DNA of 37,918 nucleotides, taken from positions 1 to 37,918 of IMG/VR virus record IMGVR_UViG_3300028388_002881, one strand, 5' to 3'. Positions 1 to 37,918 of the stretch are shown here, piece after piece. The DNA comes from a virus. The position numbers and the translations under genes are program-made. The notes beneath the pieces were generated by a model. It was not told where the DNA came from. It did no database searches and was given only the letters and a program-made list of their open reading frames with translations. Within the stretch, counting starts at the first letter, position 1. Each line of letters begins with the position of its first letter.

Positions 1-2087
1 GTGATCTGCTCGTATTCCCACCGCAGATCGGCCTTCATGCCCATGAACGTCTCGTCCCGGAACCGGGTGCCGGACTTGACCATCGGCCCCTCTTCGCCCA
101 GGCCGACGCTCACGCTGGAGCCGGTCTGCACGCTGGTCGTCTTGAAGAACTGCGCCGCCGTGGTGATCGCACCGACAATGGGGAGGGCCGCCGAGACGAC
201 CGATCCAAGCCCGCCGATGGCCGATCCGAGCCCGCCCGAGAACGCCTTGCCCAGCCCGCCGATCGCGCTGCCAAGCCCCGTGCCGCCGCCGCTGAACAGG
301 CTTCCGATGCTGCCCAGCAAACCGCCGCCGCCCGCCACGGTGTCCAGCGTGGCCCCGCTTTGCGTCGGCCCTTGCATCGGGCCAGCGCCACCGATCCCGC
401 CGATCCAGCCGCGCAGCCGCGTGAAAAAGCTGTCCTGCGCCACGCCCAGCAGGTCTTGGCCCAAGTTGGACAGGTCGCCGGAGCGCAGGCCGGATAGGAC
501 GGTGTCAAGCACGCGGCCAATCTCGCCCCCGGCGGCCTTGGCGCCATCAGCCGCTTCGCGCATCCCGTCCGAGATGGCGCGGCCTGCATCTGTGCCTGCC
601 TGCCCTAGATCCGCCAGCGTCGTCACGGTGTTGCCAGCCGTGTCCTCAAGTTGCTCCTGGCGGTTCTGGTATTCCTCGAATTCCTCTTCGGCCTGTTCCG
701 CCGCGCTCTTGCTGTCCTCAACCGCCGCCGTCAGCGCGGCAAGGCTTTCCAGCGGGCGCGTCGCCGCGTCGATTGCCGCTTGCCCCGTCTGGCGCAGGCT
801 TTCCGCAGTGGCGCGGTTCGTCTCCGCCATAGAGCGCAGGCTTTCCGCCATCGTCTGCTCAACGGTTTCCACGGTTTCATCTGCTGCCTGCGCCAAGACG
901 ACGTTGCCGCCTTTCATGCCTTCAGCAATACCCGCCGTGATGAAGCCGCCAAGCGGCATGAACCGCCGGGCCGGGCTGTTTGCATCGGCCGCGCTCTCCA
1001 AGGCGCTTTGCGCGCTTCCGATTGCGCTTTCAGCCGCGTCCCTCATGCTCGGGCTATTGCTGCCCATCCTGCCGCCGCTGGTCTCACCATTGCCAAGGCC
1101 GGATGTGATGCCCTCCCAGATGGAAGCGCCAATGTCAGCCCCCACCTGCAATGCTTTCTCTGCCAAGTCACCGGCGCGCGACACGAGGTAGTCAATCGCG
1201 TCCGAGACTGCTTTGTGAATCCTTTCCCCGAGGTCGTTGAAGCCGTTGACAATCGCATCAACCATGCGCCCGCCGGTCCCTAGCGCGCTCGCCACCATGT
1301 CTTGAAACGCCGCCTTGGCGTCCAGAACCATCGCCCTGATGAAATCCTTGATGCCGCCGATCGCTTCGCCGATCCGGTCAAACACTTCGACCCCCACCGC
1401 CTTTAGCGCATCAAATGCGGCGCCCACGCTGCCCGTGCGCTCGACAAGCTGGCTGAACCGGAACATCAGCTCGCCCGCGATGACCACCAGAGCCCCGATG
1501 CCGGTGCGGATCAGCGCGCCGCGCAGCACCAGAAACGCCCGCGATAGCGCGCCCGTGGCGGTTGCGGCTGCGAACAGGGCCGGGACGTAAGATGCCGTAA
1601 ACGCACCCGCCGCCGCCAGCGCCACGAATTGCACGCGCTCCATGACCGCAGAAATCGTGTCCATGTTGCTTTCCACGAAATCAGCCGCACGCAAAGCCGC
1701 TTGGCCGATCCCCGCAATGGCACGGGCGATGCCGTCCGAAGCGCCCGTCGCCTCGTCCAGTTGCGCCACAAGGTTCGTGAAGCCCGTTCCAAAGACGTTC
1801 ATTGCCTGATCGAACGTCACGGCGGTGTCGGCAAACGCACCCTCTAGCTGGTCCTGCTGAGACAGGATCGCATCAAAGAATTCGCGCGACGAAATCTCGC
1901 CGTCGATCATCATTTGGCGCAGTTTGCCGACGCTGCCCTCGGCTTCTTCAATCCCGCGCGCGGCCGCGTAAACGATGCTCGGAGCGCCCTCCAGGATGCT
2001 GTTGAATTCCTCAGCCCGCACCGTGCCGCCGGCCATCGCCTGCGCAAGCTGGATCAGCGCGCCAGACGCTTCCGACGCCGACGTGCT
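1..2087 (-). CDS. Tape measure protein, main body (C-terminal part beyond window)
   Basis: The minus frame is open from about 2087 through base 1 with no stop, so the gene continues outside the window. It reads on from motif STSASEASGALIQLAQ, typical of the N-terminal conserved region of siphovirus tape measure proteins, through long Ala-rich helices with hydrophobic patches, an SNSPSMRDAA segment and a Gly/Ser-rich stretch (FSGGGTGLGSAIGG-type repeats) near the window edge. The product sets tail length inside the tube and takes part in DNA ejection. It sits downstream of the tail chaperones, the expected place. It lies in a different frame from the fragment at 2011-2463, which holds its N-terminus; the first internal ATG in this frame is at 2036. 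The family is clear; whether a functional full protein is made is doubtful. Confidence 0.85.
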
Positions 2088-2463
2088 GCGACGCGCCAAG
2101 TTCCTTGGCCGAAATGTTCAGCCGCTGGTAAAGCTGGGCCGTGGATTGCAGAGGCGCCCGCGTGCGCATGGCGATGCCTGTCACGGTATCTAGCGACGCC
2201 GCCGCCTCAGCTGCGCTTTGACCGATGCCGCGAAAGCTGTTCTCGATCTGCGTATATTGGTTCGCCGACCGAAAAGCCGCGCCGATGGACGCAGCGGCCC
2301 CGACCATCGCGCCGACCTGCAAGGCCGCCGAGCGGAACGCCGCCCCCATCGCCCCCGCCGTTGCGGATGCGCGCTTGCCCGTCTGTGCAAAGCGGTCCAT
2401 CTCCTGCGCACCGCGCCGGAGTTGGCTGCTATCCACTTTCAGGCCAAGAGTTGCTACATCCAT
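2011..2463 (-). CDS. Tape measure protein, N-terminal fragment (frameshifted)
   Basis: It starts MDVATLGLKVDSSQLRRG, the classic opening of tape measure proteins, and runs through AQLYQRLNISAKELGASQ, where the conserved region stops abruptly. The following residues (HVGVGSVWRADP) are out-of-frame sequence ending in a stop at 2011-2013. The homologous continuation (STSASEASGAL) resumes in another frame from about 2087. About 15-20 residues that normally lie between these two motifs are missing, so the break is a deletion and not a simple base slip. The ATG at 2463 is preceded by GAGG seven bases upstream. As read, the frame yields a 150-residue truncated product. Confidence 0.8.
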   Translation of the reverse strand: MDVATLGLKVDSSQLRRGAQEMDRFAQTGKRASATAGAMGAAFRSAALQVGAMVGAAASIGAAFRSANQYTQIENSFRGIGQSAAEAAASLDTVTGIAMRTRAPLQSTAQLYQRLNISAKELGASQHVGVGSVWRADPACAGDGRRHGAG

Positions 2464-2484
2464 GCGGAAACCTCGGAGGACGAT

Positions 2485-2868
2485 ATGAAGGAACTTCTGA
2501 AAACGCTCGGCGCGCTTGCTTTTGCAGCTTCGGCTGGCGGGGCACTATGGCTGCTGTATTCAATCCCCGACGGCACGGAACGCGCGTCAGCGGAAGCGCC
2601 GAACCCATGCCCGCACGAAGCCGGCGCATACCTTGAAGCGAGACGTGCCGTTGAAGGTATGCTGAAGTCGCCCCGCACGGCTGACTTCCCACGGATGTCG
2701 CACTCAGCCGTCATTGTGGACAACTATGCCGAGTGCGAATATCTGATCCGGTCGTATGTTGACGCCGAAAACAGCTTTGGTGCCAACGTCCGCACGGTGT
2801 GGACAGCGGATGTCACCCACGACCTTGAAAGCCGCCGATGGACGGCTGACGCGCGGTTTGCCGACTAA
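2485..2868 (+). CDS. Membrane-anchored or exported hypothetical protein (moron)
   Basis: This 127-residue protein has a short N-terminus (MKELLKTL), one hydrophobic segment at about residues 8-25 and then a soluble, probably periplasmic domain. The domain contains the motif AVEGMLKSPRTADFP, which resembles the LKSPSTAxFP signature of small exported proteins found in phages and bacteria. A GGAGG lies about seven bases before the ATG at 2485. The gene runs against all neighbours. It begins 21 bases beyond the tape measure start, so the two are divergent, and its end overlaps the end of the chaperone gene by four bases. The placement suggests an accessory gene expressed independently of the late operon, perhaps in the lysogen. 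The function is unknown. Confidence 0.75.
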   Translation: MKELLKTLGALAFAASAGGALWLLYSIPDGTERASAEAPNPCPHEAGAYLEARRAVEGMLKSPRTADFPRMSHSAVIVDNYAECEYLIRSYVDAENSFGANVRTVWTADVTHDLESRRWTADARFAD

Positions 2869-3260
2869 CGATCCATCGGCGCAATCGCCAGCATGTTCGC
2901 CCCGTCGCTCAAGCCCCGATCATAGGCCACGCACAAGCGGCGGATGGCGTCGATTTCCCACGCCTCGGACACGTCGCCCGTTGCCTGCGCGTAAGCCCAT
3001 ATCTCAGGCCAGTCGGTCGGCCTGCACCCGCCCATGCCATGCGCCCTGACCGGCCCAAGCCGGTTCATGGCTTCGATCAGGTAGGCCCCCACCGTCACCG
3101 TCGGCAGCGGCGGGGGTGCACCATGATCGAGATAGAGTTGCAGGCGGGACTTGGCTTCGCGCTTGGTGCCCTTGCCGCCCACCTGCGGCGTCTCCCGGTG
3201 CGCGTGCAGGAAACCAAGCTGTTCGGCGTAGAGGCTCAGGGCGTCGATGCGCCCTTCCAA
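2865..3260 (-). CDS. Tail assembly chaperone, T-like extension made by -1 frameshift
   Basis: This frame opens just after a TGA in the -1 frame at the end of the upstream chaperone gene and has no ATG. Its first codon after the slippery heptamer is TTG at 3260, giving the reading LEGRIDALSLYAEQLG. It contains MGGCRPTDWPEIWAYAQATGDV, cut here for length to its recognisable core MGGCRPTDWPEIW, as seen in second-chaperone proteins encoded before the tape measure. By analogy with lambda gpG/gpGT it is probably made as a C-terminal extension of the upstream protein by -1 ribosomal frameshifting, not as a free protein. The fusion would bind the tape measure and recruit tail tube subunits. Independent initiation at TTG is the less likely alternative. 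Confidence 0.75.
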   Translation of the reverse strand: MEGRIDALSLYAEQLGFLHAHRETPQVGGKGTKREAKSRLQLYLDHGAPPPLPTVTVGAYLIEAMNRLGPVRAHGMGGCRPTDWPEIWAYAQATGDVSEAWEIDAIRRLCVAYDRGLSDGANMLAIAPMDR

Positions 3261-3676
3261 AAATTTGCCCGCTCACCCGCGAACTTCATCACCTGGTTCA
3301 CCAGATCGTCGGACATTTCGAAGAACTGGCGCTTGCCCTCGGGCGTGGCTGGAAGCGGCTTGCCGTCGCCGTCGAACAGCCCGTGAAAGCCCGTGACCAG
3401 CGATGCTACGAACTCAAGACCTTGTTCCTCGGCTTCGGCGTCGTCGGGGTCTTTCATCTTGCGGCGCTGGATCTCGCGCGCCTTCTCGCGGACCCGCTCG
3501 CTTTCCATGCCCAGCACGTCGCACCCGACCTTTTCGGCCTTCGTCTTGTCCACGGCGCGGCCCACTTCGTCGGCGCCTTCGCCGGTGTAGAGCAGATGCC
3601 CGAGCGCGGGGTGGCGCAGATGCAGGAACGCGCCCTTGCTGGCGCCGGTCTTGGTTTCAAGGCTCGTCAGTTTCAT
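3236..3676 (-). CDS. Tail assembly chaperone, G-like
   Basis: A 146-residue protein starting MKLTSLETKTGASKGAFLHL, with GGAG upstream of the ATG at 3676. It lies between the tail tube gene and the tape measure, the conserved slot for the tail chaperone. The middle is charged and rich in Glu, Lys and Arg. The end of the gene carries the heptamer AAATTTT (read GCA AAT TTT) at 3260-3266, where ribosomes can slip -1 into the following frame; those that do not slip reach the TGA at 3236. The assignment rests on position, length and the frameshift architecture more than on a diagnostic motif. Confidence 0.8.
   Translation of the reverse strand: MKLTSLETKTGASKGAFLHLRHPALGHLLYTGEGADEVGRAVDKTKAEKVGCDVLGMESERVREKAREIQRRKMKDPDDAEAEEQGLEFVASLVTGFHGLFDGDGKPLPATPEGKRQFFEMSDDLVNQVMKFAGERANFWKGASTP
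3260..3266 (-). promoter_or_regulatory. Slippery heptamer for -1 programmed frameshift
   Basis: On the minus strand the sequence A AAT TTT sits in frame 0 of the G-like chaperone and fits the X XXY YYZ rule exactly. Slipping back one base puts the ribosome into TTG GAA GGG CGC, the start of the downstream open frame. That -1 frame is closed by a TGA only four codons upstream of the heptamer and has no ATG, so the frameshift is the economical explanation for its expression. Confidence 0.75.
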
Positions 3677-3770
3677 GTCGTCTCCGTGGGTTTCGGGTTT
3701 CAGGATTGTGGGCGAGCCGGTGAAACCACCTCCGGCCCGCCCGCCCGCGCGACCTTTCAGCCGCGCAGGA

Positions 3771-4223
3771 TTACGCCGCCTCGACGGTGGTCCACTGCGT
3801 GATGGAGCGGAATTCGATGCTCTCGCCCTCGTAGGCGTTCGGCGCCGCTTCGGTGCGGTTGAGGTTGCCCAGAACGCCCTGGATGTAGTGATCCACGCCC
3901 GACGCGGTGGACACGCGCAGCGTGACCTCGGTCGAGTTGTTCGCGTTGGTCCGCACGATGCCCTGCCCGGCGTCCGCAGCGTCGCGGATGTAGGGCACGG
4001 TGAAGGCGGGCACGGTCTTGGTCGCGTTGTAGTGCTGCGTCTGGCCGGTCTTGAGCACGGCGACGCTGCCCGCTTCGGACTGGTTGCCGGTTTCCGGCAC
4101 CGACAGAACCTTGCCGATTTCGGTGAAGGAAAGCGCCTCATAGCCGGATTGGCTTTCGGCGGCGGGCGTGGATGCGACGATCGAGACCGTCGTGCCGATC
4201 ATCGGCTCGGGTGCAGTTGCCAT
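3771..4223 (-). CDS. Major tail tube protein
   Basis: This 150-residue acidic protein begins MATAPEPMIGTTVSIV and contains YEALSFTEIGKVLSVPETG and VTLRVSTASGVDHYIQGVLGN, the pattern of siphovirus tail tube subunits of the lambda V / HK97 type. It sits between the tail terminator and the chaperone pair. Its subunits polymerise into the tube around the tape measure. A GC-rich hairpin precedes it at 4313-4328. The length is normal for compact tube proteins. Confidence 0.85.
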   Translation of the reverse strand: MATAPEPMIGTTVSIVASTPAAESQSGYEALSFTEIGKVLSVPETGNQSEAGSVAVLKTGQTQHYNATKTVPAFTVPYIRDAADAGQGIVRTNANNSTEVTLRVSTASGVDHYIQGVLGNLNRTEAAPNAYEGESIEFRSITQWTTVEAA

Positions 4224-4308
4224 CTTGTGGCCTCCTATGCTGTGGATGCCCCGGCTTCATCCGCAGCGCGGAACCGGCCCGCCGGGAAGGCCGGATTTCG
4301 GATGCACC

Positions 4309-4328
4309 AAAGGCCCCGCTGGCGGGGC
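4309..4328 (-). terminator. GC-rich hairpin upstream of tail tube gene
   Basis: GCCCCGC and GCGGGGC (4313-4319 and 4322-4328) form a perfect seven-pair stem with a very short loop. On the minus strand it is followed by CTTT, only a weak U-tract. It lies in the 128-base gap between the tail terminator and tail tube genes and could be a partial terminator or an mRNA processing or stability element. Confidence 0.4.
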
Positions 4329-4351
4329 GTCAGGCGCGGAATGTCAGGGTG

Positions 4352-4759
4352 TCAGGTCGCCGCTGCGTGGTAGCGGAACGCCACCGGGAGCCGGTAGCTG
4401 GTGTCGTCGAGAAAGGCCGCCGCGTCTGCGGTGGGTTCGGCCATGATGGTGATGCGCCCGCCCGTGATGGCGATGCGCAAACCCTTCGGAAAGCGCGCGC
4501 GGATGGCGTCCAGATAGTCCAGCCCGGCGTCTTCGCCCCGGCCAAGTTCAGTGCAGACGATCACGCGCATTGTGCCCTGCTCGCGGTGGATCGTGCCGCC
4601 TTTGATCGTCGGGTCATCCGTCTCGCGACTTGGGAAAGCCACCTCGAAGCGCGGCACGGTGCCGGGGTCAAAGTCCACGCCCGGCCAAGCGATCGACGGC
4701 GCGCCCGCCATGCCCGCCAGCCGTGCCTTGAGGGCGTTGGCAATGTCCTTGCTGTTCAT
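4352..4759 (-). CDS. Tail terminator protein (DUF4128-like)
   Basis: A 135-residue protein beginning MNSKDIANALKARLAGM, containing VPRFEVAFPSRETDDPTIKGG and ending in a beta-rich tail (LPVAFRYHAAAT). The pattern matches small phage proteins that cap the tail tube and join it to the head. The ATG at 4759 overlaps the stop of the preceding gene as ATGA, indicating translational coupling, so this start is preferred over an upstream one that adds a basic, low-complexity leader. It is followed by the tail tube gene, as usual. Confidence 0.75.
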   Translation of the reverse strand: MNSKDIANALKARLAGMAGAPSIAWPGVDFDPGTVPRFEVAFPSRETDDPTIKGGTIHREQGTMRVIVCTELGRGEDAGLDYLDAIRARFPKGLRIAITGGRITIMAEPTADAAAFLDDTSYRLPVAFRYHAAAT

Positions 4760-5196
4760 GCGACCATCGCTTTCGCCTTCGCCACCGCGCCTCGGACGTA
4801 GCCGGGCCATTTCCCAGCGGCCACATCAATCCAGAACGTCCCCGGCACGCCGTTTGCCCCATAGTGGACGTGTTTGGCGTATGGGGCGTCAGGCTTGCCC
4901 CATGCGAACGTCGCCACGTCCCCGGCCTTCATTGCGCCAGCCACAAGGATATAGCTATCCTCGCCGTTGGGCGGAGAAAGGCTTGTGCTGCCGTAGAGAT
5001 TGGATTGCAGCGATGCGGCCAGCGCGCCGTCGTCACGCGGGATGGTGCCGCGCTGCCGCGATCCGGTGCGCGTGATGCTCGGGCCGATCTCGATGCCGTT
5101 CAATAAATCGTTCGTGGCCTGCTTCACTACCACGTCCATGCGGCGCTGCGTCTTGGCGGCCCACTGGCCTAGCTGGGCGAAAGTGTAATTTGCCAT
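4756..5196 (-). CDS. Tail completion / neck protein (HK97 gp10-like)
   Basis: A 146-residue protein starting MANYTFAQLGQWAAKTQRRMD, with GSRQRGTIPRDDGALAASL, YILVAGAMKAGD and a central PYAKHVHYGANGVPG. The pattern (helical start, then IPxDxGxLxxSL, then a YAxxVHYG patch) is that of HK97 gp10 / minor tail protein Z-like neck proteins. It is coupled to the downstream tail terminator by an ATGA overlap. It is the first tail gene after the accessory inserts at 5.2-7.6 kb. Confidence 0.8.
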   Translation of the reverse strand: MANYTFAQLGQWAAKTQRRMDVVVKQATNDLLNGIEIGPSITRTGSRQRGTIPRDDGALAASLQSNLYGSTSLSPPNGEDSYILVAGAMKAGDVATFAWGKPDAPYAKHVHYGANGVPGTFWIDVAAGKWPGYVRGAVAKAKAMVA

Positions 5197-5240
5197 CAGT
5201 CGCCCGGCCCCGAAAGATTGCGCAAAGCGTAACTTTTCGC

Positions 5241-5269
5241 TTGCATAGTGTAGCGCATAGCGTTACAAA
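5241..5269 (+). promoter_or_regulatory. Promoter candidate for the plus-strand HTH cassette
   Basis: TTGCAT (5241-5246) and TACAAA (5264-5269) are separated by 17 bases, a reasonable sigma-70 pattern. They lie 35 bases upstream of the first plus-strand gene. The flanking bases hold the near repeats AGCGTAAC and AGCGTTAC, which could be binding sites for the HTH protein encoded third in the cassette. The local sequence is more AT-rich than the late genes on either side. Confidence 0.55.
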
Positions 5270-5304
5270 GAGTTATCAGAAACGCAGACACCGGAGCCAA
5301 GCAG

Positions 5305-5463
5305 ATGACCGAAGCCCAGATCACCGAAGCAGTCGAAACCATCAACCGGGTCGAGCGCGCCATGATCGACGCAATGAGTGACGCAGAATACGCCGCATGG
5401 TCCGCAATCCCTGCCGAGGAACGCAAGCGGATGCTTCACGCCGCTTACCGCGCCACTCGCTAA
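5305..5463 (+). CDS. Small hypothetical protein, first gene of HTH cassette
   Basis: A 52-residue acidic, helical protein starting MTEAQITEAVETINRVERAM and ending AERKRMLHAAYRATR (shortened to that core). GGAG lies nine bases before the ATG. It is the first of three plus-strand genes inserted among minus-strand late genes and is followed by a GC-rich hairpin. No family was recognised. Its separate promoter and opposite strand suggest expression apart from the late programme. Confidence 0.6.
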   Translation: MTEAQITEAVETINRVERAMIDAMSDAEYAAWSAIPAEERKRMLHAAYRATR

Positions 5464-5470
5464 TCAAGCC

Positions 5471-5489
5471 GCCGGGCCTCGCGCCCGGC
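5471..5489 (+). repeat. Intercistronic hairpin
   Basis: GCCGGGC (5471-5477) pairs with GCCCGGC (5483-5489) across a five-base loop, a perfect seven-pair stem between the first two genes of the plus-strand cassette. No U-run follows, so it is more likely an attenuator or mRNA-stabilising structure than a strong terminator. Confidence 0.45.
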
Positions 5490-5515
5490 CCCACTACCTC
5501 ACAGGAGACAGGCAG

Positions 5516-5725
5516 ATGAACGAAGCAACCAAATCCCGCCGGATCAACAATCGCTTGGAGAAAATCAGCGGGCAAGCGTGGGCGGTTTTCGCAAATGACG
5601 CCGTCGTCGCGATTTACGACAATGGCTCAAAGGCATGTGAAGTTGCATCACGGCTTATGATGGTTCGCAATAATGATTGCGTCACATGGGGGCCGCTAAA
5701 CATGAAGAAATGGCAGGCGGCATAA
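5516..5725 (+). CDS. Hypothetical protein, second gene of HTH cassette
   Basis: A 69-residue protein with a basic start (MNEATKSRRINNRLEK) and a compact alpha/beta middle (AWAVFANDAVVAIYDNG). An AGGAGA stands eight bases before the ATG. Its stop overlaps the start of the HTH gene as TAATG, so the two are translationally coupled. A small gene coupled to an XRE regulator recalls toxin-antitoxin or immunity modules, but no toxin motif is visible. The function is unknown. Confidence 0.65.
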   Translation: MNEATKSRRINNRLEKISGQAWAVFANDAVVAIYDNGSKACEVASRLMMVRNNDCVTWGPLNMKKWQAA

Positions 5726-5958
5726 TGCCCCGCACCATTGCTGACATGACCCCCGAAGCGTTCAAGCAGGCCCGACAATCGCTGGGCCTCTCGCAGTCCG
5801 AAGCCGCCCGCGTGCTGGGCTACGGTGACAAAGCCCGCGTATCTGAAATCGAAAGCGGCAAGCGCAACCCCGGCGATGCTGTTGTGCGCCTCCTTCGCGC
5901 GTATCTAGCAGGCTACCGTTCGGATGATTGGCCGAAGTCAGTCACCCGGCCCGAGTAG
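5725..5958 (+). CDS. XRE-family HTH regulator
   Basis: A 77-residue protein with a helix-turn-helix at about residues 17-45: FKQARQSLGLSQSEAARVLG followed by ARVSEIESGKRNP, the standard Cro/C1 pattern. The start ATG overlaps the previous stop (TAATG). The end overlaps the convergent MuF-like head gene by 21 bases. It probably represses its own promoter at 5241-5269 or acts on other phage or host promoters. It is smaller than, and unlike, the main repressor at 28014-28307. Confidence 0.8.
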   Translation: MPRTIADMTPEAFKQARQSLGLSQSEAARVLGYGDKARVSEIESGKRNPGDAVVRLLRAYLAGYRSDDWPKSVTRPE

Positions 5959-6963
5959 ACTGGTAAAGTCCACGTCCGTCCTCAGCACACACCGGCAGTT
6001 GATGATTTCCTCCGCCGGTGCCCCCATGCTACGGTCGCCGGGGTGGTTCATCAGGTAGCCGCCCACGTCGAACGGCTCGCCCTTCTTGCGTTCCTGCCCG
6101 TCCGCTGCGGCGTGCGTCTCGCGCGTGTCGCCGTCGCTGGCCGCGTCCCAGCGCACGGTGACCGCCTCGGGCCGCAGCCCTTCGCGCTCCATCATCTGTG
6201 ACAGGGCTTCGTCCTGCGCGGCGTGCAGGCTCCCGAGCAATTCCGTGCGCGCGATGGTCTCGCCCCGGTAGCGCAAAAGCCCATTCCGATACGACCGCGT
6301 GATCCGGTCCGCATCCGCCGCCGATACGCCGCGTCCCTCGTTGATCGCCCGCAACACCGTCCGGTCGAACCGCCGATCCCGTGCCGCGCGCCGCAAGTAG
6401 GCCGGGTCGCCGTTGAGCAATTCTTGCCGGGCTGCGTCGGCCCATCCGGCTTGGCGCGTGGTCAGCCCGACGATGCCGCCCTCGCGGCGCCCGGTCGCCC
6501 GGTTGATCCTGCCCACCAGGTTGAGCGCTGCCGTGCGCGGTGCCGTCCCGACCTCCATTCCGGTTGTCAGCGCGGCCCGCACCGTGTCCCGCACGTCCCC
6601 GCTGATTTCCGTGATGAGCCGCGACGACTGCTCCGCGACAAACCTTTCCGCCCTCGGGTTGCGCGGATCGAAGAACCCCCTCGCCTGCGCCCCCTGCGCC
6701 CGTGCGCTTGCCGCTAGGCCCGCCATCGTCAGGTCGCCGCCTGCGCCATAGGCTGCGGCTAGAGCCTCGTCCAGCGGCCGGAAATAGCCCCTCTCGGCCC
6801 GGATCAACTCCACCGCCCGCTCAATGTCGCCCGCGCGAATGGCGTCCTCCAGCGCGCGCAAGGAAACGTCGTCGGTGATGCGCTGGATCGACTGCCGGAA
6901 CGCTTCGGCGACCTGCGGCGCGAGTTCGTCCAGCAGGTCAAGCAGAGATTGCCGTTTTGCCAT
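5938..6963 (-). CDS. MuF-like minor head / head morphogenesis protein
   Basis: A 341-residue protein. The C-terminal third carries the phage Mu F / SPP1 gp7 signature: ARTELLGSLHAAQDEAL, then VRWDAASDGDTRETHAAADG, GEPFDVGGYLMNHPGD and the closing NCRCVLRTDVDF. The N-terminal part is helical and specific to this group. Such proteins bind the portal or capsid interior and are needed for head assembly; some are ejected with the DNA. The ATG at 6963 (GGGAG upstream) is preferred to one 18 bases further upstream that falls inside the terminator hairpin. The gene normally sits near the portal but here lies after the connector genes. Confidence 0.85.
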   Translation of the reverse strand: MAKRQSLLDLLDELAPQVAEAFRQSIQRITDDVSLRALEDAIRAGDIERAVELIRAERGYFRPLDEALAAAYGAGGDLTMAGLAASARAQGAQARGFFDPRNPRAERFVAEQSSRLITEISGDVRDTVRAALTTGMEVGTAPRTAALNLVGRINRATGRREGGIVGLTTRQAGWADAARQELLNGDPAYLRRAARDRRFDRTVLRAINEGRGVSAADADRITRSYRNGLLRYRGETIARTELLGSLHAAQDEALSQMMEREGLRPEAVTVRWDAASDGDTRETHAAADGQERKKGEPFDVGGYLMNHPGDRSMGAPAEEIINCRCVLRTDVDFTSLLGPGD

Positions 6964-6978
6964 TGAGGCTCCCAACGC

Positions 6979-7001
6979 CAAAGACCCCGCCTAAGCGGGG
7001 C
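6979..7001 (-). terminator. Intrinsic terminator after the AT-rich moron
   Basis: CCCCGC (6985-6990) and GCGGGG (6995-7000) form a stem with a four-base loop. On the minus strand the stem is followed by TCTTT. It sits between the stop of the AT-rich gene (7027) and the MuF-like gene, and could insulate the moron from the late genes downstream. Confidence 0.6.
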
Positions 7002-7026
7002 TGTAATGCTGCCGATGTTTTGAGTT

Positions 7027-7572
7027 CTAGGCGGAGGCGCCTTTGTTGTTGCGCTCTAGATCTTTGATCTTTGCGTCAACCTCAAGAATTTGTGCCTCTA
7101 GCACTTCGCGCCTTTTCTTAAGCCTGTGAATTGCGGCATCATCAATCAGGCCTAGATACTCCAAGACCTCATCAAGACATTTTTTTCCAAAGTTGTGCCA
7201 ACTTTTACTGACTTTTTGGTTTTCTTCTTTTGCAAAAAACTCTTTAGCCTTTTTGACGCTCGAAAAACCATAATTCGACAAGGCGTTTTTGCTTCTTGTT
7301 GATAGTGTTGTGTTGGCAATTAAATCACCATCACGCTTGCCCGTGTCTATCTCGTAAAGGACAAGCGCCTTGCGATACACCTTTGATACAGCAATATTCG
7401 CCATTGTATGGCTCTTTCCTTCACTGGCGCCTGCTTCTTTGTATGTCTTGCCGTCAATTAAGACAGCAAGAGCCATCCTTTTCCGAGATTGCGTTTCGTC
7501 AACTTTTTGAACGTATCGCGCCAATAGCTCCGGGTCGCCATCTATCTCTATCATTGACTGGCTTTTAGTCAT
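7027..7572 (-). CDS. Sigma-4-like HTH plus RNA polymerase alpha-CTD-like protein (moron)
   Basis: A 181-residue protein, clearly more AT-rich in DNA than its neighbours. Residues about 30-70 (LAVLIDGKTYKEAGASEGKS and onward to VYRKAL) have the spacing of a sigma-70 region 4 helix-turn-helix. Residues about 89-143 match the RNA polymerase alpha C-terminal domain: LSTRSKNALSNYGF, then NFGKKCLDEVLEYLGL, against the bacterial L(S/T)xRSxNxL...N(L/F)GKKSLxEI. Residues 145-175 are a likely coiled coil (LKKRREVLEAQILEVDAKIK). The ATG at 7572 has GGAGG six bases upstream. It probably binds DNA and perhaps RNA polymerase or UP elements to redirect transcription. The role is inferred; the alpha-CTD similarity is seen directly. 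Confidence 0.75.
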   Translation of the reverse strand: MTKSQSMIEIDGDPELLARYVQKVDETQSRKRMALAVLIDGKTYKEAGASEGKSHTMANIAVSKVYRKALVLYEIDTGKRDGDLIANTTLSTRSKNALSNYGFSSVKKAKEFFAKEENQKVSKSWHNFGKKCLDEVLEYLGLIDDAAIHRLKKRREVLEAQILEVDAKIKDLERNNKGASA

Positions 7573-7586
7573 CCCCGCCTCCGTTG

Positions 7587-7615
7587 CGGCCCGCCTTGTA
7601 AAGCGAGGCAGGCCG
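7587..7615 (-). promoter_or_regulatory. Hairpin just upstream of the alpha-CTD-like gene
   Basis: On the minus strand CGGCCTGCCT pairs with AGGCGGGCCG (one G-U pair) around a nine-base loop, ending about 14 bases before the start codon. It may end readthrough from the late operon or control translation of the moron. No U-run follows. Confidence 0.4.
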
Positions 7616-7662
7616 GGCGGAAACACGGCTTTTCGGGAGCGACCCTATCCTCGCGGGTCAGT

Positions 7663-7860
7663 CTACTTGCGCGGCCCCATCGCATCAATAGCCGCGAAGA
7701 GCGCGCACCACCACGCCAGCCCGGCCCGCGCTTCCACCTCTGCCGCCGCGTGCAAGTGCAGCATCGCATCCCGCGCGCCCTTAGCGTGCGCCGCGCGGAT
7801 CGCATCGCGGCAGGCGTCGGGGTGGTCGTCGAGGATGCTACGCGGCAAGGTCCACCTCAT
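7663..7860 (-). CDS. Small hypothetical protein after head closure gene
   Basis: A 65-residue protein read from the ATG at 7860 (MRWTLPRSILDDHPDACRDA), with a helical Ala-rich C-terminus ending WWCALFAAIDAMGPRK. It overlaps the end of the head closure gene by 23 bases. A TTG at 7848 preceded by AGGTGG is an alternative start. No family was recognised. It lies at the junction between the structural genes and the AT-rich moron. Confidence 0.5.
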   Translation of the reverse strand: MRWTLPRSILDDHPDACRDAIRAAHAKGARDAMLHLHAAAEVEARAGLAWWCALFAAIDAMGPRK

Positions 7861-8188
7861 GCATGACGGCCACGCCGCCGGGGTTGAGCGTCCGCACCTC
7901 GGCAATTTCATGCCGGATGCCGCCCACCGTGATCTTGTCGCCCTTCGCCGGTGTCACGCCCGCGCTTGTCGAGACGTAGAGCGTCCGCAGGCTTTCGCCG
8001 GTCAGCGTGCCGGAAGCATCCCGCAACCGCTGCGACAGGTCAACCGCGCGCACGGTCGTGTCGGTTTCGGTCGTGGTCGGCGCCCATGCGTCGCCGCTCG
8101 TTGTGATCTGGTGCAGCGTCGCCGTGGTCCCGAACCGCGCGATGAGGCGTTCGGCCGTGGCGCGGCTGCGGGCGTAGTCGAAGGTCAC
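7838..8188 (-). CDS. Head closure / head-tail adaptor protein
   Basis: A 116-residue beta-rich protein starting MTFDYARSRATAERLIARFG, with TATLHQITTSG and GDKITVGGIRHEIAEVRTLNP. The layout (short helix, then a small beta-barrel with a KGDxITVxG loop) is that of head completion or stopper proteins that seal the connector after packaging. It is coupled by a four-base overlap to the zinc-ribbon gene upstream. The exact family number cannot be fixed by eye. Confidence 0.75.
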   Translation of the reverse strand: MTFDYARSRATAERLIARFGTTATLHQITTSGDAWAPTTTETDTTVRAVDLSQRLRDASGTLTGESLRTLYVSTSAGVTPAKGDKITVGGIRHEIAEVRTLNPGGVAVMHEVDLAA

Positions 8189-8463
8189 TGTTCAGCTTCC
8201 CGGAAATGCTTGCCGCAGAGGCGCGCGTATCGAAACCCGCGCCATCGCGGGGTGCCGCAAGTCGCGATCTCTTCGCAGTATCCAGCCTGACAGACCTCAT
8301 CGAAGCCATCGACGTTTTTGCAGGACGGGCACCCGATAATCTGATCTTGATCGTCAAAAGGGTTGGGCGCGCGCAGCAGAGTGGCTTCCTCGTGAGTGAC
8401 GCCACATTCCGTGCACCGATACCGCTTCGGCAAGTCAGGAAGGTCAGCGTTCGCAACGACCAT
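8185..8463 (-). CDS. Small zinc-ribbon protein
   Basis: A 92-residue protein with CTECG near residue 18, CPSC near residue 46 and a C-terminal block GTPRWRGFRYARLCGKHF with more Cys and His. The two CxxC knuckles indicate a zinc-bound fold, probably binding nucleic acid or protein. The ATG at 8463 overlaps the preceding stop as TGATG. Its place between the SAP-like gene and head closure is unusual for a structural block, so it may be an accessory gene carried with the glycosylation module. Confidence 0.65.
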   Translation of the reverse strand: MVVANADLPDLPKRYRCTECGVTHEEATLLRAPNPFDDQDQIIGCPSCKNVDGFDEVCQAGYCEEIATCGTPRWRGFRYARLCGKHFREAEQ

Positions 8464-8876
8464 CACAGCAGCCCGACAAGCTGCGCGCGAAGGTCAGCCA
8501 CGCCACCGTCAACCGGCTTCGCGCCCATCGCCTCGATCATCTCGACCACCTCGGCCTTGCGCATCCCGGCCACGTCGTCGGCGGTCAGGGTCACGTCGGC
8601 CAGTTCGGCGCTCATGGTGTCGGCCAGCGTCGGCGGCTTGAGCGGGGTATGGGTCACTTCCGCCCCTCGCGGATGCACCTGCATTTCGACAACCTCCCCC
8701 GCGATGGTGAGGCTCAGCCCGCCGTGCGCTGTGTCACCCACCTTCGCAATCTCGGCGTTCAGCCGCTTCACGGCGTCGGCCAGCTTGTGAACCTTGGCGG
8801 TCGCGGCCTCAACGTCGCTGGTGTCAACACAGAGGCCAAGGGTGGCAATGTCAGGGCTTTCGGCTTTATCGGTCAT
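8463..8876 (-). CDS. Hypothetical protein with tape-measure-like start and SAP/HeH-like end
   Basis: A 137-residue protein. Residues about 9-40 (DIATLGLCVDTSDVEAAT, then VHKLADAVKRLN) resemble the conserved first helix of tape measure proteins; compare MDVATLGLKVDSSQ at 2463. The C-terminal 40 residues (MRKAEVVEMIEAMGAKP, then DLRAQLVGLL) have the two-helix pattern of SAP or HeH domains, which often bind DNA. The start is coupled to the upstream gene (ATGA). No precise family is recognised, and both similarities are by eye. Confidence 0.6.
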   Translation of the reverse strand: MTDKAESPDIATLGLCVDTSDVEAATAKVHKLADAVKRLNAEIAKVGDTAHGGLSLTIAGEVVEMQVHPRGAEVTHTPLKPPTLADTMSAELADVTLTADDVAGMRKAEVVEMIEAMGAKPVDGGVADLRAQLVGLL

Positions 8877-9445
8877 GCGGTTTCTCCTTCGGTTTCAGGC
8901 GCACCCAAGAGCACGCGCGTCCAGCCGGACATGCTCGCCATGCGGCTGCGGTATTCCTCTGGCACGGTCAGCCACTGGCGGCGGAACCCTTCGGCGGGCT
9001 TCCACGGCGTCCGGTCAGCGTCCCAGAAATGCGGCTCGTTGGTCATCGGCACGCCGCAGAACACCACGCGGTCAAATCCAAGGTCAATCAGCGCCACCTT
9101 TGCAGCGAACAGGCCGCTGGATCCGCTCTTGTCCTGCCCCGGAAACCGATACTCGGTGAATTCCACGTCGCAGGTCAGGCCCTTGCCCTCTTGAACCTGC
9201 CGGGCTTCCATGTGCCCGAAGTGCCGCAGCGCCGGGGCGTAGCCCTTGGCCGCGCGCGCGTCCCGCCATCCCTTTTGGGCGAAGTATCGAGGATGCAAGC
9301 TGACTGCCGCATCAACCCGGCCAGGCCATTCGGTCAGCGCGTCATTGACGGTCACCACGCCCGCGAAGCCGTGCCCGGCCTCGACATACGCCGCAAGGTC
9401 CATGTGCAGGCACTCGGCCCCGCCAAGCACAAGCGCCGTGGTCAC
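8873..9445 (-). CDS. Rossmann-like protein of a glycosylation module
   Basis: A 190-residue protein beginning at GTG 9445 (GTGA overlap with the upstream gene). It opens with a nucleotide-binding-like strand and loop (TALVLGGAECLHMDLAAYV), followed by VVTVNDALTEWPGRVDAAVSLHP. The pattern is like the MptE/DUF115-type or sialyltransferase-like proteins found near glycosyltransferases. It is the third gene of a module with two glycosyltransferase-like genes, all overlapping start to stop. A role in sugar transfer or sugar-nucleotide handling is inferred from context and is uncertain. Confidence 0.55.
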   Translation of the reverse strand: MTTALVLGGAECLHMDLAAYVEAGHGFAGVVTVNDALTEWPGRVDAAVSLHPRYFAQKGWRDARAAKGYAPALRHFGHMEARQVQEGKGLTCDVEFTEYRFPGQDKSGSSGLFAAKVALIDLGFDRVVFCGVPMTNEPHFWDADRTPWKPAEGFRRQWLTVPEEYRSRMASMSGWTRVLLGAPETEGETA

Positions 9446-10221
9446 GCCAGCAATTCCGCCACGATCTGCCGCGCGTCGTGATGCGCCTTGACCCACGCCC
9501 GGCCTGACTGCGCCGCCCGCGCCGCCTCGATCACCTGCGCCTTCGTCGGGTTCTCAATCCCGCCGCGCCCGCTGTAGTTCTGTTCGGGGCGCCATTCCGT
9601 GTCGAGCATCGCGGCTTGATACGTGCTCCGGTTGTCGTAGATCACCGTCGGCGCACCGCAGGCCATCGCTTCCAGCGCCGCCCGGCCCGATGCGAACACC
9701 AGAGCCGCGCCCTGTAGCGCCTCGCGAGCGGCATGGTATCCGACCCCGCCGACCTGCCGATATCCCATCCCAAGCGCTTTCGCGGCGGCCTCGCAATGCG
9801 TCGGCGTGTTGCGGTAGCTGTAGCGGACCGCGCCGCTCCGCTCCGTGCATTCAGCAGGGCGCCAGAACGTCAGGTCGATCGGCTGGCGCACGATCCCGCC
9901 CAACGTGCCCCAGCGGTCCCGCGTGCTTTCCGACACGTAGACCAGCCGCCCCAGGTTCCCGTGCGGTGCATCCCCGTGAAGGAAGCCGTGGCAGCATTCG
10001 ACCACGCGCGCGCAGCGGGCCGCCACAGGCGCCGTCAGCCTGCCATTGGCGAGGATGCCCAGATCGAACGGCACGCCATCAAGCCGCATCCCCGGCTGGA
10101 ACTCGTAGACCTCATGGCCCAGCCGCTCCAACTCGCGGCGCACGGTCCAGACCCACGAAACCACGCCACCGATGGGCGACGGCCCGGACGGCACGCGGGA
10201 CGCGGCAAGAAGCACCCTCAC
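9442..10221 (-). CDS. Glycosyltransferase, GT-B fold (GT4-like)
   Basis: A 259-residue protein starting at GTG 10221 (VRVLLAASRVPSGPSPIGG), with GTGA overlap. The N-terminal domain has the SPIGGVVSWVWTVRREL glycine loop near the start seen in GT4 enzymes. The C-terminal domain carries the donor-binding motif ALEAMACGAPTVIYDNRST. LVYVSESTRDRWG in the middle is the usual hinge strand. It should move a sugar from a nucleotide donor; the acceptor is unknown. The length is short for the family, about 70-100 residues below a typical GT4. It lies in the late operon, so capsid or tail decoration or surface modification is possible. Confidence 0.75.
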   Translation of the reverse strand: MRVLLAASRVPSGPSPIGGVVSWVWTVRRELERLGHEVYEFQPGMRLDGVPFDLGILANGRLTAPVAARCARVVECCHGFLHGDAPHGNLGRLVYVSESTRDRWGTLGGIVRQPIDLTFWRPAECTERSGAVRYSYRNTPTHCEAAAKALGMGYRQVGGVGYHAAREALQGAALVFASGRAALEAMACGAPTVIYDNRSTYQAAMLDTEWRPEQNYSGRGGIENPTKAQVIEAARAAQSGRAWVKAHHDARQIVAELLA

Positions 10222-10841
10222 AGGCGGTGCCCGATGCCAAGGCCCGGACGCCCCGGATAACCCTTGATGCCCGTCACGCGGCGCGGCTCGGGCCGGTGAA
10301 GCGCCTTGCGCCCGCGAAACTGCTTCCACAGCCGCAGGTCGATGCCCCTCGCGTCCACGGTGCAGGCCCAGCGAAGGAACCGCCGCGCGTCGCCCTTGAC
10401 GCCCGTGCTGCAAAGGCTGGCGTGGTGCGCGTTACCCATCTCCACGCGCCGGTCGCCGTTCACGTAGAGGCTGTGGCTCTCGCCCACTAGGTCGGCCCGG
10501 TCGAGCCAGCCGTTCACCGTGTCCAGCCAGTCGGGCGCATAGCCATCATCGTCCTCACATATTGCCACGCGGTCGGTCGCCTCGCGCAGCCCGGCCAGCA
10601 GGTTGCGGGCCAGCGTGTTTTGCCCCGGCTGCCACACCGGCTCGGGCCGCAGGTGGATGACGTCCCAGCCCGGCACGTCAGGCGTGGGCATGGGCTCCGG
10701 GCCGTCATCCACGATGACCCACCGGACAGCGCTTGCGGTTTGCGCGCGCATCTGCCGGACGCACTCGGCGAAAGCTTCGGGCCGCGCGCCGGTCGGTGTC
10801 AGGGCGGTGATCGTCGGTTTCGTCATCTGCGGGAACTTCAT
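10218..10841 (-). CDS. Glycosyltransferase, GT-A fold (GT2-like)
   Basis: A 207-residue protein with ITALTPTGARPEAFAECVRQ at the start, the strand VRWVIVDDGPEP and then RVAICEDDDGYAPDWLDTV, which holds the DxD-type metal and donor site (EDDD). This is the standard GT2 order. The later part has RRVEMGNAHHASLCSTG. The two possible starts are ATG 10841 and ATG 10826; the longer is kept. It is the first gene of the three-gene module, directly after the head-tail connector gene. Confidence 0.8.
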   Translation of the reverse strand: MKFPQMTKPTITALTPTGARPEAFAECVRQMRAQTASAVRWVIVDDGPEPMPTPDVPGWDVIHLRPEPVWQPGQNTLARNLLAGLREATDRVAICEDDDGYAPDWLDTVNGWLDRADLVGESHSLYVNGDRRVEMGNAHHASLCSTGVKGDARRFLRWACTVDARGIDLRLWKQFRGRKALHRPEPRRVTGIKGYPGRPGLGIGHRL

Positions 10842-10859
10842 TCGGAGTTTCGTCGTCGG

Positions 10860-11408
10860 TCACGACGGCCCGATGCCTTGAAGGTATAGGAAAGGCCCCT
10901 TCGGCTCGGGGATCAGGATGGACTGCAACAGGTCGTCAACCACGGTCAGCATGACCCGCGCGGCGTGGTGCTGCTCCGGCGTCGCATAGCTGACCTTTAG
11001 CGGCCCGACTGCTTCGCTGGTGACGATCTCTGCCGGCGTGACGGTTTGATGTAGGAGCCCGGCGTTTGTCAGATCGTAAAACGCCGCTTCACATACCGCG
11101 TCGGCCACGTCAGCGGGGATCGTCGCGCCTGGAATGGCCGTTCCATCGACGCGGACAGCGCCAGACCGGGGCCATTCCCGCCGCTGGGTGGAAGTTGTGC
11201 GCTGCCCCGGCCAGCGATTGCCGATCTTGCCGCGTGTGCGCGCACCCAATCCCTCGACCCATACCGTCCCGCGGCGGATTGACTGTTCCTGCTGTGTGTC
11301 CGTGTAGTCAGCCAGATCGTGCCCCCGAGCCGCGCAATACGCCTGGAACACAGCCAGCGTCACTAGGGAGTCATCGGAAGCGCCGCCGGGGGTTACGGTC
11401 AGGGTCAT
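10860..11408 (-). CDS. Head-tail connector / adaptor protein (DnaT-like fold family)
   Basis: A 182-residue protein starting MTLTVTPGGASDDSLVTLAV, with EQSIRRGTVWVEGLG, WPGQRTTSTQRREWPRSGA and IPADVADAVCEAAFYDL. This arrangement (helical bundle, WPGxxxxxxQxxxWPR, then IPxxVxxAxxExA) is that of the phage adaptor annotated as DnaT-like or gp6-like, which docks under the portal. It lies two genes downstream of the capsid, as expected. Confidence 0.75.
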   Translation of the reverse strand: MTLTVTPGGASDDSLVTLAVFQAYCAARGHDLADYTDTQQEQSIRRGTVWVEGLGARTRGKIGNRWPGQRTTSTQRREWPRSGAVRVDGTAIPGATIPADVADAVCEAAFYDLTNAGLLHQTVTPAEIVTSEAVGPLKVSYATPEQHHAARVMLTVVDDLLQSILIPEPKGPFLYLQGIGPS

Positions 11409-11409
11409 G

Positions 11410-11790
11410 TCAGCCGCGCCGCGCCATCACGGCATCAGCGATGCCCGGCCAAAGCTGATCCCGCTCGCCTGCGGTGAATTTCGCAGCGCTCTCCGGCAAA
11501 GCGCGGTTGATCGCGCGCACATCGGGCACGCCGTCCGAGCCGAAACCCTCTGCGTCGATTGCCACGGCAATTTCGCCCAGCACGGTTTGCCGATCCTGCC
11601 CGGACGCCTGCGGCTCCTGCACGGCACTGGCGGCCGGGTTGGTCACCGCCGTTCGCACCTCGTCGGCCAGAACGCGGGCTTTCCCCTTGAGCCATGCGGG
11701 GATTGCATCGCCGGGCAGATCCAGCACATCGCCCACAGCAAGCGGGCCGTCGGGGCCGTGTGCGCCCTTCTGCGTGATTTGCAGTCTCAT
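11410..11790 (-). CDS. Hypothetical head-region protein
   Basis: A 126-residue protein. The start at ATG 11790 (MRLQITQKGAHGPDGPLAVG) has AGGAGA six bases upstream and is preferred to the longer frame. The N-terminal 40 residues form a beta-rich unit (AVGDVLDLPGDAIPAWLKGKA) common next to capsid genes; the C-terminal half is helical (AVAIDAEGFGSDGVPDVRAI). Between the capsid and adaptor genes it may be a minor head protein. No firm family was recognised. Confidence 0.65.
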   Translation of the reverse strand: MRLQITQKGAHGPDGPLAVGDVLDLPGDAIPAWLKGKARVLADEVRTAVTNPAASAVQEPQASGQDRQTVLGEIAVAIDAEGFGSDGVPDVRAINRALPESAAKFTAGERDQLWPGIADAVMARRG

Positions 11791-11813
11791 AGGTTTCTCC
11801 TGCGTGGTCTCAG

Positions 11814-11847
11814 GAAACAGGCCGGCCGGTTTCACTTTCCGGCCTGT
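11814..11847 (-). terminator. Terminator-like hairpin after the major capsid gene
   Basis: ACAGGCCGG (11817-11825) pairs perfectly with CCGGCCTGT (11839-11847) around a 13-base loop. On the minus strand it is followed by TTTCC. It lies in the 65-base gap after the capsid stop. Partial termination here would raise capsid mRNA relative to downstream genes. Confidence 0.6.
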
Positions 11848-11855
11848 CGCTCAGA

Positions 11856-12890
11856 TCACGACGTGTGCGCGATGCCGCAGTTGTCGTCGGCGTCGTAGAG
11901 GATCTCGATCGCCTGCGCGGCCATCACGATGAAGTCGTAGTCATCCTCTGGATTGGCGCGGAATTGCTGGCGCGATGCCATCGGCATGGCGTTCAGCGTC
12001 CGCACGACGCGGCGGTCCTTCACGACGGCGATGATCTCGTTCGCCGCAACGTTGGTCGCCGGGATGACCTCCCGAACGTTCATCATCTCCAGCACACGCT
12101 GGGCGATGGTCTTGTTCGGATACTGCGTCGAGAAGTCGGTGACGCTCGCATAGAACCAGTCATCCCAGTTCATGTAGATCGTCGCCGGCACCCGGAAGTT
12201 GGCTGCGTGCAGAAGCTCCAAGGTCTCGCGAACCTCCGCCAGCCATTCCGTCCCGCTCGCACCGTTCAGCGTCACGCCCGACGTGATCGAACGCGTGTTG
12301 CGCTTCGGGTGATTGGTCAGTCCGTAAAGCTGATCGCCGCCCACCACGATATCGTCACGGCCGTTCAGCGCCATCAGTTCCAGCGCTTCCGCGACCTTGA
12401 ACATGGCGTTGCGCCGCGCTGCGCCGTCGAGCTGGAAGCCCTCAGTGCGCGCCGCTTCCATCTGCCGCCAGCCGTAGGAGAACGCGCTGTCGAAGATCGG
12501 AACGGGCGTGCCCTGGTAGCTGATCGTCGGCTGATCGGTGCGCCCCTTGGACCGGCCGTCAAGCGAAACGTTGACCGACCCGCTGTCGCTGACCTGCTGG
12601 AAGTAGTGGACCAGCTTGCCGATCGGCATGGGGTTGGCCACAGATGCTGCCAGATCGCCGAAGACGGCCAGAACCTCGCGCTGCACCTCGATGCCCTCGC
12701 GGTCCCATTCGCCCCACACGTCGCGCGGCAGCGGGGACGCGTTCCCCAGCATGTCGCGCTCGTGGCGCTCTGTTGCCTGACGCCGGTTGGCGATCCACTC
12801 GCTTTGCTCGGGCCGAGCCGTGGGCAGGCGATCCGCGATTGCAACGCCGGTTTCGGCGCCGCCCGGATGCTGTGTGTTGAAAACGAACAT
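11856..12890 (-). CDS. Major capsid protein (HK97-fold)
   Basis: A 344-residue protein with AGGAGG before the ATG. It follows the protease/scaffold and decoration genes. It has the helical N-arm (WIANRRQATERHERDMLG), a P-domain-like middle (GWRQMEAARTEGFQLDG; ALNGRDDIVVGGDQLYGLTN) and the C-terminal DRRVVRTLNAMPMASRQQF and YDFIVMAAQAIEILYDADD. This resembles the DUF6260/encapsulin-type major capsid proteins. It forms the icosahedral shell. It is flanked downstream by a terminator-like hairpin. Confidence 0.85.
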   Translation of the reverse strand: MFVFNTQHPGGAETGVAIADRLPTARPEQSEWIANRRQATERHERDMLGNASPLPRDVWGEWDREGIEVQREVLAVFGDLAASVANPMPIGKLVHYFQQVSDSGSVNVSLDGRSKGRTDQPTISYQGTPVPIFDSAFSYGWRQMEAARTEGFQLDGAARRNAMFKVAEALELMALNGRDDIVVGGDQLYGLTNHPKRNTRSITSGVTLNGASGTEWLAEVRETLELLHAANFRVPATIYMNWDDWFYASVTDFSTQYPNKTIAQRVLEMMNVREVIPATNVAANEIIAVVKDRRVVRTLNAMPMASRQQFRANPEDDYDFIVMAAQAIEILYDADDNCGIAHTS

Positions 12891-12902
12891 GCGCTTTCCT
12901 CC

Positions 12903-13376
12903 TTATGCCGTCGGCATGGTGAAGGCGTTCGCCCAAACCACGTCCGCCAGAGCGCCGGCCGTGTAGGCGCCAGCCGTGTCGTCGAAATAGGCGACCACCA
13001 CGTCGCCGGCCGGGCTGTCCACCGCCTTCGCCAGATAGCCGTCCGCGTCGAGCGTCAGCTTGTCGCCCTTGGCATAGGTGGCGTTCAGCAGGCGAACCTG
13101 GAAAACGTCACCGGGTGCGGGCTCATAGGCCACGGCGGTATCGCCCGAGGCATACGCCGTTTCTGCCGGAGCAGTGGTTGCGTCCCACTGCCCGTAGAAG
13201 TCGCGGATGCCGAGGATGTAGACCCGCTCGCCCATGTCCGCAGCGGTCGCCACGGTCAACGTTGAGCCGTCCGAGGTGCAGAGCACGCCCGGTTTGTAGG
13301 CACCGGCCAGAACCTGGTCCGAGACGGTGCGCGGCTGCTTGTCGAGCGGGCCGCGAAAGATCACGTTGCCGCTCAT
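12903..13376 (-). CDS. Head decoration / capsid stabilising protein
   Basis: A 157-residue beta-rich protein starting MSGNVIFRGPLDKQPRTVSD, with GAYKPGVLCTSDGSTLTVAT, AYEPAPGDVFQVRLLNATYAK and GDKLTLDADGYLAKAVDS. The PGDxFxVRL / KGDxLTLDxDGxL pattern is typical of the small protein encoded just before the major capsid protein in many siphoviruses. The start overlaps the protease stop (ATGA). It probably trimerises on the capsid surface. Confidence 0.75.
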   Translation of the reverse strand: MSGNVIFRGPLDKQPRTVSDQVLAGAYKPGVLCTSDGSTLTVATAADMGERVYILGIRDFYGQWDATTAPAETAYASGDTAVAYEPAPGDVFQVRLLNATYAKGDKLTLDADGYLAKAVDSPAGDVVVAYFDDTAGAYTAGALADVVWANAFTMPTA

Positions 13377-13756
13377 TGCGCCGTCTCCCCGGTCTTCACG
13401 TGGGCGTTCAGGTCATAGCCCTGCCACGGGTTGTCATTGCCGCCTGCCGGCGCACCGTTGATCGCCGCCGCTTTGCCCGGCTTGGCCTTCGGAGCCAACG
13501 CGCGCAGGGTGTTGAGCGGGGTCGCCTTGGCGGTGTCTTCGTCCAGCACGTTCGCCTTGACGATGGTTTCGACCAGTTCGGCTTTTTCCGCCTCGTCTTT
13601 CGCCTTGTTGGCCGCGTCGAGTTGATCGACGTGATCCTTGATCGGCTTCACGGCGTCCGTGACGGCGTTCGCCACCGTCTCGCCGATCTTGCTCAGGCTT
13701 TCCTCGATGGCGTTCACCTTCGCGGAAAGCTCGCTCAGCTGCTTGTCGTCAGCCAT
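13373..13756 (-). CDS. Nested scaffolding protein (internal in-frame start)
   Basis: ATG at 13756 is in frame with the protease gene and is preceded by AGGAG eight bases upstream, better than most starts in this operon. It would make a 127-residue protein beginning MADDKQLSELSAKVNAIEES, a coiled-coil-rich chain ending in a C-terminal capsid-binding-like tail. Free scaffold made from inside a protease gene is known in lambda (Nu3 within C). Here the evidence is the ribosome-binding site, the frame and the domain boundary. Confidence 0.65.
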   Translation of the reverse strand: MADDKQLSELSAKVNAIEESLSKIGETVANAVTDAVKPIKDHVDQLDAANKAKDEAEKAELVETIVKANVLDEDTAKATPLNTLRALAPKAKPGKAAAINGAPAGGNDNPWQGYDLNAHVKTGETAQ

Positions 13757-14518
13757 GTCTGCTTCTCCTGTCTGTGCAGAGGGTTCCCGCCCATCGGAGC
13801 CCGAGACGGCCTCCATGATCGCGGACTTGATGCGGTCCAGCAGGGGCTTGCGCGCCAGCTTTTCCGCCGCTCGGACGGCCATGTCGGCCGCCCATTCGAG
13901 TTCGTCCTCGGCCCAATCAATGGACGAGTTGACGACTTCGATTTCTTCGGTCTCGCCTTTGGCGTTGACCATCATTCCGACCCCCTGATCCGGGGTCGCC
14001 GCGCCTTCCTCGTCCAGGAGGATTGCGTCGTGGTCGAATTCCATGTTGCGCGCGATGTGCTTGTAACCGGCGGCCCCGTTGGCGGCCTCCAAATCGCAGT
14101 AGAGCCCGGTCGATGTGTGGACCGGTTCGCCTTTCTCAATCGCGTTCATCAGCTTGCGACCGGCGTCGCACTCGTTCGCGCGAGCCACGTCGATTACTTT
14201 GTCCAGCAGGACACGCCCGCCTTCACGCCGCGCGTTCTCGTTCCATGCGCCACACCAACCGATGTTGATGCCTTCCGGGTCGCGCGCCGAGACGAACTTG
14301 CCGTTGATGAGCGGATGCCCTGCCGGCGCCGGGCTGCGGTTGAGCGATGCGTATCCCTTTTCGATTTCCGCTGCCGGGTAGAGGATATCGTTCATCACCA
14401 CATCGTCAGGCAGCGTGGCGCTTGGCACGACCAACACGTCGCGACCGTTGCGGGTCTCACGGCGCACGGCCGCTGTGTTCGCCAACGCCTTGACGTTGAC
14501 GCGAATGCGCTTGGTCAT
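13373..14518 (-). CDS. Capsid maturation protease fused to scaffold (DUF2213-like)
   Basis: A 381-residue protein. Residues 1-190 contain VMNDILYPAAEIEKGYASLN, PAPAGHPLINGKFVSARD and FDHDAILLDEEGAATPDQG, the pattern of DUF2213 prohead proteases. After an acidic linker, residues from about 255 form a long coiled-coil scaffold region (LSELSAKVNAIEESLSKIG; DQLDAANKAKDEAEKAELVE). Processing and scaffolding are therefore on one chain, as in lambda C/Nu3 and related systems. A strong internal start yields the scaffold alone. The gene lies between portal and decoration genes, as expected. Confidence 0.8.
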   Translation of the reverse strand: MTKRIRVNVKALANTAAVRRETRNGRDVLVVPSATLPDDVVMNDILYPAAEIEKGYASLNRSPAPAGHPLINGKFVSARDPEGINIGWCGAWNENARREGGRVLLDKVIDVARANECDAGRKLMNAIEKGEPVHTSTGLYCDLEAANGAAGYKHIARNMEFDHDAILLDEEGAATPDQGVGMMVNAKGETEEIEVVNSSIDWAEDELEWAADMAVRAAEKLARKPLLDRIKSAIMEAVSGSDGREPSAQTGEADMADDKQLSELSAKVNAIEESLSKIGETVANAVTDAVKPIKDHVDQLDAANKAKDEAEKAELVETIVKANVLDEDTAKATPLNTLRALAPKAKPGKAAAINGAPAGGNDNPWQGYDLNAHVKTGETAQ

Positions 14519-14527
14519 CGCTGGCTC

Positions 14528-15664
14528 CTATTCTTCGCGTGTGGTTTCGGCTTCGCTCAGCGGCTTCATGCCCACCGCCTCGCGGATTTCTTCGGGCAGG
14601 AACACAAGTTCGCCGCCGGCCGCCATCTTGGCGTTGGTCTCGGCCATCTTGTGCGCGCGGTCGATCTTTTCGGCCATGCCCGCTTCGGTCAGGTCGGCCC
14701 AATCAAGGCGCCAGTCGCGATCGGGGATGATGCCGAAAACTTCCAGACGCCGCACAAGCTCCATGAGGTTGGGCACAACGCTATCGTTCCGGCGCGCCAT
14801 CGCGGTTCGCGCCCATTCCTCGGCGTCTTCCTTGCTGGCGCGCTCGCCGGTCTGCATCCCGACAAGGATCTTGACTGGGCATTCGATGGAGGCTGCGAAA
14901 TTCTCCAGTGGGCCGGCGCGGAAGTGCTCCGGGATCGGCAGCGTCACCCCGAGGGTCTTCGCCTGGATGCCTTGCAGCATCAGCAGTTGGTCAAATCCCT
15001 TTTGCCAGTCTTCGACCTGCTCGTTCATCGCATCGACAAGACCGGCCTCGGTCGTGTCCATAGCGCGGGCCATCTCTTCCAGCCGCGCACCGCTGTCCAC
15101 TTCCAGCACAGGGGCTGATTTGGCGTTCTTCCAGAACCCTTCGCCGCCCGCACCGCCGACCTTTTCGAGCGTCAGCAGGTCATTGTAACCGGCTTCGATC
15201 AGCGGCGTCCCGTGAACCGTCCCGTCGTCGGAAAAGATCACCACGCGGTCGGGGTGAACCTCGAAAGCCCGATTGCGGCCGACGTGTTCCGGGTCAACGT
15301 TCGCCTCGTTGAAATTGAACATCAGCGGCTGGCCGTAGCTTTCCGACCGCTCGTCGGTGTCCCACTGAGAAACGCGAAGCTGCCCTTCCCATGCCGGGAT
15401 GATCTCAACCAGCCCTGCCAGTCCGCCCGGCACCCGGTCCACGGGCTCGCGAAACCGCTTGTTGTCCTTCATCACGGCTGCGCGGGCCAGACCGTTTCGC
15501 TCATACATCTGGCGCATCTGGTCAAAGCTGAGCGTCGTCGGCCAACCGAAGTCAGCGTAGTGATTGTGCTTGGCGCCTTGGAAGTAGCCCGGAAACATGC
15601 TGTTGAGCCGGCGTTGCGCGGCATTGACGATCATGGCCAGCCGGTTGGGGTCGTGCTGGGTCAT
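14528..15664 (-). CDS. Portal protein (DUF1073-like), apparently internally shortened
   Basis: A 378-residue protein with start ATG 15664 overlapping the terminase stop (ATGA). It contains FDQMRQMYERNGLARAAV, PVDRVPGGLAGLVEIIPAWE, SYGQPLMFNFNE and FEVHPDRVVIFSDD, all of the DUF1073-type portal, and later PIPEHFRAGPLENFAASIE. The segment that usually lies between ARAAV and DNKRFREPV is absent; relatives carry about 60-70 residues there, including an EADRRSLVG-type stretch. The join is in frame. The portal is the dodecameric DNA gate at one capsid vertex; loss of that segment would probably damage it. Confidence 0.8.
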   Translation of the reverse strand: MTQHDPNRLAMIVNAAQRRLNSMFPGYFQGAKHNHYADFGWPTTLSFDQMRQMYERNGLARAAVMKDNKRFREPVDRVPGGLAGLVEIIPAWEGQLRVSQWDTDERSESYGQPLMFNFNEANVDPEHVGRNRAFEVHPDRVVIFSDDGTVHGTPLIEAGYNDLLTLEKVGGAGGEGFWKNAKSAPVLEVDSGARLEEMARAMDTTEAGLVDAMNEQVEDWQKGFDQLLMLQGIQAKTLGVTLPIPEHFRAGPLENFAASIECPVKILVGMQTGERASKEDAEEWARTAMARRNDSVVPNLMELVRRLEVFGIIPDRDWRLDWADLTEAGMAEKIDRAHKMAETNAKMAAGGELVFLPEEIREAVGMKPLSEAETTREE

Positions 15665-17004
15665 GCGCGCCTCTTTCTCAGGAACATTTGGGCTTGCGGT
15701 TCGTCCCGAAGCATCAAATCCGTCAGCGCCCATACCAGCGCGTCGGCACGGTCAGGCGAACCCTCGCCCGCGTAGCCATCCGGTCCGATCAGGCAAAGTT
15801 GATCTTCCAAATCGTCCAGCCCGTGAAGATGCGACACCCGGCCTTGCTCGTATAGCGCCGCCACCGGCTCAGCCCGGACCACCTTGCCCCGTGTCGCCGT
15901 GACTTCGCGGTAGCTGGCCTGCCGATCCACGGTGCGGATGACGTGTTCGACCATTGCCCCGCCATAGTTGCGTTCAGCCACGATCCGATCCGCGCCGAAT
16001 TCGTGATACGCCGCGACGGCCCGCTTGCCCCAGCCGTCGGGACTTAGCTTGCAGGACCGATCCGCCAGCACGTAGCCGCGACCGTCCACGCCCTTGCCCG
16101 CGATCACGATGCCGATGCTGTCGCCGTCGTCGCTCTTGCCTGCCGTGCCCGAGGGGTCTACCGCGACCACGATCCGCTGCATGTCCGGGGCGGCCGCGCG
16201 GCGATGCTCGTCAAAGCCGCTGCGCTGCCAAAGGGCGCCCGGAAGATCGTCCAGGATTTCCGCGAACAGTTCCTGTCGGCCGAGGCGCGTGCCTTCATAG
16301 CGGTCGCGGATCGCGTCCAAGAATGGCGTCGCAAGGTTCGCAGCATTGTCGAACGTGCTGCCCGTCGTCACCACGCTGCGCGCGTCTTTCATCAGGTTGC
16401 GCAGCAGCGGCGACGGCTTCGGCGTTGTCGTAACCATCACTTGCGGATGCTGGCCGAGGCGCAGGCCAAACATGCCCATGTCCCACGTCTCTTGCATCCG
16501 CGACCACGCGGCGAGTTCGTCCGTCCAGGCTGCGTCATGCTGCGGCCCGCGCAGTCGCTCCGGCTCCTCTGCCGAGAATAGCGCCGCCTGCGCGCCGTTC
16601 TCCCATGTGACCCGCCGCTTCGACGGCTCATATAGCGGGCGGCCCATTGCGTTGCCGCTGGCGTCTTTGTCGCCCTTCCAGCAGCAAGCAAGCAAGCCGC
16701 TCTCGCCCTCAACCATCACGTCCCGCGCGTCACCGGCTGTCGGGGCTATCAGCGCGATCCGCCCGCATCCCGACTTGACCTTGCCGCGCACCCACTCGGC
16801 GCCGGATCGCGTCTTGCCTGCGCCACGGCCCGCGACGTAAAGCCAATGCGTCCAATCGCCCGGCGGCGCAAGCTGCGAAGGCCGCGCCCATAGCGGCCAG
16901 TCGTGCAGGAGTTCGTCGGCCTCGCTGTCAGTCAGTCCCGCCAGTATCGCCGCCACCTGATCCGGCGGCAGCTTGGCGAGCGAGGATAGCAGCGAGCTTG
17001 TCAC
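15661..17004 (-). CDS. terL: Terminase large subunit
   Basis: A 447-residue packaging motor. Walker A is GRGAGKT at residues 59-65, Walker B with catalytic Glu is in AAWTDELAAW, the coupling motif is in MVTTTPKPSPLL, and the nuclease domain begins IVVAVDPSGTAGKSDDGDS with conserved acidic residues, ending near SPDRADALVWALTDLM. All core motifs are intact and the length is normal. It overlaps the small terminase gene by 77 bases and the portal by four. It cuts and translocates DNA into proheads through the portal. Confidence 0.95.
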   Translation of the reverse strand: MTSSLLSSLAKLPPDQVAAILAGLTDSEADELLHDWPLWARPSQLAPPGDWTHWLYVAGRGAGKTRSGAEWVRGKVKSGCGRIALIAPTAGDARDVMVEGESGLLACCWKGDKDASGNAMGRPLYEPSKRRVTWENGAQAALFSAEEPERLRGPQHDAAWTDELAAWSRMQETWDMGMFGLRLGQHPQVMVTTTPKPSPLLRNLMKDARSVVTTGSTFDNAANLATPFLDAIRDRYEGTRLGRQELFAEILDDLPGALWQRSGFDEHRRAAAPDMQRIVVAVDPSGTAGKSDDGDSIGIVIAGKGVDGRGYVLADRSCKLSPDGWGKRAVAAYHEFGADRIVAERNYGGAMVEHVIRTVDRQASYREVTATRGKVVRAEPVAALYEQGRVSHLHGLDDLEDQLCLIGPDGYAGEGSPDRADALVWALTDLMLRDEPQAQMFLRKRRA

Positions 17005-17344
17005 GGGCGCCTGTGTCCTCCGTCTGGATCGGGCCGCCGTCGGGGCCTGTGATTTCGTGCCGATCCGTTTCTCGCCACTGCGCGCGCGTCTTGAGCCAAA
17101 AGATCGCCGCCGTAACGCTCGGCCCGCTCAACTCTTGGTCGGTCGCCTTGCGATAGAGCGTTTCGGCCACCTTGGCGTTTGCCTTGGCCGTCGCGGTTGC
17201 CAGTTCAGCGGCGTAGTATTTGCGCAAGGTCCGGTCACTGACGCCAATGACGGCGGCAATGTCTGCCTGCGGGATGCCGTAGGCCGCCATGCTTTCAACC
17301 GTCCTGCGGTCGCGGTCGGTGGGTTCGTGCGCCTTCTGGGCCAT
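16928..17344 (-). CDS. terS: Terminase small subunit
   Basis: A 138-residue protein. Residues about 8-45 form a helix-turn-helix (VESMAAYGIPQADIAAVIGV, then SDRTLRKYYAAEL). A central helix (KVAETLYRKATDQELSGPSV) and AIFWLKTRAQWRETDRHEI follow, the usual small terminase layout. The start at 17344 overlaps the previous stop as TGATG. It recognises the packaging site and delivers DNA to TerL. The 77-base overlap with TerL is long but plausible. Confidence 0.9.
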   Translation of the reverse strand: MAQKAHEPTDRDRRTVESMAAYGIPQADIAAVIGVSDRTLRKYYAAELATATAKANAKVAETLYRKATDQELSGPSVTAAIFWLKTRAQWRETDRHEITGPDGGPIQTEDTGARDKLAAILARQAAAGSGGGDTGGTD

Positions 17345-17553
17345 CACTGCCCCCATGCGTTGAACAGCCGCCGCAGCGCGTAGGATCGGACCAGTGAGGC
17401 CGCCGTAAAGATTGCCGAGATGCCAAGGGCATCGGGTGCAGTCACGCGGTAGCCGAAGGCGGGAAGCACCAGCGCTGTGAGAGCGAGAGCGACCAGCCAG
17501 CCCACAGCCACGTTTGCCACGGACTCCACGGCGCTTAAGCTGCGGCGCTGCAC
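17344..17553 (-). CDS. Small two-TM membrane protein (DUF7220-like)
   Basis: A 69-residue protein starting at GTG 17553, with hydrophobic segments at about residues 12-33 (VANVAVGWLVALALTALVLP) and 43-58 (GISAIFTAASLV), and a short basic end SYALRRLFNAWGQ. It resembles the small DUF7220-type membrane proteins found beside terminase genes in alphaproteobacterial phages. It overlaps the methyltransferase gene by 19 bases. The function is unknown. Confidence 0.7.
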   Translation of the reverse strand: MQRRSLSAVESVANVAVGWLVALALTALVLPAFGYRVTAPDALGISAIFTAASLVRSYALRRLFNAWGQ

Positions 17554-18767
17554 CGCTCGGCCTCTAGCTCCGCGAATGTGCGCCCGTCGCCTTCCAGCGT
17601 AGCCTGTTCGCCGGTGAAGTCCTGCCAGCGCTTGATGGCGACATCGACGTAAGCCGGATTCAGCTCAATGGCGTATATGTGCCGCCCCGTCATTTCGCCC
17701 GCGATGATGGTGGTGCCAGACCCACTGAACGGCTCATAAACTGCTTGGCCGGGACTGCTATTGTTCTCGATGGGTCGCTTCATGCACTCGACGGGCTTCT
17801 GGGTGCCATGCCCAACACCGCTGTCGTCACGAGCAGGGATATTCCATACGGTGCTTTGCTTCCGCCCGCCGTCATAGTGACCCTTGCGGCCCTTGCGAAC
17901 CGCATACCAGCAAGGCTCGTGCTGCCAATGATAGTCTCCGCGCCCAAGCGTGAACCTGTCCTTAACCCAAATAATCATAGAGCGATGGTTCAATTCGCAA
18001 GCCTCAAGGCTGTCAAGAACCTCTCGAGTAAATAGGCTGGCATGCCAGACATAAGCCACATCTCCGGGAAACAGCGCCCAGGCCTCGCGCCAATCCGCGC
18101 GGTCGTCGTTCAGCACCTTTCCCATCTTCTCAGTGTTCTTGTTGACGCCAGCCTTTGCGCGCCAGCTTGGGTCATACTCCACCCCATAGGGCGGGTCTGT
18201 CACCATCAAATGAGGCTGCACGTCGCCAAGCAGAGCATCAACCGTATCCGCGCTGGTGCTATCCCCACAGATGATACGATGCCGCCCTAGCAGCCACACG
18301 TCGCCCTCCATCGCTACGGGATCGGCGGGAGCCTCGGGAACTTGATCGGGGTCCGTCAAACCCTCGGTCTTTTCCGCCAGCAGCCCGGCAAGCTCGTCCT
18401 CGCCAAAGCCGGTCAGGCCAAGGTCGAAGTCCAGGCCCCGCAATTCTTCCAGTTCCAGCTTGAGAAGGTCGGTGTCCCAGTCGGCCCACTCGGCCACCTT
18501 GTTGACGCTCAGGCGAAACGCCTTGATCTGAGCATCCGTCAAGTCGTCCGCTAGAACAACAGGAACCTCGGTCAGCCCCAGCTTCTTCGCCGCCTTGAGG
18601 CGCAGGTGCCCATCCACGACGAGGCCGTCAGACTTCGCCACGATGGGCACGCGGAACCCAAACTCGCAAATCGCCGCCGCCACACCATCAACGGCGTGGT
18701 CGTTTTTCCTCGGGTTGCGGGCATACTCTGTGAGCCGGTCAATCGGCCAAGACTCAAATTGAAGCAT
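17535..18767 (-). CDS. DNA methyltransferase (DPPY) with N-terminal ParB-like domain
   Basis: A 410-residue fusion. Residues 1-90 are ParB/sulfiredoxin-like (IDRLTEYARNPRKND; SDGLVVDGHLRLKAAKKLG). The catalytic region has VTDPPYGVEY as motif IV and YEPFSGSGTTIIAGEMTGR as motif I, giving the beta-class order of N6-adenine or N4-cytosine methylases, and HEPCWYAVRKG near the target-recognition region. It probably modifies phage DNA in late infection, before packaging, for protection from restriction or for regulation. It lies between the HNH and terminase genes. The target sequence cannot be read from the protein. Confidence 0.9.
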   Translation of the reverse strand: MLQFESWPIDRLTEYARNPRKNDHAVDGVAAAICEFGFRVPIVAKSDGLVVDGHLRLKAAKKLGLTEVPVVLADDLTDAQIKAFRLSVNKVAEWADWDTDLLKLELEELRGLDFDLGLTGFGEDELAGLLAEKTEGLTDPDQVPEAPADPVAMEGDVWLLGRHRIICGDSTSADTVDALLGDVQPHLMVTDPPYGVEYDPSWRAKAGVNKNTEKMGKVLNDDRADWREAWALFPGDVAYVWHASLFTREVLDSLEACELNHRSMIIWVKDRFTLGRGDYHWQHEPCWYAVRKGRKGHYDGGRKQSTVWNIPARDDSGVGHGTQKPVECMKRPIENNSSPGQAVYEPFSGSGTTIIAGEMTGRHIYAIELNPAYVDVAIKRWQDFTGEQATLEGDGRTFAELEAERCSAAA

Positions 18768-19494
18768 TGGCGACCTCTCTCAACTTGGCTGCCGTCGCCA
18801 TTTGCCGCTCCCGCAACATGCCGATCCAAGCCAAGCGCGCCACATCGTCAAATCCGAACTGCTCGGTGCTGACTAGCGCAGTTTCAACCATGCGATGATG
18901 CGTGACGCACAGCGGCACAAGATTGTCTTGCGAATTGTCCTGCGTCAGGCGGAACGGAATGATGTGATGAACCTGAAGGTTGTGGCGCGTTCCGCACATG
19001 GCACAGAACGGCGCTTTCTGAATTGCCTCGCTCCGGGCTTTTCGCCATTGACTGCCGCGCCCCGTCGTTCGCTCAGTCCTGCAAAGCCATTTCTCGTAAC
19101 AAGCTCGGGTGCAGAAGTTCCCTGATGCGTTCGACCTTAGCACGCTCGCCAAAACCGAAAACTCCGAGCCGCAGTGATTGCAGCACCTTTGCTCGCGGAC
19201 AGCCGCCGCATTCTTGCACGAAACAGAACAAAACTTCGCATTGCGGTGCATCGCTCCGCAGGACGCGCAGGCGCGCTTTCTGGCTGACGCCCGCGCCTTG
19301 ATAGACTTCAGACCCTTGGCCCCATTGACGCGCCCTGCACACCGGACACAACGCAGCGCCTTATTGTCCGAGCGCACCCAATCGACGCGACCGCAGCCAA
19401 CGCAGGCTCGCTCACGCTTGCCCGCGCGGCGCTCCACTTTGTCGGCGGGCCAATCGTTCATTAGGAAGCCTTTATAGTCGGAAACACGCCCCAC
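18754..19494 (-). CDS. HNH endonuclease with N-terminal zinc fingers
   Basis: A 246-residue protein. The N-terminal half has several CxxC knuckles (CVGCGRVDW; CVRCAGR; CASCGAMHRNAKFCSVSC; CNHCGSEF; FCTRACYEKW). The C-terminal HNH domain reads FCAMCGTRHNLQVHHIIPF, then NLVPLCVTHHRMVE, with all catalytic His and Asn positions present. HNH proteins encoded beside terminase genes (for example HK97 gp74) assist terminase cutting. It could also act as a homing-type nuclease. The start is uncertain: GTG 19494 or ATG 19461. It overlaps the methyltransferase by 14 bases. Confidence 0.85.
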   Translation of the reverse strand: MGRVSDYKGFLMNDWPADKVERRAGKRERACVGCGRVDWVRSDNKALRCVRCAGRVNGAKGLKSIKARASARKRACASCGAMHRNAKFCSVSCKNAAAVREQRCCNHCGSEFSVLASVLRSNASGNFCTRACYEKWLCRTERTTGRGSQWRKARSEAIQKAPFCAMCGTRHNLQVHHIIPFRLTQDNSQDNLVPLCVTHHRMVETALVSTEQFGFDDVARLAWIGMLRERQMATAAKLREVANASI

Positions 19495-19756
19495 GCTTCC
19501 CGCATTCCCCGCAATCCAAACCGCTCGCGCGGCCCCGCCGGGCAGAGTTTACGCCGAAGCGCATGTGGGATAACCGCCGCGCGGGTGGCGGTGTGGAAGT
19601 CCGGCGGGATGAAAAGGCATTGCGTAGCAGTCGCCCCGGCGCTGTTTCAGCCGGAGCCGCTGCCGCTCCCTACTCGATGTCGAGACGATCACGGCGGCGC
19701 CGCCTATATGGCGAGCGATGCGCGCAAGGTAGCGCATTTGGGGGCTTGACACAAGG
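19495..19756. other. Gap between NusG-like and HNH genes; possible late control region
   Basis: This 262-base stretch separates the early operon from the late genes. On the minus strand it holds one weak open frame (19549-19737). It also contains GC-rich inverted repeats such as ACCGCC/GGCGGT near 19573. I see no convincing minus-strand promoter or terminator with a U-run. Its place just after the NusG-like gene makes it the natural spot for a late promoter, terminator or antitermination site. Confidence 0.4.
19549..19737 (-). CDS. Possible small hypothetical protein
   Basis: A 62-residue frame from ATG 19737 (MRYLARIARHIGGAAVIVST), followed by a basic, then Pro/His-rich region. There is no clear Shine-Dalgarno sequence, and a GTG at 19752 is an alternative start. 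It lies just after the NusG-like gene. The first 20 residues look protein-like; the rest may be chance coding in high-GC DNA. Confidence 0.3.
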   Translation of the reverse strand: MRYLARIARHIGGAAVIVSTSSRERQRLRLKQRRGDCYAMPFHPAGLPHRHPRGGYPTCASA

Positions 19757-20293
19757 TCATGTGCGTTCCCGCTTTACGTCCAGTGGATCGACCGTCACCG
19801 GCACCCAGCCGCCCAGCATTTCGACCTTGGCGCGGATACGGATTGTCAGGTCATCGCAGCCGCGCATGGTTTCGACAAAGCGCACGATCTGCCCGTCGAG
19901 CGGCCCGCCTATGACCTCCAGACTGTCTCCGGGCTTGTAGTGCTCCACCATCTCGCCAGCCCGGATGCGCGCCAGGACATGCGCTGCGTCGTCGTTTGCA
20001 TCGCGCACCCACCGTTCAACGCGCGGCCACTCTCGGGCAGGTATGTCGAGCCGGGCCAGCACGTCCCGCCACGCGCGGCTCACCTGCGCGGCGTGGTATG
20101 CGTTATCAGACATGCGCGCGAACACGACGCGAGGGATCAGGACGCGCTCATGCACTTCCGGCGCACGGGACTTGCCTCGGCTTTTGCCGGTCTCGATGTA
20201 AACCGGGCAGTGTGCATCAAGCGCAAATTCGCTCAGCGCATCGCATAGCCGCCGATCGGCTTGGGGCTTCGTGTAAAGCGCGCAATGGATCAA
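19757..20293 (-). CDS. NusG-like transcription antitermination protein
   Basis: A 178-residue protein with an NGN-like N-terminal domain (IHCALYTKPQADRRLCDAL; VLIPRVVFARMSDNAYHA, the place of the NusG FPGYV-type strand) and a C-terminal KOW domain (YKPGDSLEVIGGPLDGQIVR, then WVPVTVDPLDVKRE). It should bind RNA polymerase and change pausing or termination. The preferred start is TTG 20293, six bases after a perfect AGGAGG and overlapping the previous stop (TTGA); an ATG at 20320 would place the AGGAGG inside the gene. It is the last gene before the late operon, so a Q-like late antiterminator role is likely by inference. Confidence 0.8.
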   Translation of the reverse strand: MIHCALYTKPQADRRLCDALSEFALDAHCPVYIETGKSRGKSRAPEVHERVLIPRVVFARMSDNAYHAAQVSRAWRDVLARLDIPAREWPRVERWVRDANDDAAHVLARIRAGEMVEHYKPGDSLEVIGGPLDGQIVRFVETMRGCDDLTIRIRAKVEMLGGWVPVTVDPLDVKRERT

Positions 20294-20532
20294 CGCTCGC
20301 CTCCTGTCCTGTGCCACCATGCGCCCCGCCCACAGACGGCGCCGATGCTTTCCAGCGCGCGCAGGTGCATGAGCGTCGCCCCGAGCATCAGCCCGCAGCG
20401 GCTGGCGATCTGCGTGTCCGTCTCGGCAATACCGTTGCGCGGCAGGGCTTCCAGCACGCGCATCCGGGTTGCGTGGTGCAGCCGGTCCAAGTCCGCGCGC
20501 GTCTGCGGATCGGTGTAGCCTTGCTGCGTCAT
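20290..20532 (-). CDS. Small winged-helix/HTH protein
   Basis: An 80-residue protein starting MTQQGYTDPQTRADLDRLHH at ATG 20532 (TAATG overlap with the upstream gene). ATRMRVLEALPRNGIAETD, then TQIASRCGLMLGATLMHLRALE, reads as a winged-helix DNA-binding unit, ending in the wing AVCGRGAWWHR. It could regulate the early-late switch together with the NusG-like protein, to which it is coupled. Confidence 0.65.
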   Translation of the reverse strand: MTQQGYTDPQTRADLDRLHHATRMRVLEALPRNGIAETDTQIASRCGLMLGATLMHLRALESIGAVCGRGAWWHRTGGER

Positions 20533-20864
20533 TACATCCCCTGCCACAGATAGAGGTTGATGCTGCCCTGCGCCTGTTCGTCTACGCTCAGCACTTCGGG
20601 ATCGGCGATAACGCCCGGCGGTAGTTCAAGGATCGTCAGTCTGTCGCGGGGGTCCGGCTCGTAATTCCAGGTGATCGTGTATTCAATCACGACCGGCCCG
20701 TGCGCCGTGTCGAAAGTCAGCGGCGCAGCTACCACGCGGCTCTCGAACAAGTTGTGCAGCGTGATCGTCGCGAACGGCGCGGCGTGCGGGTCGTGATGCT
20801 CGATCGTCACGTCTGCGGCGGCAGGCCCGGCCAGCGTGGCGGCAAGTGCGGCAGCGCGGATCAT
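20532..20864 (-). CDS. Exported hypothetical protein in the early operon
   Basis: A 110-residue protein with a signal peptide (MIRAAALAATLAGPAAADVT, cleavage likely after AAA or AAD) and then a beta-rich domain (FATITLHNLFESRVVAAPL; VVIEYTITWNYEPDPRDRLT). The ATG at 20864 has AGGAGG seven bases upstream and an ATGA overlap. An exported protein between DNA-binding proteins of a replication operon is unusual. Possibilities are envelope modification or superinfection exclusion. No family was recognised. Confidence 0.7.
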   Translation of the reverse strand: MIRAAALAATLAGPAAADVTIEHHDPHAAPFATITLHNLFESRVVAAPLTFDTAHGPVVIEYTITWNYEPDPRDRLTILELPPGVIADPEVLSVDEQAQGSINLYLWQGM

Positions 20865-21244
20865 GGCTTGGCCTCCTTGTCGTCGTGGTAAGCGTCGAGG
20901 AGGCAAGACAGCGCGAAAGCGGCCAAGGTGACGCCCTGCGGCAAGTTTTTGATAATCCACCGCTGAACATCCTCATCCAACGCCCGCGCCTCCGGGCCGA
21001 TGCAGCCGATCTGGATAACGCCGTGGTCTCCCGCCTCCGCCAGCGGCGCACGCTTACGATGGCGTTGCCGCGCGCGCTCGCCGGGGAAATGCCATTCTCG
21101 GCCTGTTTTTTGTTCCAACCTGCGCCGCAGCGACAAAAGCGCGGCTTCCCGCATCCTCATCGCCTCCTCGACCTCACCTCGCGTCATGCCCGCCTCCATC
21201 AAGGTGCGCAGCTGCTCTTGCTTCAACGTGAGCATCGCCGTCAT
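20861..21244 (-). CDS. Hypothetical early protein
   Basis: A 127-residue protein. The N-terminal part (LKQEQLRTLMEAGMTRGEVE) looks like a short HTH or helical hairpin, the middle is basic (RARQRHRKRAPLAEAGDHG), and the C-terminal part is helical (DEDVQRWIIKNLPQGVTLAA) and resembles the ends of small phage regulators. It is coupled on both sides by ATGA overlaps. The function is unknown; DNA binding is possible. Confidence 0.6.
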   Translation of the reverse strand: MTAMLTLKQEQLRTLMEAGMTRGEVEEAMRMREAALLSLRRRLEQKTGREWHFPGERARQRHRKRAPLAEAGDHGVIQIGCIGPEARALDEDVQRWIIKNLPQGVTLAAFALSCLLDAYHDDKEAKP

Positions 21245-21606
21245 GCCGCCACCTCGTAGCGGTAGGGCGCGGCGCGGTGCGCGCGCGGCAATCGGTCAAT
21301 CTTGCCTTTGGCAACCATCACCCGCAGGACGTTGCACAATGTTCGCGTGTTGCAGGCGAGGCCAGCGGCGATTTCATCCCGGCTGCTAGCGGGATGGTCG
21401 CGCAGCCATGCGGATACGTGGGCCTCAAGATAGCTTTCCCGGCGGCCCGTGTGTTGGTTGATGCCGGCCGCCCAGGTGCCGCGCAGTCCGGCGGCTCGGT
21501 TTTCGCGGGGGGCGTAGTATTGCAGGGCGCGGCGGTATCCGGCCTCGGACGGCACGAAGGCGTCGGGAATGTCGCGTGGGCGGCGTTGCGGTTGGGCTGC
21601 GTTCAT
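21241..21606 (-). CDS. HTH protein following the primase
   Basis: A 121-residue protein starting MNAAQPQRRPRDIPDAFVPS. The C-terminal half is a winged helix (SSRDEIAAGLACNTRTLCNV, then LRVMVAKGKIDRLPR). The N-terminal part is basic and contains YYAPRENRAAGLRG. The start overlaps the primase stop (ATGA). It may be a replication accessory or regulatory protein. Confidence 0.65.
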   Translation of the reverse strand: MNAAQPQRRPRDIPDAFVPSEAGYRRALQYYAPRENRAAGLRGTWAAGINQHTGRRESYLEAHVSAWLRDHPASSRDEIAAGLACNTRTLCNVLRVMVAKGKIDRLPRAHRAAPYRYEVAA

Positions 21607-22532
21607 GGGTGGCTCCTTTGCAGGTAGTCGTTCCAGTCTCCCGGTTCGGGCGGGGCGTGGACGGTGACGTGCAGGCCAGCGCAAGCCAGCCGATGCGCAA
21701 GCGCGTAGGCCGCAGCCAGCCCGCCGAATTTTTCGTCGTTGTCCGCAAAGACGGCGATTTCCTCGCAACCTTCTGGCGCGGCCCAACGCTTCATCATCGC
21801 CGTGCTGATCGTGGCCCACACGGGCATGTCCCACAGCGCCGAGGCGGAAAGCGCCGTCTCGATGCCCTCAGCCACGCCAAGCGGGCCGCCGGGCACGTAT
21901 TCGCCAAGCCGGACGCAGGCGCCGTCAGGCAGTTCGCCCGGCATAATCTTTCGCGGTGAAGCCATTTCGGCCTTGCCCGATCCATCAGGCGCGAGGAACG
22001 TCCGGTGCATCGTGACAGGCTTGCCGTCAGGCCCGGACACCATCGCCACCATGCAGGGGCGCAAGCCACCGTCGCCGTCAGCCAGCTTCGGCGCAAACCG
22101 CAGAACGTCGGGGTAAACGAGTTCGCCCACGCCGCGCGCTTCAAGGTAGCGGTGGACAAGATCCCCAGGCGCCGCGCGGGTCGTCGCCCGGTAAACGTCG
22201 CGCAGATAATCCCGCCGCTTGGCGTCGGACATTTGCGGTTGGATCGCTTCGGGCTTGATGTTTCCGACCAGCCTGTCGATCTGCGCCGCCACGTCGCGGA
22301 ACTCGCGACCGGTGTATTCCATCGCCAGCTTCATGCCGTCGCCAGCGCCGCAGCCGCTGCAAATGTAGCTGCCCGAGCCTTCCTTGTTGTCCCAGCGGAA
22401 GCGGTCTGTGCCGCCGCATAGCGGGCAAGAGCCATGCTTGCCGGTCAAAGCCGCCGACGGGACGCCAAGCTCCATCAGGATGCCGCGCCACTTGCCTCGG
22501 GCCACGTCGCGGGTGGGCTGGTGAAAGCTCAT
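21603..22532 (-). CDS. DNA primase with zinc ribbon and TOPRIM domain
   Basis: A 309-residue protein. The zinc ribbon uses Cys36, Cys39, Cys58 and Cys61 (CPLCGGTDRFRW; YICSGCGAGDG), as in P4-like primases. The TOPRIM core is VAEGIETALSASAL, with the second acidic motif in EEIAVFADNDEKFGG. It makes RNA primers for phage replication. No helicase domain is fused, and the SF2 helicase gene overlaps immediately upstream (ATGA). Confidence 0.9.
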   Translation of the reverse strand: MSFHQPTRDVARGKWRGILMELGVPSAALTGKHGSCPLCGGTDRFRWDNKEGSGSYICSGCGAGDGMKLAMEYTGREFRDVAAQIDRLVGNIKPEAIQPQMSDAKRRDYLRDVYRATTRAAPGDLVHRYLEARGVGELVYPDVLRFAPKLADGDGGLRPCMVAMVSGPDGKPVTMHRTFLAPDGSGKAEMASPRKIMPGELPDGACVRLGEYVPGGPLGVAEGIETALSASALWDMPVWATISTAMMKRWAAPEGCEEIAVFADNDEKFGGLAAAYALAHRLACAGLHVTVHAPPEPGDWNDYLQRSHP

Positions 22533-23992
22533 GCCGACGCCCTCCGCTTTGCAAACGCGATGCGGCGCGACTTCTCGTAGTTCAGGAACGCTTGGTCGGC
22601 CTCGGTCGGCACGTCAGCCAGCCCGCGCGGCCACACGCCAAACTTTCCGCGATACAGGTTCGCAGCCCATCCGCGCTTGTAGCCACGCTTCGCCGCCATC
22701 CACAGCGCCATGCCGTAAAACCGCTGCTTTTCGCCCTTGTCCGCCTTCACCTTGACCGGAGTTATCTCAACGAGTTCGCCCTCGACGGTTTCCACATTGG
22801 CGACCGGCTTGCGCTCATGGCCGCAGCTTGGGCACGTCGCCCCGGTGTGCAGCGTTTCGCACTGGCTGCACGGCTTCGGCAGCTTGTCGCGCTTTTCCTT
22901 CGGCGCGGCTTCGCCCTTCGGGGTGGCGTCCAGCCCTTGCCAGTGGATATCCGTCACCAGCCCGTTGCGCAGACTGTTTCCGGCGTGGTCTAGGATAAGC
23001 AAGTCCTCAGTGCCGGGGTTCACGCGCAAGCCGCGCCCGATCTTCTGAACGTGCAGCATCAGACTTTGCGTCGGTGCCGCGTCGATGATGCAAGACACCG
23101 GCCAATCCACGCCGGTCGTCAGGGTCCGCACCGAACACGCCACCCGGATCTCACCCGATCGAAAGCGGCGCTCGATGATCTGCCGCTCCACGGTGTCGGT
23201 GTAGGCGTCTACGTAGGCCGACGCGACACCGGCCCGCTGAAATTGCTCGTGCAGCGCCTTAGCGTGCGCGCAGGACATGCCGAAAAGCAGCGTGGGCCGG
23301 TTTTCGCCACGCTGTAGCCATGTCTCGACAACCGACGCCATAAGCGCCTTGCCCTCCATGACTTGCGCCGCCTGCCCTTCGTGGAAGTCCCCAGCCACCA
23401 CCTTGACGCTGCTCATGTCGGGCACGTCCGGGGCGTAGGCCGTGAATTGGCTCAGGTATCCCGCGTCGATGAGTTCCCCGATGGTCACCGGGACCACCAG
23501 ATCCTGCCACAGCAGACCCATGCCCTTGGCGCCGGGCGTGGCCGTCAGTCCGATGAAATGCACGTCCGGGCGCTCGCGCAACAAATCCTCAATGACCCGC
23601 GCTCGTTGGTGGCATTCGTCAACGATGACCAGCGAGGCTCGCGGTATCTCCCGCCGGGCCAGCGTTTGCACCGACGCGACCTGTAGCGCGGCGCGTGGGT
23701 CCGTGCGCGGGTGGCTGGCCTGCATCACGCCAATGTCCCGCAGCCCTTCGGCCTCGAACGCGGCAACGGTCTGGTCTATCAGGCTAACGGCGGGCGCCGT
23801 AAATATCGTTGCGTTGCCCTTTCCAAGAGCAGAGCGGATGAGGTGGCTTGCCGTAAGCGTCTTGCCCGCGCCGGTCGGCATTTGGCAGACGATGCGCCGG
23901 TTTCCCTGTCCAGCAGATTGGCGGATCAGGTCCAATGCTTTCGTCTGGTGAAAGCGAAGGGGCTTCGGTTCGGAAGCGAACAGGTCGAACAT
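22529..23992 (-). CDS. SF2 DEAD/DEAH-type helicase
   Basis: A 487-residue helicase. Motif I is PTGAGKT at residues 39-45, motif II is DECH (LVIVDECHQRAR), motif III is TATPG, and motif VI is in HVQKIGRGLRVNPGTEDLLI. Near the C-terminus there is a zinc knuckle pair (CSQCETLHTGATCPSCGHE). The architecture resembles phage helicases of the type III restriction ResIII group used in replication. It lies between the initiator-like gene and the primase. Confidence 0.9.
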   Translation of the reverse strand: MFDLFASEPKPLRFHQTKALDLIRQSAGQGNRRIVCQMPTGAGKTLTASHLIRSALGKGNATIFTAPAVSLIDQTVAAFEAEGLRDIGVMQASHPRTDPRAALQVASVQTLARREIPRASLVIVDECHQRARVIEDLLRERPDVHFIGLTATPGAKGMGLLWQDLVVPVTIGELIDAGYLSQFTAYAPDVPDMSSVKVVAGDFHEGQAAQVMEGKALMASVVETWLQRGENRPTLLFGMSCAHAKALHEQFQRAGVASAYVDAYTDTVERQIIERRFRSGEIRVACSVRTLTTGVDWPVSCIIDAAPTQSLMLHVQKIGRGLRVNPGTEDLLILDHAGNSLRNGLVTDIHWQGLDATPKGEAAPKEKRDKLPKPCSQCETLHTGATCPSCGHERKPVANVETVEGELVEITPVKVKADKGEKQRFYGMALWMAAKRGYKRGWAANLYRGKFGVWPRGLADVPTEADQAFLNYEKSRRIAFAKRRASA

Positions 23993-24459
23993 TACGAACG
24001 CCCCCCGTTTCCAACCTTCTGGAAAGGGAAAGACACAACGTCAGCCGCAAGCGGTTCCGCCTGAGTATTATACCAATCCCTATCGGGTGCCCCCGTTTGC
24101 ACTCTGGTAAGGGTGCCCCCGTTTGCACTCTCGCAGGGTGCTTTTTTGTTCACTCTGGCTGGCCGCCACGACGACGCGACAGGGCGCCCGAAAAGCACAA
24201 ACTGGTTGCTCCCTTGGTGGCCGTTCGTGCGGCGCTTCTGACGAACTATCAGGCCGTTCGCTTCAAGGTCTGAAACCAAGTCAATAAGCTTGCGGCGGCT
24301 GCACCCAACCTCGTCGGCAATCGTTTCGTATGACGGAAAACACTCGCCGGTCTTGTCGTGGTGATGCGCGGCCAGCGTCAGCAGCGCGAGCCGGTGGCGG
24401 GACGGGATGCCGATACGCTTCCCCACGTCACGCGCCCAGTTGATTGCACGGATGCTCAT
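23992..24459 (-). CDS. Initiator-like HTH protein (lambda O-like) with origin iterons in the gene
   Basis: A 155-residue protein. The N-terminal winged helix (HRLALLTLAAHHHDKTGECF, then PSYETIADEVGCSRRKLIDLV and LEANGLIVRQK) is the HTH_36-type domain of phage replication initiators. The C-terminal part is low-complexity because it is encoded by three 21-base iterons at 24085-24156. It probably binds those iterons and loads the helicase. It is coupled to both neighbours (ATGA, TAATG). The function is inferred from domain, place and iterons. Confidence 0.8.
   Translation of the reverse strand: MSIRAINWARDVGKRIGIPSRHRLALLTLAAHHHDKTGECFPSYETIADEVGCSRRKLIDLVSDLEANGLIVRQKRRTNGHQGSNQFVLFGRPVASSWRPARVNKKAPCESANGGTLTRVQTGAPDRDWYNTQAEPLAADVVSFPFQKVGNGGRS
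24085..24156. repeat. Three iterons, candidate replication origin
   Basis: Two identical 21-base copies, GGGTGC...CACTCT with centre CCCCGTTTG, lie at 24085-24105 and 24111-24131. A third copy at 24136-24156 keeps GGGTGC and CACTCT but has a T-rich centre. The start-to-start steps are 26 and 25 bases, about two and a half helical turns. An AT-rich stretch (TGAGTATTATACC) lies next to copy 1 and could be the unwinding element. Iterons within an initiator gene match the lambda O/ori arrangement. Confidence 0.75.
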
Positions 24460-24599
24460 TCGCCCGCCTCCCGCGCCTTGCGGTCGGCCATGTCGCGCAC
24501 CAGCGCCCGGGCCAGATCGCCCACGGACTGCCAGTGATGTTCGCTTGTGTTCTTGTTGCGCGATTGCGCAGAATCGTTATATTGCCTCGCAACGGGCAT
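24456..24599 (-). CDS. Small hypothetical protein before the initiator gene
   Basis: A 47-residue protein starting MPVARQYNDSAQSRNKNTSE at ATG 24599, with AAGGGAG nine bases upstream, ending RALVRDMADRKAREAGE. It is hydrophilic and helical. The stop overlaps the initiator start (ATGA), which supports the frame. No family was recognised. Confidence 0.55.
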   Translation of the reverse strand: MPVARQYNDSAQSRNKNTSEHHWQSVGDLARALVRDMADRKAREAGE

Positions 24600-24693
24600 C
24601 GTCGGCACTCCCTTACAGTGTCGTATGTCAAGGGCCGGGTCAGGAGCGCCAACTCCGTCTCGGCCCGCTTCGTTTCTACCACTTTCCCACCGC

Positions 24694-25074
24694 TTAACCA
24701 ACTGGAAACCCGTCCTTTTTCCGCGTTGGAAAGGACCACTCACGCAACGTCTCGCGCACGTCCTCGACGCTCCGGACCACGGCCACGCGGTAGCCCATCG
24801 CCCGGAGCCGATCGTGAACCTCGCGCTGCGCCGGGGTGACGCGGCCGCCTTCGGCCTTCACTTCCAGGAACAGCGCGCCGCGATGCGTCAGGACCACCAA
24901 GTCGGGGAAGCCCGCCGTCTGCCCCATGTCGCGCTTGCGCACCCCGTCCAGCACGCCAGAGCGCCCGCCCCTGACGCCTTCATTCGCGCTGTGGTGCACG
25001 ATGTTGTCGGGCGGCAGGACGGCGCGCAGGTAGGTCACGATTGCGCGCTGGATTGGGGCCTCGCGCGCGGTCAT
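24694..25074 (-). CDS. VRR-NUC domain nuclease
   Basis: A 126-residue stand-alone VRR-NUC protein. The core reads TAGFPDLVVLTHRGALFLEV followed by KAEGGRVTPAQREVHDRLRA, with catalytic D, E and K in PD...ExK order. The N-terminal REAPIQRAIVTYLRAVLPP completes the fold. Such phage nucleases act on branched or recombination DNA. The start overlaps the SSB stop (TGATG). The length is normal. Confidence 0.9.
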   Translation of the reverse strand: MTAREAPIQRAIVTYLRAVLPPDNIVHHSANEGVRGGRSGVLDGVRKRDMGQTAGFPDLVVLTHRGALFLEVKAEGGRVTPAQREVHDRLRAMGYRVAVVRSVEDVRETLREWSFPTRKKDGFPVG

Positions 25075-25454
25075 CAGAACGGGATCTCGTCGTTTAGGTC
25101 GCGCGCTGGTGCGCGCTGCGGCTGCTCATCTCGTCCGCCGTCGTCGCGCTGGCTGCCCCCGTCACCGCCGCCCATCGGCGTGAAGTCGTGCGCCCTAACC
25201 GTCAGATACGTCTTGCCGTCATATTCCCGCGTCCCGAGTTCGCCAGTGACGCACAGCTTGGCGCCCTTGGTCGCAAACCGTGCCGCAGCTTCACCGCGCT
25301 TGCCCCACACGGACACGTCGAAAAACGTCGTGGTTTTCTCGCCGTTCTCGTATCCGTTGACGGCAATCGAAAAACCGGCGACGGACTGCCCGGACTGCGT
25401 TTGGCGCACCTTGGCGTCCCTGGTGCAGTTTCCCGCTATCGTGATGGACTTCAT
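25074..25454 (-). CDS. ssb: Single-stranded DNA-binding protein
   Basis: A 126-residue SSB. The OB fold occupies residues 1-100 (MKSITIAGNCTRDAKVRQTQ; FFDVSVWGKRGEAAARF; GAKLCVTGELGTREYDGKTY). A Gly/Asp/Gln-rich linker and the acidic tip DLNDEIPF follow; the tip matches the partner-binding tail of bacterial SSB. It covers ssDNA at replication forks and recruits partners. It is coupled upstream (ATGA) to the 50-residue gene. Confidence 0.92.
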   Translation of the reverse strand: MKSITIAGNCTRDAKVRQTQSGQSVAGFSIAVNGYENGEKTTTFFDVSVWGKRGEAAARFATKGAKLCVTGELGTREYDGKTYLTVRAHDFTPMGGGDGGSQRDDGGRDEQPQRAPARDLNDEIPF

Positions 25455-25603
25455 TCGGTTTCCTTGATTTTCAACCCGAGCGCCTTGGCCCGGTCCATAA
25501 TTTCCGCCCGCTCGCCGGGCCGTTCGGGGCGCACCCGCCAGACGCAGACGGCGAGATACCAGCCGCGCAATTCGCCGGGGCACGTCAGGTCAGAAGGGTT
25601 CAT
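25451..25603 (-). CDS. Small hypothetical protein upstream of SSB
   Basis: A 50-residue protein starting MNPSDLTCPGELRGWYLAVC and ending DRAKALGLKIKETE. Both ends overlap neighbours as ATGA, strong support for a real frame despite the small size. It has a compact middle and a basic helical end. No family was recognised; similar small proteins sit beside SSB genes in phages. Confidence 0.6.
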   Translation of the reverse strand: MNPSDLTCPGELRGWYLAVCVWRVRPERPGERAEIMDRAKALGLKIKETE

Positions 25604-26136
25604 TGCAGATCACTCGCGCGCGCTATCAGGCGCAGGCTGCTTGCGGCCCAATATACCATTCCGCTCCTGCCCCATTTGTCAGAGCGATGGTTTTCCGTGT
25701 TTCTCAGGATGCTAAGGTCGTTGCCAAACAAGCCAGTCGGGCAGGCTTCGGGGCAGCCATGCGCCACGTCTCTTGCATCCGGCTTTTCCTGCGGGTGCCA
25801 AAACAAGAGCCACACTGGCAGGCTCGTTTTCTCCGCGACTTCGCAGTATTCGCCGTAATGGCGAAGATCTATGCCTGTCGTCCAGCGCCCGGAAATTCTG
25901 TGCCAAGTGAAGCACGTCTTGTGCTTTGCCTCGAACCATCGGACTTCGCCATCCCTAAATGCGAGCAAATCAGGCAGCACCAAATCGCCTTCGCTGGAAA
26001 ATAGCTGCGGCCCTTTCCCGCTGGATTGCTCAATTTGATACGCTGGGAAAATCGCGTGTCCGCGAGATTGAAGCCACTTCGAGATGAGGCTTTCGCCCAC
26101 CTGCCCCATGGAAAGGTTCTGCTCAAACCTACCCAT
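25600..26136 (-). CDS. Putative restriction-endonuclease-fold protein
   Basis: A 178-residue protein from ATG 26136 (MGRFEQNLSMGQVGESLISK). GDLVLPDLLAFRDGEVRWFE, then AKHKTCFTWHR, gives PD...E-x-K spacing, the signature of PD-(D/E)XK nucleases; the N-terminal GQVGESLISKWLQSRGH is the usual first helix. A DNA-processing role is inferred. It overlaps the Dam-type gene by eight bases. A longer upstream frame is rejected because it lies within that gene. Confidence 0.65.
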   Translation of the reverse strand: MGRFEQNLSMGQVGESLISKWLQSRGHAIFPAYQIEQSSGKGPQLFSSEGDLVLPDLLAFRDGEVRWFEAKHKTCFTWHRISGRWTTGIDLRHYGEYCEVAEKTSLPVWLLFWHPQEKPDARDVAHGCPEACPTGLFGNDLSILRNTENHRSDKWGRSGMVYWAASSLRLIARASDLQ

Positions 26137-27424
26137 GACGAACCACCAGCCCGAATCCGGCAAATGCCTGATCGAACGCATCAGGGTCGGGGCCGCAATA
26201 GATGATTGCCTGCCCTTGAAGCGGTGCGCCTGGATTTCCTTCCGGGCGCAGAAATCGGATGCGCGTCTTGGGAAAGCAAATCGCAGAACACTCGGCCGCG
26301 ATTGTCTGAAACCACGCGGTTTCCGTGGCATTGTTTACCAGCACCACGCCCTCGGAGCCGCGCCGAACCTCTGCCGCAAACCTGTCCGCGAACTGCCCCA
26401 TAAGCGGCTGCGCATAAGGCGGGTTCATCCAGATGCGGCCCACAGGCCACTCCTGCTTCAGCCCGTCATCTTCGGCGGTAAAGATCCGGCTCGCGCCGAC
26501 AGTCCGGTTGGCAATTTCCGAAGATGCCGGGTCCAAGTCGAAGCCACCCATGACGGCGCGCGCAGCTTCGATGAAAGGCGCGGGCGTATACCACTCATTG
26601 TTTCCGCTGTTCTGGGAAACGTGGGCCCTCTTTACAGCCTCCCGCGCGGTATCCCGCATTTTGTCAGGCGCTGCGGTGATGACTTCTGCCTTTGCCTCGT
26701 CCGGCAAATCAGCGACTTTCGACGCCAGAGACACGCTCATGTGCCCCTCGTCTACTGCGCGCGATATTTCCGGCGGCGCGGTGTCTTGAACCTTGCGAGC
26801 ATCAGCCACGCTTCGAGGTGATACGTTCAACATGCGCGCCGCGTCTGCGCTAGACACAGGCGGGGATGCGTCAGCCCGCTCTGGCACGGAAATATCAAGA
26901 TGCAAATTTGCGTCTTGAACCGAAGCGCGCCGATTGCCTCCATGCCTCATATTTGCCACCCGCGCCGCGATGCTGGCCCGCTGGCTTTCCGTCAGGTGGC
27001 GGCGGTGCAGGTTGTGCGATATGACAAAGGCAAGCGGATCGTCACCGCCGAACTCAGTGCGCGGATATTCGATGCCGAGGTCGCGGGCGCACATATAGCG
27101 GTTGCGGCCGTCAAGAATGGCACCCCCGAGAAACACGACTGGCTCGCGCACGCCATGCTCGCGGATATCCTCGCGCAGCCGGTCTAAGGCATCGCCAGAC
27201 AGCATGGGGAAAAGGTTTGCGTATTCGTGAAACGCAACGTCTTGGGAGGAGGAGCGCGGCCCGCGCAGTTGCCCGGCGCCGAATGGGCAAAGCGCCGGGA
27301 GGGAGGAAAACACCGGGGTATCGGGCCATCCGCCCCGGTTCGGATGCCGGTCGGCAGCGCCACACAGCGCGGCGCTTCCAGACTGCCCTAGCCAGCCGAT
27401 GGGATATTTTCGGCTGGTGTTCAT
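26129..27424 (-). CDS. ParB-like domain fused to phage Dam-type N6-adenine methyltransferase
   Basis: A 431-residue fusion. About residues 65-150 are ParB-like (LREDIREHGVREPVVFLGGA; ILDGRNRYMCARDLG; VISHNLHRRHLTESQRASIA). A helical region with HTH follows (SSADAARMLNVSPRSVADAR). The C-terminal domain has SGNNEWYTPAPFIEAARAVM, GGFDLDPASSEIANRTV and WMNPPYAQPL, the phage DNA N-6-adenine-methyltransferase pattern. It may methylate phage DNA and bind a defined site. The first 60 residues are low-complexity, so the true start may be internal. Confidence 0.88.
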   Translation of the reverse strand: MNTSRKYPIGWLGQSGSAALCGAADRHPNRGGWPDTPVFSSLPALCPFGAGQLRGPRSSSQDVAFHEYANLFPMLSGDALDRLREDIREHGVREPVVFLGGAILDGRNRYMCARDLGIEYPRTEFGGDDPLAFVISHNLHRRHLTESQRASIAARVANMRHGGNRRASVQDANLHLDISVPERADASPPVSSADAARMLNVSPRSVADARKVQDTAPPEISRAVDEGHMSVSLASKVADLPDEAKAEVITAAPDKMRDTAREAVKRAHVSQNSGNNEWYTPAPFIEAARAVMGGFDLDPASSEIANRTVGASRIFTAEDDGLKQEWPVGRIWMNPPYAQPLMGQFADRFAAEVRRGSEGVVLVNNATETAWFQTIAAECSAICFPKTRIRFLRPEGNPGAPLQGQAIIYCGPDPDAFDQAFAGFGLVVRHG

Positions 27425-27726
27425 GCCGCCACCTCACCGAAGTGCCGCTTGAAGCCCTCGGGATCGCGCAGCGCGATGACGGCCACCTTGTCTCCGCGCG
27501 GGGCGACGGTGCCTTCCAGCCAGTTGGACGCGGTGCGAGCCGATACGCCGAACGCGACGGCCAAGGCTTCGGCGCTCAGGCCGGTGCCCCGAAAGTATGC
27601 GGCCGCGCGGTCAGGGAAGCAGCGCTGGAAGGCGTGCAGGTCGAACCGGCGCGCGCTCTGCCTTGCGCAGAATGTTTCCCAAGACGGCGCGGCGTCTGGC
27701 GTGGCAGCGTCGGGCCGGGGGGTCAT
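27421..27726 (-). CDS. HTH protein, second gene of the left early operon
   Basis: A 101-residue protein. The HTH lies at about residues 46-75 (RGTGLSAEALAVAFGVSART, then ASNWLEGTVAPRGD), preceded by FDLHAFQRCFPDRAAAYFRG. It is coupled by ATGA overlaps to both neighbours. It is probably a regulator or a replication accessory protein; small proteins of this kind are common next to the Cro-like gene in phages of this group. Confidence 0.7.
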   Translation of the reverse strand: MTPRPDAATPDAAPSWETFCARQSARRFDLHAFQRCFPDRAAAYFRGTGLSAEALAVAFGVSARTASNWLEGTVAPRGDKVAVIALRDPEGFKRHFGEVAA

Positions 27727-27926
27727 GCTGCGCCCTTCGAAGCCGGGTTTTCAGCCATAAAGCTGCGCACTCGCGCCTCGGTCTTAAAGTGAAGCGCGCC
27801 ACCTGCGCGCAACCTTGTCACCAACTCGCTATTGTTCACTGCGAGTTTGCCGAAATACGTCGCGGACATACCGGCTGCGGACAGGTAGTCCTCGATTTCT
27901 GTAAGGATGGGATGATGCTCGGTCAT
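27723..27926 (-). CDS. Cro-like small HTH protein, first gene of the left early operon
   Basis: A 67-residue protein. GMSATYFGKLAVNNSELVTR, then LRAGGALHFKTEARVRSFM, has HTH spacing and closely resembles small regulators found as the first gene opposite the repressor. The start ATG lies six bases from a -10 box, so its mRNA is probably leaderless. Divergent placement from the repressor suggests a Cro-type role. Confidence 0.75.
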   Translation of the reverse strand: MTEHHPILTEIEDYLSAAGMSATYFGKLAVNNSELVTRLRAGGALHFKTEARVRSFMAENPASKGAA

Positions 27927-27932
27927 GGTGTG

Positions 27933-27960
27933 ACCATATCCGCTATCGCGGACAAGTCAA
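27933..27960 (-). promoter_or_regulatory. Left early promoter
   Basis: On the minus strand TTGACT (27960-27955) and TATGGT (27938-27933) are separated by 16 bases. The operator at 27939-27952 fills the spacer, so repressor binding would block it. Transcription should start at or next to the ATG at 27926. Confidence 0.7.
27939..27952. promoter_or_regulatory. Operator OL1
   Basis: TCCGCTATCGCGGA is a perfect inverted repeat of TCCGC with a four-base centre, lying between -35 and -10 of the left early promoter. The same palindrome occurs twice before the right early operon. Confidence 0.75.
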
Positions 27961-27963
27961 GCG

Positions 27964-27977
27964 TCTACAATCGCGGA
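27964..27977. promoter_or_regulatory. Operator OL2 overlapping the repressor -10
   Basis: TCTACAATCGCGGA has one perfect half (GCGGA) and one half with two changes. Its centre is 25 bases from OL1. It contains TACAAT (27966-27971), a good plus-strand -10 for the repressor gene at 28014, with no clear -35. Binding here could autoregulate the repressor. Confidence 0.6.
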
Positions 27978-28013
27978 CGTGCAATCGGTGAAAATTTTGG
28001 GCAAGCCATCTTC

Positions 28014-28307
28014 ATGGATGAAGGCTGGCGGCAGCGCATTGAGCAGCGCGCTCTACAGGACGGACGGTCGCTGCGAGACATTTCTCTAGCGGCCGGGCTG
28101 TCTCATGGCTACCCGCACGGGATCTTGCGCGACGGCAAAGAGCCCACACTGGATCGGTTCGTGAAAATATGCGACGCGCTTGGACTTAGCGTGTCCTACG
28201 CCATGCTGGGGATCGAGGTATCACCAACGGTCGAAAAGATCATTCGCGCTGTCCAGGATGATCCGGCTCGCCAGAGCGCGCTTCTGGCACTTCTTTCGGA
28301 CAGCTGA
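28014..28307 (+). CDS. Phage repressor, small HTH type
   Basis: A 97-residue protein. An XRE-like HTH lies at about residues 14-50 (DGRSLRDISLAAGLSHGYPH, then GILRDGKEPTLDRFVKICDA), with LGLSVSYAMLGIEV and a helical C-terminus (KIIRAVQDDPARQSALLALL) that may dimerise. There is no LexA/CI-type peptidase domain, so induction would differ from lambda. It lies between the two operator pairs and is divergent from the Cro-like gene. The start is uncertain: ATG 28014 has no clear ribosome-binding site. Confidence 0.75.
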   Translation: MDEGWRQRIEQRALQDGRSLRDISLAAGLSHGYPHGILRDGKEPTLDRFVKICDALGLSVSYAMLGIEVSPTVEKIIRAVQDDPARQSALLALLSDS

Positions 28308-28383
28308 CAACCTTGAGTAGGATGCGCTGCAAGGCGGTTTCGTCTAGCGTTGCGAGCTTGGCGACTGCCTTAAATAAATCCAC
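28240..28383 (-). CDS. Possible small antisense ORF opposite the repressor end
   Basis: A 47-residue frame from GTG 28383 with GGAGGT immediately upstream (only three to four bases spacing), reading MDLFKAVAKLATLDETALQR then ILLKVV. The first 30 residues look like a helical protein; the rest overlaps the repressor 3' end on the other strand. It may be a regulatory small protein or chance. Confidence 0.3.
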   Translation of the reverse strand: MDLFKAVAKLATLDETALQRILLKVVSCPKEVPEARSGEPDHPGQRE

Positions 28384-28463
28384 GTGACCTCCTAGCACCC
28401 CATCGCGAAAGCCTGAGTGAAAGCCTTTAAGCCGTCAAGGCGCGGTTTCCTGACTGGCGGGTG

Positions 28464-28477
28464 TCCGCGATTGCGGA
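28464..28477. promoter_or_regulatory. Operator OR1
   Basis: TCCGCGATTGCGGA, a perfect inverted repeat of TCCGC, just upstream of the -35 of the right early promoter. Confidence 0.75.
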
Positions 28478-28485
28478 TTTAAGCC

Positions 28486-28512
28486 TTGACCGTCCGCGAT
28501 TGCGGATATACC
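28486..28512 (+). promoter_or_regulatory. Right early promoter
   Basis: TTGACC (28486-28491) and TATACC (28507-28512) are 15 bases apart. The second right operator fills the spacer. The first gene starts 47 bases downstream at 28559 with GGGAG before its ATG. Confidence 0.6.
28493..28506. promoter_or_regulatory. Operator OR2
   Basis: This copy is identical to OR1, with its centre 29 bases away, and lies between the -35 and -10 of the right early promoter, mirroring OL1. Confidence 0.75.
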
Positions 28513-28558
28513 GTCACCCCATCACCGCCCGCAACGCCGGGCCAGATGGGAGCCTGAC

Positions 28559-28738
28559 ATGACCGAAACCGCCAAGACGCTAGCCGCTCAATCGCTTGAG
28601 GACAGCAACGTCCGCGACGCCGCCCAGTTCTTCGCTTGGTTGCAGGTCCGCACCGACGACAAGGCGCTAATGAACGCCGCCATCGTTGAGCGTCGCCGCC
28701 TTTTGAATGCCCGTCATTTCAAAGGCGGTGCCGCATGA
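28559..28738 (+). CDS. Small hypothetical protein, first gene of the right operon
   Basis: A 59-residue protein starting MTETAKTLAAQSLEDSNVRD, with AAQFFAWLQVRTDDKALMNA. It is helical and hydrophilic. GGGAG lies six bases before the ATG and the stop is coupled to the next gene (ATGA). No family was recognised. As the first gene after the operator-controlled promoter it is expressed early after induction. Confidence 0.65.
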   Translation: MTETAKTLAAQSLEDSNVRDAAQFFAWLQVRTDDKALMNAAIVERRRLLNARHFKGGAA

Positions 28739-29085
28739 CCTACGCCCGCCACAACCCCTACGACCTCGACGCCGAGGAACTGCATCCGAACGGCGGCCAC
28801 TGGTCCGTTTGCGCCTGCTGCGGCGACGCCATGCACCGCAGCGAAGTCGCCAACCCGGACGACTGGCTGCACGTCGATGCAATGGAGCGCGAGCACGGCG
28901 GCAACGTCTGCCAAGGCTGCGCCGACGATTGGGGCCACTGCGAGATGTGCGACCGGCTCACGCCCGACCGCACGTCTGACCTTCACGAAGGCTGGGTGTG
29001 CGAGGACTGCGCCGCCGGACTGCCGGGCGCCATTGCCGAGCGCGCCGCCGAGGATGCGGCCGATCTGCTGCGGGAGGGCGTGTGA
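28735..29085 (+). CDS. Cys-rich zinc-binding protein
   Basis: A 116-residue protein with CACCGDAMH, then VCQGCADDWGHCEMCDRL and VCEDCAAGLPG. These CxxC pairs suggest two or three zinc sites in a RING- or treble-clef-like arrangement. The overall charge is acidic, so it may bind protein more than DNA. It is coupled to both neighbours. The function is unknown. Confidence 0.7.
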   Translation: MTYARHNPYDLDAEELHPNGGHWSVCACCGDAMHRSEVANPDDWLHVDAMEREHGGNVCQGCADDWGHCEMCDRLTPDRTSDLHEGWVCEDCAAGLPGAIAERAAEDAADLLREGV

Positions 29086-29303
29086 TGCGCGCCGCCCTCG
29101 TAGACGCCGCCAAGCTGGACCGGGTGCGCGCGCTGATCGCGGGCCGGGTGTTCCACAGCCTCGACCTTGGCTTGCCGCTTGACGCGCTGGACGCCGAGCG
29201 CATCCGCGAGGCGCACGCGCTCCTGTCCGAACTCACCGCACCGCACGCCGACACGTCCGACGACGTGGCCCGGCTGCGCGCAATGCAGGAAGCCGCAGAA
29301 TGA
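29085..29303 (+). CDS. Small hypothetical protein
   Basis: A 72-residue helical protein starting MRAALVDAAKLDRVRALIAG and ending DVARLRAMQEAAE. The start overlaps the previous stop (TGATG) and the end overlaps the next start (ATGA). No motif was recognised. Confidence 0.65.
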   Translation: MRAALVDAAKLDRVRALIAGRVFHSLDLGLPLDALDAERIREAHALLSELTAPHADTSDDVARLRAMQEAAE

Positions 29304-29647
29304 GTGGAACGCCGAAGGCAACAAGCAAGTTTCCGGGCGTTGCCTGCCCGGCCTGCGGCAGTCCTGATGTAGCGGTTTATGACAGCCGAAGCTTGAACCA
29401 CAAAATCACTCCGGTTGCCGCTCAACGGGTGCCGCTTGCCCAGTCGCCATTCCGCCGCCGATGCTGTCGCGCTTGCGATGAAAGGTGGGCGACCGTGGAG
29501 GTCAGGGTCGATGACGTAGGCGCGCTGAAAAGCGCAATGCAAGCCACGGCGATCGTGTCTCTCGCGGCAGGCGCCGGGCTCACCTTCCAAGACCTCATCG
29601 ACGCTTACGCCAATTCGGTGGGGCAAACCCCGGAGGCCGCAGAATGA
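29300..29647 (+). CDS. NrdR-like zinc ribbon protein without ATP-cone
   Basis: A 115-residue protein with CPACGSPDVAVYDSRS, then RRRCCRACDERWATVEV. This matches the NrdR zinc ribbon (CPxC...DSR...RRRxCxxCxxRFTTxE), but the ATP-cone domain of real NrdR (about 150 residues) is missing; the C-terminal part is a different helical unit (AIVSLAAGAGLTFQDLIDAY). It may bind DNA, possibly near ribonucleotide reductase promoters. Confidence 0.7.
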   Translation: MSGTPKATSKFPGVACPACGSPDVAVYDSRSLNHKITPVAAQRVPLAQSPFRRRCCRACDERWATVEVRVDDVGALKSAMQATAIVSLAAGAGLTFQDLIDAYANSVGQTPEAAE

Positions 29648-30465
29648 CCGACAACGGAGTGACCAAGATGGAGCGCCCCGAAGCGCAACCGCCCGCCGAC
29701 CCGATGGTGTCGATGATTGAGCGCGTGGTGCTCAACCCTGACGCCGATCTGGACAAGCTGGAACGGATGCTTGCCATGCGCGAGCGGATGGAAGCCCAGA
29801 CCGCCCGCATCAGCTTTGCCCGGGCGCTGTCGCAAGCGCGCGCTGCAATCCCGCCCATCGTGAAGGATGCGACCGTCGATTACACGGCCAAGGGCAGCGA
29901 CAAGCGCACGCACTACAAGCATGAAACGCTGGCGGGCATTGCGCGGGCGATCGACCCGATCCTTGCCGAGCATGGGCTGTCCTATCGCTTCCGCACGGAG
30001 CAAGGCAACGGCGGGGTCCGCGTGACCTGCATTGTCCAGCATAGCGACGGCCACAGCGAGGAAACCAGCCTCGCCGGTGCGCCCGATGGGTCCGGCAGCA
30101 AGAACAGCTTTCAGGCTGTGGGCAGCGCAGTGACGTATTTGCAGCGCTACACGCTCAAGGCCGCTCTGGGGCTCTCGGCGGAAGTGGACGACGACGGCCA
30201 AGGCGCTGCGCCGCGCGACCATGCGCCCCGCCAGCAGGCCGCCGGGCCGAGCAAGGAAGAGGTGGATGCCGCTTGCGCTAGGCTGGCTGACGCTCCCGAC
30301 CTTGATGCTCTGCGCGCCCGGTGGTCGGACATTGCCCGCCAGGTCCAGAGCGTGCCCGCCGTCATTGCGGCGAAGGACGCGCGCAAGGCCGAACTGGACA
30401 AGCCCGCAGAGCCCAACGCCGAAAGCCTTGCCGATCAGCTTGGCGACGAAATCCCCTATCAGTGA
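29644..30465 (+). CDS. erf: ERF-family single-strand annealing protein
   Basis: A 273-residue protein. Its ERF core includes QTARISFARALSQARAAIPP, KRTHYKHETLAGIARAIDPI, GLSYRFRTEQGNGGVRVTCI and VGSAVTYLQRYTLKAALGL. The C-terminal region is acidic and Ala-rich, ending QLGDEIPYQ, which resembles an SSB-type acidic tip. It anneals homologous ssDNA during phage recombination. It is followed by the exonuclease gene, a usual pair. Confidence 0.9.
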   Translation: MTDNGVTKMERPEAQPPADPMVSMIERVVLNPDADLDKLERMLAMRERMEAQTARISFARALSQARAAIPPIVKDATVDYTAKGSDKRTHYKHETLAGIARAIDPILAEHGLSYRFRTEQGNGGVRVTCIVQHSDGHSEETSLAGAPDGSGSKNSFQAVGSAVTYLQRYTLKAALGLSAEVDDDGQGAAPRDHAPRQQAAGPSKEEVDAACARLADAPDLDALRARWSDIARQVQSVPAVIAAKDARKAELDKPAEPNAESLADQLGDEIPYQ

Positions 30466-30473
30466 GGCGCGAC

Positions 30474-31148
30474 ATGGACCGCATCATCTTTCTGGATATC
30501 GAAACCATCCCGTCGCAGTCGTCGGATCTTCGCGCCGCGATGCGCGCCGAAGTTAAGGCGCCGGGCAACATCAAGAAGCCCGAAAGCATTGAAGCCTGGA
30601 TGGCGGAAAATGCCGACAAGGCTGTGGATGACGCCATCGCCAAGACCAGCTTCGACCCGCTGCACGGCCACATCTGCACGATTGGCTGGGCAATGGACGA
30701 CGAGAAACCCGTCACAGCGCACGCCCGGACGGTTGCCGAAGAAACCGACGTGCTGCGCGCGTTCTTCGGGTCGTTCGGAGCGTTCGACCATTGCACCTTT
30801 GTCGGCCACAACGTCGGCGCCTTCGACCTGCGGTTTATCCTCTGCCGGTCGGTCGTGCTCGGGGTCAAAGTGCCCCGGCCAATCCCGCGCGATCCGAAGC
30901 GGTGGGACAAGACGGTTTTCGACACGATGCAAGCATGGGCCGGGCAGCGCGGCACGGTCAGCATGGACAAGCTGTGCGCTGCGCTGGGGTTGCCCGGCAA
31001 GGGCGGCTTTGACGGCTCAATGGTTGCCGAGGCATGGGCCAACGGCGAGCATGAGCGGATCGCGGAATACTGCGCCGCCGACGTGACGCGCACGCGGGAA
31101 CTGTTTCGGCGGTTCCGCGCGGCTGGCCTGACGGCGTTTGCAGCATGA
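30474..31148 (+). CDS. DEDD 3'-5' exonuclease (DnaQ/PolB-like)
   Basis: A 224-residue protein. Exo I is FLDIET (Asp8, Glu10), Exo II is FVGHNVGAFDLRF, and Exo III is YCAADVTRTRELF near residue 203. The order and spacing suit predicted PolB-like exonucleases of phages. It probably trims DNA ends for ERF-mediated annealing. It lies eight bases after the ERF stop and is coupled downstream (ATGA). Confidence 0.85.
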   Translation: MDRIIFLDIETIPSQSSDLRAAMRAEVKAPGNIKKPESIEAWMAENADKAVDDAIAKTSFDPLHGHICTIGWAMDDEKPVTAHARTVAEETDVLRAFFGSFGAFDHCTFVGHNVGAFDLRFILCRSVVLGVKVPRPIPRDPKRWDKTVFDTMQAWAGQRGTVSMDKLCAALGLPGKGGFDGSMVAEAWANGEHERIAEYCAADVTRTRELFRRFRAAGLTAFAA

Positions 31149-31594
31149 GGCGCCCCGTTTTTGACAGCCCGGCGCTTGACGCCCTGATCCAAGAGCTGCG
31201 TGGGTTGCCGCTGCCGTTCACGGTTACAGTCCGCGAGGGAAAAGGTCGCTCTGACCGGCAAAACCGCCTCATGTGGGAATGGGCTAAGCAGATCGCCGCG
31301 CACTACGGCGACCGGACTGCGAACGAAGTCCACGCCCACAACAAGCTGCACCACGGCGTGCCCATCCGGCGCGAGACTGACCCGGCCTTTGCCGAAGTCT
31401 ACGACGAACGGATCAAGCCGCTGCCCTACGAAGCCAAGCTGGCGCTCATGGCCCCGCCGATTGACCTGCCGGTGACGCGCGACATGCGGGTGCGGGAAAT
31501 GACCCGCTTCATGGACGCCGTGCGCGAAGCGTGGGCGGCGCAAGGCGTGGTGCTGACCGATCCCGAGGCGATGAAATACGAGGGCGCGGCATGA
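31145..31594 (+). CDS. NinB-like recombination protein
   Basis: A 149-residue protein. REGKGRSDRQNRLMWEWAKQ, then NEVHAHNKLHHGVP and VTRDMRVREMTRFMDAVREA, follows the NinB/Orf pattern (RSxxQNRLxW... and a C-terminal helix). NinB-family proteins bind ssDNA and help RecA-like or annealing proteins load. It lies between exonuclease and Ref-like genes, with overlaps on both sides. Confidence 0.75.
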   Translation: MRRPVFDSPALDALIQELRGLPLPFTVTVREGKGRSDRQNRLMWEWAKQIAAHYGDRTANEVHAHNKLHHGVPIRRETDPAFAEVYDERIKPLPYEAKLALMAPPIDLPVTRDMRVREMTRFMDAVREAWAAQGVVLTDPEAMKYEGAA

Positions 31595-31986
31595 CCCTTT
31601 CCCGCCGCAAGCCCATGCCCCGCGCCACGAAGCCGATGCCGCGCCGGTCAGCCAAGCGGATTGCCTACCTTGCCAGCGACGAGGGCAAAGCCGGGTTGGC
31701 GCACATGGCCCGCGTCCGGGCGTTGCCGTGCATCATCTGCGCCGAGTGGGGGATGCGGCAGACGACGCCGACCGAAGCGCACCACTGCATTCATGGGCGC
31801 TACAGCACCCGCAAAGCGCCCGACACGGCAACTATCCCTCTGTGCGTGGAACACCACCGCGAAAGCGCCGACCCGGCCAAGGTAGCGCTGCACGCCGAGC
31901 CGTCCCGCTGGAAGCGGCTGCACGGGGCTGACCACGACTGGCTGCCGAAGATCCACGACATGCTCGCAGGAGACCTGACCCCATGA
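31591..31986 (+). CDS. Ref/HNH-like nuclease protein
   Basis: A 131-residue protein with a basic start (RRKPMPRATKPMPRRSAKR), ARVRALPCIICAEWGMRQTT, then PTEAHHCIHGR and DTATIPLCVEHHRESADP. The CxxC, AHH and LCxxHH blocks form a His-Me finger nuclease like Ref (RecA-dependent nuclease) or DUF968. It probably nicks or cuts DNA in recombination intermediates. Confidence 0.8.
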   Translation: MTLSRRKPMPRATKPMPRRSAKRIAYLASDEGKAGLAHMARVRALPCIICAEWGMRQTTPTEAHHCIHGRYSTRKAPDTATIPLCVEHHRESADPAKVALHAEPSRWKRLHGADHDWLPKIHDMLAGDLTP

Positions 31987-32141
31987 CCGGCCCCCAAACC
32001 TACACGATCCACGGGATGCTCTGCCGCGTCGTCCGCAATGGCCGCGCCTACACCGCGTCCTGCGGCGCTTTGGTCGCGCACGGCGCCACGGAAAAGGCCG
32101 CTCTGGCGGCGCTCACTGACAAGATGGAGGCGATGGGATGA
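31983..32141 (+). CDS. Small hypothetical protein
   Basis: A 52-residue protein starting MTGPQTYTIHGMLCRVVRNG and ending ALAALTDKMEAMG. It has a small beta-hairpin followed by a helix. It overlaps the neighbours by four bases at each end. No family was recognised. Confidence 0.6.
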   Translation: MTGPQTYTIHGMLCRVVRNGRAYTASCGALVAHGATEKAALAALTDKMEAMG

Positions 32142-32467
32142 ACATGACCGAAATTGAAAAGCGCGAGCAGCGTGTGAAGGATGCCAAGCAAAAGCTGGAA
32201 CAGGCCAAGCGCGCGCTGCGAACCGCTCAGGAGGAATACGCCGAACAGGAGGCCCGCAAGGCCGGGATCGTCTATGGCGTCACGAAGGTGGCGCACTCGA
32301 AAAAGACCGGCCAAGAGTTTCTCGTGGTCGGGATGAAGGAGTGTTTCATGGACAAACCGCGATACGACCTTCGCAAAATCAAGAAGGATGGCACTCCGTC
32401 AGCATCCGCGTCGGGCATCTATCTTGTTCCTCTGCGCGATCTTACCCCCGTGGGGAAGCCGTCATGA
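32138..32467 (+). CDS. Coiled-coil hypothetical protein
   Basis: A 109-residue protein. Residues 4-40 form a clear coiled coil (EIEKREQRVKDAKQKLEQAK and onward), then VYGVTKVAHSKKTGQEFLVV and a basic C-terminal unit (YDLRKIKKDGTPSASASGIY). The C-terminal part may be a small beta domain. It is coupled on both sides. The function is unknown. Confidence 0.65.
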   Translation: MNMTEIEKREQRVKDAKQKLEQAKRALRTAQEEYAEQEARKAGIVYGVTKVAHSKKTGQEFLVVGMKECFMDKPRYDLRKIKKDGTPSASASGIYLVPLRDLTPVGKPS

Positions 32468-32625
32468 CCCGCCACGACCTTCCCCGCACGCCCGAAGCCC
32501 ACAGCGGCCCGTGGGCTCACCCGCCGCGCAAGCCGGAGCGCCGGATGCTGCCCGGCTGGTGGATCATGCCCGGCTTGGCGGTGTCGCTGGCGCTGTCGGC
32601 TGCTGTCATTGCGTGGCTGTCATGA
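32464..32625 (+). CDS. Small single-TM membrane protein
   Basis: A 53-residue protein. The N-terminal half is Pro/His-rich (MTRHDLPRTPEAHSGPWAHP); a transmembrane helix at about residues 32-52 (WWIMPGLAVSLALSAAVIAW) ends the protein. It is coupled to both neighbours. It could act on the host membrane or lysis timing; no family was recognised. Confidence 0.6.
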   Translation: MTRHDLPRTPEAHSGPWAHPPRKPERRMLPGWWIMPGLAVSLALSAAVIAWLS

Positions 32626-33311
32626 CCCGCTCCACAACGAACCTGTTCCGCGCGACGAAGCGCAAGGCGACGGCCGAGCCCTTCCCCCGGCTCGATCTGC
32701 CGACCCAGCTTCCGCCCGAAGACGCGGCGCGCGACCCGCTCGACTACGCGCCGACGCCGCCCGATGCCACCCGGGCCTTCCTCGCCGTGGAAGGCGCCCG
32801 TATGCGCGAGATCGGTGGGCCGGTATGGGAGCCTGCCGTGGGCGGCGGTCACATGGCGCGCGAGATTGCTCGCGCCGGATTTGACGTGATCGGGTCAGAC
32901 ATAGTGGATCGAGGCTGGCCGCATACGGTTCCGATGTCCTTCTATGACCTGACGACGCCGCCAAACGGCGCCCGCATCATAGTCACGAACCCGCCCTACA
33001 ACGAAGTGTCCGCACGCGACGGCCATGGCCGCTGGCTGCGCCACATCGAGGCGCTTGGCGTCCCATACGCGGCCATGCTCCTGAATTGGGATTGGATCGC
33101 AGCGCGCAAGAACGGGATGGACGAACTTCACGCCCGGTTCCCGCCAGCGCGCGTCTACGTCTGCACATGGAAAATCGACTTCTCCGGGCAGGGTTCGCCG
33201 CCGCAGCGCAACGGCTGGTTCGTATGGGACCGCGCCCATCAGGGTGAAACCGTGCTACGCCGCTTGTTCAAGGAAGCGGGCGACCCGCAGCAAGAGGGGT
33301 TTGACCTGTGA
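32622..33311 (+). CDS. Methyltransferase-like protein (NPPY motif)
   Basis: A 229-residue protein. PPDATRAFLAVEGARMREIG, VWEPAVGGGHMAREIARAGF (a motif-I-like glycine loop) and IIVTNPPYNE (motif IV) suggest an N6-adenine methyltransferase fold. GSDIVDRGW supplies the acidic residue after strand 2. The target-recognition region is small. It is the third methyltransferase-like gene in the window, and the only one without a ParB-like domain. Confidence 0.8.
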   Translation: MTRSTTNLFRATKRKATAEPFPRLDLPTQLPPEDAARDPLDYAPTPPDATRAFLAVEGARMREIGGPVWEPAVGGGHMAREIARAGFDVIGSDIVDRGWPHTVPMSFYDLTTPPNGARIIVTNPPYNEVSARDGHGRWLRHIEALGVPYAAMLLNWDWIAARKNGMDELHARFPPARVYVCTWKIDFSGQGSPPQRNGWFVWDRAHQGETVLRRLFKEAGDPQQEGFDL

Positions 33312-33409
33312 CCATCCCCCGCCTGACCGCCGCCATGTGCTTCGCGCTGTCCGCGCTGTGGCTTGTGACCGCCATTTCCCGCGCCGCTGCTGGCTGTGCG
33401 CCCTGTTGA
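33308..33409 (+). CDS. Very small membrane protein
   Basis: A 33-residue protein from GTG 33308 (GTGA overlap): MTIPRLTAAMCFALSALWLV, then TAISRAAAGCAPC. It is almost all one hydrophobic helix with a Cys-rich end. Its size and coupling suggest a real small protein, possibly with regulatory or lysis-related activity. Confidence 0.45.
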   Translation: MTIPRLTAAMCFALSALWLVTAISRAAAGCAPC

Positions 33410-33419
33410 GGATTGACCG

Positions 33420-34298
33420 ATGACTCACGACACCCTGAACCCCGAAGCGATACGCGCGGACATGAAAAGTGGCACGCCGGGGCCTTGGCGCGCAGAGCGG
33501 CCGGATTTCGCGGGTGGATGGTGGGTCGTTTTCACCGACCCCGATACAGGCGGGATGATTGACGCCAGCGGGGACGGCGGTTTCGATGAAATCACCGCCC
33601 GCCGCATCGCCCGCCTGCCCGATCTGGAACGGGGTTATCTCGACATGCGCGCACGCGCCGAGGCTGCGGAGGCGGTCCTTTGCTCGCGACCAGCCCTTTG
33701 CGGTGCGCTCGAATACGACGAGGGCTGCTGCGAAGAGGATAACCCGTATGCTTACGAACCTGCGCGGTCCGAATGGCGAGCCGGATGGAAAGCCGCACGG
33801 GATGCTTGCTGCGCCCGCGCCGAGGCTGCGGAGGCCACGCTGGCCGATGCCATTCATCTGCTTTGGCGATACCGCCATGAAACGCCGCTTGGCCACCAGC
33901 CGCAAATGATTGCAGAGAGCGCGGATCGCGTCCTATCCCGCGCCGCCCTCACGGATGCGCAGGAGGGCGGGACGATGTGTGACAAGGCATATCACACTGA
34001 CGTTGAAAAGATTGCCAAGGGCCTAGATCAGATGGTTGCCGGGGCAGAAGCGATAGGTATTGGCCTTCCGAGAATTGAGCGCGCCGCCGATATGTTGCGT
34101 CGCCAATCGCAGATCGCTCACGCCTTGGAGCAGGAACGCGACGATGCCCGCGACCGCGCCGAGGCTGCGGAGGCTTTGGCACGCCTGTTGGCCAACCCAA
34201 TACGCGCTGACGACGGCGTCTATGATTACTGCTGTGACGCAGTGGATGCCGCCCTTTCCGCCTACCGCGCTGCCACGAAAGGAGGCGACCATGACTGA
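33420..34298 (+). CDS. Repeat-rich hypothetical protein, probably two fused genes
   Basis: A 292-residue protein with three RAEAAEA units encoded by a 20-base repeat. Residues 1-185 start MTHDTLNPEAIRADMKSGTP, with GPWRAERPDFAGGWWVVFTD, and end SRAALTDAQEGG. The part from Met186 (MCDKAYHTDVEKIAKGL) begins again after AGGAGG and looks like a separate protein joined in frame. The first part resembles Ead/Ea22-like accessory proteins. The function is unknown. Confidence 0.65.
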   Translation: MTHDTLNPEAIRADMKSGTPGPWRAERPDFAGGWWVVFTDPDTGGMIDASGDGGFDEITARRIARLPDLERGYLDMRARAEAAEAVLCSRPALCGALEYDEGCCEEDNPYAYEPARSEWRAGWKAARDACCARAEAAEATLADAIHLLWRYRHETPLGHQPQMIAESADRVLSRAALTDAQEGGTMCDKAYHTDVEKIAKGLDQMVAGAEAIGIGLPRIERAADMLRRQSQIAHALEQERDDARDRAEAAEALARLLANPIRADDGVYDYCCDAVDAALSAYRAATKGGDHD

Positions 34299-34439
34299 GG
34301 CGGAAGTGAAAGACGCCCGCTATTGGGCCACATATCCGCTTGAAGTGATGGACCGGGGCCACGTCCTAAACGACGAGGAATTGCGCCTCATGTGCGCTTG
34401 CCTTTCCGAAACGCTCAACCGTGCCGAGGCTGCGGAGGC
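33654..34439 (+). repeat. Dispersed 20-base repeat, four copies
   Basis: Copies lie at 33654-33673, 33816-33835, 34155-34174 and 34420-34439; the first three are identical and the fourth differs at one base. Each encodes RAEAAEA within a helical region. A second block encoding RAALTD(A/T)QE is also duplicated (about 33941-33966 and 34588-34613). This suggests shuffling between neighbouring genes. Confidence 0.75.
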
Positions 34440-34629
34440 CGAGCGGGACAGGCTGCGGCATATCGTGGCTCGGATACCGGACGCTCTCAACCGCGCATTT
34501 TCAGCCGGAACCGAAGAAAGGGAAGGTGGGTCAGCGCGCAGGCAAGACAAAGATTTGGACGTTGTGGACCGCTTGCGCAAAGACGCCCGCGCCGCCCTCA
34601 CGGATACGCAGGAGGACCGCCAGCCATGA
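34291..34629 (+). CDS. Hypothetical coiled-coil protein with the shared repeat
   Basis: A 112-residue protein starting MTEAEVKDARYWATYPLEVM after AAAGGAGG. It carries the fourth RAEAAEA unit (LNRAEAAEAERDRLRHIVAR) and the same ending (ARAALTDTQEDRQP) as the first half of the preceding gene. It is coupled to the next gene (ATGA). It is probably a paralogue of part of that gene. The function is unknown. Confidence 0.65.
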   Translation: MTEAEVKDARYWATYPLEVMDRGHVLNDEELRLMCACLSETLNRAEAAEAERDRLRHIVARIPDALNRAFSAGTEEREGGSARRQDKDLDVVDRLRKDARAALTDTQEDRQP

Positions 34630-34790
34630 CCCGCCGCCCCAGCCCCGAGGCGCTTAGCGTTTGGACACCGCCCGGACATGCCGGGAACACAACGGGAAAG
34701 TTTGGAACGCCCGGAGAGGGCAGGCCGCGCACGAAAAAGCCCGCCAGCCGGGGAGGACTGACGGGCTACCTGCAAGCGCCGGTCATTTGA
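34626..34790 (+). CDS. Small hypothetical protein, last gene of the right operon
   Basis: A 54-residue basic, Pro/Gly-rich protein starting MTRRPSPEALSVWTPPGHAG and ending GLTGYLQAPVI. Its end overlaps the end of the convergent spanin-like gene by 25 bases and contains the late-operon terminator on the other strand. No family was recognised. Confidence 0.5.
   Translation: MTRRPSPEALSVWTPPGHAGNTTGKFGTPGEGRPRTKKPASRGGLTGYLQAPVI
34733..34767 (-). terminator. Intrinsic terminator of the late/lysis operon
   Basis: On the minus strand AGCCCGTCAG pairs with CTGGCGGGCT (one mismatch, 10-base loop) and is followed directly by TTTTT. It begins at the stop of the last lysis gene (34766). It is the best terminator in the window and marks the end of the late transcript. 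Confidence 0.75.
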
Positions 34791-34960
34791 TCCACGGTGT
34801 CCGCGATCCAGCCGCCCCAGGCGGTTTCGGGCACCGGCTCGTCGGGCAGGCGCAGCATCGCCTCACCGAACGTCTGGCACCCGGCGTCACCAGCGATCTG
34901 CGGCTTTGCGCACCCGGTCGTCATTGCTGCCGCCAGAAGCCCGGCCATCGCGCACCGCAT
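34766..34960 (-). CDS. Rz1-like outer-membrane spanin (lipoprotein)
   Basis: A 64-residue protein with a lipobox (AGLLAAAMTTGCAKP) and a short periplasmic part with Pro-rich LPDEPVPETAWGGWIAD. Its start lies inside the preceding i-spanin-like gene in another frame, an overlap of 74 bases, similar to lambda Rz/Rz1. It would work with that protein to fuse inner and outer membranes at lysis. The start is ATG 34960 or 34948. Confidence 0.65.
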   Translation of the reverse strand: MRCAMAGLLAAAMTTGCAKPQIAGDAGCQTFGEAMLRLPDEPVPETAWGGWIADTVDQMTGACR

Positions 34961-35111
34961 CGCGCCCGGCTTGCGTGCGCCGCTGAGCGTCTTTCCGCAT
35001 CGCGTCGTAAACATCTGCCTCGCCTTCCTTTTTGCCCTTGCCGCGCCCGGCGATGAACGCGATCACCGCCGCCACGATGCCGCCGAGGATGAGTGTCAGC
35101 GTCTCGATCAT
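34887..35111 (-). CDS. Rz-like inner-membrane spanin candidate
   Basis: A 74-residue protein starting MIETLTLILGGIVAAVIAFI, one membrane helix followed by a charged helical region (GKKEGEADVYDAMRKDAQRR). This is the layout of small i-spanins. It overlaps the holin-like gene (ATGA) and contains the start of the lipoprotein gene. The shape and neighbours fit; no specific family signature is visible. Confidence 0.6.
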   Translation of the reverse strand: MIETLTLILGGIVAAVIAFIAGRGKGKKEGEADVYDAMRKDAQRRTQAGRDAVRDGRASGGSNDDRVRKAADRW

Positions 35112-35284
35112 GCCCACCGCTCCCGTGCCCACGACCACGCCAGCGGCCCGGCAACAGCGATCAGCAGCACCGCCGCCTCTGTCACGTCGCCCTGCATGTA
35201 TTCCGGCAACCAGCCCTGAGCCACGGCATAAGCCACGACCGGGGCAACCCCGTGCCGGATCAAGCGTTGGATTTCTCGGGTCAT
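35108..35284 (-). CDS. Holin candidate
   Basis: A 58-residue protein starting MTREIQRLIRHGVAPVVAYA, with a weakly hydrophobic helix, YMQGDVTEAAVLLIAVAGPL as a membrane helix and a basic end (SWARERWA). It lies between endolysin and spanin-like genes, the expected place for a holin, and is coupled to both. The assignment is positional. Confidence 0.6.
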   Translation of the reverse strand: MTREIQRLIRHGVAPVVAYAVAQGWLPEYMQGDVTEAAVLLIAVAGPLAWSWARERWA

Positions 35285-35940
35285 GCCTTGCCTCCGAAGA
35301 TGCTGCGCAGCGCCGCCATGAGCGCCGCTAGGATGCCGCCCGGCTGTTCGGCGGGGTCGGGTTGCGGCTTCGGGCGCGGCGGGCCGGTGACCTCCAATTC
35401 GGGGACAAGATCGCCAACAAGGCGATAGCCGGGCTTGTCGGCCTTGATCCGCGCAGGCCGGCTTGCCTGCACGTCGCGCCACCACGCGCCCGCGTCGAAT
35501 CCTGGGCACTGCGTCGCCGCGCCGGGCATATCGCGGTGTCCGGTCACGACAGGGCCGAGAGAGGGGTTGATGCCGTCGCCGCCGAAGCGGGCGAGCTGCA
35601 TGTCAATCCACTCGATCATGGCCTTGATCTGGTTCGGCGTCCGCGTGTCAAAGCCTGTTTCGGGATCCGCCGCCGTGACGCCGCCTTCGTAGCAGTAACC
35701 GATGCTCGCGTCGTTTTCGCCTTTGCTGTGCGCGCCCTGCTCAAACCGGCCCGGTTCCGATAGGTCGCGGCCCTCAATCCAGCCGCCAGCCCGCGGGCCG
35801 TAAGCGTGATAGCCGGTCTCCCGGAAGCCGCGCGCGCGGTGGTCGCGCTCAAGCTGCTCCGGCGTGTAGGTCGTCTCGATCGGTGACGCGCTGTAGTGGA
35901 TCACGATCCAGTCGCACCGCTCGTCAGGGCGGTAGGTCAT
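35281..35940 (-). CDS. Endolysin, N-acetylmuramoyl-L-alanine amidase
   Basis: A 219-residue amidase-2 enzyme. Zinc ligands are visible as His15 (WIVIHYSASP), His135 (TGHRDMPGAATQCPGF) and Cys145, as in T7 lysozyme; GYHAYG near residue 45 adds a conserved His. It cleaves the bond between sugar and stem peptide. The C-terminal extension has Pro-rich spacing and an amphipathic helix (GGILAALMAALRSIFGGK). AAAGGA lies seven bases before the ATG. Confidence 0.9.
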   Translation of the reverse strand: MTYRPDERCDWIVIHYSASPIETTYTPEQLERDHRARGFRETGYHAYGPRAGGWIEGRDLSEPGRFEQGAHSKGENDASIGYCYEGGVTAADPETGFDTRTPNQIKAMIEWIDMQLARFGGDGINPSLGPVVTGHRDMPGAATQCPGFDAGAWWRDVQASRPARIKADKPGYRLVGDLVPELEVTGPPRPKPQPDPAEQPGGILAALMAALRSIFGGKA

Positions 35941-36000
35941 TGCCGGTCCTTTCGGGTTGTAGTATCATGCACCACGTCTTTTGCGAGACAGTTGCCCATC

Positions 36001-36040
36001 GAGGCGCGGGCGGTATCCGCCAAGATGAAGCCCGCGCCTC
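36001..36040 (-). repeat. Large inverted repeat upstream of the endolysin
   Basis: GAGGCGCGGGC (36001-36011) and GCCCGCGCCTC (36030-36040) form a perfect 11-pair stem with an 18-base loop that contains another short stem. It ends about 60 bases before the endolysin start. No U-run follows, so it is likely an attenuator or RNA stability element controlling lysis gene expression. Confidence 0.55.
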
Positions 36041-36203
36041 ACTCAGCCGCTTTCCGGCGGTGCATCTTGTCCCTAGCCCATGATCCGGGCGACTGAGGCG
36101 CTGGCCAGCGGATGCACCACCCGAGCGCGGCCATCGTGATGAGCAGATGCCCACACCCCGAGCGGTAGCCTTCCTTGAGTGGGTCGCCGCGCTCACACCC
36201 CAC
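36039..36203 (-). CDS. Possible small Cys-containing membrane protein
   Basis: A 54-residue frame from GTG 36203 (MGCERGDPLKEGYRSGCGHL), with a hydrophobic middle LLITMAALGWCIRW and a basic end RDKMHRRKAAE. It overlaps the previous stop by 11 bases, consistent with coupling. There is no clear Shine-Dalgarno sequence. Confidence 0.4.
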   Translation of the reverse strand: MGCERGDPLKEGYRSGCGHLLITMAALGWCIRWPAPQSPGSWARDKMHRRKAAE

Positions 36204-36390
36204 ACCGAGCCGCGCTGGCCCGGCAGTGCTGCGGTTCCCACCACCAAAGCAGTGCGTCCACAGCGGCCACGTAGAGCGCCCACAGAGGCCGGTGGCGCTG
36301 CGTCCATGCGTAGGCGCACACGCTGCACTCGGCCCCTATCCAGCGGCGACAGACGGCAACGCTGCACCGCTCAATCGCCGGGACGATCAT
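36193..36390 (-). CDS. Small Cys/Trp-rich membrane protein
   Basis: A 65-residue protein from ATG 36390, one base after the stop of the preceding gene: MIVPAIERCSVAVCRRWIGA, followed by PLWALYVAAVDALLWWW as a likely membrane helix. It has several Cys residues. Function and family are unknown; it belongs to the chain of small membrane proteins before the endolysin. Confidence 0.5.
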   Translation of the reverse strand: MIVPAIERCSVAVCRRWIGAECSVCAYAWTQRHRPLWALYVAAVDALLWWWEPQHCRASAARCGV

Positions 36391-36391
36391 G

Positions 36392-36814
36392 TTACTGCGC
36401 CACCCTGAAGCGCGCGTCAGGTTGCTGCGTAGTCCAGACAAACTCAGGGCATGTGTAGGTCAGGAACACCCTGAGCGTGTATTCCCCCGGCGGCATGTCG
36501 GCGCGGGTCCGGTAGGTGTAACGGATATACGGCGTCCCAGCCTCGCCACCTTGCCAAACCGCTGACGGCAGATCCCAGGCGCGCCCGTCTGCGTCGATAG
36601 CTTGCCGGTCAGACGCCACGGGGCAGTCGTCGCGGACTTTGCTGCGGTGAATGCGGACTTGTAGCGGATCGCCCGCACGCACCGGGCTATTGACCGCCTC
36701 GACGCGGTGCCATTTGGTCACCGGCACTCGGCTGTCATGCTGCCACGCTTGCCAGCCGATGAAGGCGCCCATGCCGCCAGCTACTGCGCCGAGAATGCGA
36801 ATGCCCCAGATCAT
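36392..36814 (-). CDS. Membrane-anchored beta-rich hypothetical protein
   Basis: A 140-residue protein. An N-terminal membrane helix (IRILGAVAGGMGAFIGWQAW) is followed by a periplasmic beta domain (VEAVNSPVRAGDPLQVRIHR; TRADMPPGEYTLRVFLTY; PEFVWTTQQPDARFRV), which looks like an Ig-like sandwich. It is coupled to the upstream gene (ATGA). It might be a lysis-timing or envelope-modifying protein. Confidence 0.7.
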   Translation of the reverse strand: MIWGIRILGAVAGGMGAFIGWQAWQHDSRVPVTKWHRVEAVNSPVRAGDPLQVRIHRSKVRDDCPVASDRQAIDADGRAWDLPSAVWQGGEAGTPYIRYTYRTRADMPPGEYTLRVFLTYTCPEFVWTTQQPDARFRVAQ

Positions 36815-37017
36815 CGCGCGCCCCCCACGAACGATTGCCAGATATACGTGCCCATCCCCATGACAGCCGCGCCGAGCGCAACGACGGCCGCGCGCATCCG
36901 GCGCTCGTCAAGCCGCTTCATCTCATCCACTTCCTGTTGCAGTGCGACTTCGCGCTGCTTGATTTGCTCGATTTCGAGCCGCATCAGCGCGATCTCGGTG
37001 CGCTCGTTATCAGTCAT
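36811..37017 (-). CDS. Small coiled-coil membrane protein
   Basis: A 68-residue protein. The N-terminal 45 residues form a coiled coil (IALMRLEIEQIKQREVALQQ and onward), then RMRAAVVALGAAVMGMGTYI is a membrane helix. The layout recalls small phage membrane proteins such as hemolysin XhlA-type holin partners. ATGA overlaps link it to both neighbours. Confidence 0.65.
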   Translation of the reverse strand: MTDNERTEIALMRLEIEQIKQREVALQQEVDEMKRLDERRMRAAVVALGAAVMGMGTYIWQSFVGGAR

Positions 37018-37289
37018 CCGCGCGCCTTTCTGCGTCGGTGTCTCAGTAGCAGCCCGCGCGCCCGCCACACGTCGCGCAGGTAGGCCCGCCGGCAGTGCGC
37101 GTGCCGATGGTCGCGATCCCAGACAAACACCGCGTCAATCCAGCGCTCAGACGGCCAGCCCGCGCGATGCGAGCGACCGCTGATGCTCTCGTTGGCGTTG
37201 GTGTCGTCGCTGTTCGGCAGGCATTGGTTGGCCAACTGGCTCAGGGCGTCGCCGATCTTCGTGGCTCGCGATTGCCGTGGCAGGCGCAT
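37014..37289 (-). CDS. Hypothetical phage protein
   Basis: A 91-residue protein starting MRLPRQSRATKIGDALSQLA, with CLPNSDDTNANESISGRSHR, then WIDAVFVWDRDHRHAHCRRA and a basic end. The SDDTNANESISGRSH block is common in small proteins downstream of tail fibre genes. The start overlaps the previous stop (TGATG). The function is unknown. Confidence 0.65.
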   Translation of the reverse strand: MRLPRQSRATKIGDALSQLANQCLPNSDDTNANESISGRSHRAGWPSERWIDAVFVWDRDHRHAHCRRAYLRDVWRARGLLLRHRRRKARG

Positions 37290-37732
37290 CAGCCGAACAG
37301 GGCGTCCGCGTCGGTGTCGCTGATCGACAGGGCCGATTGCAGCAGCACCAGCAGCGGGGCCGTGCGGCGCACATGCGTCGTCGTCAACGCCTCGATCCGG
37401 GCAGCCAGACGTTCGGTGTCGTCGGTAATCGCGGCGGCCAGCGCGTCCGTGACGGCTTGCGGCAGGCTGGTCCCGCCCGCCCATGCTTCGGCCTCGGTTG
37501 CGGTGATGATGTCCGCGACATGGGCCGCGATTGCGAACTGGCCGCGCGTGACGCGCATGGTGGCGCGACGTTCTTCGATGCTCGGCTCAGGCGGCTTTGG
37601 CGTGGTGAACGTCTCACCATCCCATAGATCGCCGCGCCTGCCCGACCCCAGCGGCACCCAGTTGTCAGCCAGAGGCGCGTCTGATTCGGCCACGTTGGCG
37701 ACCACGCCGCTTTCAATGATTGCGTATTTCAT
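37289..37732 (-). CDS. Tail-fibre-associated hypothetical protein
   Basis: A 147-residue protein from ATG 37732 with GGAGGTG upstream: MKYAIIESGVVANVAESDAP, then a beta-rich part and RRATMRVTRGQFAIAAHVAD followed by a helical end (LLVLLQSALSISDTDADALF). The N-terminal KYAIIExGxVxNVxxxD pattern occurs in fibre-associated phage proteins. It follows the Gly-rich fibre gene directly. Confidence 0.65.
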   Translation of the reverse strand: MKYAIIESGVVANVAESDAPLADNWVPLGSGRRGDLWDGETFTTPKPPEPSIEERRATMRVTRGQFAIAAHVADIITATEAEAWAGGTSLPQAVTDALAAAITDDTERLAARIEALTTTHVRRTAPLLVLLQSALSISDTDADALFG

Positions 37733-37743
37733 CGCCACCTCCG

Positions 37744-37918
37744 TTACCAAGCCCAGACGCGCACGCGGCCAGCCGCCCCGTCGCCGCCGGTTGCGCTTAC
37801 CGAGCCGCCACCGCCGCCGCCGGGCGCTGTGCCGTCCCCGCCATTGCCCGCACCGCTAATTGCACCGTTTCCGCCATTTCCGCCCTCAAGCGATGTGCCT
37901 CCATCTCCGGGGCTAAAC
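37744..37918 (-). CDS. Glycine-rich tail fibre/receptor-binding protein, C-terminus only
   Basis: A partial gene cut by the window edge. The visible 57 residues are mostly Gly, Asn and Ser (GGNGGNGAISGAGNGGDG; PGGGGGGSVS) and end GRVRVWAW, the typical end of Gly-rich domains in phage tail fibres and central tail proteins. It is probably a distal tail or host-recognition protein. The stop is at 37744. Confidence 0.75.
   Translation of the reverse strand, partial: FSPGDGGTSLEGGNGGNGAISGAGNGGDGTAPGGGGGGSVSATGGDGAAGRVRVWAW

Follow-up and report, generated by a model that had tools for sequence, protein, structure and literature searches.

The α N-terminal domain (α-NTD) of the RNA polymerase α subunit, RpoA, ties the α C-terminal domain (α-CTD) to polymerase. 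Within the α-CTD, E261 is the main sigma-contact residue, and N268, G296, K298 and E302 contact UP-element DNA. In E. coli, R265 has been reported as the residue that binds the minor groove of the UP element (PMC3828302). RpoA is a known target of attack or modification by phages, Rac being one example (PMC7552054), and ORF40 of Erythrobacter phage vB_EliS-L02 has been annotated as an α-CTD protein (PMC9127768). A search of the literature, limited in extent and covering few subscription journals, returned neither a functional study of a phage α-CTD protein nor a description of such proteins as a class. A phage with its own free α-CTD fused to a helix-turn-helix (HTH) would represent a different route to promoter competition. 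Here, we describe one such candidate. Pattern scans additionally reveal many phage α-CTD proteins, several of which carry a true sigma region 4.

A foreign gene in the head-gene cluster

The stretch of DNA that we analysed (the window) is a 37,918-base IMG/VR virus record. Its structural cluster is that of a tailed phage, with genes for the terminase large subunit, portal, major head protein, head closure protein Hc1, MuF-type head morphogenesis protein, tail completion protein and tail terminator. Set into this cluster, between two conserved neighbours, is a foreign-looking one-gene moron. Its product, P0001, consists of an HTH, an α-CTD-like domain and a coiled coil, in that order.

7027..7572, minus strand: P0001 gene (ORF 7572-7027, 181 aa, ATG start with a GGAGG Shine-Dalgarno; GC 44%; not in the related fragment L002)
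6946..7676, minus strand: inserted segment, or moron cassette (731 bp, where L002 has 29 bp; collinear flanks)

Moron status follows from the deviant composition of the gene and from an empty site with collinear flanks in L002, a close relative with the same neighbour genes. GC content is 44%, compared to 63–69% in the four neighbouring genes that were measured, and GC at the third codon position is 46%, compared to 80–87% in the same four (51/35/46% for the three codon positions of the P0001 gene). The MuF protein of L002 is 96% identical to that of the window. On one side of the insertion, window positions 8188-7677 align with L002 2022-2533 at 75.6% identity; on the other, 6945-5940 align with 2563-3568 at 89.5%. 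An earlier reading of the window, made from the sequence alone, had described an AT-rich moron unlike its neighbours, and both parts of that description are borne out. In two further phages with a similar MuF, Rhizobium phage RHph_X2_24 and Bacteriophage sp. 438212, the annotated genes adjoin MuF such that a P0001-type gene cannot fit, and in Paracoccus phage Pkon1 just ∼200 bp separate MuF from the preceding gene.

There is a second accessory slot on the far side of MuF (window 5305-5958, plus strand), occupied by a gene with an XRE-type HTH (phrog_14076) that by eye resembles gp24 of Ruegeria phage V16. The same slot holds an HNH-like gene (by eye) in L002 and a HipB/RelE toxin-antitoxin pair in Paracoccus phage Pkon1.

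Two hairpins flank the P0001 gene.

7568..7624, minus strand: leader hairpin, with the Shine-Dalgarno (GGAGGCGGGG) paired to an upstream CCGCC; candidate for translation control
6974..7002, minus strand: terminator-like hairpin (GCCCCGC-TTAG-GCGGGG-TCTTTGG) at the cassette end, downstream of the gene

The gene had been placed between a hairpin and a terminator, and the former is confirmed as a strong predicted hairpin. Its predicted energy is –31.7 kcal/mol (z –3.1), and none of 200 shuffles was as good; a longer fold of 147 nt retains similar Shine-Dalgarno pairing, with an overall z of –1.8. By hiding the Shine-Dalgarno, this leader could restrain translation on read-through transcripts. The downstream element is better called terminator-like: the hairpin itself is predicted (–19.6 kcal/mol, z –2.2), while its T-tract is weak and the pattern scanner did not list it. 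A similar hairpin follows the tail-terminator gene of L002 (∼5150). A simple scan revealed no sigma-70 promoter for the P0001 gene.

An α-CTD-like domain that retains DNA-contact residues

7141..7332, minus strand: α-CTD-like domain (residues ∼81-144; from PF03118, the structural model and the RpoA alignment)

P0001 carries an α-CTD-like domain. Scored alone, the domain matches Pfam RNA_pol_A_CTD (PF03118) at 26.6 bits (E 5.1e-6), above the curated cut-off of 23.8 bits. The whole protein scores 23.2 bits (E 5.7e-5), 0.6 bits below the cut-off, and P0001 with its neighbours in frame scores 25.2 bits. The RpoA models of NCBIfam also hit this region, though weakly. In both libraries, only the CTD part of RpoA is matched; the α-NTD, responsible for dimerisation and assembly, is absent from P0001.

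We then considered the predicted fold. A model guided by a multiple alignment with 32 phage α-CTD fragments has a pLDDT of ∼90 over residues 91-110 and 131-140. VIA re-alignment of the Foldseek matches of this model (residues 77-144) placed RpoA α-CTDs in all 14 best rows, at Z 5.0–6.3 and mostly 2.0–2.8 Å; solved RpoA α-CTDs reached Z 6.3 at 2.2–2.5 Å, and structures from B. subtilis, M. tuberculosis, H. pylori and C. crescentus are among the best rows. The re-alignment took in Foldseek's own matches only, all with E-values >0.8 and none significant. At lower Z, the model also resembles the helix-hairpin-helix (HhH) domains found in RAD51 paralogues, and a search of the viral structure library gave no significant match. 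One caveat here is that the guiding alignment itself contained α-CTDs, and hence the fold test is not fully independent. The modelled fold thus supports the assignment, short of independent proof. Both the α-CTD homology claimed earlier for the LSTRSKNAL...NFGKKCLDEV block and the α-CTD fold, for which structure prediction had been proposed as the check, are upheld, the latter at the level of a model.

When P0001 is aligned with E. coli RpoA, R93 corresponds to R265, S94 to S266, N96 to N268, A97 to C269, G129 to G296, K130 to K297, K131 to K298, C132 to S299 and E135 to E302. The UP-element DNA-contact residues R265, N268, G296, K298 and E302 are therefore kept, and S299 is replaced by C. The position of E261 is T89, and that of D259 is N87 by gapless count back. 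Among the 32 other phage α-CTDs, the equivalent of R265 is R in 31, and that of N268 is N in 22. These two columns lie outside the search pattern used to collect the proteins; the pattern itself selected, entirely or in part, for N294, G296, K297, K298, L300 and E302, making their conservation in the phage alignment (A4) uninformative.

The helix-turn-helix and the coiled coil

7333..7494, minus strand: helix-turn-helix (residues ∼27-80; likeness to KorA/TrfB from the profile, sigma-4/LuxR/KorA fold class from the model)
7030..7140, minus strand: C-terminal coiled coil (residues ∼145-181; from the heptad register and the model helix)

The sequence-only reading took the HTH to be like sigma region 4. 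Because the HTHs did not line up in a global MAFFT alignment of P0001 with phage sigma-4/α-CTD proteins, we tested this element by profile. Pfam Sigma70_r4 (PF04545) had no match in P0001 at E ≤ 10. A custom region-4 profile, made from eight sigma-4 segments of phage sigma-4/α-CTD fusions and RpoD, gave –1.1 bits, a score equalled or exceeded by ∼9,000 of 20,000 shuffles. A custom KorA/TrfB profile of nine proteins gave 16.2 bits, higher than all 20,000 shuffles (best, 12.4) and than every control HTH, including sigma-4, TerS and XRE examples (≤9.5 bits). Judged by these profiles, the HTH appears nearer to KorA/TrfB than to sigma region 4. We call it KorA-like rather than KorA, because KorA was chosen after the Foldseek list had been seen and because Pfam KORA (PF16509) does not match P0001. 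As other candidate relatives, the terminase small subunit and Mor were set aside: TerS was the best phage match yet had an E-value of 5, with no match to Terminase_2, and Mor gave no match.

A single-sequence model of P0001 has low confidence (pLDDT 52 overall, ∼75 in residues 41-60). KorA and ArdK are among its Foldseek rows, at non-significant E-values of ∼0.7–0.9. In this low-confidence model, residues 27-80 fit several sigma region 4 domains at 1.3–1.6 Å (Z 3.4–4.0), and residues 27-78 fit sigma-E region 4 at 1.4 Å with a Z of 3.8, tied with LuxR, DeoR and others. At best, then, the HTH may have a fold of the sigma-4/LuxR/KorA class. The sigma-4 proposal may thus hold as a fold class, at low model confidence and with Z values of no more than ∼4 that other HTHs share, and is not supported as a sequence relationship.

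A coiled coil had also been noted after the α-CTD, and our data agree. The heptad register from residue 148 has I, R, I and I at a positions and L, L, V and L at d positions, a pattern equalled in 62 of 20,000 shuffles, and the model has a single helix at residues 145-180, with pLDDT mostly ∼90–95.

A recurring kind of phage protein

No homologue of P0001 was found in the viral_contigs, genome_contigs, phages or plasmids collections, nor did the α-CTD alone or the N-terminal part alone find one in viral_contigs. Scanning genome_contigs for W-x-NFGKK[CS]L returned zero stretches, a PDB sequence search returned no relative, and PHROGs, NCBIfam and PADLOC gave only weak RpoA and chance-level matches.

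Scans of IMG/VR with the NFGKK-type motif and with a broader one recovered many phage α-CTD proteins. At six loci (L007, L030, L046, L051, L054 and L060), both Sigma70_r4 and RNA_pol_A_CTD exceed their Pfam cut-offs; L030 is a human gut phage record. The protein of L011 is over the cut-off for the α-CTD and narrowly below it for sigma-4. Other proteins (L004, L005, L008, L021 and more) have a different HTH followed by an α-CTD, the HTH of L008 being weakly Mor-like. An N-terminal α-CTD-like domain is present in CcrColossus gp133 (L033 2468-3322) and in Ruegeria phage V16 gp23 (L031 2929-3795), ahead of domains that by eye and annotation are HisRS-like in the former and MazG-like in the latter. 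In an unrelated phage (L015 2417-2650), a 77-aa α-CTD protein that has a zinc-ribbon-like CPYCGR at its C-terminus starts where a MuF-like head gene ends, and this closeness to MuF may be chance.

P0001 is thus a divergent example among phage proteins that combine an HTH with an α-CTD, a kind that recurs but has been little studied. The idea of a phage protein that pairs sigma region 4 with an α-CTD fits the six loci better than it fits the window gene: the combination exists in those phages and, by sequence, not in P0001.

What P0001 may do

We give about even credence to P0001, the moron product, being a transcription regulator that binds DNA, probably as a dimer. The coil would dimerise the protein, the HTH would read a specific operator, and the α-CTD-like domain would clamp adjoining AT-rich DNA, so that P0001 would grip DNA near promoters with two of its parts. 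Such binding could compete with the RpoA α-CTD and sigma and thereby block promoters of host or phage, or it could help to hold polymerase. Counted for a regulator are the foreign insertion, the α-CTD by Pfam and model, the R265 and N268 equivalents in P0001 and other phage α-CTDs, the HTH nearest to KorA, the coil, and the recurrence of HTH plus α-CTD in phages; counted against it are the low confidence of the HTH model, the failure of the simple scan to find a sigma-70 promoter, homologues without known function, the finding of P0001 in no other genome, the selection of the NFGKK residues by the search pattern, and the MazG-like and HisRS-like fusions, which suggest that the domain may bind DNA in general, apart from promoters.

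Within this reading, blocking or silencing seems somewhat more likely than polymerase recruitment, since P0001 has no α-NTD tether and has lost the E261 sigma contact. For these same two reasons, and because the minor-groove contact residues are kept, a DNA-binding role is favoured over a polymerase-recruiting one. A more specific version, to which we assign a rather low probability, would make P0001 a detached α-CTD that competes for UP elements: dimerised by its coiled coil and equipped with a KorA-like HTH, it would occupy AT-rich UP elements and so silence or redirect strong promoters of the host, as one member of a widespread class of phage HTH and α-CTD regulators.

Alternatively, P0001 might recruit or redirect polymerase, its HTH acting as a –35 reader or β-flap binder and its α-CTD-like domain mimicking the UP-element contact, with host polymerase brought to phage promoters. 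The existence of phage proteins with a bona fide Sigma70_r4 and an α-CTD counts for this, as does the fit of residues 27-80 to sigma region 4 domains in the single-sequence model. However, P0001 itself is without sigma-4 sequence support, has T89 in place of E261 and has no α-NTD, and a moron that a close relative does without is not the switch by which the phage itself turns on its late genes. We consider recruitment unlikely.

Another explanation is that the domain is a generic HhH DNA-binding module and that P0001 acts outside transcription, in the processing or packaging of DNA or in binding the nucleoid. The MazG-like and HisRS-like fusions raise the possibility that the α-CTD-like domain is a general DNA-binding module apart from promoters, and the small protein beside the MuF-like head gene in L015 and the model's likeness, at lower Z, to HhH domains of RAD51 paralogues point the same way. 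Yet the domain scores specifically as RNA_pol_A_CTD and keeps the UP-element residues, and the gene is dispensable in L002 and therefore encodes no core packaging factor, leaving this explanation doubtful.

Least probable, in our estimation very much so, is a plasmid-derived KorA/TrfB-like repressor that acquired an α-CTD and serves as a selfish or superinfection-control moron against incoming plasmids or phages: the profile score above every shuffle and HTH control, together with KorA and ArdK among the non-significant Foldseek rows, is set against the missing Pfam KORA match, the choice of KorA after the Foldseek list and the absence of the KorA C-terminal domain.

Comparison with known systems

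With the KorA/TrfB plasmid repressors (PF16509), P0001 shares an HTH likeness that is gapless over ∼44 residues (AVLxDGK...SxG). It differs from them in having no KorA C-terminal domain and no Pfam KORA match, and in the added α-CTD.

Three phage proteins have an α-CTD-like domain or are annotated as such: gp133 of Caulobacter phage CcrColossus, the 'RNA polymerase subunit alpha' of Bacillus phage Goe8, and ORF40 of vB_EliS-L02. In the CcrColossus protein, unlike P0001, the α-CTD is N-terminal on a HisRS-like domain, and in the Goe8 protein no HTH is visible by eye.

The phage Sigma70_r4 and α-CTD proteins of the six loci have the same order, HTH then α-CTD. Those proteins have a true sigma region 4 and a long linker, whereas the HTH of P0001 is without the sequence signature of sigma-4, its linker to the α-CTD-like domain is short and there is a C-terminal coil.

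Finally, the domain of P0001 has in common with the RpoA α-CTD a score over the family cut-off, the modelled fold and the DNA-contact residues R265, N268, G296, K298 and E302. In contrast to RpoA, P0001 is without an α-NTD, has C for S299 and T for E261, carries about five extra residues ahead of NFGKK, and has an HTH and a coiled coil fused to its α-CTD-like domain.
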